This document shows positions 1-64,000 of a DNA stretch of 64,000 nt, piece after piece. Position 1 is the first letter of the stretch. Every line of letters starts with the position of its first letter. Below the pieces are notes generated by a model that had not been told where the DNA came from, made no database searches, and was given only the letters and a program-made list of their open reading frames with translations. Made by a program: the position numbers and the translations under genes. This DNA comes from Candidatus Loosdrechtia aerotolerans (GTDB taxonomy: Bacteria > Planctomycetota > Brocadiia > Brocadiales > Brocadiaceae), in assembly GCA_021646405.1 (NCBI GenBank), contig SOER01000010.1:1-64000 (forward strand), in the 5' to 3' direction.

Positions 1-2
1 GT

Positions 3-122
3 TGGGAAACTCTTAAGACGTTAATTCGATCGTTCAATGGCTTTGTTGCCTCTATGGCTCAGAGAACTTCTGAAGTACTTTCTCGGTGTGTTTCTTATTT
101 GTTCGGTTTCAACTGCTGTTAA
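3..122 (+). pseudogene. C-terminal tail of an unidentified reading frame
   Basis: An open frame enters from the left window edge and ends at a TAA after 39 codons. It has no start inside the window. The residues (beginning W-E-T-L-K-T-L-I-R-S) do not match a family I can name. A 10-base string GGCTTTGTTG at 39-48, the same as the IS-type end at 3617, lies inside it, so it may be the tail of a mobile-element gene. This is only a possibility. Confidence 0.25.
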
Positions 123-465
123 CTATAGCTTATCAAGTTTGTAATTGCCCAGGTATCGTGATAGTGTCTGTATGGCTCGGATTCTGACAAGTCTTGTGTT
201 TTCCTTTTCCCTCTTATGGAATGCTAAATATTGCTGACCATACTCTGTAAGGGTAGGAGTAACCTTTTTCTTTGGCAGGCTTAACTGGCCTCGTTCCCGG
301 TCTGAGATAAACAAGGCAAATGTCCTTAAAAGTAAGTGATTGCCACTGCTTGTTATCGTCAAAGAACTCAAGATACCACACACCATAGGCTTTGTATTCG
401 CCATTTGATCTCTTAGGCCGATCACCGGGACAATAGCGTTTATTCGGCCGTACTTCTCAGGAAAT
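120..465 (-). pseudogene. Tyrosine recombinase (phage-type integrase) N-terminal remnant
   Basis: Two adjoining minus-strand frames together resemble the start of a tyrosine integrase. The upstream part (about 330-450) reads like the arm-type DNA-binding domain (G-V-W-Y-L-E-F-F-D-D-N). The downstream part (120-330) reads like the core-binding SAM-like domain (T-P-T-L-T-E-Y-G-Q-Q-Y-L, then a basic helix ending N-Y-K-L-D-K-L). A frame change near 325-335 separates them, and a TAG stops the protein before any catalytic domain, so no R-H-R-Y residues are present. It is a dead fragment left by an integrated element. Confidence 0.55.
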
Positions 466-484
466 TGCAAGACTTTTTTGTGAC

Positions 485-565
485 GTCGGTTTAACCTACA
501 TCATCTTTTTTTATCTAAGGGTATCACTAGTAGTTATACTCTTAAGGGGTGCCAGTTAAACCGAC
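485..565. repeat. Perfect 11-bp inverted repeat pair
   Basis: GTCGGTTTAAC at 485-495 is the exact reverse complement of GTTAAACCGAC at 555-565, with 59 bases between. The right arm lies inside a weak terminator-like hairpin (GGGTG at 547-551, CACCC at 565-569, then five T). It lies just upstream of the integrase remnant, so it could be a leftover recombination site or chance. Confidence 0.35.
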
Positions 566-694
566 ACCCTTTTTATCTTTTGCTATCTGTTTGTATACTG
601 TTACATCAAGCATCTTTTCTACTGGGACATCAATAGGAATCTTTCCCAGGAGAGTTTTTATATCATATATTTGTGCGGACTTTTCAAAATCCAT
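542..694 (-). pseudogene. Short conserved-looking fragment, unidentified
   Basis: A 50-codon frame runs from ATG at 694 to TAA at 542 and has protein-like composition (for example K-I-P-I-D-V-P-V-E-K-M-L-D-V). The same frame stays open upstream of the ATG for about 15 codons. Further upstream on the same strand, at 898, is an ATG with a good GGAGG six bases before it; it runs only 15 codons, after which a coding-like stretch continues in another frame to 787. I read 542-898 as one or two small genes broken by frameshifts. No family is recognised. Confidence 0.3.
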
Positions 695-898
695 ATGTGG
701 GTATGTGATTGTACTTTTTGGATAGCCCGTGCTCGTTGTCCTTTACAGACCACAGTAACCTTTTAAAGGGGGGTAGGGATGCCCTCTCAGTTCTCAAAAT
801 TTTTCAAGTCAAAATCTACATCTGTCAGGTTGATATTCAAATTGGAGTTATAGTTTAATTGTATAGGAATTTTCATTTTTTGCCAGATGACGTTTCAT

Positions 899-1122
899 AG
901 AATACCTCCAGTTCTTGATTACCTAGGGGACATAATCCGCTTACCCCCTGTTCTGTTATCCTTCAAATTCATGTCGTACTTATGCCGTACCTAATCATAA
1001 AAACATATCAAAACCGATAAAAACAAACAGGAATTAAATTCCTTTGAATGTCCTGGAAATACTGATAAAATCAAAAGAAACAGGAATACATAAAAAGCTA
1101 TAAAAATGTCTAAAAAAAAGTC
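899..1122. other. Intergenic DNA with no recognised feature
   Basis: AT-rich sequence between the broken small frames and the HAD phosphatase gene. The 3' part is A-rich just ahead of the ATG at 1123. I see no repeat, RNA gene or convincing promoter in it. Confidence 0.4.
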
Positions 1123-1749
1123 ATGAAATATAAACTGGTTATTTTCGATTTCGACGGAACGCTTGCTAATACGATTCCGTGGTTTACCAGCGCCCTCAAT
1201 ACTGTTGCTGTACGATATCGATTCAAACCGATTAACCAGACTGATATCGAACGGCTTAGAGGACTTCATGCCAAAGACATTATGAAATACCTGGGGATTC
1301 CTCTATGGAAAGCCCCCCTTATCACTGCCCATCTGCGAACTCTTCTGGCAAAGAATCTCCATCAGGTTTCTTTATTTGAAGACGTCGATATGCTCTTAGA
1401 AATGCTCGCCCGGAAGGGCATTCGTTTGGCATTGATCAGTTCCAACTCGGAAGATAATGTGCGACACATCCTTGGACCGGCCAATGAAGCACTCATTACC
1501 GACTACGAATGCGGCGTCTCGATCTTTGGCAAGACGGCCAAGCTCCGCAAGGTGCTCCGTTCCAGCGGTATCGCGAAGCACGAGGCCATTCTGATAGGAG
1601 ATGAACTGCGTGATGGAGAATCGGCGCAAAGAGTTCATATTGCGTTCGGTGCGGTAACCTGGGGTTGTAACAGCCGGGACTCACTTACAGCAAGCAAACC
1701 CGAGGTGATGTTTACCAGGATAGGTGAGATACTGGAGTACATCCTATAA
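1123..1749 (+). CDS. HAD-superfamily hydrolase, phosphoglycolate phosphatase-like
   Basis: This 208-residue protein has the four HAD motifs in order: D-F-D-G-T at 9-13 (Asp9 the expected nucleophile, Asp11 the acid/base), Ser106 in the A-L-I-S-S-N motif II, lysine near 137-140 for motif III, and G-D-E-L-R-D at 159-164 for the metal-binding motif IV. A helical cap of about 60 residues follows motif I, as in phosphoglycolate phosphatase (Gph) and pyrophosphatase PpaX. Family members dephosphorylate small phosphorylated metabolites in the cytoplasm. The substrate cannot be read from the sequence; phosphoglycolate is the default guess. It is followed 40 bases later by the YdcF-like gene on the same strand. 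Confidence 0.82.
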   Translation: MKYKLVIFDFDGTLANTIPWFTSALNTVAVRYRFKPINQTDIERLRGLHAKDIMKYLGIPLWKAPLITAHLRTLLAKNLHQVSLFEDVDMLLEMLARKGIRLALISSNSEDNVRHILGPANEALITDYECGVSIFGKTAKLRKVLRSSGIAKHEAILIGDELRDGESAQRVHIAFGAVTWGCNSRDSLTASKPEVMFTRIGEILEYIL

Positions 1750-1789
1750 CGTTTCCCAATGATAATGACTGCAAAGCACCTGTATTGAT

Positions 1790-2548
1790 ATGATCTATCT
1801 GCATAAAATTATTCCGATCCTTCTGCTGCCCATAGGGCTGACAATTCTGTTGGTCCTGACCGGCCTGATATTGCATCGTAAAGTGCTCTGCTGGCTGGGT
1901 ATTACTGTGTTTTGGCTGGCCGGTACCCCTTTTGTCGCCGATTTTGCCATGCGCACTGCCGAAGGGTGGCAGATGCGGAAGTTGATCGATACGCTTCCAG
2001 AGGCAAATGCCATTGTTGTTCTAAGTGGCATGCTGACGCTGGCACCCGGCAATCCCCCTGTGAGCGAATGGGGTGATGCGGCGGATCGTTTCTTTGCCGG
2101 AGTTGAGTTATATAGAGCAGATAAAGCACCGCTACTGATTTTTACCGGTGGATGGGTTCCGTGGCAGCCTCATGCTCAGCCCGAGGGCAGGGTGTTGGCC
2201 CGTTATGCGACGGATAAGGGAATTCCTCAAGCAAATCTGTTGATAACAGACGAGGTGGTAAATACTGAAGAGGAAGCCTTTGCCATTGCTGATCTATTAG
2301 GACAGAATAAGGGAGAAGGAACGAAGTCGCGGGTGTTGCTGGTAACATCGGCTTTCCATATGCGCCGGGCAAAGCTGCTATTTGAACGCGCCGGGCTTGA
2401 AGTAGTGTCCTTCCCCGTAGACTTTCGGGTGCCAGCAAGGAGAAAACTCAGTCTGTTAGATTTTTTACCCGATGTGAGAAGTTTGGATCAAACCGAAACC
2501 GCATTGCGCGAATTTTACGGAATACTTTTTTACCAGATAAAATGGTAA
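1790..2548 (+). CDS. YdcF/SanA-like DUF218 protein
   Basis: The 252-residue protein starts with two hydrophobic segments (about 6-28 and 31-50) and continues with a DUF218 domain. Family landmarks are A-I-V-V-L-S-G near 75, F-T-G-G-W near 117, N-T-E-E-E-A near 158 and V-T-S-A-F-H-M-R-R-A near 183. This fits the ElyC/SanA/YdcF group, whose membrane-anchored members act in envelope maintenance, though the biochemistry is mostly unsettled. The domain is probably periplasmic. It lies 40 bases after the HAD phosphatase and may be co-transcribed with it. Confidence 0.8.
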   Translation: MIYLHKIIPILLLPIGLTILLVLTGLILHRKVLCWLGITVFWLAGTPFVADFAMRTAEGWQMRKLIDTLPEANAIVVLSGMLTLAPGNPPVSEWGDAADRFFAGVELYRADKAPLLIFTGGWVPWQPHAQPEGRVLARYATDKGIPQANLLITDEVVNTEEEAFAIADLLGQNKGEGTKSRVLLVTSAFHMRRAKLLFERAGLEVVSFPVDFRVPARRKLSLLDFLPDVRSLDQTETALREFYGILFYQIKW

Positions 2549-2554
2549 ACACGA

Positions 2555-2704
2555 ATGTTAAACTGCATCTTTAAACGTTATCGGGATAACTTTGCATTGC
2601 TTCGCCAGGCAGCAGATCAACTTGGTAAACAGTTTCAAACGAAGTCCTATGCGGAATTAGCTGGTGGATCCTCCGATCAGGTGATGAGAATGCACCGTAT
2701 CTAA
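2555..2704 (+). CDS. Small hypothetical protein, possibly a remnant
   Basis: A 49-codon frame starts six bases after the YdcF-like gene and is coding-like (Y-R-D-N-F-A-L-L-R-Q-A-A-D-Q-L-G). No good ribosome site is visible. It could be a short co-translated protein or the N-terminal stub of a truncated gene. I recognise no family. Confidence 0.35.
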   Translation: MLNCIFKRYRDNFALLRQAADQLGKQFQTKSYAELAGGSSDQVMRMHRI

Positions 2705-2741
2705 CACTTACAAGACCTCCGATTATCAGAAAAAATATCCT

Positions 2742-2760
2742 TGGCAGACAATACCTGCCC
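2742..2760. repeat. Short palindromic repeat, copy 1
   Basis: TGGCAGACAATACCTGCCC matches the copy at 4394-4412 with one difference (A for G at the seventh base). The arms GGCAG(G) and CCTGCC can pair. Both copies lie in intergenic DNA of the accessory region, as expected of a dispersed palindromic repeat. Confidence 0.45.
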
Positions 2761-2914
2761 CATATAATCTTCTCGCCTATTTCTGCAATGTGGCAAGTTT
2801 TTTGCTATTTTAACAGCTACCTGGAATAAGAACCATATGTTTTAAGTATTTTCCACTTTGCATGTTTCTCCATACACTTATTAGTCGATACTGACATCTA
2901 TAGAGGAACTGAAA

Positions 2915-3616
2915 ATGGATATGGTATTGAAACTAAAGAATACGCCAAAATTTTTTGCTTTTATTTTTCTGCTTATAACTTTAGCTCACATTATAGTAAA
3001 ATCTATTGCATATTTTGTTGGCGATCGCCATGTAGTCGGGCTTTATCATTTGGTTAGCCTCTTTGACCTCGATAAAGAGAAAAGTATTCCAACATTTTGC
3101 TCTACAATAGCAATATTATCCTGCTCAGTCTTACTTGCTTTTATTGCCTTTACGAAAAAAAAGATCGGAGAAGGTTACTTTTACTGGTTAGGTTTATCAA
3201 TTATCTTTCTCTTTTTATCCGTCGATGAATTTACCTGCATTCACGAACGTCTTGTCAAACCGTTCCAACATACACTAAATACAACAGGTATTAATTACTT
3301 CGCCTGGATTATACCATATAGTATTATCCTGACTTTTTTCTTATTGGCATATACAAAATTTATAATCAACCTTCCAGGAAAAATACGGTTTTTATTTATT
3401 ATCGCTGGCCTACTCTATATTACAGGCGCTATTGGCTTTGAGTTTATTGGAGGGCGTTACCATGAGTTATATGGTGAGAGGAGTATAACTTATTTAATCT
3501 TAATGACTATTGAAGAATGTCTTGAGATGACAGGTATTATAATTTTTATTCACACACTTACGTTGTATATAGATTCACAGTTGAAAAACGCACAACTAAG
3601 GATACTATCTTCATAA
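2915..3616 (+). CDS. Multi-pass membrane protein of unknown function
   Basis: The 233-residue protein has about six or seven hydrophobic helices (roughly 11-31, 60-80, 88-104, 127-146, 154-175, 188-212). Charged residues are placed at helix ends or within helices: S-V-D-E-F-T-C-I-H-E-R around 101-112, G-F-E-F-I-G-G-R-Y-H-E-L around 172-183 and E-E-C-L-E-M-T-G around 197-204. Repeated Asp/Glu/His pairs of this kind suggest metal binding or membrane-embedded catalysis, but I cannot assign a family. It is preceded by 210 bases of non-coding DNA and followed directly by the IS remnant. Confidence 0.6.
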   Translation: MDMVLKLKNTPKFFAFIFLLITLAHIIVKSIAYFVGDRHVVGLYHLVSLFDLDKEKSIPTFCSTIAILSCSVLLAFIAFTKKKIGEGYFYWLGLSIIFLFLSVDEFTCIHERLVKPFQHTLNTTGINYFAWIIPYSIILTFFLLAYTKFIINLPGKIRFLFIIAGLLYITGAIGFEFIGGRYHELYGERSITYLILMTIEECLEMTGIIIFIHTLTLYIDSQLKNAQLRILSS

Positions 3617-4291
3617 GGCTTTGTTGTACAGAACCGGCAGAAAGACAGTTTTTCCCTGCATCTTATAACGTATGCGACACCACAGCTTTCAGGTTTCCAT
3701 ATTTTATCATCGCGAATGCTGTTTTTGTGTAAGCTCTTCCGCCTTTACTTCTCCATCAGGAGTGATCTCAAGGTGAACCTTTCTCCACATTCTCTGTCTG
3801 GTGTATCCCTGCTGTCTTACCTTCCATTTACTTTCTCTATACACCCTTAATCCACAACTATCAAGAATCAATACCAGCTTCTCTTTACTTTCTTTCGGAA
3901 ATGGAACCTTTACCATCTCTCCTCTTCGAGAAAGGGTAGAATAATCAGGTACTTCAAGGGGTATATCCATAAGGCTAAAAAGAGATTTCACGAATCCTTC
4001 CGTTTGGCGAAGTCTTTGGTAAAAGACCATGCCAAATTGAAGAGTTGATAGTATTGCAAGATCACTATAAAGAGGCTGAGCACCTCTTTTCCCCGTTGGT
4101 TTTGCATACCATTTCCCTTGTATACTCTCATCAATCCATATATCAAGGGAACCTCTTTGTTTTAGCTTTTCATTATACCCAGACCAATTCCTTACACGAC
4201 AGAGCTTCTTGCATTTATTGCTTTTCTGTGATTTTTTTATTTTCTTGTCTTTTAATGATTTTTTCTTTGGTTTTAGTTTTTGTTGCTTCAT
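3617..4291 (-). mobile_element. Truncated IS5-family (IS903-like) insertion sequence
   Basis: GGCTTTGTTG at 3617-3626 matches the terminal repeat start of IS5/IS903-type elements, and a matching transposase fragment lies inside. No opposite terminal repeat is visible upstream of 4291. The interior between the transposase fragment and the repeat is far too short to hold the rest of the gene, so this is an internally deleted remnant that touches the stop of the preceding membrane-protein gene. Confidence 0.6.
3707..4291 (-). pseudogene. IS5-family transposase, frameshifted and C-terminally truncated
   Basis: The 194-codon frame matches the N-terminal half of IS5/IS903-type transposases: R-N-W-S-G-Y-N near 33, G-S-L-D-I-W-I-D near 48, G-K-R-G-A-Q-P-L-Y-S-D near 68, and the first DDE aspartate in L-I-L-D-S-C-G-L-R-V near 142-151 followed by G-Y-T-R-Q-R-M-W-R-K. 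The frame breaks at the usual ELT motif; shifting one base restores N-S-I-R-D-D-K-I-W-K for a few codons, then the sequence runs into the terminal repeat. The second Asp and the Glu of the DDE triad are missing, so it cannot be active. The first 30 residues are unusually lysine-rich. Confidence 0.75.
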
Positions 4292-4393
4292 GCTGATATA
4301 CTCTTATTAGGTTACAAAAATTATTTATGGCACCCTTTTACTTATCCTAAGTATAATATATCAGATAAAGTGGTTTTACGATAAGATTTATTA

Positions 4394-4415
4394 TGGCAGG
4401 CAATACCTGCCCTAC
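4394..4415. repeat. Short palindromic repeat, copy 2
   Basis: GGCAGG at 4395-4400 pairs with CCTGCC at 4407-4412 across CAATAC. The block TGGCAGGCAATACCTGCCC is shared, with one mismatch, with 2742-2760. Confidence 0.45.
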
Positions 4416-4439
4416 GCACGAAATGACTACGATAGATTT

Positions 4440-5147
4440 ATGGCAAACTTTAAGACCTTATTTGGTATAGAGCCAACAGCAGTACAAAAAACCTGTGTTG
4501 TTGTTCCTTTTCTCGCTCCAGGGCTTCTTAAGGGACTTGGCATCGGGGCACTGAAGAAAGGGAAACTCTATGCAACGGCTAATACAGATACGTTTACCTT
4601 TGTTAAGGCAGGCATTGGCACCTTGCTTGCCGGTGATGCTGTCTTATATCTGGAACAGACGAATTGCGAGGAGATTATCTTCTTTGGCGCTTGTGGTCTA
4701 ACCCGGGAAACAAATCTATTAAGGATTGGCAGTCTCGTTTGCCCTGAAGAATGCTTATCCTTCGAGGGTTTTACCGATACTCTTCTAAGATACACAGATA
4801 AAATTACAACCCAATATCCTGACCGAAATTTGTTTCAATCTTTTTTAGAACATAATCAGAGCAGAGAAATACAGCCAGTGAAAGGGATGAGCATAGGGTC
4901 ATTGAGGTGTGAGGATCTTTATAGAGGATTTTTTCAGAAAAAAGACATAGAGGTAATTGATATGGAATGCTCAGCCATTTTTAGTGCAGCACAGTATATC
5001 CAAAAGAGGGCACTAGCCCTCCTGTATGTAACTGATATCGTTGGTAAAAAACATTTTTTTGAGCCGTTAGAATTGGAAGATACATTACGAATTGATAGTG
5101 CGATTCAGACGGTTTGCAAGATAATACGCGGGTTTTGTAAATGGTGA
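4440..5147 (+). CDS. PNP/UDP phosphorylase-family protein (nucleosidase-like)
   Basis: This 235-residue protein belongs to the purine nucleoside phosphorylase / MTA-SAH nucleosidase fold. Evidence is the glycine-rich G-A-C-G-L near 82-86 and the nucleoside-binding signature I-D-M-E-C-S-A near 177-183, in which Met and Glu contact the ribose. An acidic general-acid candidate (T-D-I-V-G, near 202) is in the expected place. Such enzymes cleave the N-glycosidic bond of nucleosides, S-adenosylhomocysteine, methylthioadenosine or futalosine. The exact substrate is not decidable here. The gene stands alone between an IS remnant and a convergent unknown gene. Confidence 0.7.
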   Translation: MANFKTLFGIEPTAVQKTCVVVPFLAPGLLKGLGIGALKKGKLYATANTDTFTFVKAGIGTLLAGDAVLYLEQTNCEEIIFFGACGLTRETNLLRIGSLVCPEECLSFEGFTDTLLRYTDKITTQYPDRNLFQSFLEHNQSREIQPVKGMSIGSLRCEDLYRGFFQKKDIEVIDMECSAIFSAAQYIQKRALALLYVTDIVGKKHFFEPLELEDTLRIDSAIQTVCKIIRGFCKW

Positions 5148-5179
5148 CAATGGTAATTCATTAGTAAGCTGTTACCGAG

Positions 5180-6127
5180 TTACAAACACTTGATTGATTC
5201 CTCAAAATACCCCTCAAAGACATTCAGTAGTTCCTTCTGGTTCATGTTTCTATGCTTATCTGTTAAGAGCGAGCATACCTGCTTTTTTATTTCCATTAAG
5301 GTAATCCTATTATCATAAATTAACCGGGCTACATCCTGGATTTCCAGGTATGCTTCGAGTTGGTCCTTACCTGGGCTGCTTATAGAACAACGATCATCCC
5401 AGCCCAACCATTCCCATTTACAAATTAAGTTTAGTTTCCTTTTAATAAACTTACTAAATACCGCCTGAAACCAGATACGATGATACTTTCTATCAAAAAC
5501 TATATATGCAGGCTCACCCCAATGACCTTCACATGATGACCACGTGGATATTCCAAGAGAAGAAATAGCTTTCACGAGACGGGCAATAAAAGGTTCCAGA
5601 TCATATACCCGTATTTTAGGAATATGCCCGCACTTCTTAAACTGATCAAACTTACCATACCAATCCCGTTCCCAATTTAACCGAAAAAGATCGACCGGGA
5701 TCTCATGTGAAAATAGTTCAATGAGATACTGACTGTTATTTATATCAAACAGTTGTGTATCGATATAATTAAAGTATATATGGTGATTCTGCTGAATACT
5801 TTCGTCATCGTGCTTTTCAATTGAGTCCTGATGTAGTTTGTGGTACATCTTTTTATAATGAATATCCTGCAGTATCTCAAGGAATTCACTGTCATCTCTG
5901 TGTGAATCATTACTTAACCGTACATTCCCGGAACTACCGTCAATTTCCAATAAAAATCCACGTGCTGAAAAGATCTCATAAAAACGCTCGGCGTGTTCCT
6001 TTTTGCCGTAAGTTATTTTTTCAATAAATTTTTCTATAATGGATATGTTCATATACACACCGGAAATATTACCGATATAAACCCTTATTGTTTGTATATT
6101 ACTTGAGGCCTTTGTTACTTTAACCAT
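5180..6127 (-). CDS. Hypothetical protein
   Basis: A 315-codon frame with no signal peptide or membrane helix. It is rich in Asp, His, Tyr and Trp. A notable central stretch, S-T-W-S-S-C-E-G-H-W-G-E near 193-204, looks like a conserved core. The first 25 residues may not be translated: an in-frame ATG at 6052 would give 290 residues, and neither start has a good ribosome site. Genes on both sides are decayed or unrelated. I recognise no family. Confidence 0.6.
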   Translation of the reverse strand: MVKVTKASSNIQTIRVYIGNISGVYMNISIIEKFIEKITYGKKEHAERFYEIFSARGFLLEIDGSSGNVRLSNDSHRDDSEFLEILQDIHYKKMYHKLHQDSIEKHDDESIQQNHHIYFNYIDTQLFDINNSQYLIELFSHEIPVDLFRLNWERDWYGKFDQFKKCGHIPKIRVYDLEPFIARLVKAISSLGISTWSSCEGHWGEPAYIVFDRKYHRIWFQAVFSKFIKRKLNLICKWEWLGWDDRCSISSPGKDQLEAYLEIQDVARLIYDNRITLMEIKKQVCSLLTDKHRNMNQKELLNVFEGYFEESIKCL

Positions 6128-6497
6128 AGAGGATAGTGAGATCAGAGAGGTTGTAATTTTTTCTCTGCGGTCTCTGTGGCTACTTTGAAATTCCTACGAG
6201 AATACTATATATCAAAGATTGGGAGCTTACAACTTCTTTTACTATAATATTGGTCTGTTTTAGAGTCGCTTGGGTGTGTCCCAGACTAATATATTTTGTA
6301 ATATTCCTGATTCTCTATGGATACTGCAAAAATCCCTGGTATTGAAGATAAAACAAAGATACGCTAAAGCTAGATCTGATTACGTTCACCGTACAAACTA
6401 TCAACCACTATCACCTTGAGGGATTCAAGGTTTAACCGCATTCTGGCAATAGCAATAAAACAGAGCAAGAAAAAACGGCCATTGGAGGAAGGAGATA
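6128..6497. other. Intergenic DNA without an intact gene
   Basis: Non-coding stretch between the hypothetical protein and the monooxygenase remnant. It contains a small stem (CCTTGA at 6414-6419, TCAAGG at 6425-6430, loop GGGAT) with no T-run. A good ribosome site (AGGAAGGAG) lies at 6486-6494, at its 3' end, ahead of the pseudogene start at 6498. Nothing else was recognised. Confidence 0.4.
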
Positions 6498-7117
6498 ATG
6501 GGCGTAGAAGTTGGTCTCTACGTTGAATCACAGGAAGGTACCACCTGGCAGGACGGCGCCGGCTAGCGAGACACGTTGAAATACTTGGCTTTGACTCTCT
6601 CGTTTGCTCGGTACATATCCGTCCACTCCTTGCACCAGGAAGATGGACACTTGATCTTTGGCCGGTCATGACCGCACTTGCCCTCTGGACAAAAAGGCTC
6701 CGGTTTGGTCCCATGGTCCTGCCGGTTACCTTCTACAACCCCATCCAGGTTGCTCGTATTTTGGCCGGTCTTGATCGGCTCAGCGGTGGTCGGTTTCGTC
6801 TCAAATTAGGAGCAGGGCGGGATGCCGGAGAGCATGAGGCCTTTAGCATATCTTATCCTGAACATGATCAGCGGGTTGCAATGCTTGGTGAGGCGATAGA
6901 GGTTATCCGCTTGCTGTGGAGTGGTAACCAGGTTTCCTTTACCGGTCAGTGGTACCGCCTGGAAGGAGCCCAAATGCAGCCCGTACCGCAGCACCCGTGG
7001 ATTGGTATAGGAGGTAACAGTGAGCCTAGCCTCCGTGTCGCCGCATCCAGTTTACAAGCAGCCCGGTTACTTGCCCAAACGGTACTACCCGGCATACGAC
7101 AAGATAAATGTAAATAG
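6498..7117 (+). pseudogene. Luciferase-like monooxygenase, frameshifted and truncated
   Basis: From an ATG at 6498 with a strong ribosome site, a frame begins M-G-V-E-V-G-L-Y-V-E-S and stops at TAG 6564. The protein resumes in another frame at about 6563 (L-A-R-H-V-E-I-L-G-F-D-S-L) and continues to 7117. The combined product matches F420/FMN-dependent luciferase-like monooxygenases: R-L-R-F-G near 75, N-P-I-Q-V-A-R near 86, L-D-R-L-S-G-G-R-F near 97, G-A-G-R-D-A-G-E-H near 108, and a late W-I-G-I-G-G-N motif. After about 200 residues similarity ends abruptly, well short of the usual 290-340. It is a dead gene. Confidence 0.72.
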
Positions 7118-7350
7118 GTTCCTGGACTCATGTACTCTCAATAATTCTCCTAAATTATCAGAGGAAAATTTGCTGAGATGGATATTGCACAAGTTTCACC
7201 GGTTCAGCACAATTCAGGGCAGAGCAGAGAACCGGCTGTATATATCTTTAACCTAACCTATCTGCTCTGCCTCTTTCTTCCCTCAATACCTCTGTACTCA
7301 CCATGCTATTTCATCAGACCTCCCTCATCCGCAAACAATGAGATTTCTCG
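7118..7350. other. Intergenic region downstream of the HU gene
   Basis: No coding sequence is apparent. The long plus-strand frame crossing 7178-7753 is the antisense of the HU gene and has low-complexity composition. No clear terminator hairpin for the HU gene was found. Confidence 0.35.
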
Positions 7351-7620
7351 TCAAACCGAATCTTTTATCTTTTTTCCCGCCTTGAAAGCTACGGTTTTGC
7401 TGGCCTTAATTTTTATGGGCTCTCCTGTTTGCGGATTTCTCCCCTTCCTTGCCTTTCTTGTCCTCACTTCAAATGTACCAAATCCGATGAGTTGTACCCG
7501 TTTATCTTTCTTCAGACCCTTCTGGATACTACTTATTATGGCATTTACTGCATTTTCCGCCTGTTTTGCCGGGGTCCCCATTTCTTTTGCCACACTATTA
7601 ATTAATTCTTGTTTATTCAT
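7351..7620 (-). CDS. hup: HU-family DNA-binding protein
   Basis: The 89-residue protein is a full-length HU: N-terminal helical dimer part (M-N-K-Q-E-L-I near the start) and the DNA-gripping arm around 46-75 with G-F-G-T-F and the signature R-K-A-R-K-G-R-N-P-Q-T-G. HU bends and compacts DNA as a dimer. A GGAGAG ribosome site lies six bases before the ATG. A second, clearly diverged HU gene lies at 20616, so this strain probably forms more than one HU species. Confidence 0.93.
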   Translation of the reverse strand: MNKQELINSVAKEMGTPAKQAENAVNAIISSIQKGLKKDKRVQLIGFGTFEVRTRKARKGRNPQTGEPIKIKASKTVAFKAGKKIKDSV

Positions 7621-7937
7621 ACATCTCTCCTTTTCTGAAAAAGTACAGAAGCCAAAATCTGGAAAACAGACCAGTTATGCGGTTAACACGCTATTTTTAT
7701 ACCACATCCAATTTTCATTTCAAGCATTATTTATTTTACTGAATGTTTCATGAAGGTGCTAAAAATAAACCTTTCGTGGTACACTGCTCCTCGAAACAGA
7801 GTTTCGGCGCACATGGTGTTCCAAATAGATGCTTCGGGAATTTCAGTATGTGGTTTGGGAACAAGCAGGAGAGCGGCCCGGCAAACGTTCTGCGAACGTC
7901 GGGTAGTGGAGTTTGTTTATCATTCTGAGCCCCCTTT

Positions 7938-7983
7938 CGACAAGCTCAGGGCAGGCTCCTCGGCAAGTTCAGGACAGGTTCCG
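7938..7983. repeat. Two tandem 23-base degenerate direct repeats
   Basis: The unit at 7938-7960 (CGACAAGCTCAGGGCAGGCT...) is repeated directly at 7961-7983 (CGGCAAGTTCAGGACAGGTT...), with 18 of 23 positions identical. Four of the five differences are transitions, which suggests an old duplication. Confidence 0.55.
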
Positions 7984-8097
7984 TGAGGAACTCTCACTCC
8001 AAAAAACAAGACCCTTCGTTCCACCCAGGGTGACGGGGCATATGCATCAAGCTGAGGAATTTTACTGTACTTTTTTGGCATATGGGGGTGAGTGTGA

Positions 8098-8141
8098 CGC
8101 AGGCTAAAGGCCTGCGGCTACATGTAGTTGCCTTTGGCAAC
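8098..8141. repeat. Compound palindromic element: two adjacent perfect hairpins
   Basis: CGCAGGC at 8098-8104 pairs with GCCTGCG at 8110-8116 across TAAAG. GTTGCC at 8127-8132 pairs with GGCAAC at 8136-8141 across TTT. Between them is the palindrome TACATGTA at 8119-8126. Three nested dyads in 44 bases resemble REP/BIME or MITE-type intergenic repeats. Confidence 0.6.
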
Positions 8142-8271
8142 TGTAACCACATCCCTTTAGGATGAACGTAAAGAGGAGGACGGGTTTCCTTATTTCTTTA
8201 CAGAGAAATCCTCAGTGGAGCGAATTCGTATGATTTATGTTTTGGTGTTTCTGTGTAAATTAGATGAGCGA

Positions 8272-8754
8272 TTACTTTTCAATAATCAATAACAGTCCGC
8301 AATCGGGGCACTCTTTCATGTCAGGATTTACAGAAAAACCACAAGCAGGGCATCTTCCCTGTGATTCCCATTCCTGGGAAGCTTTGATTTCCGGATACTT
8401 CTGTGTGTGGAATTCCTCAATACAATCGTGTGCGATTTGTGCATTTTCTTTTAGTGCCAGAAGAAGATATCGGCATCCACACTTTCCCGTACTGCAACCA
8501 GGAGCCAATACAATCTTGCAGAAAATATCGTTCCTTGTAAGTAAATCCGATAACTCCCGGACACCCTCTATCCCTTCTTCTCTGATGGTAACCCATTCTT
8601 CGTTAAGAGGCATGGCAATATCCGGTTTTTTATTTTTCTCTTTTTCGATCTCTTCAGGCATTACCAAAGGAACGCTGCAGTCAGCGCATGTTAAAATATA
8701 CGCATAATACTCTGATCCGCATTCCGGGCAAAGTTTTATTTTTTCAGTAGACAT
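8272..8754 (-). CDS. Double zinc-ribbon protein with a DUF2007-like middle domain
   Basis: This 160-residue protein has a Cys4 zinc ribbon at each end: C-P-E-C-G near 9-13 with C-A-D-C near 23-26, and C-P-A-C-G near 134-138 with C-P-D-C-G near 148-152. The middle (about 50-115) resembles the small alpha/beta DUF2007 'putative signal transducing' domain (L-L-T-R-N-D-I-F-C-K-I, then a Cys-rich loop). Such proteins are common but uncharacterised. The gene stands alone, 177 bases downstream of the rarA stop codon on the same strand. Confidence 0.65.
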   Translation of the reverse strand: MSTEKIKLCPECGSEYYAYILTCADCSVPLVMPEEIEKEKNKKPDIAMPLNEEWVTIREEGIEGVRELSDLLTRNDIFCKIVLAPGCSTGKCGCRYLLLALKENAQIAHDCIEEFHTQKYPEIKASQEWESQGRCPACGFSVNPDMKECPDCGLLLIIEK

Positions 8755-8931
8755 AGATAATTATCCAATACTATTTTGCTGTTTTAAAAATGTTTGCCAG
8801 TACGATTACCTATAACAATGGGGCAGGATGCGAAAATTATCATTCCGAATGGGGCGAAGCGAAAGATGAATCGTTTGTCTTTCGTAACAATTCCATTCTT
8901 GTTGAATACCAGCCCCTTATAAGATTATTTA

Positions 8932-10278
8932 TTATTGCAATGGTTTCCGTCCCTTTTTATAAGACTGCAGACGTTCCTTAATTACCTTATCATATCCATT
9001 GTCTGTAGGTCTATAATATTCTCTCCCGGGGAGCTCTTCCGGCATATAGTTCTGGGCTACATACCCTCCAAAACTATGAGGGTATTGATACCCCTTGCCA
9101 TATCCAAGATTCTTCATAAGAGGTGTAGGGGCGTTTCGAACGTGAAATGGCACCGGCAGGACACCGTATTCCCTGACGTCCTTCAGTGCCTCCAGATAAG
9201 CCATATAAGAGGCATTGCTTTTTGGTGCACAGGCAAGATAAGCAACACACTGGGCCAGCGGTATCCACCCCTCCGGTAACCCTACAAAATGAAAGGCATC
9301 CCTGGCTGCAATTGCCAATTGCAATGCAGCGGGATCTGCATTCCCGATATCCTCAGAAGCAAAAATAATCATGCGCCGTGCGATGAAAAGAGGGTCTTCA
9401 CCGGCCTCAAGCATTCGGGCTAACCAGTAAAGGGCTGCATCCGGATCGCTTCCCCGCATAGATTTGATAAAGACAGATATGACGTTATAGTGCTCCTCCC
9501 CTGCCTTATCATACAGGAGTACCCTCTTCTGCATAGACTCCCGGGCAATCTCCAGGGTTACTACCCGTTTGCCCTCTTTATCAGGTTTTGCGAGCATAAC
9601 GGCGGTCTCTAACGTATTTAACATAATACGGGCATCCCCGTATGAAGAGCGTATAATACTATCGCAGGCATCGTTTTGAATTTCAACCGGTAAGTTTCCG
9701 AGCCCTCGTTCTTTGTCTGCTAAGGCGTGGGTCATGATTGTTTTCAGATGATCCCCGGTAAGCTGTTTCAGCATCAATACTTTACAGCGTGATAGAAGCG
9801 GAGCATTGATTTCGAAAGAAGGATTTTCTGTCGTTGCACCAATAAGGGTAATAGTACCGTCTTCTACATGATGTAAGAAGGCATCTTGTTGTGCCTTATT
9901 AAACCTGTGAATTTCATCCACGAAGAGAATGGTTTTTTTATGATAATACTTATGCTGAGACCGGGCATCCTCAATAACCCCACGAATATCTTTCACCCCT
10001 GATAGTACTGCTGAAAATGAGATAAAATGGGCATTCATCGCCTGGGCAATAATAAATGCCAGTGTTGTCTTTCCTACGCCGGGGGGACCCCAGAAGATGA
10101 GTGATATGAGGTCCTTATTTTCTATAAACCTCTGAAGTATCCTATTGGGCCCGACAAGGTGCTCCTGCCCAACAAACTCGTGTAAACTTCGCGGTCTCAT
10201 TCTGTCGGACAGCGGTTGTCTTCCTGTACTTTCTGTTTTTGTACTAAAGAGATCTCTTTCAGGTTTTTTAATAGCCAC
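8932..10278 (-). CDS. rarA: Replication-associated recombination protein A (AAA+ ATPase RarA/MgsA)
   Basis: The 448-residue protein matches RarA/MgsA/WRNIP1. It has the family opening [16 protein letters not shown] near 26-41, Walker [10 protein letters not shown] at 64-72, Walker B with D-E at 121-122 (F-V-D-E-I-H-R-F), sensor-1 [10 protein letters not shown], and a C-terminal tetramerisation region beginning near 260 (D-K-A-G-E-E-H-Y-N). RarA acts at stalled replication forks together with SSB. Translation likely starts at GTG 10278. It is last in a tight run with transaldolase and the Cache-HAMP receptor (gaps of 39 and 27 bases). Confidence 0.93.
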
Positions 10279-10305
10279 ATACTTTTCCTTCTGTAATTTG
10301 AAAAA

Positions 10306-11544
10306 CTAACAGGAGTTTTTGCTCTCCCGGGGCGATGTTTTGTTCGCTGGTTTTACTGTTCCTGCCCCTTGTACCCCCGATTCCAATGTCTCTGCCATGC
10401 TATTAATGGCACTGGCAAGTTTACCAATTTCGTCGTCCGAGGTATAGTGAATCCTTGTGTTGTAGTTACCGCGGGCAATTTCTAAGGCTTTTTCCGATAT
10501 ATAATGAACCGGTGCTGAGATCTTTTTCCCTAAAAAGAAAGCAACAATGATAACCCCTATCGATACCAGTCCAAAGACAAACATAACATAATTTCGTAAC
10601 GTATAGAGCGCACCATATCCTTCATCTACATCAATCTCGGCAATCACACCCCATCCATAATCAGGCATCCAGTGCCAGAAGCCTAAAACATTTACCCCCC
10701 GATAGTCAGGGTAACCCTCGGTATCAAACCCACCCGAACCCTTCAGGCATTCACGGACCCCTTTTGTCAGCACATTTGTTTTTGGATTAACCACTTTTAG
10801 TGCCAGGGCAGACCGCTTTTCTATCCTCCCCTGTTTTCTCAGATTTTCCGTAAACCTGGATTCTGTTAACATGTAGCCATATCCGTTTATCAGATAGGTC
10901 TCTCCTGTGGTACCAATATGGATATTCTGCATCATCGTATTTATTTCAGAGACACCGATAAGCAAGGTTACCGTACCGATGGTACGATTTACCATATCTT
11001 TTATTGGCTCAGAAACAAACAGGGCAGGCATACCCACTTCTCCTATGCCTGATTCATTTTCCAGAGGAATATCGGAAGATATAATACCGGATGTAAAGGA
11101 TGCCCCGCTGATGGCAGAACGAAAATAATCTTTTGCAGATATATCCATCCCAACGAATTCCTGCTCTGATGCAATCCTTACAACACCGCCAGGATCAGAG
11201 ATAAAAACCTCTTTATGGCCGAATTCTTTCCATAGGTAATCAAAATATCCCGTTTCATCAAGTTTTCTGAATAATTCAGTGTGTTCTCCACTTTCAGGGG
11301 TTGACTGGACAAGCTGAAGGACAAACGGATTATTAGCAATACGTTGGGCATCAGACCTGCATTTTTCCACCCATCTCGTAACCAACTCAGCCTGTTTACG
11401 CGTGGCAATTTCCAGGTCTTTTATAATCTCTCTCTTTAAGGTTTCAAAAGTAATGGGATAAATAACCATTCGCATAACAATAAGAGGCAGGAATGTTAAG
11501 ATCAAAAAAAAGATGCTGAGTTTACTTTTTGTAGGTTTAAACAA
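10306..11544 (-). CDS. Membrane receptor with Cache sensor and HAMP, no output domain
   Basis: The 412-residue protein has an N-terminal helix (about 10-32), a long extracytoplasmic dCache-type domain (about 40-315, with F-I-S-D-P-G-G-V near 113, the central Y-F-R-S-A-I-S-G near 141, and a second module with G-E-T-Y-L-I-N-G near 216), a second helix (about 320-342) and a HAMP linker (about 343-395, ending D-D-E-I-G-K-L-A-S-A-I-N-S-M). After HAMP only about 20 unstructured residues follow, so the usual kinase, cyclase or MCP output is absent. The start is TTG 11544, supported by GAGGAGGGG five bases upstream. It lies between the transaldolase gene and rarA. Confidence 0.8.
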   Translation of the reverse strand: MFKPTKSKLSIFFLILTFLPLIVMRMVIYPITFETLKREIIKDLEIATRKQAELVTRWVEKCRSDAQRIANNPFVLQLVQSTPESGEHTELFRKLDETGYFDYLWKEFGHKEVFISDPGGVVRIASEQEFVGMDISAKDYFRSAISGASFTSGIISSDIPLENESGIGEVGMPALFVSEPIKDMVNRTIGTVTLLIGVSEINTMMQNIHIGTTGETYLINGYGYMLTESRFTENLRKQGRIEKRSALALKVVNPKTNVLTKGVRECLKGSGGFDTEGYPDYRGVNVLGFWHWMPDYGWGVIAEIDVDEGYGALYTLRNYVMFVFGLVSIGVIIVAFFLGKKISAPVHYISEKALEIARGNYNTRIHYTSDDEIGKLASAINSMAETLESGVQGAGTVKPANKTSPRESKNSC

Positions 11545-11583
11545 ATTCCCCTCCTCATTTTATCATTTTCAATGGTTCTTTTT

Positions 11584-12231
11584 TTATTTTTTGGGTACCT
11601 TTTCCCAATCGGCCAGGAATCTCTTAATTCCGTCATCCGTAAGCGGGTGTTGAACAAGCTGGTCGAATACAGCAAAGGGAATCGTGGCGACATCTGCACC
11701 CATTAGTGCTGCGTCGCGTACGTGGATAGGATTCCGGATACTGGCAACGATAATTTGTGTTTGAAAGCTGTAATTATCGTATATTGTACGAATCTCCTGA
11801 ATGAGATCCATACCTGCCTGTCCCCTGTCATCTAATCTTCCAACAAAGGGACTAACGTAGGTACCACCGGCCTTTGCAGCCAAAAGGGCCTGGTTAGCTG
11901 AGAAACAGAGGGTCACATTTGTCTCAATACCCTCCTCTGATAATCTTTTTACCGCCTTCAGACCATCCTTTGTCAGAGGTATCTTAATCACAATATTTTC
12001 AGCAATCTTTGCCAGTTCCCGTGCCTCCGTAATCATACCTTCTGTATCAAGGCTAACAACTTCGGCACTTACAGGACCTTGTACAATAGAGCAGATCTCT
12101 TCGATAGTTTCACGAAAAGGCCGGCCTGTTTTGGCTATAAGGGATGGATTCGTAGTTACTCCATCCAATATGCCGAGACTATTCGCCTCCCGGATCTCCT
12201 TTACATCTGCCGTATCAATAAAAAATTTCAT
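11584..12231 (-). CDS. tal: Transaldolase / fructose-6-phosphate aldolase family
   Basis: The 215-residue protein is a short, single-domain transaldolase (subfamily 3B, FSA-like): M-K-F-F-I-D-T-A at the start, G-V-T-T-N-P-S at 24-30, and Schiff-base lysine Lys83 in I-V-I-K-I-P-L-T. Enzymes of this type move a dihydroxyacetone unit in the non-oxidative pentose phosphate pathway, or act as a fructose-6-phosphate aldolase. Sequence alone does not choose between them. It is the first gene of the tal, receptor, rarA run. Confidence 0.9.
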
Positions 12232-12473
12232 CGTATTTTGTTTCCTTTCATAAAAGTTACATCCTTTTCAAGTTATAATCATAAAACCTGGGTTTGTGCA
12301 TACTATAATCATAACCGATTATTTTATAAAATAAAGGGGTCAGGTTTCTTTGATACCGTACACCAGGTATCTTCTCTATATATTCCATTGTAAATTTTGC
12401 CTCTTCTTCCATTAAAAATTCCCACCGTATTGAGGCTGCTGCGGAGTGTATCCACCATTCCAGTAGTTATCCA

Positions 12474-13451
12474 TTACACACATAATTTATAGATCAATAA
12501 CTCCAACAATAATTGCATATTACGCGATCTTGTCTTACTCTGTACGTCTGTTTCTAACAACAGCGCGTATTTCTTCATAAGATCATCCTCGGTAAAAAGC
12601 CCGACCTGTACAAAGAAACGTTTTGCAAAGAAGGGAATTACTTGCAGTTCTGAGGCAACTTTCGACTCATCCGTTCCCTGACGTAACAACTGTTTGGCCC
12701 TCCAGAGTCGTTTTATTTGCCAGGCAAGCAAGCTAATAATCCTTACTGAATCCTCTCCATGATTCAGCATTTGATTGAGGATTTTCAACGACGACAGTAT
12801 ATCCCTCTGCGCAACTGCATCGGTTAACTCAAACACCGTACGATTTCTGTCAATCCCCACAAGGGCTTCCACATCATTTTCATCAATTGTTGGCCTGTCG
12901 CCGAGATAGATTGACAGCTTCTCAATGTGTTTATCAAGAATAGCTAAATTGTTCCCTACGTTTTCAGCTACTATCTGGGCAGCTTTTGTAGTAATCGTTT
13001 TCTTGTAAAACTTTGTACGGGTACTTATCCAGCCAGGTATCTGGTAGTCCTTCAGTTTTTTACATTCAACGGAAATTCCGACCTTATCAACAAGGGCTGC
13101 CAGTTTCATCCTTTTATCCCATTTATTATTCACAAGGATAAGATGAGAATGACGTGCAGGCGATTGTAAGTACCTTTCCAGTAATTGCCTGTTCTTTTCA
13201 ACGAAGGTGTCCGCCCCCTCTACAATCACCACCTTATTTTTACTGGCAAAAAACGGTATCGTTCTTAACTCATCGAATATTGTTCCCCCCGGGGTTCCAC
13301 TCCCTTCAAATTCAACTAGAGATATCGCGGGGTCGGTACCCCTGAGGAGGCAGGCTTTTACTGCAGAAAGCGCCTCATGAATAAAAAATTCCTCATTCCC
13401 AAAAAATACATAAATGGGAAGTATCTTTCCTTTAAGACGTTGAGTATCCAT
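12474..13451 (-). CDS. holA: DNA polymerase III subunit delta
   Basis: The 325-residue protein matches the clamp-loader delta subunit: I-Y-V-F-F-G-N-E-E-F-F near 13, an ATPase-like fold lacking a functional Walker motif, and the C-terminal collar region with L-L-A-W-Q-I-K-R-L-W-R-A near 240-251. Delta opens the sliding beta clamp during loading onto primed DNA. The ATG at 13451 is the natural start. The gene stands alone, 105 bases from cobU. Confidence 0.88.
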   Translation of the reverse strand: MDTQRLKGKILPIYVFFGNEEFFIHEALSAVKACLLRGTDPAISLVEFEGSGTPGGTIFDELRTIPFFASKNKVVIVEGADTFVEKNRQLLERYLQSPARHSHLILVNNKWDKRMKLAALVDKVGISVECKKLKDYQIPGWISTRTKFYKKTITTKAAQIVAENVGNNLAILDKHIEKLSIYLGDRPTIDENDVEALVGIDRNRTVFELTDAVAQRDILSSLKILNQMLNHGEDSVRIISLLAWQIKRLWRAKQLLRQGTDESKVASELQVIPFFAKRFFVQVGLFTEDDLMKKYALLLETDVQSKTRSRNMQLLLELLIYKLCV

Positions 13452-13556
13452 ATAGTAAACTGTAACGATGTGGTTTTCTGAAAATTCTCAACAAGAACCG
13501 TACATACTTTTTACCATTCTCCCCATTTCCTCGATTTGCAACAAGGGTGCTCTTAC

Positions 13557-14195
13557 TTATTTTATCTTCTGCGAAATCCCTGCTATTATAAAATAGACAT
13601 CATCTGCCTCATCTGCAAGAATCTGATTTGCACGACCGGCGACGTCACGGAACAGACGTGAAAGGACGTTATCGGGTACAATACCAAGACCAACTTCGTT
13701 CGATACAAGGATAATATCTGATTTTGATTTACGGCATGCCCTGCTCAGCTTATTGATCTCAACAAGGATATGTTCCTGCTTCTGCCTGAGATAGTCCGTA
13801 TTTAATTTTAAACCGTTGGCGGCAGACAATCCCCCGCCCAACGAAGGGGAAAGGGTTGTTATTTCTCTCTTATCATCTTTCTCAAGGAAAGCCTTTGTGA
13901 TTTTCTCATCACTGAAGAGCATATTTGTTATATAGAGAGTAATACAGTCAACAAATATAACATCTGCATGTTCATTTATTTCAGACACAGTCTTATGTAT
14001 ATGATAAGGGGATTCTATGGTCTTCCAGTTGAAAGGACGCCGGGTACGATGAACCCTAATGCGCTCACGCATTTCGTCATCTTTCATTTCAGCGGTTGCG
14101 ATGTAAATTACGTCTCTGTACTTCCTGGCAAGCCCTTCTGCAAATGCAGATTTGCCACTCCGTGCTCCACCGAGGATAAAAGTTATCTTAGCCAT
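13557..14195 (-). CDS. cobU: Adenosylcobinamide kinase / adenosylcobinamide-phosphate guanylyltransferase
   Basis: The protein makes adenosylcobinamide-GDP from adenosylcobinamide in the last steps of B12 synthesis. It has a P-loop G-G-A-R-S-G-K-S at 9-16, the GTP-binding R-V-H-R-T-R-R-P motif with His49, and V-D-C-I-T-L-Y-I-T-N-M-L near 82-93, followed by V-S-N-E-V-G-L-G-I-V-P near 164-174. At 212 residues it is about 30 longer than usual; the excess lies around residues 104-134 and coincides with a GC-rich partly palindromic stretch at 13826-13860. It follows cobS on the same strand after 41 bases. Confidence 0.92.
   Translation of the reverse strand: MAKITFILGGARSGKSAFAEGLARKYRDVIYIATAEMKDDEMRERIRVHRTRRPFNWKTIESPYHIHKTVSEINEHADVIFVDCITLYITNMLFSDEKITKAFLEKDDKREITTLSPSLGGGLSAANGLKLNTDYLRQKQEHILVEINKLSRACRKSKSDIILVSNEVGLGIVPDNVLSRLFRDVAGRANQILADEADDVYFIIAGISQKIK
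13794..13886 (-). repeat. Possible in-frame repeat insertion within cobU
   Basis: Residues about 104-134 of CobU (including S-P-S-L-G-G-G-L-S-A-A) have no counterpart in typical CobU proteins. The DNA there is locally rich in C and G, and ACAA-CCC at 13826-13833 can pair with GGGTTGT near 13853-13859 (one bulged base). This resembles a small palindromic element that inserted without breaking the frame. Confidence 0.35.
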
Positions 14196-14236
14196 TTTAC
14201 CTGCTTCATTTGAACATAAAATACAATAAAACTATT

Positions 14237-15061
14237 TTAATAATACAGCGTGTTATTGAATGCCAGAAGACTCAATAAAGACAAAAGTTCACTAACCTCA
14301 TTCGTAGCCCCTAACGTGTCGCCTGTCATTCCACCGATTTTCTTTTTAATATACCAAATCCAGATAAGACTAAAAATACTAATTATTGCAAATAGCATTA
14401 TTCCTGCCAGGTTGTAAAAAAACCAGTACAGAAACAATGGAATAAGCGATATAAAAATTACATGTTTTACCGTTGTCGCATCTGAAATAAAACGTCCGGT
14501 ACCCGGTTCACTCCTCGCATAGGCAGATAGCCCTGCGGCACAGACCTGTCCCCATCTCCCTACAACAGGCATTACAATCAATGCAATACAAACATTCATA
14601 CGTGCAGGTGAAAAAGAGCAGGAGATGTATTCTGCACATATATAAAAAAACGAGTGATGAGATGTATGCATTTCGCCAATACTCATCAAACTCATATATT
14701 TTAGCCCGAGTAAACATATCAGTCCGATAACTCCAAAGCTCCCTATACGGCTGTCCCTCATTATTTCCAGGCGTTTTTCCTTATTCCACCCTCCCCAGAT
14801 ACCATCGCAGGTATCGGCAAATCCATCCAGATGAAATGCCCCTGTAATGATAATATAGATAAGAATAATTAAGGCATGCACCATGTGTAACGGGAAAAAG
14901 AGAGAAAACAGCACGAAGAATAATGACAAAAAGACACCAATACACAGACCTACGACCGGGAACCAGCAGACAACGGGTCGGAAGCCATTTCGCGCTCCTT
15001 TATCTCCCCTCCCGATAGGGATAATGGTTAGAAATTTGAGTGCCCACAAGAGGTTATTCAT
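14237..15061 (-). CDS. cobS: Adenosylcobinamide-GDP ribazoletransferase (cobalamin synthase)
   Basis: This 274-residue integral membrane protein joins adenosylcobinamide-GDP to alpha-ribazole. It shows the two family signatures, H-L-D-G-F-A-D-T-C-D-G at 77-87 and G-G-M-T-G-D-T-L-G-A-T-N-E near 242-254, whose acidic residues bind Mg2+, and five to seven hydrophobic helices between. The region around 131-150 (H-T-S-H-H-S-F-F-Y-I-C-A) is a family-variable loop. It is directly upstream of cobU, giving a two-gene B12 assembly unit. No cobalamin riboswitch was recognised in the 100 bases ahead of it. Confidence 0.93.
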   Translation of the reverse strand: MNNLLWALKFLTIIPIGRGDKGARNGFRPVVCWFPVVGLCIGVFLSLFFVLFSLFFPLHMVHALIILIYIIITGAFHLDGFADTCDGIWGGWNKEKRLEIMRDSRIGSFGVIGLICLLGLKYMSLMSIGEMHTSHHSFFYICAEYISCSFSPARMNVCIALIVMPVVGRWGQVCAAGLSAYARSEPGTGRFISDATTVKHVIFISLIPLFLYWFFYNLAGIMLFAIISIFSLIWIWYIKKKIGGMTGDTLGATNEVSELLSLLSLLAFNNTLYY

Positions 15062-15165
15062 TCGCCATACTACGTTAAAACTGATACACTATATCTGTTA
15101 CCACTACATTGCACAAGCTTATGGATTTTATTAAAAACCGCCAATAAGGAAAATCTTTATTTATT

Positions 15166-15783
15166 ATGAAAATTATGCACAGTATCTGTATTATACCCCT
15201 TATCATACTTTTCAGTTTTCCATGGCCCGCATCTCCTCTCTATTCTGACCCTTCTCCAGGTGATGTATTGCAACAGATTATTCAGAACAGTACGTTCACA
15301 AGGGTCCAGAAACCTCTTATCATCCGTACGGATAAGGAAACACTGGAATATTTTATGGAGCATGTAGAAGAACTTGTAAAACATGGGAAGGATTTTCGTA
15401 ACAAGGAATTAATCATTGAAGCAAAAGATAATGGTCTGTATTTCATACAGATGCCTCAAAAACGCATTACAGGCGAATTCTACTTAGCGAATCGGCAACC
15501 ACATAAAGTAATTTACCTGGGGCAGGGTAACGCCAACACATTTTTTGATTTTTCAGGTTCTGTTGTACTGGAAATTGAATATAGAACAGGAAAAGACAAA
15601 ACAGGACCATATGAAAAGGTGAAAACAGCCGTTCACTTACAATTCGATAATACTTTTCTTGCTGTCCTGGCTAAAGCGGCAAGCCCTCTCCTCACTCCCC
15701 AGTTAGACAAGCTTATTGCCAGGCTTGCCGCGAAAACGAAACGTATTGTAGAAACAGCATATGAGACAAAGAACATTCAATAG
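15166..15783 (+). CDS. Hypothetical exported protein
   Basis: The 205-residue protein opens with a signal peptide (charged start, hydrophobic core about 7-20, small residues P-A-S-P-L-Y-S near 22-28). The mature part is mixed alpha/beta, with a helix-rich C-terminus. No catalytic motif or lipobox cysteine is visible, and I recognise no family. It stands alone between cobS (divergent) and cysC (convergent). Confidence 0.6.
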   Translation: MKIMHSICIIPLIILFSFPWPASPLYSDPSPGDVLQQIIQNSTFTRVQKPLIIRTDKETLEYFMEHVEELVKHGKDFRNKELIIEAKDNGLYFIQMPQKRITGEFYLANRQPHKVIYLGQGNANTFFDFSGSVVLEIEYRTGKDKTGPYEKVKTAVHLQFDNTFLAVLAKAASPLLTPQLDKLIARLAAKTKRIVETAYETKNIQ

Positions 15784-15819
15784 TAAACCGCTATTTCTCG
15801 GTGGTTTTACAGAGATTAT

Positions 15820-16431
15820 TTAATCAATATAGCCCAGACCCGATAACCTTTTTGCAATCACCGCCTCTTCTTTATCTGAATAGAGATCTTCTTCAGAAGT
15901 TATATCAGGAATATATCCTAACACTACCAGCTTTTTTATTATTTTATTCGTAGACTCCTCTACCGTTTCTTTATGGGTCTCAACAATAATCTCAGGGTTG
16001 AGTGGTTCTTCATATGGGCTTGAAATTCCGGGAAAAGTTTGAATTTCACCCTGTAATGCCATTCTATACAATCCCTTCACATCCCGTTCAATACATACTT
16101 CCAAAGGGCATTTTACATAAACTTCGACAAAATCACCAATCTCCTTGCGAGCCTTATCTCTTGCTTCCCGATACGGTGATATAGCAGCAGAAATAACAGC
16201 CATACCATTTGCTGTTAATAATTTACAAACAAAAGCAGTCCGGTGCATGAAAATATCATGCTCTTGTTTACTAAGGCCCAAATCAATACAATGATCTGTC
16301 CTTATAACGTCACCATCGAATACTTCTACATTTCTACATAATTCCTTTAGCTTCTTTCCCAAACGGTGCAAGATTGTCGTCTTTCCGGATCCTGATAATC
16401 CAGTAAACCAAACAGTAAAACCCCTGTTCAC
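15820..16431 (-). CDS. cysC: Adenylylsulfate kinase (APS kinase)
   Basis: The 203-residue protein phosphorylates adenosine-5'-phosphosulfate to PAPS. It has the P-loop G-L-S-G-S-G-K-T-T at 11-19, F-D-G-D-V-I-R near 38-44 in place of the usual L-D-G-D-N-V-R, I-S-P-Y-R-E-A-R near 84-91, V-Y-V-K-C-P-L-E-V-C near 104-113, and Y-E-E-P-L-N-P-E near 139-146. It starts at GTG 16431 with AGGAGG about ten bases upstream. There is no sulfurylase gene beside it. It follows a phosphodiesterase gene on the same strand after 85 bases, which suggests PAPS for sulfate transfer or a linked nucleotide reaction rather than assimilation. Confidence 0.9.
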   Translation of the reverse strand: MNRGFTVWFTGLSGSGKTTILHRLGKKLKELCRNVEVFDGDVIRTDHCIDLGLSKQEHDIFMHRTAFVCKLLTANGMAVISAAISPYREARDKARKEIGDFVEVYVKCPLEVCIERDVKGLYRMALQGEIQTFPGISSPYEEPLNPEIIVETHKETVEESTNKIIKKLVVLGYIPDITSEEDLYSDKEEAVIAKRLSGLGYID

Positions 16432-16516
16432 CCTTTTTCATCCTCCTTTTAGATATCTCTATATCTGTAAAGAATTCATTTTCAATAGTATTTAACGATA
16501 AGTAAAATGGCTGAAA

Positions 16517-17902
16517 TTAAATAACCTTACCCTCCATATCTTCGGGTGTTTTAACACCCATATAATCCAATATTGTTGGAGCAATGTCATATATCGTAAT
16601 ATCTTTTTTCCGTATGGTACGGCAGGTGTGGCCACCTTTCATAATATATATACCATATTGCGAGTGATTTGCATCATCCGGGCCAATATCATTTCCCCCT
16701 GCCCATATACTTCTGTTCCCAACCGTACCAAGAGACCGCCAGGAGAGGTCTCCGTAATATACAATCAGATCCGGGGGTATGCCGTTACATGTTGAATAAA
16801 TTTCCTCAGGTTTAAATGCCCTCGTGTTAATATTCTTACCGTTCTCATCCCTGAGGTCCTCCAGTCCCTCTATTAATTCATTTCGAAAATGCTCGTAATG
16901 TTGTTTTGCAATAGTTCCCTTAGGTTCACGACCTTTTACATTCATGAATATGCGGCCATAGTACCCACCCTCTCCCCAAACTTTTGTATGTTCCCAGTCA
17001 ACAATAAGCTTGTTGAATGGTGTAACTTCCCGGGGGTATTGTAATAACCGCAGGTAACCGTTCTGGATAAGCCATTCATTAATACAAATCCCCCCCATCA
17101 TCTTCTTTGCTCCATGATCTGATACAATAAGCACCATGGTGTGTTCATCTAAAAGATTGAGCATATTACCAATCTCTGTATCGAGATATTTATAATAATC
17201 AAGGATGGCATTTTGATATTTTGAGCCTGGTATATAATGAGGGTGACTCTCATCAAAATATTTCCAAAAGGCATGGTGTATTCTATCAGGACCCATTTCT
17301 ACCATCATAAAAAAATCCCAGTCTTTGGACCGGATAAAATGTCGTGCTAATCTGAACCGTTTTTCAGTCATATCATAAATGGTCTTTAAAATGGGATCTT
17401 TGTTATCGCTCCGAAATTCTTCCACATCGAAAATATAACCTTTTGCAATATATTCTACTTCAGGTTTTAACTCTGGTGGATAGGTATACTCGCATCCCGG
17501 GTCAGGTGTCATAAAGCAGGTAATCATACATCCATTAACCGGCTGGGGAGGGTATGTCATGGGAACACCAATCACTACTACCTTTTTCCCTATTCTCGAT
17601 AAAATATTCCAGATAGTATCGATATGAATAGTACGTGAATTGGCAAAAAAGAGACCATTATAATCATAGTTGGTACGGTTTCTGAATCCATATAAACCCA
17701 ATCGGCCGGGATTAGCACTCGTCATCATGGACATCCAGGCAGGACAGGTAATTGCAGGGATAGTACTCTTCATCCCGCCATACACACTCTGAGATACCAG
17801 TTGCTTTATATGAGGTAGCTGGTTCAACCAGCGGTCGAACAGAAGCTCAGGAGGCACTGAATCCAAACCTAACACAAATACCCTTTTTCTATTCGTTACC
17901 AT
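16517..17902 (-). CDS. Alkaline phosphatase-superfamily phosphodiesterase / nucleotide pyrophosphatase
   Basis: This protein of about 461 residues is of the type I phosphodiesterase/nucleotide pyrophosphatase group. Metal and catalytic residues are visible: L-G-L-D-S near the N-terminus (Asp), the nucleophile Thr in A-I-T-C-P-A-W, M-G-P-D-R-I-H-H (Asp, His), S-D-H-G (Asp, His) and a final His in D-A-N-H-S. The nucleophile is Thr, not the Cys/Ser converted to formylglycine in sulfatases, so phosphoester or phosphodiester hydrolysis is expected. I chose ATG 17902; an upstream TTG at 17929 keeps the frame open. No signal peptide is seen. It precedes cysC. Confidence 0.78.
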   Translation of the reverse strand: MVTNRKRVFVLGLDSVPPELLFDRWLNQLPHIKQLVSQSVYGGMKSTIPAITCPAWMSMMTSANPGRLGLYGFRNRTNYDYNGLFFANSRTIHIDTIWNILSRIGKKVVVIGVPMTYPPQPVNGCMITCFMTPDPGCEYTYPPELKPEVEYIAKGYIFDVEEFRSDNKDPILKTIYDMTEKRFRLARHFIRSKDWDFFMMVEMGPDRIHHAFWKYFDESHPHYIPGSKYQNAILDYYKYLDTEIGNMLNLLDEHTMVLIVSDHGAKKMMGGICINEWLIQNGYLRLLQYPREVTPFNKLIVDWEHTKVWGEGGYYGRIFMNVKGREPKGTIAKQHYEHFRNELIEGLEDLRDENGKNINTRAFKPEEIYSTCNGIPPDLIVYYGDLSWRSLGTVGNRSIWAGGNDIGPDDANHSQYGIYIMKGGHTCRTIRKKDITIYDIAPTILDYMGVKTPEDMEGKVI

Positions 17903-18075
17903 ACCGTTTACTTGTATCAAATTAATCAAGGTTTTATCCCGTTAAAGTATGTTTCATCTCTCTAACTTAGACTGAATATCATTACTAGAAATGTATTGAT
18001 AGGGTTATGTGTCCTGATGTACTCAATAGTAATACGGAAGGATCAATTCTTATTTAACCCGAATAAAATTAAAAG

Positions 18076-18148
18076 AGCCCGCGATCGGAGTCGAACCGAC
18101 AACCTCATCATTACGAATGACGTGCTCCGCCAATTGAGCTACGCGGGC
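18076..18148 (-). tRNA. tRNA-Thr (anticodon CGU)
   Basis: The reverse strand folds as a complete cloverleaf: acceptor GCCCGCG/CGCGGGC, D-arm stem GCTC/GAGC, anticodon stem CGTCA/TGATG (one G-U) around loop TTCGTAA, T-arm with TTCGACT, and discriminator U. The anticodon CGT (CGU) reads ACG. CCA is not encoded. The gene stands alone, unlike the other two Thr tRNAs of this window. Confidence 0.95.
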
Positions 18149-18214
18149 TAAAAATTAAGACATAAAAAATATAATTATACGAAAAATTTTTTTATTTACA
18201 ATAGCTATTCTCTC

Positions 18215-19060
18215 TTATTCTCCTGCAGTATGAACAGTATGAACCCTGAGAATAGCGTGAATCTCCAATAACTGCTCAACCAAAGGAGACAAATCCTTCA
18301 ATGGAAGCATGGTAGAGGCGTCAGAAAGGGCAGTTTCGGGAGTCTCATGTACCTCGAGGAATAGTCCGTCACACCCTGCTGCAACTGCTGCCCTTGCAAG
18401 GGGTACAACCATATTCCTTTCACCTCCGGAGACATCCCCCTGTCCTCCTGGTAATTGAACGCTATGGGTTGCATCGTATATTACCGGATATCCCAGCTTA
18501 CGCATAATAACCAGTGACCGCATATCGCTTACAAGATTGTTGTAACCAAAACACGTTCCCCGCTCCGTTAACAAGATCTGCTCATTACCGGCACTGCATA
18601 TCTTTTCAACAACAGACTTCATATCCCACGGTGCTAAAAATTGGCCTTTTTTTATATTAACCGGTCTGCCCGTTTTTGCTGCAGCAAGGATTATGTCCGT
18701 TTGGCGGCAAAGAAAAGCGGGAATCTGTATTATATCAAGCACTTCTGATGCAATGGATATCTCCTCCTCACTGTGAACATCGGATAGTATTGCGAGATTT
18801 AGTCTTCTTTTAATTTCGGATAATATCTTTATTCCCTTATCAATACCCGGCCCTCTGTAGGAATTTATCGATGTTCGATTCGCCTTATCATACGATGCTT
18901 TAAAGATAAAAGGAATGTTTTTTTTCTCAAAGAAATCCTTTAACTCCTCTGCTAACCGAAAACAACTTTCAGAACTCTCTATAACACAAGGCCCAGCAAT
19001 AAAGACCAGGGGTTGGCCTTGACCTATCAACAAATTTTTAATATTTATCATCTTTGTCAT
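18215..19060 (-). CDS. kdsA: 3-deoxy-D-manno-octulosonate 8-phosphate synthase (metal-dependent type)
   Basis: KdsA condenses phosphoenolpyruvate with arabinose-5-phosphate to make KDO-8-phosphate for lipopolysaccharide. Landmarks are I-A-G-P-C-V-I-E-S, F-K-A-S-Y-D-K-A-N-R, S-Y-R-G-P-G, the central D-V-H and Q-I-P-A-F-L-C-R-Q-T-D, D-A-T-H-S-V-Q-L-P, and a final E-V-H. The cysteine in A-G-P-C (residue 25 from the chosen start) is the metal ligand of the Aquifex-type class; the E. coli-type class has Asn there. The frame extends to GTG 19108, but family alignment favours ATG 19060 or 19051. It points to a KDO-containing outer membrane. Confidence 0.92.
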   Translation of the reverse strand: MTKMINIKNLLIGQGQPLVFIAGPCVIESSESCFRLAEELKDFFEKKNIPFIFKASYDKANRTSINSYRGPGIDKGIKILSEIKRRLNLAILSDVHSEEEISIASEVLDIIQIPAFLCRQTDIILAAAKTGRPVNIKKGQFLAPWDMKSVVEKICSAGNEQILLTERGTCFGYNNLVSDMRSLVIMRKLGYPVIYDATHSVQLPGGQGDVSGGERNMVVPLARAAVAAGCDGLFLEVHETPETALSDASTMLPLKDLSPLVEQLLEIHAILRVHTVHTAGE

Positions 19061-19407
19061 TTTGAAAATCATACAAGAATAAGAGAGAGTAATACGTATG
19101 ATAGACACATACTATAGGAAACTATCAGTATCATGTCAACGAATTACTCTCGTTACACCTGAATAATTATTACCGGTTTCCAAAAAGTAATTGCTCCCTG
19201 TCTACTTTATTTGTAAAATAAGGGCTTAGTCGTGTATAGAATAATTGTACAAAATCAGAATACATTTTACGAAAATCAAGTAAGCTGATACCAGAATAAG
19301 GTTCGCATAGTAGCTGGATTCTCCCGGGAACCCGAAAGAGATAAGATATATATATGCCTTTTATATTATTTCATTTTAAATGAATTTTAACGCATGAGGT
19401 AACGCAG
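19061..19407. other. Divergent intergenic region between kdsA and a small exported protein gene
   Basis: No gene is supported. It should hold the kdsA promoter (minus) and that of the 19408 gene (plus), but neither is clear enough to place. An AT-rich dyad TTCATT-TTA-AATGAA lies near 19370-19384. A ribosome site GAGGTAA at 19397-19403 serves the ATG at 19408. Confidence 0.35.
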
Positions 19408-19767
19408 ATGAAGAACAAGATCTTTGCTTGTATTTTTGTATTGTGTAGTATATCTTCAATTGCATACGGTCAGATGTATGAGTCTCCATTAATCAGGTTA
19501 AAAACAGGCCTTCCGAGTGTATTTGAGGTAGAAGGGGTTCGGAGAATATCTGATACTGATACAGAATCTCTGTTAAATATTAATGTAAATGTGAAGAAAG
19601 GAAGAATCGAGTCAGTAAGCAAAGACGGAGGGCTATGGGTTATTACTGTACGAACAAGCGGTAAAGAGGCCTCAACGTATTTAGTAAAAGACAGTAAGTT
19701 CAAGATCATAGGAGAGGAATCAAAGAAAGTTACTATTAATGCAATTCACTGGAAAGATGGAAAATAA
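19408..19767 (+). CDS. Small exported protein of unknown function
   Basis: The 119-residue protein has a signal peptide (M-K-N-K-I start, hydrophobic 5-17, likely cleavage after A-Y-G near 21). The mature part of about 98 residues is mostly beta strand, with repeated short hydrophobic runs (V-F-E-V-E-G-V, L-N-I-N-V-N-V, L-W-V-I-T-V). It lies only five bases before the cobM/cbiF gene, so the two are surely co-transcribed, but no link to cobalamin is evident in the sequence. Confidence 0.65.
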   Translation: MKNKIFACIFVLCSISSIAYGQMYESPLIRLKTGLPSVFEVEGVRRISDTDTESLLNINVNVKKGRIESVSKDGGLWVITVRTSGKEASTYLVKDSKFKIIGEESKKVTINAIHWKDGK

Positions 19768-19772
19768 AGGAC

Positions 19773-20492
19773 ATGAAAGTATTTTTTATTGGTGCAGGTC
19801 CAGGTGACCCTGAATTGCTAACGATCAAGGGATTAAAAGCTATCCAGCGTGCGGATTATTGTATTTATGCGGGTTCTCTTGTCAATATGGAGTTGTTAAG
19901 ATACCTTCCATCAGACGCAAAGATATACGATTCCTCACATATGACTTTGGAGGAAATAACCGCTGTTTACGAAGAAGCAATGAAGCACAATATGGATGTG
20001 GTGAGAATACATTCAGGGGATCCCTCCATTTACGGTGCAATGCAAGAACAGATGCAAGCACTTGATGAATTAGGAATTTCTTATGAAGTTATTCCGGGGG
20101 TCAGTTCTTTTGTTGCTGCGGCAGCAGTCCTCAAGCAAGAATTAACACTTCCGGGAGTTACCCAAACGATCATCATTACCCGCATGGAAGGTAAAACCCC
20201 AATTCCTGAAAAAGAGCACTTGAGTGTCCTGGCAACCACCACTCCCACACTCTGTATCTTTTTAAGTATTGATAAGATCGAAGAAATTGTAAAGATACTC
20301 ATTCCCTACTACAGCAATACCTGTCCGGTAACCGTTATTTACAAGGCAACGTGGCCGGAACAAAGAGTTATCCATTCAACCTTATCAGGGATCGTTGAGC
20401 AGGTAAGGCAAGAGTCCATAAAAAAATCGGCACTTATCATTGTTGGAAGAGTATTAGAAAAAGAATTTCAAAGGTCTGTATTGTATCGTTAA
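19773..20492 (+). CDS. cobM: Precorrin-4/cobalt-factor IV C11-methyltransferase
   Basis: The 239-residue protein is a tetrapyrrole methylase: F-F-I-G-A-G-P-G-D-P-E-L-L-T at 4-17, Y-A-G-S-L near 31-35, H-S-G-D-P-S-I-Y-G-A near 80-89 (SAM-binding loop), and Y-E-V-I-P-G-V-S-S-F near 107-116. The spacing and the Y-A-G-S-L motif match CobM/CbiF, which adds the C-11 methyl group during corrin ring formation. In an anaerobe the cobalt-early CbiF role is expected; the sequence itself does not separate CbiF from CobM. It shows that ring synthesis as well as nucleotide loop assembly is encoded, though scattered. Confidence 0.9.
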   Translation: MKVFFIGAGPGDPELLTIKGLKAIQRADYCIYAGSLVNMELLRYLPSDAKIYDSSHMTLEEITAVYEEAMKHNMDVVRIHSGDPSIYGAMQEQMQALDELGISYEVIPGVSSFVAAAAVLKQELTLPGVTQTIIITRMEGKTPIPEKEHLSVLATTTPTLCIFLSIDKIEEIVKILIPYYSNTCPVTVIYKATWPEQRVIHSTLSGIVEQVRQESIKKSALIIVGRVLEKEFQRSVLYR

Positions 20493-20615
20493 AGGAACGG
20501 GCTTTTAAAACAGTGACAAATAATCCGGAAAATACTTGATTCAGATGTTTGTTTCATGTATCCTACCGCGAACTTACTGTACCTTTTGTAAACCATCATA
20601 AAAGGAGATTAACGG

Positions 20616-20891
20616 ATGAACAAACAGGAGTTGGTTGAATTGGTAGCGAAGGAGTGTGACATGTCAAAAGCACATGGAGAAAGGGCTGTAAATGCTGTTT
20701 TAAATGGTATAAAAAGTGGTGTTAAAAAAACGAAAGAGGTTCGCTTAATCGGATTTGGTAGTTTTTCTGTAAAAACCAGAAAGGCACGAAAGGGGCGTAA
20801 CCCGCAAACAGGTGATGTCATTAATATCAAGGCCAGCAAAACAATAAAATTTACTCCGGGGCAGGATTTTAAGAGTGTTGTAAACAAATAA
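20616..20891 (+). CDS. hup: HU-family DNA-binding protein (second copy)
   Basis: The 91-residue HU protein has M-N-K-Q-E-L-V at its start, G-F-G-S-F and R-K-A-R-K-G-R-N-P-Q-T-G in the arm, and a C-terminus slightly longer than that of the copy at 7351. The two are paralogues with a shared arm but diverged dimer helices (A-K-E-C-D-M-S here). A strong AAAGGAG precedes the ATG, and a bidirectional terminator follows immediately. Confidence 0.93.
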   Translation: MNKQELVELVAKECDMSKAHGERAVNAVLNGIKSGVKKTKEVRLIGFGSFSVKTRKARKGRNPQTGDVINIKASKTIKFTPGQDFKSVVNK

Positions 20892-20911
20892 GCAACTATA
20901 CACAAATCATA

Positions 20912-20949
20912 CAACAAAAAAGCAGGTTTTAAGACCTGCTTTTTTGTTG
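20912..20949. terminator. Bidirectional intrinsic terminator between hup and typA
   Basis: CAACAAAAAAGCAGGT pairs perfectly with ACCTGCTTTTTTGTTG across TTTAAG. The A-run on one side and T-run on the other let it stop hup transcription (plus) and typA transcription (minus), which converge here. Confidence 0.9.
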
Positions 20950-20998
20950 TGTTTTCAAATACTTTTATTATTTTAGAAATAAGGACCGTGTATTTTTT

Positions 20999-22864
20999 CT
21001 ATATCTTCTCTCCGGATGTCGTAGCCGTTTCTAAAGATTGTTGTTGTCTACGGGTGATTTTACGCTGATTCTCTGTTAAAAGCTTCTTTCTAAAGCGAAA
21101 GGCATTTGGGGTAATTTCTACTAATTCATCATCTTCTATGTATTCCAGGGCCATTTCCAGTGAAAATTCCCTTGCTGGGGGAAGCTTGATTCCTTTTTCA
21201 GCCGTGGCACATCGAATGTTGGTAGCCTTCTTGGCACGTATGACATTTACGGTGATGTCATTCTGCTCACAATGCTCACCTACAATCATACCTTCGTATA
21301 CCGGGTCGCCCGGCTTTATAAACATTATCCCTCTGTCCTGTAGTCCATCTAATGCATAGGCAGTCGCCACACCTGCAGCCATAGAGATCAGTACTCCCTG
21401 TACGCGGTGGGCAATATCACCTTTATAGGGTTCGTAATCATAAAAATTATGATATATTACAGCCTCTCCGCGGGTGGCACTCATAATACGACTCCGTAAA
21501 CCAATCAGGCCACGAGAGGGAACTTTAAATTCAAAATGAGTGATATCCTTATCAGTATCCATGCTGAGCATTTCCCCCTTCCGGGTACCTAACATAGAGA
21601 TAACCTGCCCCTCATACTGCTTGGGTACATCAATCACCACAAACTCTACCGGCTCTGCTTTTTCTCCATGTATGTCCTTGAGAATTACTTTGGGTTTCGA
21701 GACCTGCAGCTCATATCCCTCACGGCGCATGTTCTCAATTAATACAGATAAATGCAGGAGCCCTCGACCAGAAACGCAGAAGGCATCAGGCGTCTCGGTA
21801 TCTTCTATCCTGAGAGCAACATTAGATCGAAGCTCCCTGGAGAATCTTTCTCTTAAATTTCTACTGGTAACATATTTACCATCTCGACCACTAAAAGGTG
21901 AATTATTAATTGAAAATATCATTGAAAGGGTAGGTTCGTCAATGTTAATCCTTGGCATTGCCTGGGGGTTCTCAACGGAAGCAATCGTATCACTGATATC
22001 AAGATTCTCAATTCCGGTTATTGCAACAATATCACCTGCACCAGCCGAGTTAATAACCTGTCTTCCTAAACCTGAGAATGTATATAACGTATTTATTTTG
22101 TGTACTGTATGTTCATTATCCCGGCTAATTCGTGTTATATGCTGACCAGTATGAATTGTACCGGCAAAGATCCTGCCAATCCCGATTCTCCCTACATAAT
22201 CATTAAAATCTAATGAGGTTATCTGCATTTGCAATGGTGCATCAGGATCACAATACGGTCCCGGAACATGACACAGAACGGCATCAAGAAGCGGGGTGAT
22301 ATCTTTATGTGAGTCTTCTAAAGCAAGCTTTGCAAAACCATCCCTCCCACTGGCATAAATTACTGTGAAATCTAATTGCTCATCAGTTGCATTCAGTTCC
22401 ACAAAAAGATCAAAGACTTTGTTTAATACTTCAACACAACGGGCATCGGGTCTATCGATCTTATTAATAACTACCAGGGGTTTCAAATTATAACTCAGTG
22501 CCTTACGAAGCACGAATCTCGTCTGGGGCATAGGCCCTTCAGCTGCGTCTACCAATAATAAGACACCATCAGCCATTTTAAGGACGCGTTCAACTTCTCC
22601 GCCAAAATCAGCATGACCAGGGGTATCTATAATATTAATCTTTACCCCCTTATAATTAATAGCAGTATTCTTTGCCAAGATAGTAATACCTCGCTCGCGT
22701 TCGAGGTCATTAGAGTCCATAATTCTCTCTACATTCTGAATCTGTTGATTGGCACGAAATGTACCGCTCTGTTTAAGTAGCTGGTCTACCAGCGTAGTCT
22801 TTCCATGATCAACATGGGCAATTATCGCCACGTTACGTATATCATCTCTTAATAATTGTGTCAT
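20999..22864 (-). CDS. typA: Ribosome-associated GTPase TypA/BipA
   Basis: This 621-residue translational GTPase has G1 A-H-V-D-H-G-K-T-T at 16-24, a R-G-I-T-I-L switch near 57-62, G3 [10 protein letters not shown]4 N-K-I-D-R-P, EF-G-like domains III and V, and the C-terminal BipA domain (G-E-H-C-E-Q-N-D near 505). BipA binds the ribosome A site and helps 50S assembly and stress adaptation. The frame opens at TTG 22876, but ATG 22864 is preceded by TTGAGGAG at correct spacing and is the real start. A promoter and an internal terminator lie upstream (22925-23048). Confidence 0.95.
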
Positions 22865-22924
22865 AGTACTCCTCAAACGCCTCTGTACGAGAAATGCAAC
22901 TTGAATTCAAAGATTGCTTATAAA

Positions 22925-23013
22925 TAAAAAAAGCCGCAACGAAAATAGAGCGGCTTTCTACATAAATTTTCTTAAGTTTATTAAGCCTGGCAAATGCACG
23001 CAATTAGCTCTAA
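22925..23013 (-). ncRNA. Candidate short leader RNA or sRNA ahead of typA
   Basis: Transcription from the promoter at 23021-23048 would begin near 23013 and meet a complete intrinsic terminator (AAAGCCGC at 22930-22937, GCGGCTTT at 22950-22957, then a T-run on the minus strand) about 55 bases later and 60 bases before the typA start. The result would be an RNA of about 90 bases, or a conditional attenuator for typA. No protein or known RNA family is recognised in it. Confidence 0.4.
22930..22957 (-). terminator. Intrinsic terminator within the typA leader
   Basis: On the minus strand AAAGCCGC pairs with GCGGCTTT over a 12-base loop, followed by a run of seven T. It lies between the likely promoter and typA on the same strand. 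Confidence 0.75.
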
Positions 23014-23020
23014 TCTGCAA

Positions 23021-23048
23021 TTATTACAAATAAACCTTTTCATGTCAA
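23021..23048 (-). promoter_or_regulatory. Sigma70-type promoter upstream of typA
   Basis: On the minus strand TTGACA (23043-23048) and TAATAA (23021-23026) are spaced by 16 bases. The -35 box is a perfect consensus. It directs transcription toward the leader terminator and typA. Confidence 0.6.
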
Positions 23049-23129
23049 TAGAAAACGTTTATCCGGAGTAAATAAAACGGGCAGGATTTTATCTTGTCCT
23101 CTATTCTTACAACCGTTAATATATAGTTT

Positions 23130-23933
23130 ATGAGTATTGTTGCTGGAATTGATATTGGATCGACAACGACAAAAATAGTATTAATGTGTGGGAATAAGAT
23201 TCTCGGTTCAAAAATATCTTCTACAGGGGTTAATTGTAAAAAGACAGTAAAGGTACTGCTGTACGGGATGCTGGAAGACCATGATATAAGGGAAGAAGAT
23301 ATCCATTATACCGTTGCAACAGGTTACGGCCGCAGGATGATATTTGCCAACGAGGTTATCACCGAGATAACAGCCAATGCCAAGGCTGCCAGATGGCTTA
23401 TGCATGAAAATGTACCGGTAAGAACTATCATAAATATTGGTGGACAGGATTGCAAAGTAATTTCACTGGACAACAACGGTATTATGACAAACTTTACTAT
23501 GAATGACAAATGTGCGGCCGGGACAGGACGATTCCTGGAAGTTATGAGTCGTATCCTTGAGGTAGAATTGGATGAACTCGGTACACTATCCGATAACGCA
23601 GAGGATATACCACATATCAATAGTCTATGCACCGTATTCGGCGAATCAGAGGTAATCTCACTACTGTCACAGGGCAGGCGGGTAGAAGACATTATCGCTG
23701 GCATTCATAAATCAATTGCAAAACGAGTAGGGGCTATGGTCAAGAAAATCGGCGTTAGGGAGGCTGTATTTTTTGATGGAGGTCCGGCCTTTAACAAAGG
23801 ATTAAAAAGGGCATTAGAGCAAGAACTGGATGTTGAACTTCATATTCCACCTGACCCCCAAGTTACCACAGCGCTGGGTGCAGCTATTATTGCATCTGAA
23901 CAATTCTTAAGACGTGCAAAAAATGGTACATAA
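23130..23933 (+). CDS. BadF/BadG/BcrA/HgdC-family ATPase (2-hydroxyacyl-CoA dehydratase activator-like)
   Basis: The 267-residue protein has the ASKHA ATPase fold: G-I-D-I-G-S-T-T-T-K at 6-15, T-G-Y-G-R at 64-68, I-G-G-Q-D at 103-107, and D-G-G-P-A near 221. Cys128 (N-D-K-C-A-A-G-T-G) and Cys167 (S-L-C-T-V-F) are the two residues that in HgdC-type activators hold a single [4Fe-4S] cluster between the two subunits of a dimer. Such proteins couple ATP hydrolysis to one-electron reduction of a partner dehydratase or reductase. No dehydratase gene lies in this window, so its partner is unknown. Confidence 0.88.
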   Translation: MSIVAGIDIGSTTTKIVLMCGNKILGSKISSTGVNCKKTVKVLLYGMLEDHDIREEDIHYTVATGYGRRMIFANEVITEITANAKAARWLMHENVPVRTIINIGGQDCKVISLDNNGIMTNFTMNDKCAAGTGRFLEVMSRILEVELDELGTLSDNAEDIPHINSLCTVFGESEVISLLSQGRRVEDIIAGIHKSIAKRVGAMVKKIGVREAVFFDGGPAFNKGLKRALEQELDVELHIPPDPQVTTALGAAIIASEQFLRRAKNGT

Positions 23934-23973
23934 ATAATAAAGAGATTAGATAAATTTTAAAATAACAGTTTAT

Positions 23974-24444
23974 CTACTTATTGCGCTTCTTTAACAGCCT
24001 TTCTTCATATTTCAATATAGTGTCTTCCTGTTCTTTCGTTTCAATTGAACCAGGTCTTTTTTTACGCACTTCCAGAATAGCCTTCCTTGCATTGCAACCT
24101 TTACTTACAAGATAACAAGCGAGCATCGTGCCAGTTCTTCCAATTCCGGCATCACAATGAACGACAATCCTTTTTTTAGAAGAAGTGAGGTTACTTACAA
24201 AGAATAAAAATTCATCAATTTGTTCCTGTGTTGGTGATGTAAGATCAACCACAGGAAGATGTTTATATTCGAAACCAAATTCTTCTATTAACGTTTTATG
24301 AAGTGGTTTTTCTGTTAAAGATACAATCGCTTCAATACCAATATCTTTAAGGAACTCAAGATCTGCTACTATAGACATGGGTCTTCCCATGCCAGCAATT
24401 TCATCCTGTATTAACCAACTAAAATTTCTAGGCATTTTTATCAT
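23974..24444 (-). CDS. Dual-specificity protein phosphatase-like protein
   Basis: The 156-residue protein has the Cys-phosphatase loop H-C-D-A-G-I-G-R-T at 96-104, with Cys97 nucleophile and Arg103, and a likely general acid Asp67 in V-V-D-L-T. It begins with F-S-W-L-I-Q-D-E-I-A-G-M-G-R-P near 8-22, typical of the atypical DSP/CDC14-like bacterial phosphatases. Substrates could be phosphotyrosine, phosphoserine/threonine or phosphoinositides. Its start overlaps the stop of maf by four bases, so the two are translationally coupled. Confidence 0.85.
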   Translation of the reverse strand: MIKMPRNFSWLIQDEIAGMGRPMSIVADLEFLKDIGIEAIVSLTEKPLHKTLIEEFGFEYKHLPVVDLTSPTQEQIDEFLFFVSNLTSSKKRIVVHCDAGIGRTGTMLACYLVSKGCNARKAILEVRKKRPGSIETKEQEDTILKYEERLLKKRNK

Positions 24445-25013
24445 TCTATAAAAAAATTAATCATTTTTTTTACTATTTCTAATGGTAAACCGACTGCGTT
24501 TGAATAACTCCCCTCTATCTTTTCTACGAATTTCCTTCCCTCACCCTGAACAGCATATGCACCGGCTTTATCCAACGGTTCACCAGTTCTGACATATTCA
24601 TCAATTTCTTTCTCCGTTATTCCTTTAATTTTAATATGTGTTCTCCCAAATCGCAACATTTTCTTTCCGGAAGGTACCTCTAGTATACACACACCGGAAA
24701 TAATCTCATGTCCTGAACCTTGCAGTATCGACAGCATCCATTTCGCATCCCTTGTATCTTTCGGTTTACCTAAAATACCATTGCCATAGACAATAAGGGT
24801 ATCGGCTGCAATAATAATTGCATTATCCACCCTTTTGCTAACATCTCTTGCTTTGATAAAGGCAAGATGTTGAGCGAGGTCCGTAGGGAGAATGTCATGA
24901 AAAATTGATTCCTCTATTCTATGCGGTATGATATCAAAAGAATATCCCAGTGATTTTAATAGAGCGATACGCCTCGGTGAATTTGAAGCAAGTACAATAC
25001 GTTTTTTTAACAT
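24441..25013 (-). CDS. maf: Maf-family nucleoside triphosphate pyrophosphatase
   Basis: Maf proteins hydrolyse non-canonical or pyrimidine NTPs to monophosphates. The frame shows A-S-N-S-P-R-R-I near the start, the catalytic A-A-D-T-L region near 68, K-P-K-D near 80, and G-A-Y-A-V-Q-G near 148. At about 190 residues it is full length. The frame opens at GTG 25019, but ATG 25013 (M-L-K-K-R-I-V-L-A-S-N) is the better match. It follows the ribosomal terminator and is coupled to the phosphatase gene. Confidence 0.9.
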   Translation of the reverse strand: MLKKRIVLASNSPRRIALLKSLGYSFDIIPHRIEESIFHDILPTDLAQHLAFIKARDVSKRVDNAIIIAADTLIVYGNGILGKPKDTRDAKWMLSILQGSGHEIISGVCILEVPSGKKMLRFGRTHIKIKGITEKEIDEYVRTGEPLDKAGAYAVQGEGRKFVEKIEGSYSNAVGLPLEIVKKMINFFIE

Positions 25014-25026
25014 GCTCACTATCTAA

Positions 25027-25063
25027 ATAAAAAGCCCTTCTACTAACATTTTAGTAGAAGGGC
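25027..25063 (-). terminator. Intrinsic terminator ending the ribosomal superoperon
   Basis: GCCCTTCTACTAA at 25034-25046 pairs with TTAGTAGAAGGGC at 25051-25063 across a short loop, and the minus strand then reads five T. It lies 28 bases after the rplQ stop. Confidence 0.93.
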
Positions 25064-25090
25064 GTGTATGTAATCTTTCAGGTAATTCTG

Positions 25091-25660
25091 TTATTTTTCT
25101 TTTGCTGTAACAACTTCCGGTTTAACCTCTTCCAATGGTTGAATCTCAGCACCTCCCTCAACTAATTCAAAAATAACTCGAGAGGCATTATCGTTGAGTC
25201 GCCTTCCGAGCATACGCAATTTTCTGTTCCTACCCTCCATGTTATACTCAAGCACCGGTATCTTTCCTACCGTACTTCCGGATAATGCACCCAACCGGGT
25301 TCCTGATAGTTTTAATATCCTGGTATATCCACCATTCCGGTTGAAATACCGTTGTGCAATACCACCTGTTTCACGCCATTCTCCTTCACCAAACATCTTT
25401 TTTACAACGTCGGCGTTTCCTAGTCTTGCAAGAACCTGACGATAACAATGGACATATCCAGGCCTATCAGTATCTTTTTTTAACAATCCTTTTTTAGCAA
25501 TCGTAATCACCTTTTCAGCAAAGGATTTCGTCTCTTTTGCTTTTTCAACTGTCGTAATAATCCTCCCGTAGGTAAAAAGGCTATTCGCAATATTTTGCCT
25601 TAACGCCTTCCTGTGGGCAGCGGTTCTCGATAAATGTCTTCCCCTCATTCTGTGTCTCAT
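25091..25660 (-). CDS. rplQ: 50S ribosomal protein L17
   Basis: bL17 lines the peptide exit tunnel region. The protein starts M-R-H-R-M-R-G-R-H-L-S-R-T-A-A-H-R-K-A-L, which is the family opening. At 189 residues it is about 60 longer than the E. coli protein; the extra C-terminal part (V-I-F-E-L-V-E-G-G-A-E-I-Q then acidic and lysine-rich) is an extension seen in various phyla. It is the last gene of the block, four bases after rpoA. Confidence 0.97.
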   Translation of the reverse strand: MRHRMRGRHLSRTAAHRKALRQNIANSLFTYGRIITTVEKAKETKSFAEKVITIAKKGLLKKDTDRPGYVHCYRQVLARLGNADVVKKMFGEGEWRETGGIAQRYFNRNGGYTRILKLSGTRLGALSGSTVGKIPVLEYNMEGRNRKLRMLGRRLNDNASRVIFELVEGGAEIQPLEEVKPEVVTAKEK

Positions 25661-25664
25661 AGAA

Positions 25665-26681
25665 TTACCCTTTCACTTTTTCTATCTGTTTCGTTGGCAG
25701 AGGCATTCCTATCGATAAATTCAGCTGCGCTAACTTTTTCTTTACCTCTTTTAACGTTGTTTTACCAAAATTTTTAATCCTGAGAAGTTGATCCTCTGTC
25801 TTTGAAATAAGATCTCCCACAGTTACAATGTTTGCAGTTTCAAGACAGTTGGAAGCCCTTACCGATAAATCTAACTCACTGATTGGCATATTAAGCTTTT
25901 TATTAAGCTCCTCTTCGGATATCTCCGGAGAAAATTCAACCCCTATTCTCTTTTCGACCTGTTGCAGTTCTCTGCCAATTTCAAAGTACTGGATAAACGG
26001 ATTTAAATGTTTCCTCATGATCTTTGCAGCCTCAACAATGGCCATTTCAGGTGAAATTACGCCGTTCGTCCATACCTCCATAATTAACCTGTCATAATTT
26101 GTCCGCCTACCAACGCGTGTCTCTTCTATAGAAAAACGGACATTCCTGACAGGAGAGAATAAAGAATCAATTGCTATTAATCCGATCTCCTGTTCCTCAG
26201 GCTCATACTCCTCTACTGTCACATATCCGCGCCCTTTCTGTACATGCATCTCTACGTTAAAATCTACATCTTCAGAAAGTGTTGCAATATGCAAATCTCC
26301 ATTCATGATTTCTACGGTAGCATCGGTAATAATATCTTTTGCCTTCACCTCACCCTTTTTATTTGTTTCGATCCTTACCACTTTAGGTTCATCAGTGTGA
26401 AGTTTAACAACAAGATTTTTTATATTCAATATTATATCCGTCACGTCTTCAACAACACCGGGAATATACGTGAATTCGTGACTGATATTATTTATTTTAA
26501 CAGATACTACGGCGCTTCCCTCTAATGAAGACAACAAAACTCTTCTTAAGCTGTTCCCTATACTGGTACCAAAACCACGTTCAAAAGGAGCAGCTATAAA
26601 CTTACCATATTTATCGGTCAGAGTCTCTCTCTCCACATTTAAACTGACTGGAAGCTCAAGACCTCTCCACCTTATCCGCAT
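25665..26681 (-). CDS. rpoA: DNA-directed RNA polymerase subunit alpha
   Basis: The 338-residue alpha subunit has the dimerising N-terminal domain ([22 protein letters not shown] family motif near 28-49) and the DNA/activator-binding C-terminal domain from about 260 ([14 protein letters not shown], then [10 protein letters not shown]). Length is normal. A 127-base gap ahead of it is the largest in the alpha part of the block and could hold an internal promoter, though only a -10-like TATAAT is visible. Confidence 0.98.
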
Positions 26682-26808
26682 ATTTTCCCCCTAATCCATT
26701 AATAAGGGATTAAAAATAAGTTAACCATCCGGTTTGAATATTATAAAAAATATAATTCCGCGAGGCTTTTTGGGCTATACAACTGGGAATGAACATATAG
26801 ACATATTT

Positions 26809-27435
26809 TTATTTGGAACACAACTCTACGATTAACTGCTCTTGAATAGGGACTGAAACATCATCCCGATTAGGAAGTTGTGTTACTACTCCCCCCTGTT
26901 CATCTCCTCGGAAATCTATCCAAGCAGGAATATTTCGGCCTCTGACTAATTCGATATTCTGTTTTATTATGTTCAAACTTGATTCTACGTTCCTCGGCTT
27001 TACAACGTCCCCGGCTTTTACCAAATAAGAAGGAATATCCACTTTTTTATCATTGACAGTTATATGACCGTGCCTGATAATTTGTCTTGCATTTGCTCTT
27101 GAAGGGGCAAATGAAATTAAATACAGAACATTATCTAACCTTCTCTCGAGCATATTTAGCAGATTTTCACCGGTATTTCCTTTTTGCTTTTCAGCTTTCT
27201 CATAATAATTTCGAAACTGCCTTTCCAGAATTCCGTAAAAACGTTTTAGCTTCTGTTTTTCCCTGAATTGAAAACCATATTTCGATAATTTTCCCCTACT
27301 CCAGCTGCTTTTGCCGGGCGGATATTTACGCCTTGTAACCCCGCATTTCACTGTCTCACACCGGATTCCCTTTAAGAATAACTTTTCACCTTCTCTTCTG
27401 CACAATCTGCATTTTGGATCTGCGTATCTTGCCAT
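26809..27435 (-). CDS. rpsD: 30S ribosomal protein S4, zinc-binding type
   Basis: uS4 nucleates 30S assembly by binding 16S rRNA. The 208-residue protein carries four cysteines near the N-terminus (Cys9, Cys12, Cys26, Cys31), which is the zinc-binding C+ form, then the S4 RNA-binding domain (M-L-E-R-R-L-D-N-V-L-Y near 93-103, and R-Q-I-I-R-H-G-H-I near 117-125). Confidence 0.97.
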   Translation of the reverse strand: MARYADPKCRLCRREGEKLFLKGIRCETVKCGVTRRKYPPGKSSWSRGKLSKYGFQFREKQKLKRFYGILERQFRNYYEKAEKQKGNTGENLLNMLERRLDNVLYLISFAPSRANARQIIRHGHITVNDKKVDIPSYLVKAGDVVKPRNVESSLNIIKQNIELVRGRNIPAWIDFRGDEQGGVVTQLPNRDDVSVPIQEQLIVELCSK

Positions 27436-27480
27436 ATTGTTCCTTTCTAGAGCCTCACTTTAAATCTAATCAAGTCCTGC

Positions 27481-27861
27481 TCATACCCTGCGTTTTTTCC
27501 TCGGCCGACAACCATTATGAGGAAGCGGAGTAACATCTTCAATCGCTTTAAGGGTCAATCCTGCCGCTTGAAGCGCTGTAATTGCAGATTCTCTACCAGG
27601 GCCTGGCCCTTTAACCCTAACCTCAATTTCTTGGATTCCATATTTTCTGGCTTTTTCAGCTGCACTGGCAGCTGCCTTTTGAGCTGCAAATGGAGTACTC
27701 TTCCGCGATCCTTTAAAGCCAACCGTGCCTGCACTTGCCCAGCATATTGCCTCACCATTGATATCGGAAATCGTCACGTAAGTGTTATTGAATGTTGCTT
27801 TAATATTTGCAACCGCCCGTACGATATTATGCCTAACTTTTTTCTTAACAGCCGCCGACAT
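27481..27861 (-). CDS. rpsK: 30S ribosomal protein S11
   Basis: uS11 sits on the platform of the small subunit near the mRNA exit. The 126-residue frame has N-N-T-Y-V-T-I-S-D near 26-34, the [11 protein letters not shown] motif, G-P-G-P-G-R-E and the C-terminal [18 protein letters not shown]. Length is standard. In this genome it is separated from rpsM by a methyltransferase gene. Confidence 0.97.
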
Positions 27862-27918
27862 AGCTTTTTCTATCCCTCTAATAATAAAACATTTATTGTG
27901 TTAACTTTAATACTTTTT

Positions 27919-28725
27919 TCAATTTAATTCAAACTCAGTAAAATAATTTTCCAAAATGAAATTTGCATGAAATATCTCGTTGAGCTTTTTATACGTATTC
28001 ATATTACACTTTGCATCACCTTTTTTTTTACGCGCTATAATCATGAGATTTTTAGGTGTAAACTTAGGTGATGCAACTTCGGTCAATTTCACATGATAAC
28101 CGGCACCCGTCAAAAACTGTGCTCTCAAAGCTTCTGTTAAAATATCAGCAAAGCGATATCTCAACAATCCAAAATCTGTTATATCAACCAAGGGATGCCC
28201 CCGCTTCAAACGTCCCCTTACCTGGCCTTCACAACAAGGGACAACAACAATGTGTTTTGCTTTCAGCTTAATTCCTTTAGCAATAGCTTCATCGGTTGCA
28301 ATATCACATGCATGCAATGCCAAAACCACGTCAACCGGCTTCTCGGGCTGGGCGTCAATAATCCTGCTCCCGACGAATTTCATATTCTCATAACCAAGAG
28401 TATCCCTGATCTGATCACACTTCTCGATTAACGTTTGGTTGAAATCTACCCCATAAAAGAACGTATTTATCTGAAATCGCTTTGAAAGAATATAATTTAT
28501 AGCAAAAGACAAATATGACTTGCCGCACGAACATTCCAAAAACACAACTTCCTTATTTGCCGGATAGTTTTGAACGATCTGTATAACCTGCTCGCAAAAT
28601 CCAACCACTTCATTAAACTTCTTTATTCTCCGCTCATTGCCTAACTGCTCTATGTTTAGGGCTATAGCTCTCAAAAACTCTTTATCTGATCTTAACTCTT
28701 CTGCTATAGTTTTTGTATACCCCAT
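27919..28725 (-). CDS. SAM-dependent methyltransferase (PF13679-like) inside the alpha operon
   Basis: The 268-residue protein has a Rossmann-type methyltransferase core: motif I F-L-E-C-S-C-G-K-S-Y-L-S near 70-81, an acidic strand-2 end in Y-G-V-D-F-N near 99-104, A-L-H-A-C-D-I-A-T-D-E-A near 143-154 and V-V-P-C-C near 169-173. The Leu-His-Ala-Cys-Asp and Pro-Cys-Cys motifs match the GSTCD-like PF13679 family as I remember it. Target is unknown. It lies between rpsM (36 bases upstream) and rpsK (57 bases downstream) on the same strand, so it must be transcribed with them; a ribosomal protein, rRNA or translation-factor substrate is an inference from position only. Confidence 0.72.
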   Translation of the reverse strand: MGYTKTIAEELRSDKEFLRAIALNIEQLGNERRIKKFNEVVGFCEQVIQIVQNYPANKEVVFLECSCGKSYLSFAINYILSKRFQINTFFYGVDFNQTLIEKCDQIRDTLGYENMKFVGSRIIDAQPEKPVDVVLALHACDIATDEAIAKGIKLKAKHIVVVPCCEGQVRGRLKRGHPLVDITDFGLLRYRFADILTEALRAQFLTGAGYHVKLTEVASPKFTPKNLMIIARKKKGDAKCNMNTYKKLNEIFHANFILENYFTEFELN

Positions 28726-28761
28726 ATATTTTCTTCATAACTTATTGCTTAATAAAGCAGA

Positions 28762-29145
28762 TTAACCGAGTTCTTTAACACTCTTCTTACCAGCAACTGT
28801 TTTCTTACGTCCTTTTCTCGTGCGTGCATTAGTCTTCGTCCTTTGCCCTCTTACTGGTAAACCGAATCTGTGGCGCATACCTCTATAGCTACCAATGCTC
28901 TTCAAACGTGATATATTCTGTGTTTCCTGTCTGCGCAAATGACCTTCAATTGAAAAATTTCGTTCAATATAAACACCAACCGAACTAAGCTGGTCTTCAT
29001 GAAGATCCTTTGCGCGAATCCCTTCATCGATATTCAGGTCTTTCAATATCTTCTGGGATAACGACCTCCCTATTCCATAAATATAGGTAAGTGCAACAAC
29101 TATCCTTTTATCTGCGGGAATATCAGTTCCTGCAATTCTCGGCAT
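28762..29145 (-). CDS. rpsM: 30S ribosomal protein S13
   Basis: uS13 forms the head contacts to the large subunit and tRNAs. The 127-residue frame has the opening [15 protein letters not shown] near 23-27, [19 protein letters not shown] and the basic tail. Confidence 0.97.
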
Positions 29146-29189
29146 TTATTATATTCCTTTCTCTATAGAACAAAAACCTATAAACACAA

Positions 29190-29303
29190 TTATCCTTGTC
29201 TTTGCTTATGACGAGGATTAGAGCAGATTACACGGATAACGTTTTTCCTTCGTATAATTTTACAATTCTCACAAATTCTTTTAACAGAAGCCCTTACTTT
29301 CAT
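29190..29303 (-). CDS. rpmJ: 50S ribosomal protein L36
   Basis: A 37-codon frame encodes bL36: [16 protein letters not shown], with the zinc ligands C-x2-C, a third Cys in V-I-C-S-N and a His in P-R-H-K, i.e. the zinc-binding form. It lies in its usual place between infA and rpsM. Confidence 0.96.
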
Positions 29304-29343
29304 AATCCATTATCCTGTCAAATATGTAAATTTATATCTATTA

Positions 29344-29562
29344 TTATATTTGCCTATAAACAATTCTGCCCCTATCAAGATCATAAGGTGACATTTCAAT
29401 AACAACTTTATCACCAGGCAAAATCTTAATAAAGTGCATTCTCATCTTACCTGAAACATGTGCAAGTACTTTATGTCCATTCGGCAACTCTACCCAAAAC
29501 ATTGCATTGGGAAGCGCTTCTTTCACAACTGCTTCAACCCTTATCGGCTCTTCTTTTGCCAT
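29344..29562 (-). CDS. infA: Translation initiation factor IF-1
   Basis: The 72-residue S1-type OB-fold protein has the family pattern ([15 protein letters not shown], then [12 protein letters not shown]). IF-1 blocks the A site during initiation. It lies 25 bases after map. Confidence 0.97.
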
Positions 29563-29587
29563 AATCTACCACTTACCCTAGCATTTT

Positions 29588-30340
29588 TTATTTTGTCAGA
29601 ATATCTGCCCCTGCCTCAGTAACAACAACTGTATGTTCGAAATGAGCGGATAACTTTCTATCTTTCGTAACAACAGTCCACTTATTTTTAAGAACCTCGG
29701 TATCAGGCCCCCCCATACAGATCATCGGTTCAATAGCAATTGTTACCCCCGACATCAAAATCTCATCTGCTTCTAGTAATGATTTATTCACAAAATTTGG
29801 CACTTGGGGGTCCTCATGCATACACCTACCAACTCCGTGGCCTGTATAATTTCTTATAACTGAATAACCGTTCTTTTCAACATAGTCCTGTACTGTTCCT
29901 GAAATTACCGATAATTTTACATTTGCCTTAAGAGCCTGGATCGCTAAAGAGAGCGATTTTTCACAAACATCAATAAGCCTTTGAGCCTCAAGACTAATTT
30001 CTCCTATCGGTATAGTCACAGCTGCATCCGCAATGTACTTTTTATATCCAACACCAACATCAACACTAAGGATATCACCATCCCTTAATTTTCTTTGGTC
30101 TGGAATACCATGAACAACCTCTTCATTAACGGATGCACATATGCTTTTGGGAAACCCCCTATACCCCTTAAAAACAGGAACACCGCCATGCCCCAGAATA
30201 TATTTTTCAATCTCATTATTTAAAAAATCCGTCGTTATATCCTTTTTTGCAATTTCTTTCGCTAGTTTTAATGCACCTGCTGTAATTTTCCCAGCGGCCC
30301 TCATTAGCTCTATCTCTCGGGGCGATTTTCTTATTATCAA
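29588..30340 (-). CDS. map: Methionine aminopeptidase, type I
   Basis: The 250-residue enzyme removes initiator methionine. Its five metal ligands are visible: Asp in S-V-D-V-G near 93-97, Asp in I-A-D-A-A, His in G-H-G-V-G-R near 168, Glu in A-I-E-P-M and Glu in F-E-H-T. It lacks the N-terminal zinc-finger extension. The start is TTG 30340 with GGTGGAG upstream. It lies in the conserved adk-map-infA order. Confidence 0.96.
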   Translation of the reverse strand: MIIRKSPREIELMRAAGKITAGALKLAKEIAKKDITTDFLNNEIEKYILGHGGVPVFKGYRGFPKSICASVNEEVVHGIPDQRKLRDGDILSVDVGVGYKKYIADAAVTIPIGEISLEAQRLIDVCEKSLSLAIQALKANVKLSVISGTVQDYVEKNGYSVIRNYTGHGVGRCMHEDPQVPNFVNKSLLEADEILMSGVTIAIEPMICMGGPDTEVLKNKWTVVTKDRKLSAHFEHTVVVTEAGADILTK

Positions 30341-30365
30341 ATCACGCTACTCCACCATCATAGAT

Positions 30366-31022
30366 TTATTTCTTACAGTGATCATTAATGGTACTCAATA
30401 TATTCTCTGTTATTTTCTCAATACTTTCGTCGCTCTGTATTTCCTCTAAAATACCATTCTTTCTGTAATACGCTATTAAATCTTCTGTTTGTTCTCGATA
30501 AACTCTCAATCTTTCCAATATTGTTTCCGGTTTATCATCTGCACGCTGGCTCAGAACACCGCCGCATTTATCACAAACTCCCTCTTTTGCCGAAGGGACA
30601 TATACCATATGATAGTTTGCCCCACAATTACCACATGTTCTTCTACCAGATAAACGAAGGACAACATTTTGCTGTGACACGGCGAAATAAAACACAAGAT
30701 CTAATTTATTACCAAGTCTTTCCAGCACTTCATCCAGAACTTTCGCCTGAGAAAGCGTTCTGGGAAATCCATCCAAGATAAACCCGCTACTACAATCGTT
30801 TTTTACAATACGGTCTTTGATAATATCAACAACAATCTGGTCGGGTACCAGGAGACCTTTTTCGATATGGCTTTGGGCTTTCACTCCGGTCTCAGTACCA
30901 CTCTCCACCGCTTCGCGCAGTAAATTTCCAGAAGAAACATGTGGTATTTTTTTTTCTCTGCTAACCGTTTCCGCTTGTGTTCCTTTACCAGCCCCCGGAG
31001 GCCCAAGAAATACGATCCTCAT
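30366..31022 (-). CDS. adk: Adenylate kinase, zinc-lid type
   Basis: The 218-residue enzyme interconverts ATP+AMP and 2 ADP. It has the P-loop G-P-P-G-A-G-K-G-T at 7-15, D-G-F-P-R-T near 84-89, and a LID with C-G-N-C near 131-134 and C-D-K-C near 151-154 that binds structural zinc. The start overlaps the secY stop by four bases. Confidence 0.97.
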   Translation of the reverse strand: MRIVFLGPPGAGKGTQAETVSREKKIPHVSSGNLLREAVESGTETGVKAQSHIEKGLLVPDQIVVDIIKDRIVKNDCSSGFILDGFPRTLSQAKVLDEVLERLGNKLDLVFYFAVSQQNVVLRLSGRRTCGNCGANYHMVYVPSAKEGVCDKCGGVLSQRADDKPETILERLRVYREQTEDLIAYYRKNGILEEIQSDESIEKITENILSTINDHCKK

Positions 31023-32401
31023 CCCATTCTTCCTCTGATCCTTGCTCCTCCGCTTAAAAAGCCACTATATTGTCTCATAACCATATGCGACTCTATTCGC
31101 TGGACCATATCAAGCGCCACACCAACAATGATAAGTAATCCTGTTCCTCCATAGAAACCAGCAATAGCCCGGTTAAGATCAAACCCTCCGGCTACCAGTT
31201 TGGGCAAGATAGCTATTAACGCGAGAAACGCCGCCCCGGCCAAAGTAATTTTACCCATAATACCCTCCAGGTACTCTGCTGTTCTATGCCCAGGCCTAAT
31301 GCCAGGTATAAAACTTCCGTAATCTTTCATATTACTCGACATCTCTCTCGGATTAAATTGTATGGCAGTCCAAAAATAACAGAAGAATGTTATCAGCAAA
31401 ATATACAGGATTACGTAAACCACACCATCCTGCAGAACGTCAGCAAGGCGAGAAGTTATCCAATAACCAAAAGTTCCAGGTTCCAGCCGTGTTTGTATAC
31501 CTTGCATAATGGCAGCGGGAAAGATTAATAACGATTGAGCAAATATAATGGGCATTACACCGGCCTGGTTTACCCTTAGAGGTAAAAAATGTCTTTGCCC
31601 TCCGTACACCTTCCTTCCACGGGTATGTTTTGCTTGCTGAACCGGTATTCTCCTTTGACCCTGCGTAATATATACAACACCGCCAACTATTGTAAGAAAC
31701 ATACCCAGGAGAACTATCAGTTTCACAATGCCAATTTGATGTTCTGCTGGTGTTACTGAAAAGGTAAAGTTTTGCATTACTTGAGAAAAAGCCCATGGTA
31801 AGCGATCTATAATACTTATCATGATTACAATCGATATACCACTCCCTATACCATACTCTTCAATTTGTTCACCGATCCACATCAATGTCATTGTTCCGGT
31901 TGTTAAGAGGAGCGCTGCCATCATCTGAAATCCTATGCCTTGTATATGCGTAGGAATAACAGGAACTCCGTTAAATTCAACCGCATATAATGTCCTCGTC
32001 ATTACAAATGCCTGAAATAGGCAGAGCCCGACAGTCGCAAGACGCGTATACTGGTTAATTTTTTTCCTACCAACTTCACCCTCTTTTTGCAATCTTTCAA
32101 GATATGGTATAACACCCACCAATAACTGGAATATAATTGATGCACTTATATAGGGCATAACCCCTAGACCAAATATCGCACCTGAAGCTAAAGCACCACC
32201 AGCAAACATATCAACCAGTCCTAATAACTGACCAACTCCTGTTTGTGTAAACTGGTTAAAATATGATTTTAGCACTGTCGTGTCAATCCCTGGAATAGGG
32301 ATGTAAACGCCAACCCGGCATAACGCTATCAGCCCGAGGGTAATCAACACCTTCCTGCGTAGCTCTGGGATTCTAAAAATGTTTCCAAACTGTTCAATCA
32401 T
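31019..32401 (-). CDS. secY: Preprotein translocase subunit SecY
   Basis: The 460-residue channel subunit has ten hydrophobic helices, the P-G-I-D plug-region opening near 37-40, G-L-G-V-M-P-Y-I-S-A-S-I-I near 79-91, and the cytoplasmic R-R-I-P-V-Q near 251-256. SecY forms the membrane pore with SecE and SecG. Its ends overlap rplO and adk by four bases each, indicating translational coupling. Confidence 0.98.
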   Translation of the reverse strand: MIEQFGNIFRIPELRRKVLITLGLIALCRVGVYIPIPGIDTTVLKSYFNQFTQTGVGQLLGLVDMFAGGALASGAIFGLGVMPYISASIIFQLLVGVIPYLERLQKEGEVGRKKINQYTRLATVGLCLFQAFVMTRTLYAVEFNGVPVIPTHIQGIGFQMMAALLLTTGTMTLMWIGEQIEEYGIGSGISIVIMISIIDRLPWAFSQVMQNFTFSVTPAEHQIGIVKLIVLLGMFLTIVGGVVYITQGQRRIPVQQAKHTRGRKVYGGQRHFLPLRVNQAGVMPIIFAQSLLIFPAAIMQGIQTRLEPGTFGYWITSRLADVLQDGVVYVILYILLITFFCYFWTAIQFNPREMSSNMKDYGSFIPGIRPGHRTAEYLEGIMGKITLAGAAFLALIAILPKLVAGGFDLNRAIAGFYGGTGLLIIVGVALDMVQRIESHMVMRQYSGFLSGGARIRGRMG

Positions 32402-32844
32402 GATAGAACCTTTACTTCTCCACCTGCCGCCTTAATCTTTTCAATGGCAGACTGGCTAAATTTATTTGCAATAACGGTTAAAGGATTCTTAAGTTCACCT
32501 TCCCCCAGGATTTTAATACCGTTCTCCCGGACCTTTTTCACTAGACCGACTTCCTTTAACTTCTCTACATTCACAATGGTACCTTTTTCCATATCAGTGA
32601 GGTCTTTTAAATTAATTATTGTATATCTTTTCTTAAACGGATTATTAAACCCTCTTTTTGGTATTCGGCGAAACAGCGGAGTCTGCCCCCCTTCAAATTG
32701 TATACTCGTTTCATTACCCGATCTTGCAGTAGCACCTTTACCACCTTTTCCTGAGGTTTTTCCCATACCAGACCCCCTACCCCGCCCTACTCTTTTTTTA
32801 TGCTTTCTCGGGTAAGGAATTGCTTTTACATCATTGAGATTCAT
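32398..32844 (-). CDS. rplO: 50S ribosomal protein L15
   Basis: uL15 is a late assembly protein of the large subunit. The 148-residue frame has the basic glycine-rich start (R-V-G-R-G-R-G-S-G-M-G-K-T near 20-32), G-G-Q-T-P-L-F-R-R-I-P-K-R-G-F near 53-67 and a globular C-terminus. It overlaps rpsE directly; no rpmD (L30) gene lies between them. Confidence 0.97.
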   Translation of the reverse strand: MNLNDVKAIPYPRKHKKRVGRGRGSGMGKTSGKGGKGATARSGNETSIQFEGGQTPLFRRIPKRGFNNPFKKRYTIINLKDLTDMEKGTIVNVEKLKEVGLVKKVRENGIKILGEGELKNPLTVIANKFSQSAIEKIKAAGGEVKVLS

Positions 32845-33326
32845 TCTATCTTCACTCCCCTTAATTCCTCAACTTCATGTTTCGTCCTTAAAGCCTGCAA
32901 TCCCTGAAGTGTTGCTTTTGCTACATTTAAGGGATTTCTTCTCCCAAAACATTTTGTTAAGATATTTTTAATCCCTACTGATTCAAGCACGGCCCGAGCC
33001 GAAGCACCAGCCTTAATTCCTGTTCCCGGCAAGGCTGGCTGCATATAAACATTAGCGGCCTTATATTTTCCCCATATTAAATGGGGTATCGTATCTCCGA
33101 CGAGAGGAACTTTAATCATCTGTCTCTTTGCCTCTTTAACCGCTTTGCTTACGGCATTTGGCACCTCACGGGCTTTACCAAAACCTATACCAACACTACC
33201 TTTCTTATCACCGACAACAACAAGGGCGCTAAAACTCATTGATTTACCTCCCTTGGTTACTGTGGTGCACCGGTTAATCCTCACAACCGTTTCTTCTAAA
33301 TTAACAGGTTCTTCCAAACGTCCCAA
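32841..33326 (-). CDS. rpsE: 30S ribosomal protein S5
   Basis: uS5 lies at the mRNA entry site and influences fidelity. The 161-residue protein has V-V-R-I-N-R-C-T-T-V-T-K-G-G near 14-27 and the S5 signature around 25-57 (F-S-A-L-V-V-V-G-D-K-K-G-S-V-G-I-G), then the second domain. The start is TTG 33326 with AAGGAG seven bases upstream. Confidence 0.97.
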   Translation of the reverse strand: MGRLEEPVNLEETVVRINRCTTVTKGGKSMSFSALVVVGDKKGSVGIGFGKAREVPNAVSKAVKEAKRQMIKVPLVGDTIPHLIWGKYKAANVYMQPALPGTGIKAGASARAVLESVGIKNILTKCFGRRNPLNVAKATLQGLQALRTKHEVEELRGVKIE

Positions 33327-33356
33327 GTGATTCTCCTTGTAAGAACAAATACTTAT

Positions 33357-33725
33357 TTAAAACTCTAAGTTATTCTTTCGTGCACTTTCAGCTAATGCTT
33401 TTATTCTTCCGTGGTATTTACTACTACCTTTATCGAATACAACTTTTGTAATTCCTTTACTCCTCGCTTCCTCGGCAATCTTCTTTCCCACGATATCTGC
33501 GGCTGCCACATTCCCTCCGCATTGAATTTGCGATCTGACATCGGGACTGAGTGTTGATGCAGATACGATGGTTTTTCCTTCAATATCATTAATAATTTGA
33601 CAATAAATATGCTTTAGGCTGCGATATACGCTTAGCCGAGGCCTTTCACTCGTTCCCACAACCTTACGCCTGATCCTTAAATGCCGTCTGGTCCTTTTAC
33701 GTAATTTTTCTTTAATTCGATCCAT
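33357..33725 (-). CDS. rplR: 50S ribosomal protein L18
   Basis: uL18 binds 5S rRNA. The 122-residue frame has a basic N-terminus ([12 protein letters not shown]), R-P-R-L-S-V-Y-R-S near 28-36, and the C-terminal [13 protein letters not shown] near 104-116. Normal length and place. Confidence 0.97.
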
Positions 33726-33754
33726 GGTTAAACCTATGTATAAGAGATAAGATA

Positions 33755-34318
33755 TTAAGCACCGCCCGATGTTAAAGCCTTTCCGGCTTTTCTTCTAATA
33801 ACCTCATTTTCATATTTGATACCCATACCCTTATAAGGCTCTGGTGGTTTCGTCCTCCTAATTTCTGCAGAGAACTGCCCTACTATTTGCTTGTCAACAC
33901 CAGAAACAGTCAGCCTAACGGGATTCGTAGGGTTTTTAATTTCTACCTTTATCCCATCTGGAATCGCTAATCGGTTAGGATGTGTATACCCTACCGATAG
34001 AACAAGGTCTTTGCCCTGTACCTTCGCTGTATATCCAAGCCCAACAATTTCTAAGTTCTTGGAATAACCAGTTGTAACACCTTTAATCATGCTTGCAACT
34101 ATTGAACGCGTTAAGCCATGTAAAGCTTTATAAAATTTTTCATCCGACGATCTCTTTACAAGAATTTGCCCATTATCTGGGTTAAACGTTATGCAAATTT
34201 CAGGATGAAAAGTCCGACTTATTTTCCCGCCTGGCCCTTCAACGTTCAAAGCGTTATCATGAAGCACTATTTTTACATCTTTTGGAACTTTAACAGGTTG
34301 TTTTCCGATACGAGACAT
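33755..34318 (-). CDS. rplF: 50S ribosomal protein L6
   Basis: uL6 lies by the factor-binding site. The 187-residue frame has two repeated alpha/beta domains, begins M-S-R-I-G-K-Q-P-V, and carries the C-terminal [11 protein letters not shown] near 155-165. Confidence 0.97.
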
Positions 34319-34342
34319 ACAAAATCCTCTCTTGAGAGCTAC

Positions 34343-34744
34343 CTAGTATACCACACAGAGAAGCTCACCGCCTATATTTGCCTTCCTACAATCTTTATCA
34401 CTAACAATCCCTTTTGACGTGGAATATATAGCTGTCCCCATGCCACCAAAAACCTTACTGATATTCCCTGCCTTTATATAGATCCGCCTACCCGACTTAC
34501 TTACCTTTTCAAGATGGTTAATAACCCTCTGCCTTAGAGGACCATATTTCAGATAAACCCTTACGGTATTCTTATTATTTCCGATGGAAAATTCTTTATA
34601 ATCTTTTATAAAACCATCCTCTTGTAATACTCTCAATATTGCCAGCTTCAGCTTTGAAGATGGTATATCGACTGATTCCCATCTATTCATATTCGCATTT
34701 CTGATACGTGTAAGCATATCAGCAATTGGATCTGTCATAGACAT
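34343..34744 (-). CDS. rpsH: 30S ribosomal protein S8
   Basis: uS8 is a core 16S-binding protein. The 133-residue frame has T-D-P-I-A-D-M-L-T-R-I-R-N-A near 4-17 and the conserved G-G-M-G-T-A-I-Y-S-T-S-K-G-I near 99-112. A second ATG two codons in (34738) could be the true start. Confidence 0.97.
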   Translation of the reverse strand: MSMTDPIADMLTRIRNANMNRWESVDIPSSKLKLAILRVLQEDGFIKDYKEFSIGNNKNTVRVYLKYGPLRQRVINHLEKVSKSGRRIYIKAGNISKVFGGMGTAIYSTSKGIVSDKDCRKANIGGELLCVVY

Positions 34745-34798
34745 ATACTTTATTCCTTACTATAACGGTATATTATACTTTTTATTATGTAACAGATT

Positions 34799-34984
34799 TT
34801 ACCAACTCGCCTTCTTGACCCCGGGAATTTCGCCCTTAGAAGCTAAGTTTCTAAAACAAATTCTACAGATTTGAAATTTACGGTAGTAAGCTCTTCCACG
34901 CCCGCACAGATTACATCTGTGATATTTCCTTGTTTTATATTTGGGTTCTTTTTTTGATTTTTCTACCAGACATTTCCTCGCCAT
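34799..34984 (-). CDS. rpsN: 30S ribosomal protein S14, type Z
   Basis: A 61-residue uS14 of the short zinc-binding form: C-N-L-C-G-R near 24-29 and C-R-I-C near 39-42 supply four cysteines, and the C-terminus ends G-V-K-K-A-S-W as in this class. Confidence 0.97.
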
Positions 34985-34993
34985 TCATACTCC

Positions 34994-35536
34994 TTATTCT
35001 GACTTTAAAGGCATACCTAATAATTTTAACAATTCACGGGATTGTTCATCAGATTTTCCAGTTATTACCAAGGTAACATCCATGCCTTCGACGGATTCGA
35101 TATTGTCTATATTTATTTCAGGAAACACACTCAGTTCCGTAAGACCAAGGGTATAGTTCCCGTGTCCATCAAATGATTTGGGAGACAACCCCCTGAAATC
35201 TTTTATTCTTGGCAACACAATACTGATCATACGATCCAGAAATTCATACATCCTTTTTTTACGAAGAGTTACTTTGCAGCCAATAGGAATATCCTTGCGC
35301 AGTTTAAAACCAGAAATCGCTTTTTTTGATTTTGTAACTAGCGGCCTTTGACCAGTAATAATTGATAAATGTTTTACAGCCTCTTCGATAATTTTCTTAT
35401 TATCGACTGCCTTACCAAGTCCCATGTTAACAACAATTTTTTCCAATCTTGGCACTGAAAATCTATTCTTATAATGAAATTTATCGATTAACTGTTGCAT
35501 TACTTCTTTTTGATATTTTTCTAATAACCTTGCCAT
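34994..35536 (-). CDS. rplE: 50S ribosomal protein L5
   Basis: uL5 binds 5S rRNA and the P-site tRNA. The 180-residue frame has V-P-R-L-E-K-I-V-V-N-M-G-L-G near 28-41, G-Q-R-P-L-V-T-K-S-K-K-A-I-S near 58-71 and a C-terminal D-V-T-L-V-I-T. Confidence 0.97.
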   Translation of the reverse strand: MARLLEKYQKEVMQQLIDKFHYKNRFSVPRLEKIVVNMGLGKAVDNKKIIEEAVKHLSIITGQRPLVTKSKKAISGFKLRKDIPIGCKVTLRKKRMYEFLDRMISIVLPRIKDFRGLSPKSFDGHGNYTLGLTELSVFPEINIDNIESVEGMDVTLVITGKSDEQSRELLKLLGMPLKSE

Positions 35537-35555
35537 ATCTCAAAAGCCCCAAAAA

Positions 35556-35891
35556 TCATTCAGTCGATAATATCTCAGAGCCACAGAAAGCACAGGTGCG
35601 AACCTTGTTACCGTTCTCCAAGATTTTTTTTCTTATCCTTACGCCTTTCCCATTTTTTTTACAATTTTTATTTTGACAAATCGGCAATACATTCGAGGCC
35701 GATATAGAGGCCTCTTTCTGGATTCTTCCACCTTGAGGATTATTTTGGCTAGGTTTTGTGTGTTTATACACCAGCTTTACCCCTTTAATAATAACCCTCT
35801 TCTTGTCAGGTAAAACCTTCATTATTCGTCCGGTTTTACCAGCCTCATTGCCAGCCATAACAGCAACTAAATCGTCTTTACGAACATGCAT
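35556..35891 (-). CDS. rplX: 50S ribosomal protein L24
   Basis: uL24 is an early assembly factor of the 50S subunit. It has a KOW motif (G-K-T-G-R-I-M-K-V-L near 15-24 from the chosen start), N-P-Q-G-G-R-I-Q-K-E and a C-terminal zinc ribbon (C-Q-N-K-N-C and C-A-F-C-G). The open frame begins at GTG 35903, but ATG 35891 is preceded by GGAG at a good distance. Confidence 0.96.
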   Translation of the reverse strand: MHVRKDDLVAVMAGNEAGKTGRIMKVLPDKKRVIIKGVKLVYKHTKPSQNNPQGGRIQKEASISASNVLPICQNKNCKKNGKGVRIRKKILENGNKVRTCAFCGSEILSTE

Positions 35892-35936
35892 AATATTCTC
35901 CACACGTATTCTGTATCTTCCTTGCTATCTACAGAG

Positions 35937-36305
35937 TTAAACCACTTCTGCTGCCAACGATATAATTTTCATAAAATTCTTTTGTCTTAACTCTCTAGCC
36001 ACAGCGCCAAATATCCTCGTTCCTCTGGGATTCCCGTCATTATCAATAATTACAATAGCGTTCTTATCGAACTTCAAATAGGAGCCATCATCCCTTCGTA
36101 TATTTTTTTTGGTGCGAACAACGACGCCTTTTACGACATCGCCTTTCTTTACAACTCCATCAGGAATTGATTTTTTCACCGCAGCAACTATGACATCACC
36201 GACACTTGCATATTTTCTACTCGTTCCACCCAGTACCTTGATACATTTAGCCACCTTAGCACCACTGTTATCGGCAATTTCTAATTTCGTCTGTTCCATT
36301 ATCAT
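35937..36305 (-). CDS. rplN: 50S ribosomal protein L14
   Basis: uL14 contacts 16S rRNA helix 44 region at the subunit interface. The 122-residue frame contains the signature beginning with N-S-G-A-K near 13-17, [13 protein letters not shown] near 55-67, and G-T-R-I-F-G-A-V near 97-104. Start may be the ATG two codons in (M-E-Q-T-K). Confidence 0.97.
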
Positions 36306-36334
36306 CTGAGAAGATCCTCTCTTATATCATAGTC

Positions 36335-36595
36335 CTATTTTTTAAGAACTCTAACCAGCTTTGAGTTTTTTGTCTTGCTTATCGGCCTCGTCTCAATAAA
36401 TTCAATCTTATCACCTACTTTAGCTTGATTATTTTCATCATGCACTTTATACACAGAGGCCCTTTTAATATACTTCCCATATTTCGGGTGCTTTAAAAGA
36501 TTAGTAACCTCAACAACTATCGTTTTTTGCATCTTACTTCCAACTACCGTTCCTATAAGTTTTTTCCTTTTTCTGCTTTTTTCTTCAGTTTCCAT
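36335..36595 (-). CDS. rpsQ: 30S ribosomal protein S17
   Basis: uS17 is an OB-fold protein of the 30S body. The 86-residue frame has L-I-G-T-V-V-G-S-K-M-Q-K-T-I near 13-26, a central Y-K-V-H-D-E, and G-D-K-I-E-F-I-E-T-R-P-I-S near 60-72. Confidence 0.96.
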   Translation of the reverse strand: METEEKSRKRKKLIGTVVGSKMQKTIVVEVTNLLKHPKYGKYIKRASVYKVHDENNQAKVGDKIEFIETRPISKTKNSKLVRVLKK

Positions 36596-36602
36596 CTTAA
36601 GC

Positions 36603-36818
36603 CTACTCCTCCTTCTTTTCAGGACCTATGTTAAGCTCTCTTTCTCTCAGAACGGTTAACAACCTTGCAATGGTTTTTTTGACACTGCTCCTTTGCGCAG
36701 GGTTTCTCGTTTCTCCAGCCTGCCATTGGAACCGGATGTTGAGCAGCTCCCGTTTACAAGCATCGAGTTCATCCAAAATCTCCTGCTGAGATTTATTTCT
36801 TATTTCATCAGCGTTCAA
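36603..36818 (-). CDS. rpmC: 50S ribosomal protein L29
   Basis: uL29 is a two-helix protein near the exit tunnel and trigger-factor dock. The 71-residue frame begins at TTG 36818, overlapping the rplP stop by four bases (TTGA), with AGGAG nine bases upstream. Landmarks are E-L-L-N-I-R-F-Q near 24-31 and V-K-K-T-I-A-R-L-L-T-V near 46-56. Confidence 0.95.
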   Translation of the reverse strand: MNADEIRNKSQQEILDELDACKRELLNIRFQWQAGETRNPAQRSSVKKTIARLLTVLRERELNIGPEKKEE

Positions 36819-37234
36819 ATTATCTTTCTCCTCTGCACCAACCTTACCTTAACAGGCATCTTGTGAGCCATTTTATTAAACGTAGTTTTTGCCATTTCCT
36901 CGTTTATACCACTAAGCTCATAGAGAACTGTTCCTGGTTTAACAACGGCAACCCAGAACTCCGGCTCACCTTTACCTTTACCCATTCGAGTCTCAATAGG
37001 CTTTGATGATACTGATTTATGAGGAAAAACCCTTATCGTCAATTTCCCTTCCCTTGGAAGTGTATGTGAGGCCGCAACTCTTCCAGCTTCCAGCTGTTGA
37101 GCAGTTATCCATCCAGGTTCTAATGATTGCAAACCAAACTCTCCAAATGCAACCGTATTACATCGTGTTGCATTTCCTTTGATTTTGCCCCGTTGTGACT
37201 TCCTATACTTGACCCTCTTTGGCATCAGGCGCAT
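36815..37234 (-). CDS. rplP: 50S ribosomal protein L16
   Basis: uL16 shapes the A site next to the peptidyl transferase centre. The 139-residue frame starts [12 protein letters not shown]. Although family members usually begin at M-P-K-R, the AAGGAGG site is correctly spaced for the ATG at 37234, three codons earlier. This makes a 32-base overlap with the 3' end of rpsC. Confidence 0.97.
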
Positions 37235-37877
37235 AATTTACCTCCTTATCGGGAATAACTAATCCTTTGTAAATCCAAACCTTCACTCCAATCACACCAT
37301 ATGTTGTTTTTGCCTCAGCAAAACCGTAGTCAACGTCAGCCCTTAACGTATGCAAAGGGATACTTCCCGATGCCATTTTTTCGGTCCTTGCAATCTCAGC
37401 CCCGCCCAGTCTACCGGATACCTGAATCTTTACGCCCTTAGCACCGACACTTAATGATGACTCCATAGCCTTTTTCATTGTTCTTCTGAACGCTGCGCGT
37501 TTTACAAGCTGTTCTGCTATATTTTCGGCAACAAGCTGCGCATAAAGCTCCGGTTTCAAAATTTCCTTTATTTTTATGACAACATTGCGGTTAATTAGCT
37601 TCTGGAGCTCATCTTTAAGCCGATCAACCTCAGCACCTTTCCTCCCGATAATTAATCCCGGACGTGCTGTATGTAACGTCACCCTTGCATCTTGCCGGGT
37701 TCTTTCTATATCTATAGCGGGAATACCAGCAAAACTATAATTCTCCTTAATTATTTTCCGTATCTTCTGATCTTCAACAAGCAAAGAACCAAAAGACCTT
37801 TTGTCTGCATACCACAGAGATCTCCATCCCTGGGTAATTCCCAATCTTATGCCAATTGGACATACCTTTTGACCCAT
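37203..37877 (-). CDS. rpsC: 30S ribosomal protein S3
   Basis: uS3 lines the mRNA entry channel. The 224-residue frame begins [14 protein letters not shown], contains the KH domain G-R-K-G-A-E-V-D near 76-83 and the C-terminal domain with [17 protein letters not shown] near 147-163. Its 3' end contains the ribosome site of rplP. Confidence 0.97.
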
Positions 37878-37886
37878 TCTCTCTCC

Positions 37887-38246
37887 TTACTTATTTTTGC
37901 CTTTAACGCCCTTTGTTTTTTCAGTTAATATAACAGAAATATGGCTCGTTCTTTTTAAAATCCTTGCCGACATACCACGAGGCCTTGGGCGCTGCCACTT
38001 CCTGCTTGGCCCACCATCTACTGTGGCCTGTGCTACATACAATGACTCAACATCTACATCAATATTCTCATTCGCAGCAGCCACCGCCGCTCTTATAACT
38101 TTATCGACCATATAAGACGCACGCTTATGAGTTAACCGTAAAATTCTTAATGCATCGTCAACCGATTTCCCCCGAACGAGATCAATTACATACCGGGCTT
38201 TTCTCGGCGATATCCTTGCATATCTGTAAGAAGATTTGAATTCCAT
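37887..38246 (-). CDS. rplV: 50S ribosomal protein L22
   Basis: uL22 reaches into the exit tunnel. The 119-residue frame has I-S-P-R-K-A-R-Y-V-I-D-L-V-R-G near 12-26 and the hairpin region (V-D-G-G-P-S-R-K-W-Q-R-P-R-P-R-G near 76-91). Length is normal, with no loop deletion. Confidence 0.97.
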   Translation of the reverse strand: MEFKSSYRYARISPRKARYVIDLVRGKSVDDALRILRLTHKRASYMVDKVIRAAVAAANENIDVDVESLYVAQATVDGGPSRKWQRPRPRGMSARILKRTSHISVILTEKTKGVKGKNK

Positions 38247-38291
38247 TAGTGCAACAACCTTTCAATGCAATATAAAAACAATTCTCTTTAC

Positions 38292-38576
38292 CTAACCGCG
38301 AGGGGCTCCCTTCTTCTTCACACCCCCATGAGACTTGAAAACCCTTGTAGGTGCAAATTCCCCTAATTTGTGCCCAACCATATCATCTGTTACAAAAAGC
38401 CTTTGAAACCCTTTACCATTATGAATCATAAAAGTGTGGGATATAAATTCCGGTACAATGGTACAACTTCTGGCCCACGTACGTATCGGCTCCCCACCCT
38501 TGGCATCTTTTTGCTTTAACACCTTCTTTAATAACTTTTGATCAATATATGGTCCCTTTTTAACAGAACGACTCAT
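38292..38576 (-). CDS. rpsS: 30S ribosomal protein S19
   Basis: uS19 is a head protein that partners S13. The 94-residue frame has [21 protein letters not shown] near 33-41, H-N-G-K-G-F-Q near 52-58 and G-E-F-A-P-T-R near 72-78. Confidence 0.97.
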
Positions 38577-38603
38577 AACATCTCCCGCTACTAACCCTAT
38601 AGT

Positions 38604-39449
38604 TTATAAATTACCCCGTGCACCAGTCCTTCTTTTCCGCAAAATAAACTTATTACTCAATGCCCGTCTTTTTCTCGTTTTTCCACCTTTCGCCAATAAA
38701 CCAGTCCTGGAACAGGGATGCCTTCCACCACCACTTCTTCCCTCACCACCGCCGAGCGGATGAGAAACCGGATTTTGTGCTACGCCCCTTACATGCGGCC
38801 TCCTGCCCAACCAGCGGCTCTTTCCTGCTTTTCCCAGTCTGGTGTTCATATGATCGGCATTTCCGAGCGCTCCTATCGTTGCCCTGCAACCTTCAAATAT
38901 CATTCTTACCTCACCGGACGGAAGCGTAATATGTGCATAGTTCCCTTCTTTCGCCAATAATCTAGCGGAAACACCTGCCGAACGGGCTAATTGCCCTCCC
39001 TGCTTCTCGCGCAACTCTATATTATGAACATTCATACCTAAAGGAATATTCTTAAGAGGCATGCAGTTCCCAACCTCCGGCTCTACCTTTTCGCCCGACA
39101 CCACCATCTGTCCAACTTCAAGTTTTTCAGGCGCCAGTATATATCTCTTCTCACCATCAGCGTAATGTAGCAGTGCTATGCGCACGGAACGGTTAGGGTC
39201 ATATTCAATACCTGCAACTTTTGCGGGAATATTGTCCTTATTTCTTTTAAAATCAATAATCCTGTACTGTCTTTTGTTTCCGCCGCCTCTATGTCCCGCA
39301 GTTATCTTACCATCGGTATTCCTACCACCCGATTTCTTTAAAGGCTTTAGCAGAGACCTTTCGGGTTCTTTTTTCGTAATCTCAGAGAAATTTGAAACAC
39401 TTGCCAGTCTTTTCCCTGGAGTTACAGGTTTATAGTGCTTAATACCCAT
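38604..39449 (-). CDS. rplB: 50S ribosomal protein L2
   Basis: uL2 is essential for subunit joining and peptidyl transferase. The 281-residue frame has [10 protein letters not shown] near 42-51, H-R-G-G-G-N-K-R near 53-60, and the catalytic-region H-P-L-G-G-G-E-G-R near 231-239. Confidence 0.98.
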
Positions 39450-39485
39450 AATAGTATTTATTATACCTCTTGAATTTATCTATAA

Positions 39486-39767
39486 TTAATAGCCAAGATC
39501 AATCGTATTTCCTTCCTTTAATGTAACAACAGCCTTCTTCCAATCTTTCGTTCTTCCAGGACGAAACCTGACCCTTCTGATTTTACCCTTTCTTATCAAC
39601 GTCCTGACGTCATCAACTTTTACATTAAAGAATTTTTCCACTGCTTCTTTTATCTGGATCTTGTTAGCTTTGAAATCAACCTCAAAATGATAAGAGTTTG
39701 TTGACTCCCCGTCTACAACACTCTTTTCTGTTCGCAAAGGCTTTTTTATTACCTGATAACTATCCAT
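39486..39767 (-). CDS. rplW: 50S ribosomal protein L23
   Basis: uL23 is the main dock for trigger factor and SRP. The 93-residue frame has I-K-K-P-L-R-T-E-K-S near 7-16, the helix A-N-K-I-Q-I-K-E-A-V-E-K-F-F and G-R-T-K-D-W-K-K-A near 73-81. Confidence 0.96.
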   Translation of the reverse strand: MDSYQVIKKPLRTEKSVVDGESTNSYHFEVDFKANKIQIKEAVEKFFNVKVDDVRTLIRKGKIRRVRFRPGRTKDWKKAVVTLKEGNTIDLGY

Positions 39768-39780
39768 AGATGTGTATCTC

Positions 39781-40392
39781 CTAACCTATACTACTTAAAG
39801 CTTCCCTTGTCAATAAAATCTTCTTTGGTTTCAGAACGTCATATGCGTTCAACTCAGCACTCGTCATAACATTCAGGGAAGGAATATTCCTTGCGGATCT
39901 CCAGACCACTTCATTTGGTTTTTCTATCACCAGCAAACAGCTGTCCCGTTCGATCCCAAGCGCTCTTAATATTCCGACCATTTCCTTCGTCTTTGCCGTG
40001 CTGATATCCAAATTATCCAGAACAACTATTTCATTATCCCGAGCCTTTGCCGCTAACGCAGAAAAAAGCGCTAACTTTTTCGCTTTCTTTGGAATTGTAT
40101 ATGAATAATCTCTGGGTTTAGGGCCAAAGACAATCCCTCCCCCCTTCCAAAGAGGCGAACGTGTGCTGCCTGCCCTCGCTCTGCCAGTATGCTTTTGTAC
40201 CCACGGTTTTTTACCGCCACCAGCAACTTCACTTCTCCTTTTCGTTGAAGCGGTTCCCTGCCTTTTATTAGCCTCATACATAAGCACAGCATCCCGTAGC
40301 AACTTAGTGCGAATAGGGCCACCGAACTTCTTTTCATCCAATTGCACACTGTCTACCTTCTCACCCTGTTTATTGTACACTAGTATATCCAT
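39781..40392 (-). CDS. rplD: 50S ribosomal protein L4
   Basis: uL4 extends into the exit tunnel and in some bacteria represses the S10 operon. The 203-residue frame has R-Q-G-T-A-S-T-K-R-R-S-E-V near 44-56, the tunnel loop K-K-P-W-V-Q-K-H-T-G-R-A-R near 61-73, and S-P-L-W-K-G-G-G-I-V-F-G-P near 79-91. Confidence 0.97.
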   Translation of the reverse strand: MDILVYNKQGEKVDSVQLDEKKFGGPIRTKLLRDAVLMYEANKRQGTASTKRRSEVAGGGKKPWVQKHTGRARAGSTRSPLWKGGGIVFGPKPRDYSYTIPKKAKKLALFSALAAKARDNEIVVLDNLDISTAKTKEMVGILRALGIERDSCLLVIEKPNEVVWRSARNIPSLNVMTSAELNAYDVLKPKKILLTREALSSIG

Positions 40393-40414
40393 AACAATCT
40401 CTTATCTAATTTAT

Positions 40415-41044
40415 TTATCCAACCCTACTCTTATTTACAATAAGGTAGCTTCCTTTATACCCAGGAACGGCACCCTTAACCAGCATTACATTTTTTTCTT
40501 TATCTACCTTAATAACATCAAGGTTTTTTATCGTCACCCGCTCGCCTCCCAGCCTGCCTGCCATTTTCTTACCGCGGAATACCCTCGAAGGATCTGTGTT
40601 GGAGCCAATAGATCCCGGAGGCCTATGCCTGGTAGAACCATGGGTCATATTACCTCCTTTGAAGTTCCATCTTTTCATCACACCGGCAAACCCTTTCCCC
40701 TTGGTTAGACCAACCACATCTACCGCTTTAACCTCCCGGAATACATCAGCGGTAATCACCTGCCCAGGTTTAAGATCTGCCTTAACATCTGATTTTACTT
40801 CTCTTACGAATCTTTTCGGTTCTGTAGAAGCTTTTGCAGCATGACCAATTTCCGGCTTTGTTGCATTTTTCTTTTTTTTACTATCAAATCCCAGTTGAAC
40901 AGCTGCGTATTTATCAGTTTCAACGGTCTTAACCTGCATAACACTACACGGCCCAAGTTGAATAACCGTAACAGGAATAAGCTTACCATCCTCAGCGTAT
41001 ACCTGCGTCATTCCCAATTTCTTTCCTAAAAGACCATTTACCAT
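40415..41044 (-). CDS. rplC: 50S ribosomal protein L3
   Basis: uL3 starts 50S assembly and its loop approaches the peptidyl transferase centre. The 209-residue frame has L-G-K-K-L-G-M-T-Q near 5-13 and the loop [20 protein letters not shown] near 128-147. Confidence 0.97.
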
Positions 41045-41087
41045 CCTACATTTACCTCAATTATAATTAAATATCTCTGTTCTTAAC

Positions 41088-41396
41088 TTATGCTTTTATT
41101 TTTATCTCTATACCCGCGGGCATATTTATCTTATTGAGTGCATCCATAGTTTTCGCTGTAGGCTCAACAATATCAATCAGCCTCTTATGTGTTCGTATCT
41201 CAAATTGTTCCCTCGACCTTTTATCTATGTGTGGTGACCTCAGTACAGTATACCTTTCGATACGTGTAGGTAACGGTACCGGACCAAACACCTTAGCCCC
41301 GGTACGCTTTGCCGTCTCTACAACCTCAAGCGCCGATTGATCTAATATTCTATGATCGTAGGCCTCCATCCGAATTCTTATTTTTTGATCCAGCAC
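41088..41396 (-). CDS. rpsJ: 30S ribosomal protein S10
   Basis: uS10 works in the 30S head and as NusE in antitermination. The 102-residue frame has [12 protein letters not shown] near 5-16, G-P-V-P-L-P-T near 38-44 and [12 protein letters not shown] near 54-65. The start is GTG 41396. It is the first gene of the S10 section and has its own promoter at 41453-41480. Confidence 0.97.
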
Positions 41397-41452
41397 AATA
41401 GTACTCCGATAATGAATCTAACCAAGTTTAATTGCAAATTGCCAAAAGTTTT

Positions 41453-41480
41453 ATAATATCATTAATTATTTAAAAGTCAA
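41453..41480 (-). promoter_or_regulatory. Promoter of the S10 section
   Basis: On the minus strand TTGACT (41475-41480) and TATTAT (41453-41458) are separated by 16 AT-rich bases, in the 98-base gap between tuf and rpsJ. This is the largest gap in this part of the block and a natural entry point for rpsJ and its followers. Confidence 0.6.
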
Positions 41481-41494
41481 TAATAAATTGAAGT

Positions 41495-42697
41495 TTATTC
41501 AACAATTTTCGTAACGACACCGGCACCGACGGTTTTTCCACCTTCTCTGATAGCGAATCTCAAGCCTTCGTCCATTGCCACTGCCGTCAATAATTCCACA
41601 TTCACCCTTACATTATCACCAGGTATTACCATTTCCGTTCCGGACGGCAGGGTTACTACCCCCGTAACATCTGTTGTTCGGAAATAGAATTGGGGTCGAT
41701 ATCCCGTAAAGAACGGCGTATGTCTTCCACCTTCTTCCTTGGTTAACACATATGCCTCTGCTTCATATTTCTTATGAGGGGTTATCGTTCCCGGCTTTGC
41801 CAGTACCTGGCCTCTCTCTATATCTTCCTTTTCCACACCCCTTAGCAATACCCCAACATTATCACCTGCATGACCTTCATCCAGGGTCTTATTAAACATC
41901 TCCACTCCCGTTACTACTGACTTCCCAACCTCAGGCTTTATCCCCACAATCTCTACCTCATCGCCTACCTTTACCTTTCCGCGCTCTATTCTCCCCGTAG
42001 CAACAGTCCCCCTGCCCTTTATACTAAACACATCCTCTACCGACATCAGGAACGGCTTATCTATCTCCCTTACCGGATCCGGAATATACTCATCCACCGC
42101 ATCCATCAACTTCATAATCTGACCGCAGTACGGACATGTCTCTGAACCACATCCACACTCCATCGCCTTCAACGCCGATCCCCTTATTATTGGTATCTCA
42201 TCCCCGGGAAAGTTATACTTGCTCAACAATTCCCTTACTTCCATCTCAACAAGATCCTGCAGCTCCGCATCCTCCAGCATATCAATCTTGTTCATAAACA
42301 CTACAATCCTTGGCACTCCTACCTGCCTTGCCAAAAGAATATGTTCCCGCGTCTGAGGCATCGGACCATCCGGTGCACTTACCACCAATATCGCACCATC
42401 CATCTGCGCAGCACCCGTTATCATGTTCTTTACATAGTCCGCATGACCGGGACAATCCACATGCGCATAGTGCCTCCTCTTCGTCTCATACTCCACATGG
42501 GCTATCGCTATCGTAATCCCCCTCTCACGTTCTTCAGGCGCCTTATCAATCGTATCAAACGCCCTCTCCTTGGCCAACCCCTGTTTTGCCAAAGTGTGGG
42601 TTATTACCGCCGTCAACGTCGTCTTACCATGATCTACGTGACCTATCGTACCTACATTCACATGTGGCTTCGTACGCTTAAATACTTCTTTCCCCAT
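41495..42697 (-). CDS. tuf: Elongation factor Tu (copy 1, str/S10 locus)
   Basis: EF-Tu brings aminoacyl-tRNA to the ribosome as a GTP complex. The 400-residue protein has G1 G-H-V-D-H-G-K-T-T at 19-27, R-G-I-T-I at 59-63, D-C-P-G-H at 81-85, N-K-I-D at 136-139 and S-A-L at 174-176, then beta-barrel domains 2 and 3. A loop at 181-191 carries four cysteines ([11 protein letters not shown]) not found in E. coli EF-Tu. It is identical in protein to the copy at 57329, and identical in DNA as far as I can read, apart from the stop codon (TAA here, TAG there). Confidence 0.98.
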
Positions 42698-42727
42698 TTC
42701 CGAGACCTCCGATTCTCTCTAGTAAAG

Positions 42728-44788
42728 TTATGCAACGCTACTTAATACCTTAGCAGGCGCTGGCCTGTATTCCAGCGGTTCCATTGTAAATGTTCCTCTT
42801 CCCTGAGTGATCGATCGCAAGACAGTCGCGTATCCAAACATCTCTGCCAGTGGAACATCACCTTTAATTATTTTCAGGTTACCTCTTGTATCCATCTCAA
42901 GAATATTTGCCCTGCGGCTCGTGATTTCACTAATCACATCACCCATATACTGTTCCGGAACAACAATCTCAAAAGACATTATTGGTTCCAGTAATATTGA
43001 TTTTGCCATCTCAACACCTTTTCTTAACGCAATACTTGCTGCAGTGTAAAAGGCCAAATCAGATGAATCTACAGGATGTGTCGAACCATCGAACAAGGTA
43101 ACCTTTATATCTATGAGCGGATATCCACCTGCTACCCCCGTAGCACAGTTCTCCCGTATCCCCTTTTCCACAGACCTTACATACTGTTTGGGGATTTTAC
43201 CACCAACAATTGCATCTTCGAAGACCACTGACTCTTCACCTTTAAATGGCTCTAGTGTGATCCATACGTGCCCATATTGCCCGTGACCGCCAGTCTGTTG
43301 AATAAACTTACCTTCAACTTCTACCTTTTTGCCAATAGTTTCACGGTAAGATACTTTCGGAGCGCCAACATTGGCATCCACGTTATACTCACTCAACATT
43401 CTGTTCTTTATTACCTCCAGATGCAATTCACCCATACCGGAAATAATTAACTGCCCGGTCTCCTGATCCACCTGCGTTCTAAAGGTAGGATCCTCCTTGG
43501 CCATTTTGGAGAGAACCACCCCAAGCTTCTCTTTTTCTGCATCAGACTTAGGCTCAATCGCCATAGATATAACTGTTTGAGGAAACTCCATTTTCTCAAG
43601 AACTATAGGGTGATTGGGATCACAAAGAGTATCTCCGGTCACCGTATATTTCAATCCAATTACAGCAGCGATTTCGCCTGCAGTAATCTCACTAACCTGC
43701 TCTCTCGCACTTGCGTGCATTTTATAGATACGGCTGATCAACTCTTTTTTATCTTTGCCAGAATTTACCACCCTTGATCCGGATATTATTTTTCCTGAAT
43801 AAACCCGTATAAAGGTAAGGTCACCGTGTTTATCAGACGTAATTTTAAAAGCTAGAGCACTAAAAGGCTCTGTCGGAAGAGGTTTCCTCGCTTCCTGTTC
43901 CCCTGTTTCTGGATTCGTCCCCACAATCTCTTTCTTATCGAGTGGCGATGGTAAATAGTCACATACGGCATCAAGTAAAGGTTGTACCCCTTTCCTCTTG
44001 AAAGCAGAGCCACATAATACAGGCACAAATTTTAAGTTAATCGTTCCTTCGCGTATTGCCTTTTTTAACTCATCATCGGTTATTTCCTCATTGTTCAAAA
44101 ACTTTTCTGTCAACCAATCAATTTCCTCGGCAACCGCTTCAATTAATTTTGCACGATAATTTTCAGCATCTTCCCGGTATTCCTCGGGAATCTCCTCTAC
44201 TGAGAAATTAACCCCTAGTTTATCGCTGTCATCTGAATATACGAGAGCTTTCATAGTTACAAGATCGATAACACCCTTAAAATTCTGTTCTTTACCAAGA
44301 GGAATTTGTATAGGTATTCCCTTTGCTCCCAGCCTTTCATTGATCTCCGTAACAACCTTTATAAAATCAGCACCGATACGATCCATTTTATTTACAAAAC
44401 AGATCCTCGGCACATGGTATTTATCAGCCTGTCGCCAGACCGTCTCTGACTGCGCCTCGACACCACCTACACCGCAAAAAACACAAACAGCTCCGTCAAG
44501 GACACGAAGAGATCGCTCCACTTCTACAGTAAAATCAACGTGACCAGGTGTATCGATAATATTAATTTGATAATCGTTCCAGGAACACGTAGTTGCTGCA
44601 GCCGTAATGGTAATTCCACGTTTTTGCTCCTCTTCCATCCAGTCCATTACCGCAGTTCCTTCGTGAACTTCGCCCATCTTATATAATTTACCTGTATAAT
44701 AGAGAATACGTTCCGACGTCGTTGTCTTACCAGCGTCAATATGTGCTGCAATACCAATATTTCTCATCTTTTCAAGACTTATACTCAT
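42728..44788 (-). CDS. fusA: Elongation factor G
   Basis: EF-G drives translocation. The 686-residue GTPase has A-H-I-D-A-G-K-T-T near 15-23, R-G-I-T-I-T near 57-62, D-T-P-G-H-V-D-F near 80-87, N-K-M-D-R near 134-138, and all five domains including the domain [11 protein letters not shown] near 497-505. It sits in the classic rpsL-rpsG-fusA-tuf order, so it is the main EF-G rather than a paralogue. Confidence 0.98.
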
Positions 44789-44847
44789 ATTATCAAACTT
44801 CCTAACGTTAAATAAAATCTTCTTTAAAAAATTACATCTCTATTACA

Positions 44848-45330
44848 TTAAAATCGTGACCATGCAAAGTGCGCAAACGCCTTATTCGCCTCAGCCATTT
44901 TATGAGTATTCTCTCTCTTCGTCATAGCAGCACCCTGCTTTTTGTACGCATCCAGCAACTCATCGGCTAAACGCTGATACATCGGACGTCCTTTTTTGCT
45001 ATTTGCAGCATCTATTATCCAGCGAAGGGCCAGTGATTGTTGCCTTTGTTTTGGCACCTCTACCGGCACCTGATATGTTGCCCCCCCTACACGCTTTGAT
45101 CGAACTTCTACTAACGGTTTCACATTGTTTACTGCGTTTTCAAATACTTCCAGGGGTGTAACATCCGGTATCTTTTTTTCTATTGTTCCCATCGCCTTAT
45201 AGAAGACACTCTCAGCAACACTCTTCTTACCACTTCGCATAAGACAATTAACAGTTTTTGAAACTAACCTACTTTTATATTTTACATCTGGTTCTAAGTA
45301 TATTTCTGTACTTCTATATGCAAGCGCCAT
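44848..45330 (-). CDS. rpsG: 30S ribosomal protein S7
   Basis: uS7 organises the 30S head and touches E-site tRNA. The 160-residue frame has S-R-L-V-S-K-T-V-N-C-L-M-R-S-G-K-K-S near 20-37, G-G-A-T-Y-Q-V-P-V-E near 82-91 and R-E-N-T-H-K-M-A-E-A-N-K near 138-149. Confidence 0.97.
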   Translation of the reverse strand: MALAYRSTEIYLEPDVKYKSRLVSKTVNCLMRSGKKSVAESVFYKAMGTIEKKIPDVTPLEVFENAVNNVKPLVEVRSKRVGGATYQVPVEVPKQRQQSLALRWIIDAANSKKGRPMYQRLADELLDAYKKQGAAMTKRENTHKMAEANKAFAHFAWSRF

Positions 45331-45355
45331 AAAATACCCTCTCTTTCAAAAATTC

Positions 45356-45727
45356 TCATTTGGGAGTTTTTGTCCCATATTTAGAACGAGAACGCCTTCT
45401 ACCATCGACACCTGCGCAATCCAGTGTTCCCCGTATAATATGATATTTAATACCAGGCAAATCTCTTACACGCCCCCCTCTTACCAGTACAATCGAGTGT
45501 TCCTGTAAATTATGTCCTTCTCCCGGAATATAAGCGGTTACTTCTTTACCGTTGGATAACCTCACCTTGGCTACCTTCCTTAAAGCTGAATTAGGCTTTT
45601 TCGGCGTCCTTGTCATAACCTGAAGACATACCCCCTTTTTTTGGGCACATCCTTCTAAATCAGGACTCTTGCTCCTCTTTTTCGCTTTTTCTCTACCCTT
45701 TCTAATTAATTGATTTATTGTTGGCAT
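45356..45727 (-). CDS. rpsL: 30S ribosomal protein S12 with natural Arg88
   Basis: uS12 sits at the decoding centre. The 123-residue frame aligns without gaps to E. coli S12 up to residue 91. Lys43 is kept (T-P-K-K-P-N-S), and Arg86 of G-G-R-V is kept, but residue 88 is Arg (codon AGA at 45464-45466) where E. coli and most bacteria have Lys. It also has P-G-E-G-H-N near 68-73. It lies 15 bases after rpoC. Confidence 0.97.
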
Positions 45728-45742
45728 ATCTCTTTTTACTCC

Positions 45743-48700
45743 TTATTGATTCGATGTAATTAACTCTTTACCCTGAGATTTTTCAACTTCTTTTGCAACT
45801 GCTTCCGTCGGCATAGCAGAAAGCGTCAGATAGGTTTTGTATCCTGTGCCAGCAGGTACCAGATGTCCGAGAATAACATTCTCTTTCAAACCAACTAAAC
45901 TGTCTACCTTTCCTTCAAGTGCCGCTTTCGTTAAAACCTTCGTCGTCTCTTGGAATGATGCTGCAGATATAAAACTCTCTGATTGGAGGGATGCCTTTGT
46001 TATACCCATCAATAAGGACTTTGCCGTTGCTGGTTTTCCGCCTTTTTCAATAATTGTCGTATTTTCGCTCTTAAATTTAAATTTATCAATGATCTGCCCT
46101 GGCAAGAAATTCGTATCTCCAATATCTTCTACTTTTACCTTTCTCAGCATTTGAGCAATTATAATTTCAACATGTTTATCGTCAATTGGTACGTTTTGGG
46201 AACGATAAACGTTTTGAACCTCTTTCAACATATATGTCTGTAATTCTTCTTCGCCGCTTATTCTCAAAATATCCTGTAAAACAAGGGGTCCTTCCACAAG
46301 CGGACTGCCAGCCCTAATGCGATCACCTCTGTGTACTTTTAAATGCTTACCTCTGGGCACAAGATGCTCAATTTCCATACCAGACTCACTCCGTACTATA
46401 ATAGTACGTTTCCCGCGCCGTTTTTCACCAACTTCTACAAGACCGTCTATTTCACTCATTACGGCGGGATCTTTCGGTTTCCTTGCCTCAAAAATTTCAG
46501 CAACCCTGGGCAGACCACCCGTAATGTCTTCAGTTCTTGTGATTTCCCTTGGCGTTTTTGCAAGGAGCGTCCCTTCCGCTACATGTTGCCCCTCTTCTAC
46601 CTCAATATGTGCCTTCTCAGGGATCGGGTAAAGTCCCAGGATCTTACCCGTTTCATCTTCTATAATAATTTGAGGATGTAAGTCTCCTTTATGCTCCATG
46701 ATTACCTTACGTTTAACACCCGTCGTAATATCAGATTCTTCCCTCATTGTCTTACCAAGGACGATATCTTCAAATCGTATTTTACCAGACATTTCAGTTA
46801 AAATTGGAATCATATGTGGATCCCATCTGGTCAATACCTGATGAGCAACAACACTATCATCTTCCTTCACCAGTATTTCTGCACCGAGTATTATGGTATG
46901 TTTATCAATCTGCCTTCCTTTGGAATCAAGAAGTAAAAGTTCTCCATTTGCGTTGATGGCAACATTTTTTCCTTCCGGATTTTTTACTACGTGCAAATTG
47001 CTATATTTTATAATTCCTGCCCGCTTAGCTCTTACCTCAGATTCTTCTACTGAACGTGTAGCAGTACCACCGATATGGAATGTTTTCATGGTTAGCTGAG
47101 TGCCGGGTTCACCTATCGATTGCGCCGCAATAATTCCGACAGCCATTCCCTCTTCTACTAAATTTCCTCTTGATAAATCCATCCCATAGCATTTGATACA
47201 AAGCCCCAAATGCATTTCACATGTCAAGGCTGATCTGACTTTAATTTTCTCATACCCCAGGGCTTCTATTCTTTTTGCTTTTTCTTCGGTTATTAGCTCA
47301 TTTTCCCTGACAATTATTTCATCTTTTACTAAATCAACAATATTATTTCTCGCAACACGTCCTGTAATTACCTTGCTCAGAGGAACCTCTACTTTTTCAC
47401 CGCGGTATACAGCACTTTTTGTAATTCCATTTGTAGTACCGCAATCCAGGCCTGTTATTACCACATTCTGGGCAACATCAGCTAACTTCCGAGTCAGATA
47501 ACCAGAATCTGCAGTCTTTAATGCAGTATCTGCCAATCCCTTTCTCGCACCATGTGTCGAACTAAAATACTCCAGAACCCTCAAGCCTTCCCTGAAATTT
47601 GCCTTAATAGGTGTTTCAATAATCTTACCGGAAGGTTTGGCCATCAGACCACGCATACCCGCAAGCTGTCGCAACTGCTGCGAACTACCCCTTGCACCAG
47701 AAGCAGACATTAAATAGACAGGATTTAAATATAACCCGTTATCACGAATATCAACCCTTAATTCAATCATCATTTCCTCTGCAACCTTTTCACTGGCGTA
47801 AGTCCATGTGTCTATAATCTGGTTATATCTTTCACCCTCTGTTATAATACCTTTCCTGTACAGCTTCTGTACCTTTTCAATTTCTTCTTGTGTTTTCTCT
47901 AAAATTTCCTTCTTTTTAGAAGGCATCTTTAAATCGGTTATTGCAAATGAAAGTCCTGCCTTGGTACATTCTTTGAAGCCAATTTCCTTTATATCGTCTA
48001 ACAAAAAGATTGTTTTTTCCCTGCCGAGTATCTTATAACAATCCTGTATTATTCTACTAAGACCCTTTTGATCCAAGGTAAAGTTATAATACGGCATTCC
48101 TTTGGGGAGTATACTATTAAAAATAACCCTCCCGACGGTAGTCTTGCACAGCCCGTTTTTGGGCTCTTCTGTACCCTGTTTATCTTTAATAATTTTCGTA
48201 TGTGCCAGTCGTATTTCTATTTTTGTATGCAGATGTACCTTCTTTGTAGCTAATGCATAAACAACTTCCTCTGGCCCCATAAATTTCTTGAGATCTCCTT
48301 CACGCTCATTCTGTACATCTGTCGTGAGGTAATAGCACCCAAGAACAATATCCTGGCTCGGGGTTATAATCGGGTCACCGGAAGCCGGTGAAAAAACATT
48401 ATTTGTGGCTAACATTAAAGTAATGGCCTCTGCCTGTGCTTCAATCGAAAGAGGCAGGTGAACAGCCATTTGGTCACCATCAAAGTCAGCATTAAAACCA
48501 CGACAGACCAGAGGGTGCAGTTTAATTGCATTGCCCTCTACGAGGATGGGTTCGAAAGCCTGAATACCCATTCTGTGCAGTGTTGGCGCCCTGTTCAGCA
48601 ATACTGGATGGCGGGTAACTACTTCCTCAAGAATATCCCATACCTCCTTATCTTTGCGGCTAAGCATCTTCTTTGCACTCTTAATGGTATCTGCAAGACC

Positions 48701-49852
48701 CAGCTCTTTTAATCTGCGGATAATAAATGGCTGAAATAACTCTAACGCTATTTTCTTTGGCAAGCCACACTGGTGCAATTTTAATTCTGGTCCCACTACA
48801 ATTACAGAACGCGCAGAATAATCGACCCTCTTTCCCAATAAGTTCTCTCTAAAGCGCCCCTGCTTGCCTTTAATCATATCAGTTAACGATTTTAAAGGCC
48901 GGTTGTTACTACCGAGCACAGGGCGTTTGCTTCTTGTATTATCAAACAACGCATCAACGGCCTGTTGCAACATCCTTTTCTCGTTTCGTATGATTACTTC
49001 CGGTGCATTTAAATCAATTAGCTTTTTTAACCGGTTATTTCTATTAATAATCCTTCTATAGAGATCATTAAGATCCGATGTTGCAAAGTTCCCGCTTTCC
49101 AATAAAACAAGTGGTCTCAAATCTGGAGGAATAACCGATATAACATTCAACACCATCCACTCTGGCCTGTTACCTGAGTCTCTAAATGCCTCTACAATTT
49201 CTAACCTTTTAATTATTTCTTTAGCCCGTTGTTTAGATTTTGTCTGGTTCAGCTCTTCGCGCAACTCGGCCGACAGGGTAACCAGATCGAGTTTTTGCAA
49301 TAGGGTGCGTATTGCCTCTGCCCCCATTCCAGCCTTGAAGGAATGCTCCCCATACTTCTCCCTGTTTAGTTTAAATTCATCTTCACTCAGCATCTGGTAT
49401 TCTTTAAGTGGTGTTCCACCGGGATCAATCACTACATAATCTTGAAAATAAATAATTCTTTCCAGGGATGTGGTTTTCATTCCCAAAAGGGTCCCCAAAC
49501 GGGAAGGCATTGCTTTAAAAAACCATATATGAACAACAGGTGCAGCCAAATTAATATGTCCCATACGCTTTCTTCTTACACGCGAATGGGTAATCTTAAC
49601 GCCACACCGGTCGCAAATAATCCCTTTATGTTTTATTCCCTTATATTTTCCGCAGAAACATTCCCAATTACGTTCTGGGCCGAATATACGTTCGCAAAAC
49701 AAACCGTCTTTCTCTGCCCTATAAGTACGATAATTAATCGTTTCTGGTTTCTTCACCTCACCATATGACCAGCTACGGATCTCATCAGGCGACGCCAGCG
49801 ATATTTTTACCGAACTATATTCGTTAACTTTATCGTACGCAATATCTGTCAT
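45743..49852 (-). CDS. rpoC: DNA-directed RNA polymerase subunit beta'
   Basis: The 1369-residue subunit contains the N-terminal zinc finger (C-F-C-G-K-Y and C-D-R-C-G near 66-83), the absolutely conserved catalytic N-A-D-F-D-G-D with its three Mg2+-binding Asp, the bridge-helix and trigger-loop region ([20 protein letters not shown]), and the second zinc site ([13 protein letters not shown]). No frameshift or intein is present. Confidence 0.99.
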
Positions 49853-49867
49853 ATTTACAGTCCTTCA

Positions 49868-52800
49868 CTACTCTTTCAAAGCTTCCATTTTTTTCTTTTC
49901 TAGTTTTAAACTTAAACCGAGACCAGCAATTTCATTTGCCAGTACTTCAAAAGAAGCTGGTGTTCCAGCCTCTAAAACATTTTCACCTTTTACCATGGAT
50001 TCATAGATTTTTGTTCTTCCTTCGACATCATCGCTCTTTACCGTAAGCAGTTCCTGCAAATTATAAGCAGAGCCATATGCCTCAAGTGCCCAAACTTCCA
50101 TTTCACCAAATCTTTGCCCACCAAATCTTGCCTTTCCGCCGAGCGGTTGCTGAGTAATTAAGGAATATGGACCCGTTGCCCTCGCATGCACTTTTTCATC
50201 GACAAGATGGTGAAGCTTCAGCGTATACATATAACCAACGGTAACTTTCTGTTCAAACGGTTCTCCTGTTCGACCATCATACAGGACCGTTTTACCATCT
50301 TCAGGCAAACCGGCTTCTTTTAGACATTTCTTAATCTCTTCTTCAGTAGCACCTTCAAAAATAGGCGTTACTGCGCGGAAATTTAGTTCTTTTGCTGCCC
50401 ATCCCAAATGAGTCTCTAAAATTTGCCCCACATTCATCCTTGAAGGTACCCCTAACGGGTTTAGTAACATTTCCACCCGGGTTCCATCGGGCAGAAACGG
50501 CATATCTTCTTCAGGAAGAATTTTAGATATAACACCTTTATTACCGTGTCTACCAGCTATCTTATCGCCAACAGATAGCCTCCTTTTTGTAGCAATAGAT
50601 ATTTTCGCCAATTCTAATACACCTGTGGGTAATTCATCTCCCCGCTTCAGATGATTTATCTTCCTGTCTCTTTCATCTTTTAATTGGTCAATTCTCTCTA
50701 AATATTCTTTACTGGTTTCAACCGCACTTTCCCTTTTCTTTTTTGAGCTAAACTCAATGTTTTCTATATCAAAACGGTCTTCCATCGAAAGGATCGACTT
50801 GGTTGTCGCACCACGTTCAATAACGTATACCTGACCGGTCTGAATATCAACGAGTGGCTCATCAACTTCACTATTTACCGCTTTCAGCATCTTACTGAAT
50901 TCTTTAGCAATATTCTCGTTATACTTTACTTCAATATCATTTATTTCCTGTAATATCTTCTGTCTCTTTTCCTCAGAAAGATACGATTTTCGAGAAAAGA
51001 CCTGGGTGTTTATAACAATACCTTCCATACCAGACGGAACTTCGAGTGATTCATTCTTTACATCTTCTCCGGCACGGCCAAAAATGGCGTGTAATAGCTT
51101 TTCTTCGGGCGACAATTCAGTCCTGCTTTTCGGAGCAACTTTACCTACCAGGATATCCCCGGGTTTTACCTTTGTCCCTATTCGTATAACACCATTTTCA
51201 TCAAGATTTCTCAATGCTTTTTCCGAAACATTGGGAATGTCCCGGGTAAACTCTTCCCTCCCCAGCTTTGTTTCCCTAATCTCTACTTCGAATTCTTCTC
51301 TATGAATAGAAGTAAAACGGTCATCTTTGAGTAAGGCATCACTAATAACAATTGCATCTTCAAAATTATATCCATCCCATGTCATGAAGGCAACCCGTAC
51401 GTTTTTACCCAGACTTAACTCCCCATTATAAATTGCAGCCCCGTCAGCAATAATCTCTCCTTTTTTCACCTTTTGACCTTCAACAACAATTGGTTTTTGA
51501 TTCAAACATGTACCTTCATTCAGTCCAACAAATTTTCGTAACGTATAAATATCTCTCTCATCAATTACAATTTCGCCAGCGGTCACTTTTGTTACTGTTC
51601 CGCTATTTTCTGCCTGAACTGCCATGCTTGAATTCTGAGCTACAAACTTTTCCATACCTGTACTAACAATAGGCGGTTCGGTTCTTAAGAGAGGAACAGC
51701 CTGTCTTTGCATGTTAGAACCCATAAGTGCCCTGTTTGCATCGCTATGCTCAAGGAACGGTATTAGACTCGCAGAGACTCCCACCAGCTGTTTCGGTGAA
51801 ATATCCATATAGTTAACATCTTTAATATTCACCGAGTGGAAATCGACATTGTACCTACAAAGTACGTTTTCCAGTTTATTATTATCTTTCACTAAAATAT
51901 CCGCTGGAGCTATTAGCTTATGTTCCTCTTCATCTGCGCGAAGATACGTTATTTTATCGGTAACCTTTCCTTTTTCAATGATACGGTATGGCGTAATTAA
52001 GAAGCCGTATTCATCCGTTGTTGCATAAATACTTAAAGACGCAATTAAACCAATGTTCGTACCTTCAGGGGTTTCAATCGGACAAACCCTGCCATAGTGA
52101 GATACATGAACATCTCTTACTTCAAAACCTGCCCGTTTTCTATTTAATCCACCAGGCCCCAGGGCGCTAAGCCTTCTTTCATGAGTTAGTTGTGCCAGCG
52201 GATTTGTCTGATCCAGCACCTGTGATAGTTCACTTCTACTGAAAAAGTAATCAATCGCAGAAAAAATAGTTTTTGAATTTATGAGAGATCGGGGCGTTAA
52301 CTGTTCAGAGTCCTTTACACTCAGCCTTTCCTGGACCGTTCTTCGCAATTTTAAGAACCCTTTACGCAGCTCCTCCCCCGCTAATTCATCAATAGTACGC
52401 AGCCTCCGATTTCCCAGGTTATCAATATCATCTATAGAGGCACCAGACTGACCCTTTCGCAGTTTCATTATATATCGGATAGCTTCTACATAATCCTCTT
52501 TCTGTAAAGTCATTTCAGCTTCATTTATATTATGTCCCAGCTTCCTATTTAGCCTAAACCTTCCTACAGATCCGAGCCTATATCTCTTAACATCAAAAAA
52601 TTTGTCGTAAAATAACTGCCGAGCCTTCTCTAACTGTTGGGGGTTACCAGGGCGGAACCGAGCATATATTTTCAATAGTGCGTCTTCATGAGATTTCGTA
52701 AAATCTGAGTCCAAAGAGTTTAGCAGGAGCAGATCGTCCATCTTCTTAATGACTTCTATTTTCTTAATACTGAAATCAACAATTGCCTTTACCGTTGTAT

Positions 52801-53554
52801 CAGAAATCTGGCGCCCAGATTCTAATACAACCTCTCCTGTTTCCGGATTAACTATTTTATCGACTGTATATCTGCCTCTTAATTTTGTTACAGAAGCGTA
52901 GTCTGTAATTTTTACTACTTCGGTCTCATAAAATAGCCTAATAATATCTTCATCGTTTGAATACTCTTCAGAAAGCGCTCTCAGAAAACAGGTAGCAGGC
53001 AGCTTTCCGCTCTGGTCAATCCGTACGGTAAGAATATCCTTCTTTCCAACCTCAAGCTCAATCCAGCTTCCCCTTTCCGGAATAATCCGGCATGAATGTA
53101 GCCTCTTTTCTGCATGAAATTCTTCAACAAAATCTATCCCGGGAGAACGGTGTAGCTGAGTTACGATTACTCTTTCGGTACCATTGATAATAAATTCACC
53201 ACCGCCGATCATATTCGGTATTTCCCCCAGATAAACCTCTTCTTCTACAGGCTCGGCTTTGTTCAACCTTAACCAGAGCCGAAACGGGCGGCCGTATGTT
53301 AAGCGCAACTGTCTGCATTCATCCTGCGTATATCGTGGTTTGCCTAACTCATACTTAATGTAATCAAGCGACATTGTCCCGTCATAATTACTGATGGGAA
53401 ATATCTCCCTTAATATTGCTTCAATACCGAAGTTCTTCCTTTTCGAGGTTGGTACATCTGCTTGCAAAAAATCGCGATACGCCTTTGTCTGGATATGTAC
53501 AAGACTTCGGACATCCAAGATATCCTCTGACTTTCCAAAATTACGTATTTTCAT
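49868..53554 (-). CDS. rpoB: DNA-directed RNA polymerase subunit beta
   Basis: The 1228-residue subunit is full length. The rifampicin pocket reads [13 protein letters not shown]; the main resistance positions (E. coli Asp516, His526, Ser531) are all wild type, while the Phe514 equivalent is Val and Met515 is Leu. [16 protein letters not shown], and the C-terminal [20 protein letters not shown] motifs are in place. It is 37 bases after rplL. Confidence 0.99.
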
Positions 53555-53591
53555 AAATTTCCTAATATTCTTACATTTAGAGAATAAATTA

Positions 53592-54005
53592 CTACTTTAT
53601 TTCCACGGTAGCACCGGCAGCCTCGAGTGATTTCTTAATCTTCTCTGATTCTTCTTTGGAAACACCCTCCTTAACAGGCTTAGGGGCAGCCTCAACGAGG
53701 TCTTTTGCCTCTTTTAATCCCAGATTCGTTTCTGCACGCACCGCTTTAATCACCTGTATCTTATTAGCACCGGCATCTTTCAGGATAACATCAAAAGATG
53801 TTTTCTCTTCTACTGGCGCTACAGCCTCGGCTGTCTGTGCTGCAGCTGGTACCGCAGCTACTGCAGCGGCTGAAACACCAAATTTCTCTTCAAAAGCCTT
53901 CACGAGCTGTGCAGCCTCAAGCATTGTCATTCCCGCAACCAGATCAAGCACCTGGTCAATTTTCTTTGAAGACTCAACGGTCTTTTCCTCAGTTACCTGA
54001 GCCAT
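53592..54005 (-). CDS. rplL: 50S ribosomal protein L7/L12
   Basis: bL12 forms the flexible stalk that recruits translational GTPases. The 137-residue frame has a helical N-terminal dimer domain, an Ala/Val-rich hinge (about 45-70) and the C-terminal domain [20 protein letters not shown] (about 72-91). It follows rplJ by 36 bases. Confidence 0.97.
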
Positions 54006-54041
54006 TTTATTCCTCCTACCTTTTTACAAAATATCCTAAAA

Positions 54042-54569
54042 CTATCCACCACTTTTCTCTTTTTTATCTTTTACCGCCTGCAATACGGTTGCAAGGCCAC
54101 GTAAAACAGCGTTAAAAGCACTTACGACACCAACAATTGGTGCATTCATACTTGTAACAATTTGAGTATAAAGTACAGGCATCGTCGGAAGCTTTGCCAA
54201 CTCATTTACTTCATCTGCAGATAATACTGCCCCATCAACATATCCGCCGCGTAACGTCAGGGCAGATATCTTTTTTGACCATCCTACCGCCTCTTTCGCA
54301 GTAACTACGGGATCTTCCATGCCTGTTACGACAGCAGTAGGCCCGTTTAATAAACCTACAATCCCTGTAGCCCCCATCTGTTTAAATGCAATAACCATTA
54401 GTGCATTTTTAACTACATCCAAATGAATTTCCTTCTTGCGTAAATCACTCCGCAACTGGTCGAATTCAGATGCCTTTATTCCTTGATAACCAACTATCAA
54501 GTAATTATTTTTGTTTTGATACTTGGAAATCATTTCCTTTACGATAAGTTCTTTTAATTCATTTGCCAT
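54042..54569 (-). CDS. rplJ: 50S ribosomal protein L10
   Basis: uL10 anchors the L12 dimers to 23S rRNA. The 175-residue frame has L-R-K-K-E-I-H-L-D-V-V-K-N-A-L near 43-57, L-L-N-G-P-T-A-V near 74-81 and a C-terminal helix that binds L12. No separate L10 leader is visible in the 40-base gap to rplA. Confidence 0.96.
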   Translation of the reverse strand: MANELKELIVKEMISKYQNKNNYLIVGYQGIKASEFDQLRSDLRKKEIHLDVVKNALMVIAFKQMGATGIVGLLNGPTAVVTGMEDPVVTAKEAVGWSKKISALTLRGGYVDGAVLSADEVNELAKLPTMPVLYTQIVTSMNAPIVGVVSAFNAVLRGLATVLQAVKDKKEKSGG

Positions 54570-54609
54570 TGCTCTAAATACTTCCCTTCATAATCATTAT
54601 CGTTTTTTA

Positions 54610-55290
54610 TTAAACTTGTAATGGTATTCCAGGGCCCATTGTTGTAGTTATCGAGACATTCTGTAAAAAAACACCCTTCGCTGAAGAAGGACGGGAACTA
54701 ACAATATGTTTTATAAATGTATTAATATTTTCTACTAAATCTTCGTCAGAAAATGTAAGTTTTCCGACAAGAGCATGCACATTCCCCCCGGCATCGGTCC
54801 GATATTCTATTTTACCTGCTTTGAACTCCTTGACGGCTTTCTCAACATCGTCTGTCACTGTACCTGATTTCGGAGAGGGCATTTTTCCCTGCGGCCCAAG
54901 AACCCTACCTAGTTTTCCTACCAGTTTCATCATATCCGATGTCGCTATCGCAACATCAAAATCCGTCCAGCCTCCCTCTACCTTTTTTACCAACTCTTCT
55001 GCATCAACCTCGTCTGCGCCTGCCTTCTTTGCTATTTCAGCTTTCTCCCCGGTAGCAAAAACAACGACCTTGAGGCTTTTACCGATACCCTTAGGTAAAG
55101 AGATAGACCCCCTCATCAGCTGATCTGATTGCCTTGGGTCAATGCCTAGCTTCATTGATACTTCTACGCTTTCATTAAATTTCGCTGGTTTATAGGACTT
55201 AAGCAACCGAACAGCATCTTTCAACTCATATTTTTTCCCGGGATCCACAAGTTTAGCGGATTCCGAATATCTTTTCCCTCTTTTTGCCAT
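54610..55290 (-). CDS. rplA: 50S ribosomal protein L1
   Basis: uL1 forms the mobile E-site stalk and can repress its own operon. The 226-residue frame has N-E-S-V-E-V-S-M-K-L-G-I-D-P near 39-52, V-L-G-P-Q-G-K-M-P-S-P-K near 131-142 and a C-terminal S-S-R-P-S-S-A-K-G. Confidence 0.97.
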   Translation of the reverse strand: MAKRGKRYSESAKLVDPGKKYELKDAVRLLKSYKPAKFNESVEVSMKLGIDPRQSDQLMRGSISLPKGIGKSLKVVVFATGEKAEIAKKAGADEVDAEELVKKVEGGWTDFDVAIATSDMMKLVGKLGRVLGPQGKMPSPKSGTVTDDVEKAVKEFKAGKIEYRTDAGGNVHALVGKLTFSDEDLVENINTFIKHIVSSRPSSAKGVFLQNVSITTTMGPGIPLQV

Positions 55291-55334
55291 CTGACCAATT
55301 TCCTTTCAACATCCGAACACGTGTTCAATAGAAG

Positions 55335-55760
55335 TTAATCTACCACCTTAATTCCCATAGTACGGGCAGTTCCTTCTATTATCTTAACAGCAGCATCTAT
55401 ATTATCGACGTTTAAATCAGCTAATTTCTTATTTGCTATTTCCTTTAATTGTTCATGGGTTACCTGTCCTATTTTTTGCTTATTTGGTTCCGAAGACCCT
55501 TTTGCAACCCCAGCTAATTGTTTTAATAGTATAGAGGCAGGAGGCGATTTTATAATAAAAGTAAACGTTTTATCTTTGTAAACAGTAAGCTCAACAGGTG
55601 TCAGAACACCTTGCAAATCTTTCGTTCTATCATTAAACTGCTTAACAAATTGTCCTATATTCACGCCATGCTGCCCCAAAGCAGGCCCTACAGGCGGCGC
55701 AGGTGTCGCCTGGCCTCCCGGACACTGTAATTTAATCTTTGTTAAAACCTCTTTTGCCAT
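55335..55760 (-). CDS. rplK: 50S ribosomal protein L11
   Basis: uL11 forms the GTPase-associated centre and helps RelA sensing. The 141-residue frame has [14 protein letters not shown] near 22-35, F-I-I-K-S-P-P-A-S near 68-76, and the C-terminal G-T-A-R-T-M-G-I. Proline-rich linker kept. Confidence 0.98.
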
Positions 55761-55778
55761 TTTACGCTCCTACTATTA

Positions 55779-56327
55779 TCAAATTGGCTCAACCTGCCAG
55801 TATTCTAATTCAACAGGTGTTGCCCTACCAAATACCGTAAGCATTACCTTAACCCGTCCACTTGCCGGCAACACTTCTTCAACCACACCGTCATAATTCT
55901 CAAACGGACCTTCCTTTACCCTTACTTTTTCACCTTCTCGAAATTCAATTTTCGCACGTGGCTTTTCTTCTCTATGCTCTACCTCAGACAACATTTTCTC
56001 TACCTCATAACCACTCATAGGGACAGGCTTGTTTTTTCCACCTATAAAATCACCTGCACCAGGCGTTTCCCGGATTAAAAACCAGACCTCTTTCGGTATT
56101 TGACCATTTTCATCCACTTCAACCTCGACCATCAGGTACCCAGGATAAATCTTTCTCTCCATTACCTTTTTCCTGCCACCTTTGATCTCGGAAACCTTTT
56201 CACTTGGCACCAAAACCTTTGTCAACAGATGTTCCAAGCCCCGAGCTTTAATAAGTTCTAAAAGGCTATTTTTTACCTTATCTTCCTTGTTGCTCTGCAC
56301 TCTCAATACAAACCATGTTTTAGGCAT
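55779..56327 (-). CDS. nusG: Transcription termination/antitermination factor NusG
   Basis: The 182-residue protein has the NGN domain (W-F-V-L-R-V-Q-S-N-K-E near 4-14, R-K-I-Y-P-G-Y-L-M-V near 59-68) and a C-terminal KOW domain (V-R-V-K-E-G-P-F-E-N-Y near 135-145). NusG rides on RNA polymerase and links it to Rho or the ribosome. It lies 18 bases ahead of rplK and has a possible own promoter at 56369-56398. Confidence 0.97.
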   Translation of the reverse strand: MPKTWFVLRVQSNKEDKVKNSLLELIKARGLEHLLTKVLVPSEKVSEIKGGRKKVMERKIYPGYLMVEVEVDENGQIPKEVWFLIRETPGAGDFIGGKNKPVPMSGYEVEKMLSEVEHREEKPRAKIEFREGEKVRVKEGPFENYDGVVEEVLPASGRVKVMLTVFGRATPVELEYWQVEPI

Positions 56328-56368
56328 TTAACGAAACCTACCGGAAAAAACTCCAAAAGCCCTCTGCG

Positions 56369-56398
56369 ATTATACAACAATAAAAACATCTTAAACAA
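56369..56398 (-). promoter_or_regulatory. Possible promoter ahead of nusG
   Basis: On the minus strand a consensus TATAAT (56369-56374) follows TTGTTT (56393-56398) by 18 bases, in the 202-base gap between secE and nusG. It would feed nusG, rplKAJL and rpoBC. Confidence 0.45.
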
Positions 56399-56529
56399 TT
56401 ATTAAAATAAGCCACTCGGAAGGAAAAGGAACTAGAAGAATTGATAGTTCTGAGGAGTCTCTTTAATCCAACTGTCACTACTGTTCTTTTATCGATTATC
56501 CTTACATATCGCTCAAGATTGATCTATAT

Positions 56530-56991
56530 TTACAGCACACCGATATATTTCATGATCCTGGATACAAACCAATCAACACCCAATATAAATAAACCGATAA
56601 CGATTACTGAAACAATAACAACCGCCGTCGAACCAACTAGCTCGTATTTTGTGGGCCAGGATACCTTTTGAAGCTCACCTTGCGTGTCAATCAGGAATTC
56701 TACTGTTTTTTTACCACCAGAATCCAGCGGTTTAATCCCTGTCTCTAGCCCGGCCACAAAAATACTTATAAAAAAACCCAAGAACACAAAAAGCGAAAAA
56801 GCACAAATCAATCCCCAAGACAACTCGATATCAACGAGTGGTATTTTAGCATTTTCCGCAACATTAGGCAAGCCTATTAGCAAGTTGTATAAAGAGATAG
56901 AAGCAAATAGACTGAGAACGCCTAAAGCAATACCAACTATAACTCTACTATATAAACCTTGTCCTTTTCTATACGCTTCAAAAAATGACAT
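56530..56991 (-). CDS. secE: Preprotein translocase subunit SecE (three-helix form)
   Basis: SecE clamps SecY. At 153 residues it is the long form, with hydrophobic helices at about 16-40, 58-81 and 120-140. The conserved cytoplasmic amphipathic segment G-E-L-Q-K-V-S-W-P-T-K at 105-115 precedes the last helix, as in all SecE. It lies 27 bases after tRNA-Trp and before nusG, the usual secE-nusG pairing. Confidence 0.95.
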   Translation of the reverse strand: MSFFEAYRKGQGLYSRVIVGIALGVLSLFASISLYNLLIGLPNVAENAKIPLVDIELSWGLICAFSLFVFLGFFISIFVAGLETGIKPLDSGGKKTVEFLIDTQGELQKVSWPTKYELVGSTAVVIVSVIVIGLFILGVDWFVSRIMKYIGVL

Positions 56992-57018
56992 TTTTTATCT
57001 CTTCTATATAAAATATGG

Positions 57019-57092
57019 CAGGTCTGGAGGGACTCGAACCCCCAACACCCGGATTTGGAGTCCGGTGCTCTACCAATTAGAGCTACAGACCT
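57019..57092 (-). tRNA. tRNA-Trp (anticodon CCA)
   Basis: The reverse strand gives acceptor AGGTCTG/CAGACCT, D-stem GCTC/GAGC, anticodon stem CCGGA/TCCGG around CTCCAAA, T-loop TTCGAGT and discriminator G, as expected for tRNA-Trp. It lies between rpmG and secE. Confidence 0.96.
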
Positions 57093-57158
57093 TTAATATC
57101 AAACACGAAACCAAGCCCATACAAAAGATACCCGGAATACAATTTTTCCGCTGAAAAT

Positions 57159-57308
57159 TTATTTCTTGTACTCTTTATGATCCGTATGTTTCCTACAGGA
57201 CTTACAAAACTTCCTCAATTCCAGCTTTTGCGCCCGCTGTGTCTTTCTCGGCGTTCTATAATTTCTATTAGAACACTCTTTACAAACCATCGTTATATAT
57301 TCGCGCAT
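57159..57308 (-). CDS. rpmG: 50S ribosomal protein L33
   Basis: A 49-codon frame encodes bL33 of the zinc-binding type: C-K-E-C near 9-12, N-R-N-Y, and C-K-S-C-R-K-H-T near 37-44. It lies 20 bases after the second tuf gene, in the common tuf-rpmG-trnW-secE order. Confidence 0.95.
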   Translation of the reverse strand: MREYITMVCKECSNRNYRTPRKTQRAQKLELRKFCKSCRKHTDHKEYKK

Positions 57309-57328
57309 ACAAGTATTCCCAAGTATAT

Positions 57329-58531
57329 CTATTCAACAATTTTCGTAACGACACCGGCACCGACGGTTTTTCCACCTTCTCTGATAGCGAATCTCAAGCC
57401 TTCGTCCATTGCCACTGCCGTCAATAATTCCACATTCACCCTTACATTATCACCAGGTATTACCATTTCCGTTCCGGACGGCAGGGTTACTACCCCCGTA
57501 ACATCTGTTGTTCGGAAATAGAATTGGGGTCGATATCCCGTAAAGAACGGCGTATGTCTTCCACCTTCTTCCTTGGTTAACACATATGCCTCTGCTTCAT
57601 ATTTCTTATGAGGGGTTATCGTTCCCGGCTTTGCCAGTACCTGGCCTCTCTCTATATCTTCCTTTTCCACACCCCTTAGCAATACCCCAACATTATCACC
57701 TGCATGACCTTCATCCAGGGTCTTATTAAACATCTCCACTCCCGTTACTACTGACTTCCCAACCTCAGGCTTTATCCCCACAATCTCTACCTCATCGCCT
57801 ACCTTTACCTTTCCGCGCTCTATTCTCCCCGTAGCAACAGTCCCCCTGCCCTTTATACTAAACACATCCTCTACCGACATCAGGAACGGCTTATCTATCT
57901 CCCTTACCGGATCCGGAATATACTCATCCACCGCATCCATCAACTTCATAATCTGACCGCAGTACGGACATGTCTCTGAACCACATCCACACTCCATCGC
58001 CTTCAACGCCGATCCCCTTATTATTGGTATCTCATCCCCGGGAAAGTTATACTTGCTCAACAATTCCCTTACTTCCATCTCAACAAGATCCTGCAGCTCC
58101 GCATCCTCCAGCATATCAATCTTGTTCATAAACACTACAATCCTTGGCACTCCTACCTGCCTTGCCAAAAGAATATGTTCCCGCGTCTGAGGCATCGGAC
58201 CATCCGGTGCACTTACCACCAATATCGCACCATCCATCTGCGCAGCACCCGTTATCATGTTCTTTACATAGTCCGCATGACCGGGACAATCCACATGCGC
58301 ATAGTGCCTCCTCTTCGTCTCATACTCCACATGGGCTATCGCTATCGTAATCCCCCTCTCACGTTCTTCAGGCGCCTTATCAATCGTATCAAACGCCCTC
58401 TCCTTGGCCAACCCCTGTTTTGCCAAAGTGTGGGTTATTACCGCCGTCAACGTCGTCTTACCATGATCTACGTGACCTATCGTACCTACATTCACATGTG
58501 GCTTCGTACGCTTAAATACTTCTTTCCCCAT
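57329..58531 (-). CDS. tuf: Elongation factor Tu (copy 2, tRNA-tuf locus)
   Basis: A 400-residue EF-Tu with the same amino-acid sequence as the copy at 41495, including the four-cysteine loop at 181-191. On my line-by-line reading the coding DNA is also the same, except the stop codon (TAG here). Identity ends within two bases of the ATG and at the stop, so flanking DNA is unrelated. It follows four tRNA genes, as E. coli tufB does. Confidence 0.98.
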
Positions 58532-58615
58532 TTACTTTTTATTCTCCTCTATCCATCCTGCCAATCGCTTCTTTAACCATCTCAACCCTTTTAAGGCTTG
58601 TATTATAGTCTTCAA

Positions 58616-58687
58616 AGCTGCTGATGGGATTTGAACCCATGACCTCGTCCTTACCAAGGACGTGCTCCGCCCCTGAGCTACAGCAGC
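58616..58687 (-). tRNA. tRNA-Thr (anticodon GGU)
   Basis: Cloverleaf with acceptor GCTGCTG/CAGCAGC, anticodon stem CGTCC/GGACG around TTGGTAA, T-loop TTCAAAT, discriminator U. The anticodon GGT reads ACC/ACU. It is the last tRNA before tuf, like E. coli thrT. Confidence 0.95.
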
Positions 58688-58785
58688 AAAATGCTATTTT
58701 CATAAACAATTTCGATTCTTTTAGTATAACACGAAAAAAGCAAATGTCAAATCTTAATATTATTTATTTTAAATTAAAATTAAAA

Positions 58786-58856
58786 AGCGGGCGATGGGAA
58801 TCGAACCCACACAACTAGCTTGGAAGGCTAGGGCTCTACCATTGAGCTACGCCCGC
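58786..58856 (-). tRNA. tRNA-Gly (anticodon UCC)
   Basis: Cloverleaf with acceptor GCGGGCG/CGCCCGC, anticodon stem CTAGC/GCTAG around CTTCCAA, T-loop TTCGATT and the U discriminator typical of tRNA-Gly. The anticodon TCC reads GGA/GGG. Confidence 0.96.
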
Positions 58857-58907
58857 AACTTAGTTTCGTCTTTCGTCTGTTAAGATGAAAGAGACATCAG
58901 GATATGG

Positions 58908-58990
58908 TGGGTGGAGGAGGATTCGAACCTCCGAAGGCTAACGCCAACAGATTTACAGTCTGTCCCCTTTGGCCGCTCGGGAATCCACCC
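58908..58990 (-). tRNA. tRNA-Tyr (anticodon GUA)
   Basis: A class II tRNA of 83 bases with acceptor GGGTGGA/TCCACCC, anticodon stem ACAGA/TCTGT around CTGTAAA, a long variable arm, T-stem GGAGG/CCTCC and discriminator A. The 3' CCA is encoded in the DNA (58905-58907), unlike its neighbours. Confidence 0.96.
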
Positions 58991-59026
58991 TACCGATCTA
59001 CTTTTTCTTATTCCTACTGTTTCTAA

Positions 59027-59099
59027 AGCTAGCGGTGGGACTCGAACCCACAACCTGCGGTTTACAAAACCGCTGCTCCGCCAATTGAGCTACGCTAGC
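59027..59099 (-). tRNA. tRNA-Thr (anticodon UGU)
   Basis: Cloverleaf with acceptor GCTAGCG/CGCTAGC, anticodon stem GCGGT/ACCGC around TTTGTAA, T-loop TTCGAGT, discriminator U. The anticodon TGT reads ACA. It is the first gene of the tRNA-tuf-rpo superoperon, like E. coli thrU. Confidence 0.95.
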
Positions 59100-59236
59100 A
59101 GAACAAAAACCCTTAACACTAAAGTGAGATTTGCTTGACCAGCACTAACAAAAAGCACAGAAAGGTTCTCGCCTTTTGTGTTTTCCGCATAACACTTTCT
59201 TATATATTATTTTATGCACAATTTTATTTCTCTTAC

Positions 59237-59259
59237 GTAACTTACTAGATGTAAGTTAC
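59237..59259. promoter_or_regulatory. Perfect 9-bp palindrome just after the tRNA-tuf promoter
   Basis: GTAACTTAC (59237-59245) and GTAAGTTAC (59251-59259) are exact inverted copies around TAGAT. From the promoter at 59270-59297 the transcript would start near 59263, so the palindrome would occupy the very 5' end of the RNA. It could be an operator, a 5' hairpin, or a weak aroC terminator (no T-run follows on the aroC strand). Confidence 0.45.
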
Positions 59260-59269
59260 AGAAAGGAAT

Positions 59270-59297
59270 ATATTATCAAAACATTAAGATTATTCAA
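59270..59297 (-). promoter_or_regulatory. Possible promoter of the tRNA-tuf superoperon
   Basis: On the minus strand TTGAAT (59292-59297) and TAATAT (59270-59275) are spaced by 16 bases, just after the aroC stop and about 170 bases before the first tRNA. Confidence 0.45.
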
Positions 59298-59310
59298 GTA
59301 AAATTTGTAA

Positions 59311-60453
59311 TTATCTACGAATGGTTGAGATGTATCCATCATAATTACGTTTTACCTCGTCTATACTATCTCCGCCAAATTTCTCTAGCAGTGCCCTTCC
59401 AATCTCAAAGGCAACCATAGATTCACACACAACAGATGCGGCAGGAACGGCACACACATCGGATCTTTCATAAGAAGCTGTTATTGGTTCTTTTGTTAAT
59501 AAATTTACGGATCTTAATGGTTTTATAAGCGTCGGAATAGGTTTCATATATGCTCTCACTACGATTGGTTCTCCGTTACTTATACCACCTTCTATCCCTC
59601 CGGCGTTGTTTGTATACCTTTGGAACCCACCGGTTAATGATTTGTCCTGTGAGGATTGGTTATAAAAAATTTCATCATGTACCTCCGAACCAAATTTATT
59701 TGATACGAGGAAACCCAGACCTAACTCGACTCCCTTAATCGCCTGTACAGACATTACAGCATGGGCTAATCTTGCATCCAGCTTCAGATCCCATTGGGTA
59801 TGATTGCCCAATCCAACAGGCAAACCATGTGCAATTACCTCAATAACCCCCCCAAGGGAATCACCCTTTTCTGCTGTTTGTTTAATTTTTTCGATAATAT
59901 CCCTTTCTATGTCCTGATCAATACAATATACCTGGCTTATCTCCCGATTTTTCTTGGCAATATCCATATCTTTAATGATTTTATCTGAATTAATGCCGCC
60001 TATTCCTTTTACATAACCAAATACATCAATTCCAAACCGGGAGAGTAAAATCTTTACTACAGCACCAACTGCAACTCTTGTAGCTGTCTCTCTGGCACTC
60101 GCTCGTTCCAGTATATTTCGCGCATCTTCCTGACCATATTTTATAATACCTGGTAAATCCGCATGACCAGGCCGAGGCTTCGTAACGGCATGTAATTCAT
60201 TAATTGTATAATCACTATTTTTGACCATGAGACAAATCGGGCTGCCAAGGGTTATATTTTTTCTAACCCCGGAGAGAATTTCAACACGATCTTCCTCTAT
60301 TTGCATTCGCCCACCCCTGCCTAATCCACCCTGCCTTCGCTTCAGTTCCTTATTGATAAACTCTTCATCAATAAATACACCGGCAGGAAATCCTTCTATT
60401 ATCGCAATGAGACATTTACCATGTGATTCCCCTGCTGTTTTGAAATATAACAT
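59311..60453 (-). CDS. aroC: Chorismate synthase
   Basis: The enzyme uses reduced FMN to turn EPSP into chorismate, the last shared step of aromatic amino-acid synthesis. The 380-residue protein has G-E-S-H-G-K near 8-13 (chosen start), the R-R-Q-G-G-L-G-R-G-G-R-M near 38-49 and G-H-A-D near 96-99, and the late signature with R-S-D-V-C-A-V-P-A-A-S. The frame opens at TTG 60465, but GGAGG lies six bases before ATG 60453 (M-L-Y-F-K-T-A-G-E-S-H-G), which is the real start. Confidence 0.96.
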   Translation of the reverse strand: MLYFKTAGESHGKCLIAIIEGFPAGVFIDEEFINKELKRRQGGLGRGGRMQIEEDRVEILSGVRKNITLGSPICLMVKNSDYTINELHAVTKPRPGHADLPGIIKYGQEDARNILERASARETATRVAVGAVVKILLSRFGIDVFGYVKGIGGINSDKIIKDMDIAKKNREISQVYCIDQDIERDIIEKIKQTAEKGDSLGGVIEVIAHGLPVGLGNHTQWDLKLDARLAHAVMSVQAIKGVELGLGFLVSNKFGSEVHDEIFYNQSSQDKSLTGGFQRYTNNAGGIEGGISNGEPIVVRAYMKPIPTLIKPLRSVNLLTKEPITASYERSDVCAVPAASVVCESMVAFEIGRALLEKFGGDSIDEVKRNYDGYISTIRR

Positions 60454-60575
60454 TCCTGCCTCCAAAATGAATAAATTTTAATTTTTATTTAATTGCCTCT
60501 AAGAATTTAGTTATGTTAGAATTGTAAAATTATATACTTAACATTACAGAATGACAATGTAAAATCCCGATATTT

Positions 60576-61838
60576 ATGTATAAACTTTTCATCAGCTTAC
60601 GCTATTTACGAAGTAGAAAAATATCCTTTTTTGCCGTTGCTGGAGTTGCCGTAGGAGTAATGACCCTCATTGTCGTTCTCTCTGTAATGAATGGATTTGA
60701 CCGGGAACTTCGCAGCAGAATACGAGGTACCCTTGCACATATTATTGTTACAAAAGGTGGCATGTATGGTCTTGATAATTATAAACAGGTTATCGAAAAA
60801 ATAAAAGATTTTGATCACGTAGCTGCCTGTGCTCCTTATGTGGAAGGTCCGGCTCTTATTAAAATACGAGGGAGAAAGGAATTTGTTTATTTCAAAGGAA
60901 TCGACCCCTTTGCAGAATCGCACGTAAGTGATTTTGAATCATATATTGCTCCTTTCGGAAACCAGCCTGGTGATTTATTAGAAACTCATGGTGAAAAACA
61001 TACTGCAAGTGCTTTTGGCGGGACCGAACTATTAAGGATCGGACCAGGAGATCCAGAAAGTTCTCCCCTGAGTTTTATCCAAAACGGCGAACAAATTGTA
61101 CTCGTCACGCTAAAAGATTGGGATAAAATCAGCGTAAAGGCATTTATTGTTGCAGGAAAATTCAGGTCAGGGATGTATGATTTTGATAAAAGTTACGTGT
61201 ATATTCCCCTTGCTGTGGCACAAGAGCTTGTCGGTACAAAAGAAAAAGATGCCGTAACCGGAATTAGCGTAAAATTAGATAATTACCACTACGCTCCTGA
61301 AGTTAAAGATCAATTACAGGCGGCATTAGGTTTTGAATATTTTGTGCAAACATGGGAAGACGCGAGAAAAACCTTTTTAATTGCTGTTATGATGGAAAGG
61401 CGTGTAATGGCATTTATCTTATTTTTTATCATCGTTGTCGCCGGCTTTAATATTCTGGCTATCTTAACAATGATAGTCTTAGAGAAATCTAAGGATATTG
61501 GTATTCTCAAGGCCCTGGGAGCAACAACACAGGGCATTATGTCTATATTTCTCTTAAACGGGCTCCTCATTGGGTGTATCGGTACCTCTATTGGTGTTGC
61601 GATCGGTTTACTCATTGTTTATAGGATTAACTGGTTGGAAAATTTCCTGTATAATGTTTCTGGCTGGAGACCTTTTCCACCTGAAATATATTATTTTAAT
61701 CAGATACCCACAGAAGTAAATGCCCTTGGCATTATACTTATTGTAAGCATCGCTATTGCAAGCAGCGTAATATTCAGTATTTATCCAGCTTTAAGGGCTG
61801 CACGACTCGACCCTGTGGAAACATTACGCTACGAGTAA
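60576..61838 (+). CDS. LolC/LolE-type ABC transporter permease
   Basis: The 420-residue protein starts L-F-I-S-L-R-Y-L-R-S-R and has a first helix (about 17-40), a large periplasmic domain (about 45-265) and three C-terminal helices (about 276-300, 320-350, 378-400), the FtsX/MacB-type plan of lipoprotein-releasing permeases. The last residues, P-A-L-R-A-A-R-L-D-P-V-E-T-L-R-Y-E, are the family ending. Such proteins extract lipoproteins from the inner membrane with LolD ATPase. No LolD gene is adjacent, so the ATPase must be elsewhere. Confidence 0.85.
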   Translation: MYKLFISLRYLRSRKISFFAVAGVAVGVMTLIVVLSVMNGFDRELRSRIRGTLAHIIVTKGGMYGLDNYKQVIEKIKDFDHVAACAPYVEGPALIKIRGRKEFVYFKGIDPFAESHVSDFESYIAPFGNQPGDLLETHGEKHTASAFGGTELLRIGPGDPESSPLSFIQNGEQIVLVTLKDWDKISVKAFIVAGKFRSGMYDFDKSYVYIPLAVAQELVGTKEKDAVTGISVKLDNYHYAPEVKDQLQAALGFEYFVQTWEDARKTFLIAVMMERRVMAFILFFIIVVAGFNILAILTMIVLEKSKDIGILKALGATTQGIMSIFLLNGLLIGCIGTSIGVAIGLLIVYRINWLENFLYNVSGWRPFPPEIYYFNQIPTEVNALGIILIVSIAIASSVIFSIYPALRAARLDPVETLRYE

Positions 61839-61971
61839 TCTATCGCTAAGCGATTTTTATGAAACCTATTGACAGATTACAAAATTGCTGGTAGCATTAA
61901 CCTTACAAGTTCTTGTTTTTTAATTTTATGATCATACTATGTGAGTGTTAACTTACAGGAGGGTGTAAATA

Positions 61972-62157
61972 ATGATGAGAATTAAGGGAAATGCAATCTC
62001 TTTAAATCAATCATCACCAGGAAGTGCTCGTTCCGCTTACTATGGTAAATGCCACCCTTTAGGTAGTTTTCTATTAAAACAATCATTCATAACATTTATA
62101 CTCTATAAGAAGCTTAACAGTGGTAAATTATTACGACATTCTCGAAGTACATCATGA
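61972..62157 (+). CDS. Possible small leader peptide ahead of the J-domain gene
   Basis: A 61-codon frame has a strong AGGAGG about eight bases before its ATG, better than that of the gene it overlaps. Its last 38 bases lie within the J-domain frame. The peptide (rich in Ser, Leu, Lys) matches nothing I know. It may be a translated leader that couples to the downstream start, or chance. Confidence 0.3.
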   Translation: MMRIKGNAISLNQSSPGSARSAYYGKCHPLGSFLLKQSFITFILYKKLNSGKLLRHSRSTS

Positions 62158-62935
62158 AGTAAGTAAAGAAGAGATTAGACGCTCATTCAGAGCGCTTATC
62201 AGAAAATACCACCCCGATATTTATAGTCAAAACAGACCCTGGGCCGAATCAAAAACGAAGATTATCATACAAGCCTACAAAACGCTCTCCAATACAACAA
62301 CCCGTGAACAATACGACCGGTTGTATAAACACCATTTTCAATCAAAAAAAACACAAAAGGTCAAGAAGGAAGAAACAACTACAACCAACAACACCCGGGT
62401 ACGGGTACGTACTATCCTTACTGATTTATTAGATGGTCGTATACATAACGCGGTTAAAAATTATGAGCATTTATTAAAAGAGAACGGCAACGCTAATTTT
62501 CTTTTAAATCTAAATCACAGGGATTATACAGACTGCAAAATCCTTCTTGGAGAGGCATATGAGAAACTCGGGAAATACGAGCTTTCTCTTGAATTCTATG
62601 AGTTTATTCTTGAAAAAGAGAAAAGCAGTGCATACCGCCAGCACTTTCTTACTGAAATAAAAGAACGAACAAGAAATATTTATTGCCGTAAATTAGCAAA
62701 ACGCGCTTCGCCAGAAAAGGCTTTGCAGATTTATAGAAGAGTTTTAGAGCTTGAATTATGCAAAAGCCAGAACGCCTTTATTTATAAAAAAATGGCCGAG
62801 TGTTATATGAAACTTCATGATTACGAAAAAGCCCTGCAACACCTTACCCTTGCCTTATCGTTAAAACCTAATCTTCAGGGCACTAACAAGCTTAAGATGC
62901 AACTAAAACAATATATTCCGAACCTAACCATATAA
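62120..62935 (+). CDS. J-domain protein with C-terminal TPR-like repeats
   Basis: The 271-residue protein has an N-terminal J domain (about 3-70): N-Y-Y-D-I-L-E-V near 3-10, K-Y-H-P-D near 29-33 with the Hsp70-activating His-Pro-Asp, and T-L-S-N-T-T-T-R-E-Q-Y-D near 53-64. A lysine-rich linker (70-90) follows, then helices that include TPR-like units (G-E-A-Y-E-K-L-G-K-Y-E-L-S near 142-154; A-E-C-Y-M-K-L-H-D-Y-E-K-A near 232-244). It lacks the G/F and zinc regions of DnaJ itself, so it is a specialised co-chaperone. Start is GTG 62120. Confidence 0.8.
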   Translation: MVNYYDILEVHHEVSKEEIRRSFRALIRKYHPDIYSQNRPWAESKTKIIIQAYKTLSNTTTREQYDRLYKHHFQSKKTQKVKKEETTTTNNTRVRVRTILTDLLDGRIHNAVKNYEHLLKENGNANFLLNLNHRDYTDCKILLGEAYEKLGKYELSLEFYEFILEKEKSSAYRQHFLTEIKERTRNIYCRKLAKRASPEKALQIYRRVLELELCKSQNAFIYKKMAECYMKLHDYEKALQHLTLALSLKPNLQGTNKLKMQLKQYIPNLTI

Positions 62936-62940
62936 ATGCT

Positions 62941-63840
62941 ATGAATACAACACCCCTTCTCACAACACAAATTCCACAACTCACATTTTATAATCGTGGT
63001 AAAGTACGGGATATTTATGAGGTTAATGATTATTTATTAATCGTTGCCACAGACCGCATTTCTGCATTTGATGTTGTTCTGCCGGATGGTATTCCATATA
63101 AAGGAATAGTACTCACAGAGCTCTCTGCGTTCTGGTTTCACTATACTTCCGATATTACGGAAAGCCACTTTATAACCAACCAAATCAAGCTTATGAATAA
63201 TGATATCGTTAACAAATATAAAGAAATCCTGCAGAGACGCTCTATGCTTGTGAAAAAGGTAAAGGTCTTTCCCGTAGAATGTGTTATTCGTGGTTATTTA
63301 GCAGGCTCCGGGTGGAAAGAATATCAGGAAACCCGGTCAATTTGCGGGGTGAAACTACCAGCAGGCCTTAAAGAATCTGATAAGCTTCCAGAACCTATCT
63401 TTACCCCGGCTATAAAAGCGGCAACGGGTCACGATGAAAATATTCCTTTTTCAAAGGTTGTGGACCTGATCGGTAAAGAACGAGCCGGGGAACTGAAGGA
63501 AAAAAGCATGAAGGTTTATCTCAGGGCCAGTGAATATGCAAGGGATAAAGGCATTATCATCTGCGATACTAAATTTGAATGGGGTATTACGGAGGATAAC
63601 AGAATACTACTGGTTGATGAAATCCTTACCCCGGACTCCTCACGTTTCTGGCCACTTGAGGACTATAAACCTGGCAAATCTCAGCCGTCCTATGATAAAC
63701 AGTTTATCCGTGACTACCTTGAATGTGTTCGCTGGGATAAGAACCCACCGGCACCAAAACTTCCTCCGGAAATTATCCAAAAAACATCAGAAAAATATCT
63801 CGAAGCCTATAAAGTTCTCACTGGTAAAAGCCTGATTTAA
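62941..63840 (+). CDS. purC: Phosphoribosylaminoimidazole-succinocarboxamide synthase
   Basis: PurC (SAICAR synthase) joins CAIR and aspartate with ATP in purine synthesis. The 299-residue frame has R-G-K-V-R-D-I-Y near 19-26, A-T-D-R-I-S-A-F-D near 36-44, V-I-R-G-Y-L-A-G-S-G near 114-123, and L-V-D-E-I-L-T-P-D-S-S-R near 227-238. It is the longer, fungal/planctomycete-like form rather than the 240-residue E. coli form. Its stop overlaps the next start by one base. Confidence 0.95.
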   Translation: MNTTPLLTTQIPQLTFYNRGKVRDIYEVNDYLLIVATDRISAFDVVLPDGIPYKGIVLTELSAFWFHYTSDITESHFITNQIKLMNNDIVNKYKEILQRRSMLVKKVKVFPVECVIRGYLAGSGWKEYQETRSICGVKLPAGLKESDKLPEPIFTPAIKAATGHDENIPFSKVVDLIGKERAGELKEKSMKVYLRASEYARDKGIIICDTKFEWGITEDNRILLVDEILTPDSSRFWPLEDYKPGKSQPSYDKQFIRDYLECVRWDKNPPAPKLPPEIIQKTSEKYLEAYKVLTGKSLI

Positions 63841-64000
63841 TGACAATGAATACGGATGACTTGCAGAAATACCTTGATGTAGCAACAGAGGCCGCCCTTC
63901 AAGCAGGCATTATCCTGAAAGATCATTTTGGTAAGGTTTGCCCCTCAATGATCGATGAAAAAGCAAAAAATGATTTTGTTACTGATATAGATAAAAAATC
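63840..64000 (+). CDS. Inositol monophosphatase-family protein, N-terminal part
   Basis: Starts at ATG 63840, inside the purC stop (TAATG), or at ATG 63846, and runs off the window. The first 53 codons match the SuhB/IMPase opening: A-T-E-A-A-L-Q-A-G-I-I-L, then H-F-G-K, and N-D-F-V-T-D-I-D-K. Family members dephosphorylate inositol phosphates or related compounds. Catalytic metal-site motifs lie beyond the window. Confidence 0.8.
   Translation, partial: MTMNTDDLQKYLDVATEAALQAGIILKDHFGKVCPSMIDEKAKNDFVTDIDKK

Follow-up and report, generated by a model that had tools for sequence, protein, structure and literature searches.

A PF13679 methyltransferase gene kept between rpsM and rpsK in anammox planctomycetes, and its putative link to the tRNA methyltransferase Trm13

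Few bacterial gene clusters are as conserved in their order as the one to which the alpha operon belongs, according to the accessible portion of a survey that covered 204 species from the Proteobacteria, Acidobacteria, Firmicutes and Tenericutes (PMC8046335). Why does a planctomycete carry a methyltransferase gene inside this operon, and what does the enzyme act on? We addressed these questions starting from a contig of Candidatus Loosdrechtia aerotolerans, of which 64,000 nucleotides were analysed (this whole stretch is called the window). The order on the minus strand was secY, adk, map, infA, rpmJ, rpsM, methyltransferase, rpsK, rpsD, rpoA, rplQ (Table 1). The gaps of 36 bases towards rpsM (28726-28761) and 57 bases towards rpsK (27862-27918), all on the same strand, agreed with a preliminary description of the locus. 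The methyltransferase reading frame began with ATG, a start codon that fits the alignment of the family. Its product matched PF13679 (Methyltransf_32) at 117.7 bits (E = 5.3e-34, profile positions 1-141 of 143), far above the gathering cut-off of 27 bits, which bears out its earlier assignment as a PF13679-like SAM-dependent methyltransferase. NCBIfam gave no match for this protein (best E-value 0.068) and a single-sequence search of the PDB gave no hit; a PDB search with a sequence profile returned assorted methyltransferases (best E = 1.1e-6).

Table 1. Features of the alpha operon and of the methyltransferase in the window
Feature	Position	Strand	Description and source
methyltransferase gene	27919..28725	(-)	268 aa, single-domain PF13679 member; ORF list, Pfam search
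SAM-binding motif I	28504..28542	(-)	residues 62-74, FLECSCGKSYLSF
LHACD	28303..28317	(-)	residues 137-141, after strand beta-4
PCC	28231..28239	(-)	residues 163-165, after strand beta-5
infA	29344..29562	(-)	ORF named from its translation
rpmJ (bL36)	29190..29303	(-)	37 codons, found by eye in the sequence
rpsM (uS13), upstream neighbour	28762..29145	(-)	PF00416, 113.3 bits
rpsK (uS11), downstream neighbour	27481..27861	(-)	PF00411, 159 bits
rpsD (uS4)	26809..27435	(-)	ORF named from its translation
rpoA	25665..26681	(-)	ORF named from its translation
rplQ (bL17)	25091..25660	(-)	ORF and Pfam

The named relatives of the source organism (Brocadia, Jettenia, Scalindua and Anammoxibacter) identify its order as that of the anammox planctomycetes (Brocadiales in the NCBI lineage). 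A relative of the methyltransferase was present in 73 of 75 genomes of the class, and 71 of the 75 had a copy in the operon. These 71 belonged to families f1-f5, which form the same order (61 of its 62 genomes), f8 (one genome) and f9 (nine genomes). The preliminary description had proposed checking related genomes, and would have regarded the place as accidental had the gene occurred at unrelated loci in sister genomes. Instead, the position was identical in all 68 genomes where both rpsM and rpsK were visible (67 by script, and G027, seen separately), across seven families of the class; in three more (G004, G053 and G070), counted among the 71, a contig edge left the rpsK side alone in view. 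As for the other class genomes, the contig of G009 begins inside rpsK, so that the site is out of view; G062 and G063, both of family f6, had only free-standing long relatives, and G064 (family f7) had no relative. Four genomes of f9 (G066, G068, G069 and G074) had a second, free-standing relative beside the operon copy. In all 19 planctomycete loci without an operon copy (G062, G063, G064 and 16 others), rpsM and rpsK were adjacent, with at most about 270 bases separating their matched parts, and thus the insertion does break an otherwise unbroken pair, as had been suggested. In a sample of the whole phylum, a threshold of E 1e-20 gave a relative in 40 of 246 genomes; the same order accounted for 15 of these, and the remaining 25 carried it in open frames of 226-940 aa, 11 of them being among the 19 loci with adjacent rpsM and rpsK. 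The placement between rpsM and rpsK is therefore no accident but a real, old and conserved insertion.

We compared the operon genes with their free-standing relatives. In a maximum-likelihood tree built from the catalytic domains of 34 operon and 51 free-standing proteins there was a single change of place (SH-aLRT 99), which, as the tree was made by a quick method and rooted at its midpoint, is to be read as a split and not as a proven clade. The methyltransferase gene was under purifying selection, with dN/dS of 0.05-0.17 in 13 pairs, above that of rpsK and rpsD in every pair and well below 1. Free-standing PF13679 proteins of bacteria, which have no NCBIfam name, share the catalytic domain, the LHACD and PCC motifs and a C-terminal TPKN motif with the operon form, and differ from it in the residue that follows the cysteine pair: at least 39 of 53 had PCC-x-H, whereas the operon form has PCC-x-N/G. 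They were also longer. With the first start codon taken as the origin of the count, all but one (L091) of the 51 full-length free-standing relatives had at least 101 extra N-terminal residues, mostly 112-146, and the operon proteins are without this region of about 120 aa. A profile search of ten genomes (the order and f8) for the region as a separate gene found none, although the profile misses G068, whose free-standing copy L165 has such an extension, and hence a diverged form could be overlooked; the profile did match in G062, G063, G098 and G220. The catalytic part of 33 operon proteins was basic (median pI 8.9, net charge +7) by comparison with that of 50 free-standing proteins (median pI 6.3, net charge -2.5), a difference that may partly reflect proteome composition. 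Two free-standing proteins from Clostridia, both of about 535 aa, had C-terminal extensions of equal length (L110 and L101), which in L110 is a GNAT acetyltransferase domain.

The surroundings of the free-standing relatives had little in common. Ten genes of the operon were sought around 53 of them, and none was nearby except the family itself; 0 of 53 had a gene flanking the methyltransferase in the window nearby. There was likewise no widely shared neighbour among ORFs of at least 90 aa in flanks of up to 5 kb. The family itself aside, the three largest clusters of neighbours comprised 11, 7 and 6 loci, and several members of the 7-locus cluster overlap the methyltransferase gene on the opposite strand.

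The fold of the enzyme was examined in an AlphaFold2 model (pLDDT 90.1), which has seven strands and by which the window protein is predicted to be a class I (Rossmann-like) SAM methyltransferase. Its best match among PDB folds was 1wy7_B (173 residues aligned with an rmsd of 3.0, Z 14.7); by name, the matches included PH1948 (Z 14.7), Coq5 (14.2), CmoM (14.1), METTL16 (14.0), TrmR (13.9), the 16S G527 enzyme RsmG (13.4) and the L11 methylase PrmA (13.3). The rows are tied and many, small-molecule and protein enzymes among them, and they establish the fold but do not discriminate between substrates. A structure library of viral proteins was more selective, as the two best rows for the window model were both annotated TRM13-like (E = 3.5e-8 and 6.8e-8; the next row followed at 5.5e-6), with moderate TM-scores by query of 0.55 and 0.57 and identity of 16-18%. 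Profile comparisons also led to Trm13. At E up to 1, the TRM13 profile PF05206 was reported for all 14 operon members scanned (best 5.1e-6), and the window protein scored 16.5 bits over residues 48-95 only, below the gathering cut-off of 26 bits. Among nine free-standing proteins scanned, L064 was the sole one above that cut-off (43.1 bits); seven others were below it, and L161 had no listing.

Trm13 is the eukaryotic 2'-O-methyltransferase of tRNA position 4, and the available text of a review of yeast tRNA methyltransferases places K307, H350 and E467, together with cysteines, in the pocket of a Trm13p model, naming C304, C310, C343, C347, C348, C352, H308 and H350 among its residues (PMC10608323). 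In the operon family, His-x-Cys was conserved in all 71 distinct proteins, as was PCC, 24 residues from the Cys of His-x-Cys. By a pairing of our own, LHAC (H138 and C140) can be matched with H308/C310 of Trm13p and PCC (C164 and C165) with C347/C348. The likeness thus consists of a weak to clear profile score, the best structural matches in the viral library and a pocket with His-x-Cys and Cys-Cys. It has limits, as the operon protein lies below the PF05206 cut-off and is without the pocket His, the site paired with H350 being Asn or Gly in 71 of 71 proteins. A CHHC zinc finger is described for Trm13 in the same partial source (PMC10608323), and the 14 operon members, which at E up to 1 matched 20 Pfam families between them, matched no zinc finger. 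Judged from profiles and models, the operon family is putatively tied to eukaryotic Trm13, a tRNA ribose-2'-O methyltransferase, without being Trm13 proper; Trm13 would then have prokaryotic cousins in the PF13679 proteins of this study, and the nearest characterised relative of the operon protein appears to be a tRNA-methylating enzyme.

Our proposal is that the alpha operon acquired the gene of a Trm13-like SAM-dependent methyltransferase in a single event, at the place between rpsM and rpsK, in an ancestor shared by the order and the two further families (f8 and f9), and that the gene has been kept since. The operon protein differs from its free-standing relatives in three ways: the missing N-terminal region, the basic catalytic domain and a pocket with Cys-Cys-x-Asn/Gly where most relatives have Cys-Cys-x-His. 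Its target would be an RNA of the translation machinery, either 16S rRNA during 30S assembly or a tRNA, methylated most simply at a ribose 2'-OH, as by Trm13. We give this proposal as a whole, namely a single capture of a Trm13-like enzyme that was kept and methylates a translation RNA, a probability of about 50%. RNA methylation linked to translation (of 16S rRNA or tRNA) is the most likely function, and the link to Trm13 favours RNA over other classes of substrate. The more specific version, in which a prokaryotic Trm13 cousin carried by a ribosomal operon methylates 16S rRNA at a ribose (or base) as the 30S subunit assembles and so leaves an undescribed, lineage-specific mark, we regard as a tentative possibility. 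The cysteines of the Trm13p type resemble those of m5C/m5U enzymes, and may rather be structural, in the portion of PMC10608323 available, so C5 chemistry is possible as well.

The persistence of an extra gene in the alpha operon, across an entire order and in two more families of the class, points to a function of PF13679 linked to translation. PF13679 is a methyltransferase family without an assigned substrate among the literature matches listed, and those matches, from sources outside subscription journals, contained nothing on this gene arrangement or on a function of PF13679. METTL25, GSTCD and METTL25B/RRNAD1, which we take to be PF13679 members, are eukaryotic, unlike the operon protein; among the matches listed for them, the titles and abstract openings contained no assigned substrate. 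Because the nearest characterised relative appears to be an enzyme of tRNA methylation, anammox bacteria and their close kin may carry an unrecognised RNA methylation. This raises a directly testable question, namely which RNA anammox bacteria methylate with the operon enzyme, and the link to Trm13 bears on the origin of that eukaryotic tRNA enzyme.

It has also been suggested, in the preliminary description, that the dosage of the enzyme is locked to ribosome synthesis. Across 67 loci with distinct proteins, the mean anti-SD energy at the methyltransferase start was -1.9 kcal/mol (median -2.6), weaker than at rpsM (-6.1; median -4.9), rpsK (-5.9; median -5.7) and rpsD (-5.5; median -4.9). The SD match of infA was also weak (mean -1.2). 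A precedent is trmD of E. coli, where the gene order is rpsP-rimM-trmD-rplS and where the enzyme belongs to the SPOUT class of methyltransferases, a class other than that of the window protein. As far as the excerpt of PMC8643618 goes, trmD is, like the gene studied here, an RNA methyltransferase gene among ribosomal protein genes; it is co-transcribed with rpsP and rplS, TrmD acts on tRNA and its output is about 40-fold lower. Given the weak SD match and this precedent, the claim of a locked dosage is unsupported, and by analogy with TrmD a lower yield of the methyltransferase than of the ribosomal proteins is more likely. The ribosomal transcript would then supply the enzyme in catalytic, sub-stoichiometric amounts. 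Codon adaptation was uninformative, since it did not separate ribosomal from other genes, and promoter and terminator scans gave matches at the level of shuffled sequence.

The position and permanence of the gene suggest that its co-expression with ribosomal genes is under selection, and do not by themselves identify the substrate: since TrmD acts on tRNA, an enzyme encoded among ribosomal genes can have a substrate outside the ribosome. It is conceivable, if somewhat unlikely, that steady expression was the sole reason for the capture of the gene and that the enzyme acts on something unrelated to ribosomes. Such a history would suit the free-standing relatives, with neither the operon genes sought nor a widely shared neighbour around them, the small-molecule enzymes among the PDB matches and the example of TrmD, a neighbour of ribosomal genes that need not act on the ribosome. 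It sits less well with an unvarying position in the 68 genomes of seven families, with the basic catalytic domain and with a nearest characterised family that acts on tRNA.

We considered whether the enzyme methylates a ribosomal protein encoded beside it, such as uS11, uS13 or uS4. The adjacency, held in 71 of the 75 class genomes, is what this reading would predict, PrmC and PrmA are among the many structural matches, and the uS11 of E. coli bears an N-terminal methyl group for which we know of no enzyme. We compared the uS11 and uS13 of gene-bearing loci (68 and 67 sequences) with those of the 19 other loci and found, at thresholds of our own choosing, two uS11 and six uS13 positions that differ. 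Each of the eight residues of the gene bearers recurs, however, in one or more of the three class genomes that have no operon copy, and so none of the candidates tracks the gene. As the N-terminus of uS11 is moreover variable among gene bearers, and the Trm13 link points to RNA, we consider a ribosomal protein substrate unlikely.

If the target is 16S rRNA, as one form of the proposed translation-RNA reading has it, the enzyme might have replaced a known 16S methyltransferase. We therefore counted five of these enzymes, scoring genomes above the family cut-off (RsmI by TIGR00096, RsmB by TIGR00563). RsmI, the usual 2'-O-methyltransferase of 16S C1402, was present in four of the 75 class genomes, none of them among the 62 of the same order, against 10 of 14 control genomes, and RsmH, which acts on the same nucleotide, was found in 27 of 27 genomes tested, as was KsgA. 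This pattern is what replacement of RsmI would leave behind. RsmI is nevertheless missing from most of the phylum sample (above the cut-off in 33 of 246 Planctomycetota), and three f9 genomes (G071, G072 and G073) hold both genes, so that the operon gene is not confined to genomes without RsmI and its substitution for RsmI is very improbable. RsmG was above the cut-off in one of 27 genomes and in 9 of 14 controls; it did not pass in any of the three class genomes that have no operon copy.

RsmB, the 16S m5C967 enzyme, was above the cut-off in 10 of 27 genomes overall, comprising 4 of 18 sampled operon-bearing genomes and 6 of 9 sampled others. A takeover of its site by cysteine chemistry would accord with these counts and with the cysteines after strands 4 and 5, which recall m5C enzymes, a likeness noted for Trm13p in the part of PMC10608323 at hand. 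The RsmB model is strict, however, exceeding its cut-off in 5 of 14 controls, the counts are uncorrected for relatedness, and both genes occur in the genome of the window itself (G000) and in G001, G010 and G020. The distribution of RsmB is thus a lead towards m5C, weakened by the presence of both genes in the window's own genome, and we regard the takeover itself as extremely improbable. By these profile counts, none of the five 16S methyltransferases appears to be cleanly replaced by the operon enzyme.

Finally, the protein could assist 30S assembly without catalysis, like mitochondrial METTL17. Two substitutions would fit a loss of activity, as all 22 operon rows in alignment A2 have Ser in place of the first Gly of the motif I GxG, and Asn or Gly replaces the pocket His throughout; chain FF of 9hny, a mitoribosome entry that holds METTL15 and METTL17, also matched the model (Z 13.6, tied with others). 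Yet little or no variation is seen at G68 (the second Gly of motif I), at D94 (which follows strand 2) or at the His-x-Cys and Cys-Cys residues, as would be expected if the protein were an enzyme, and this makes a non-catalytic role quite improbable.

The operon itself varied in a few further respects. In the planctomycete loci L182, L183, L184 and L187 (f33) and L199 (f11), rpsD was unmatched between rpsK and rpoA, and the alpha operon thus seems to be without rpsD there. In Anammoxibacter-type members of f5 (L054, at 3150-3231, and L141 of G027), adk was unmatched between secY and map, where it is present in other members of the order. In one genome (G016, L021 1504-2293), the methyltransferase changes frame close to its C-terminus, with residues 4-240 in one frame and 230-267 in the other, through a frameshift or a sequencing error. 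Downstream of rplQ in the window, a gene for a phosphatase of the dual-specificity/PTP-SAK type (23974-24444, minus strand) overlaps maf by 4 bases.
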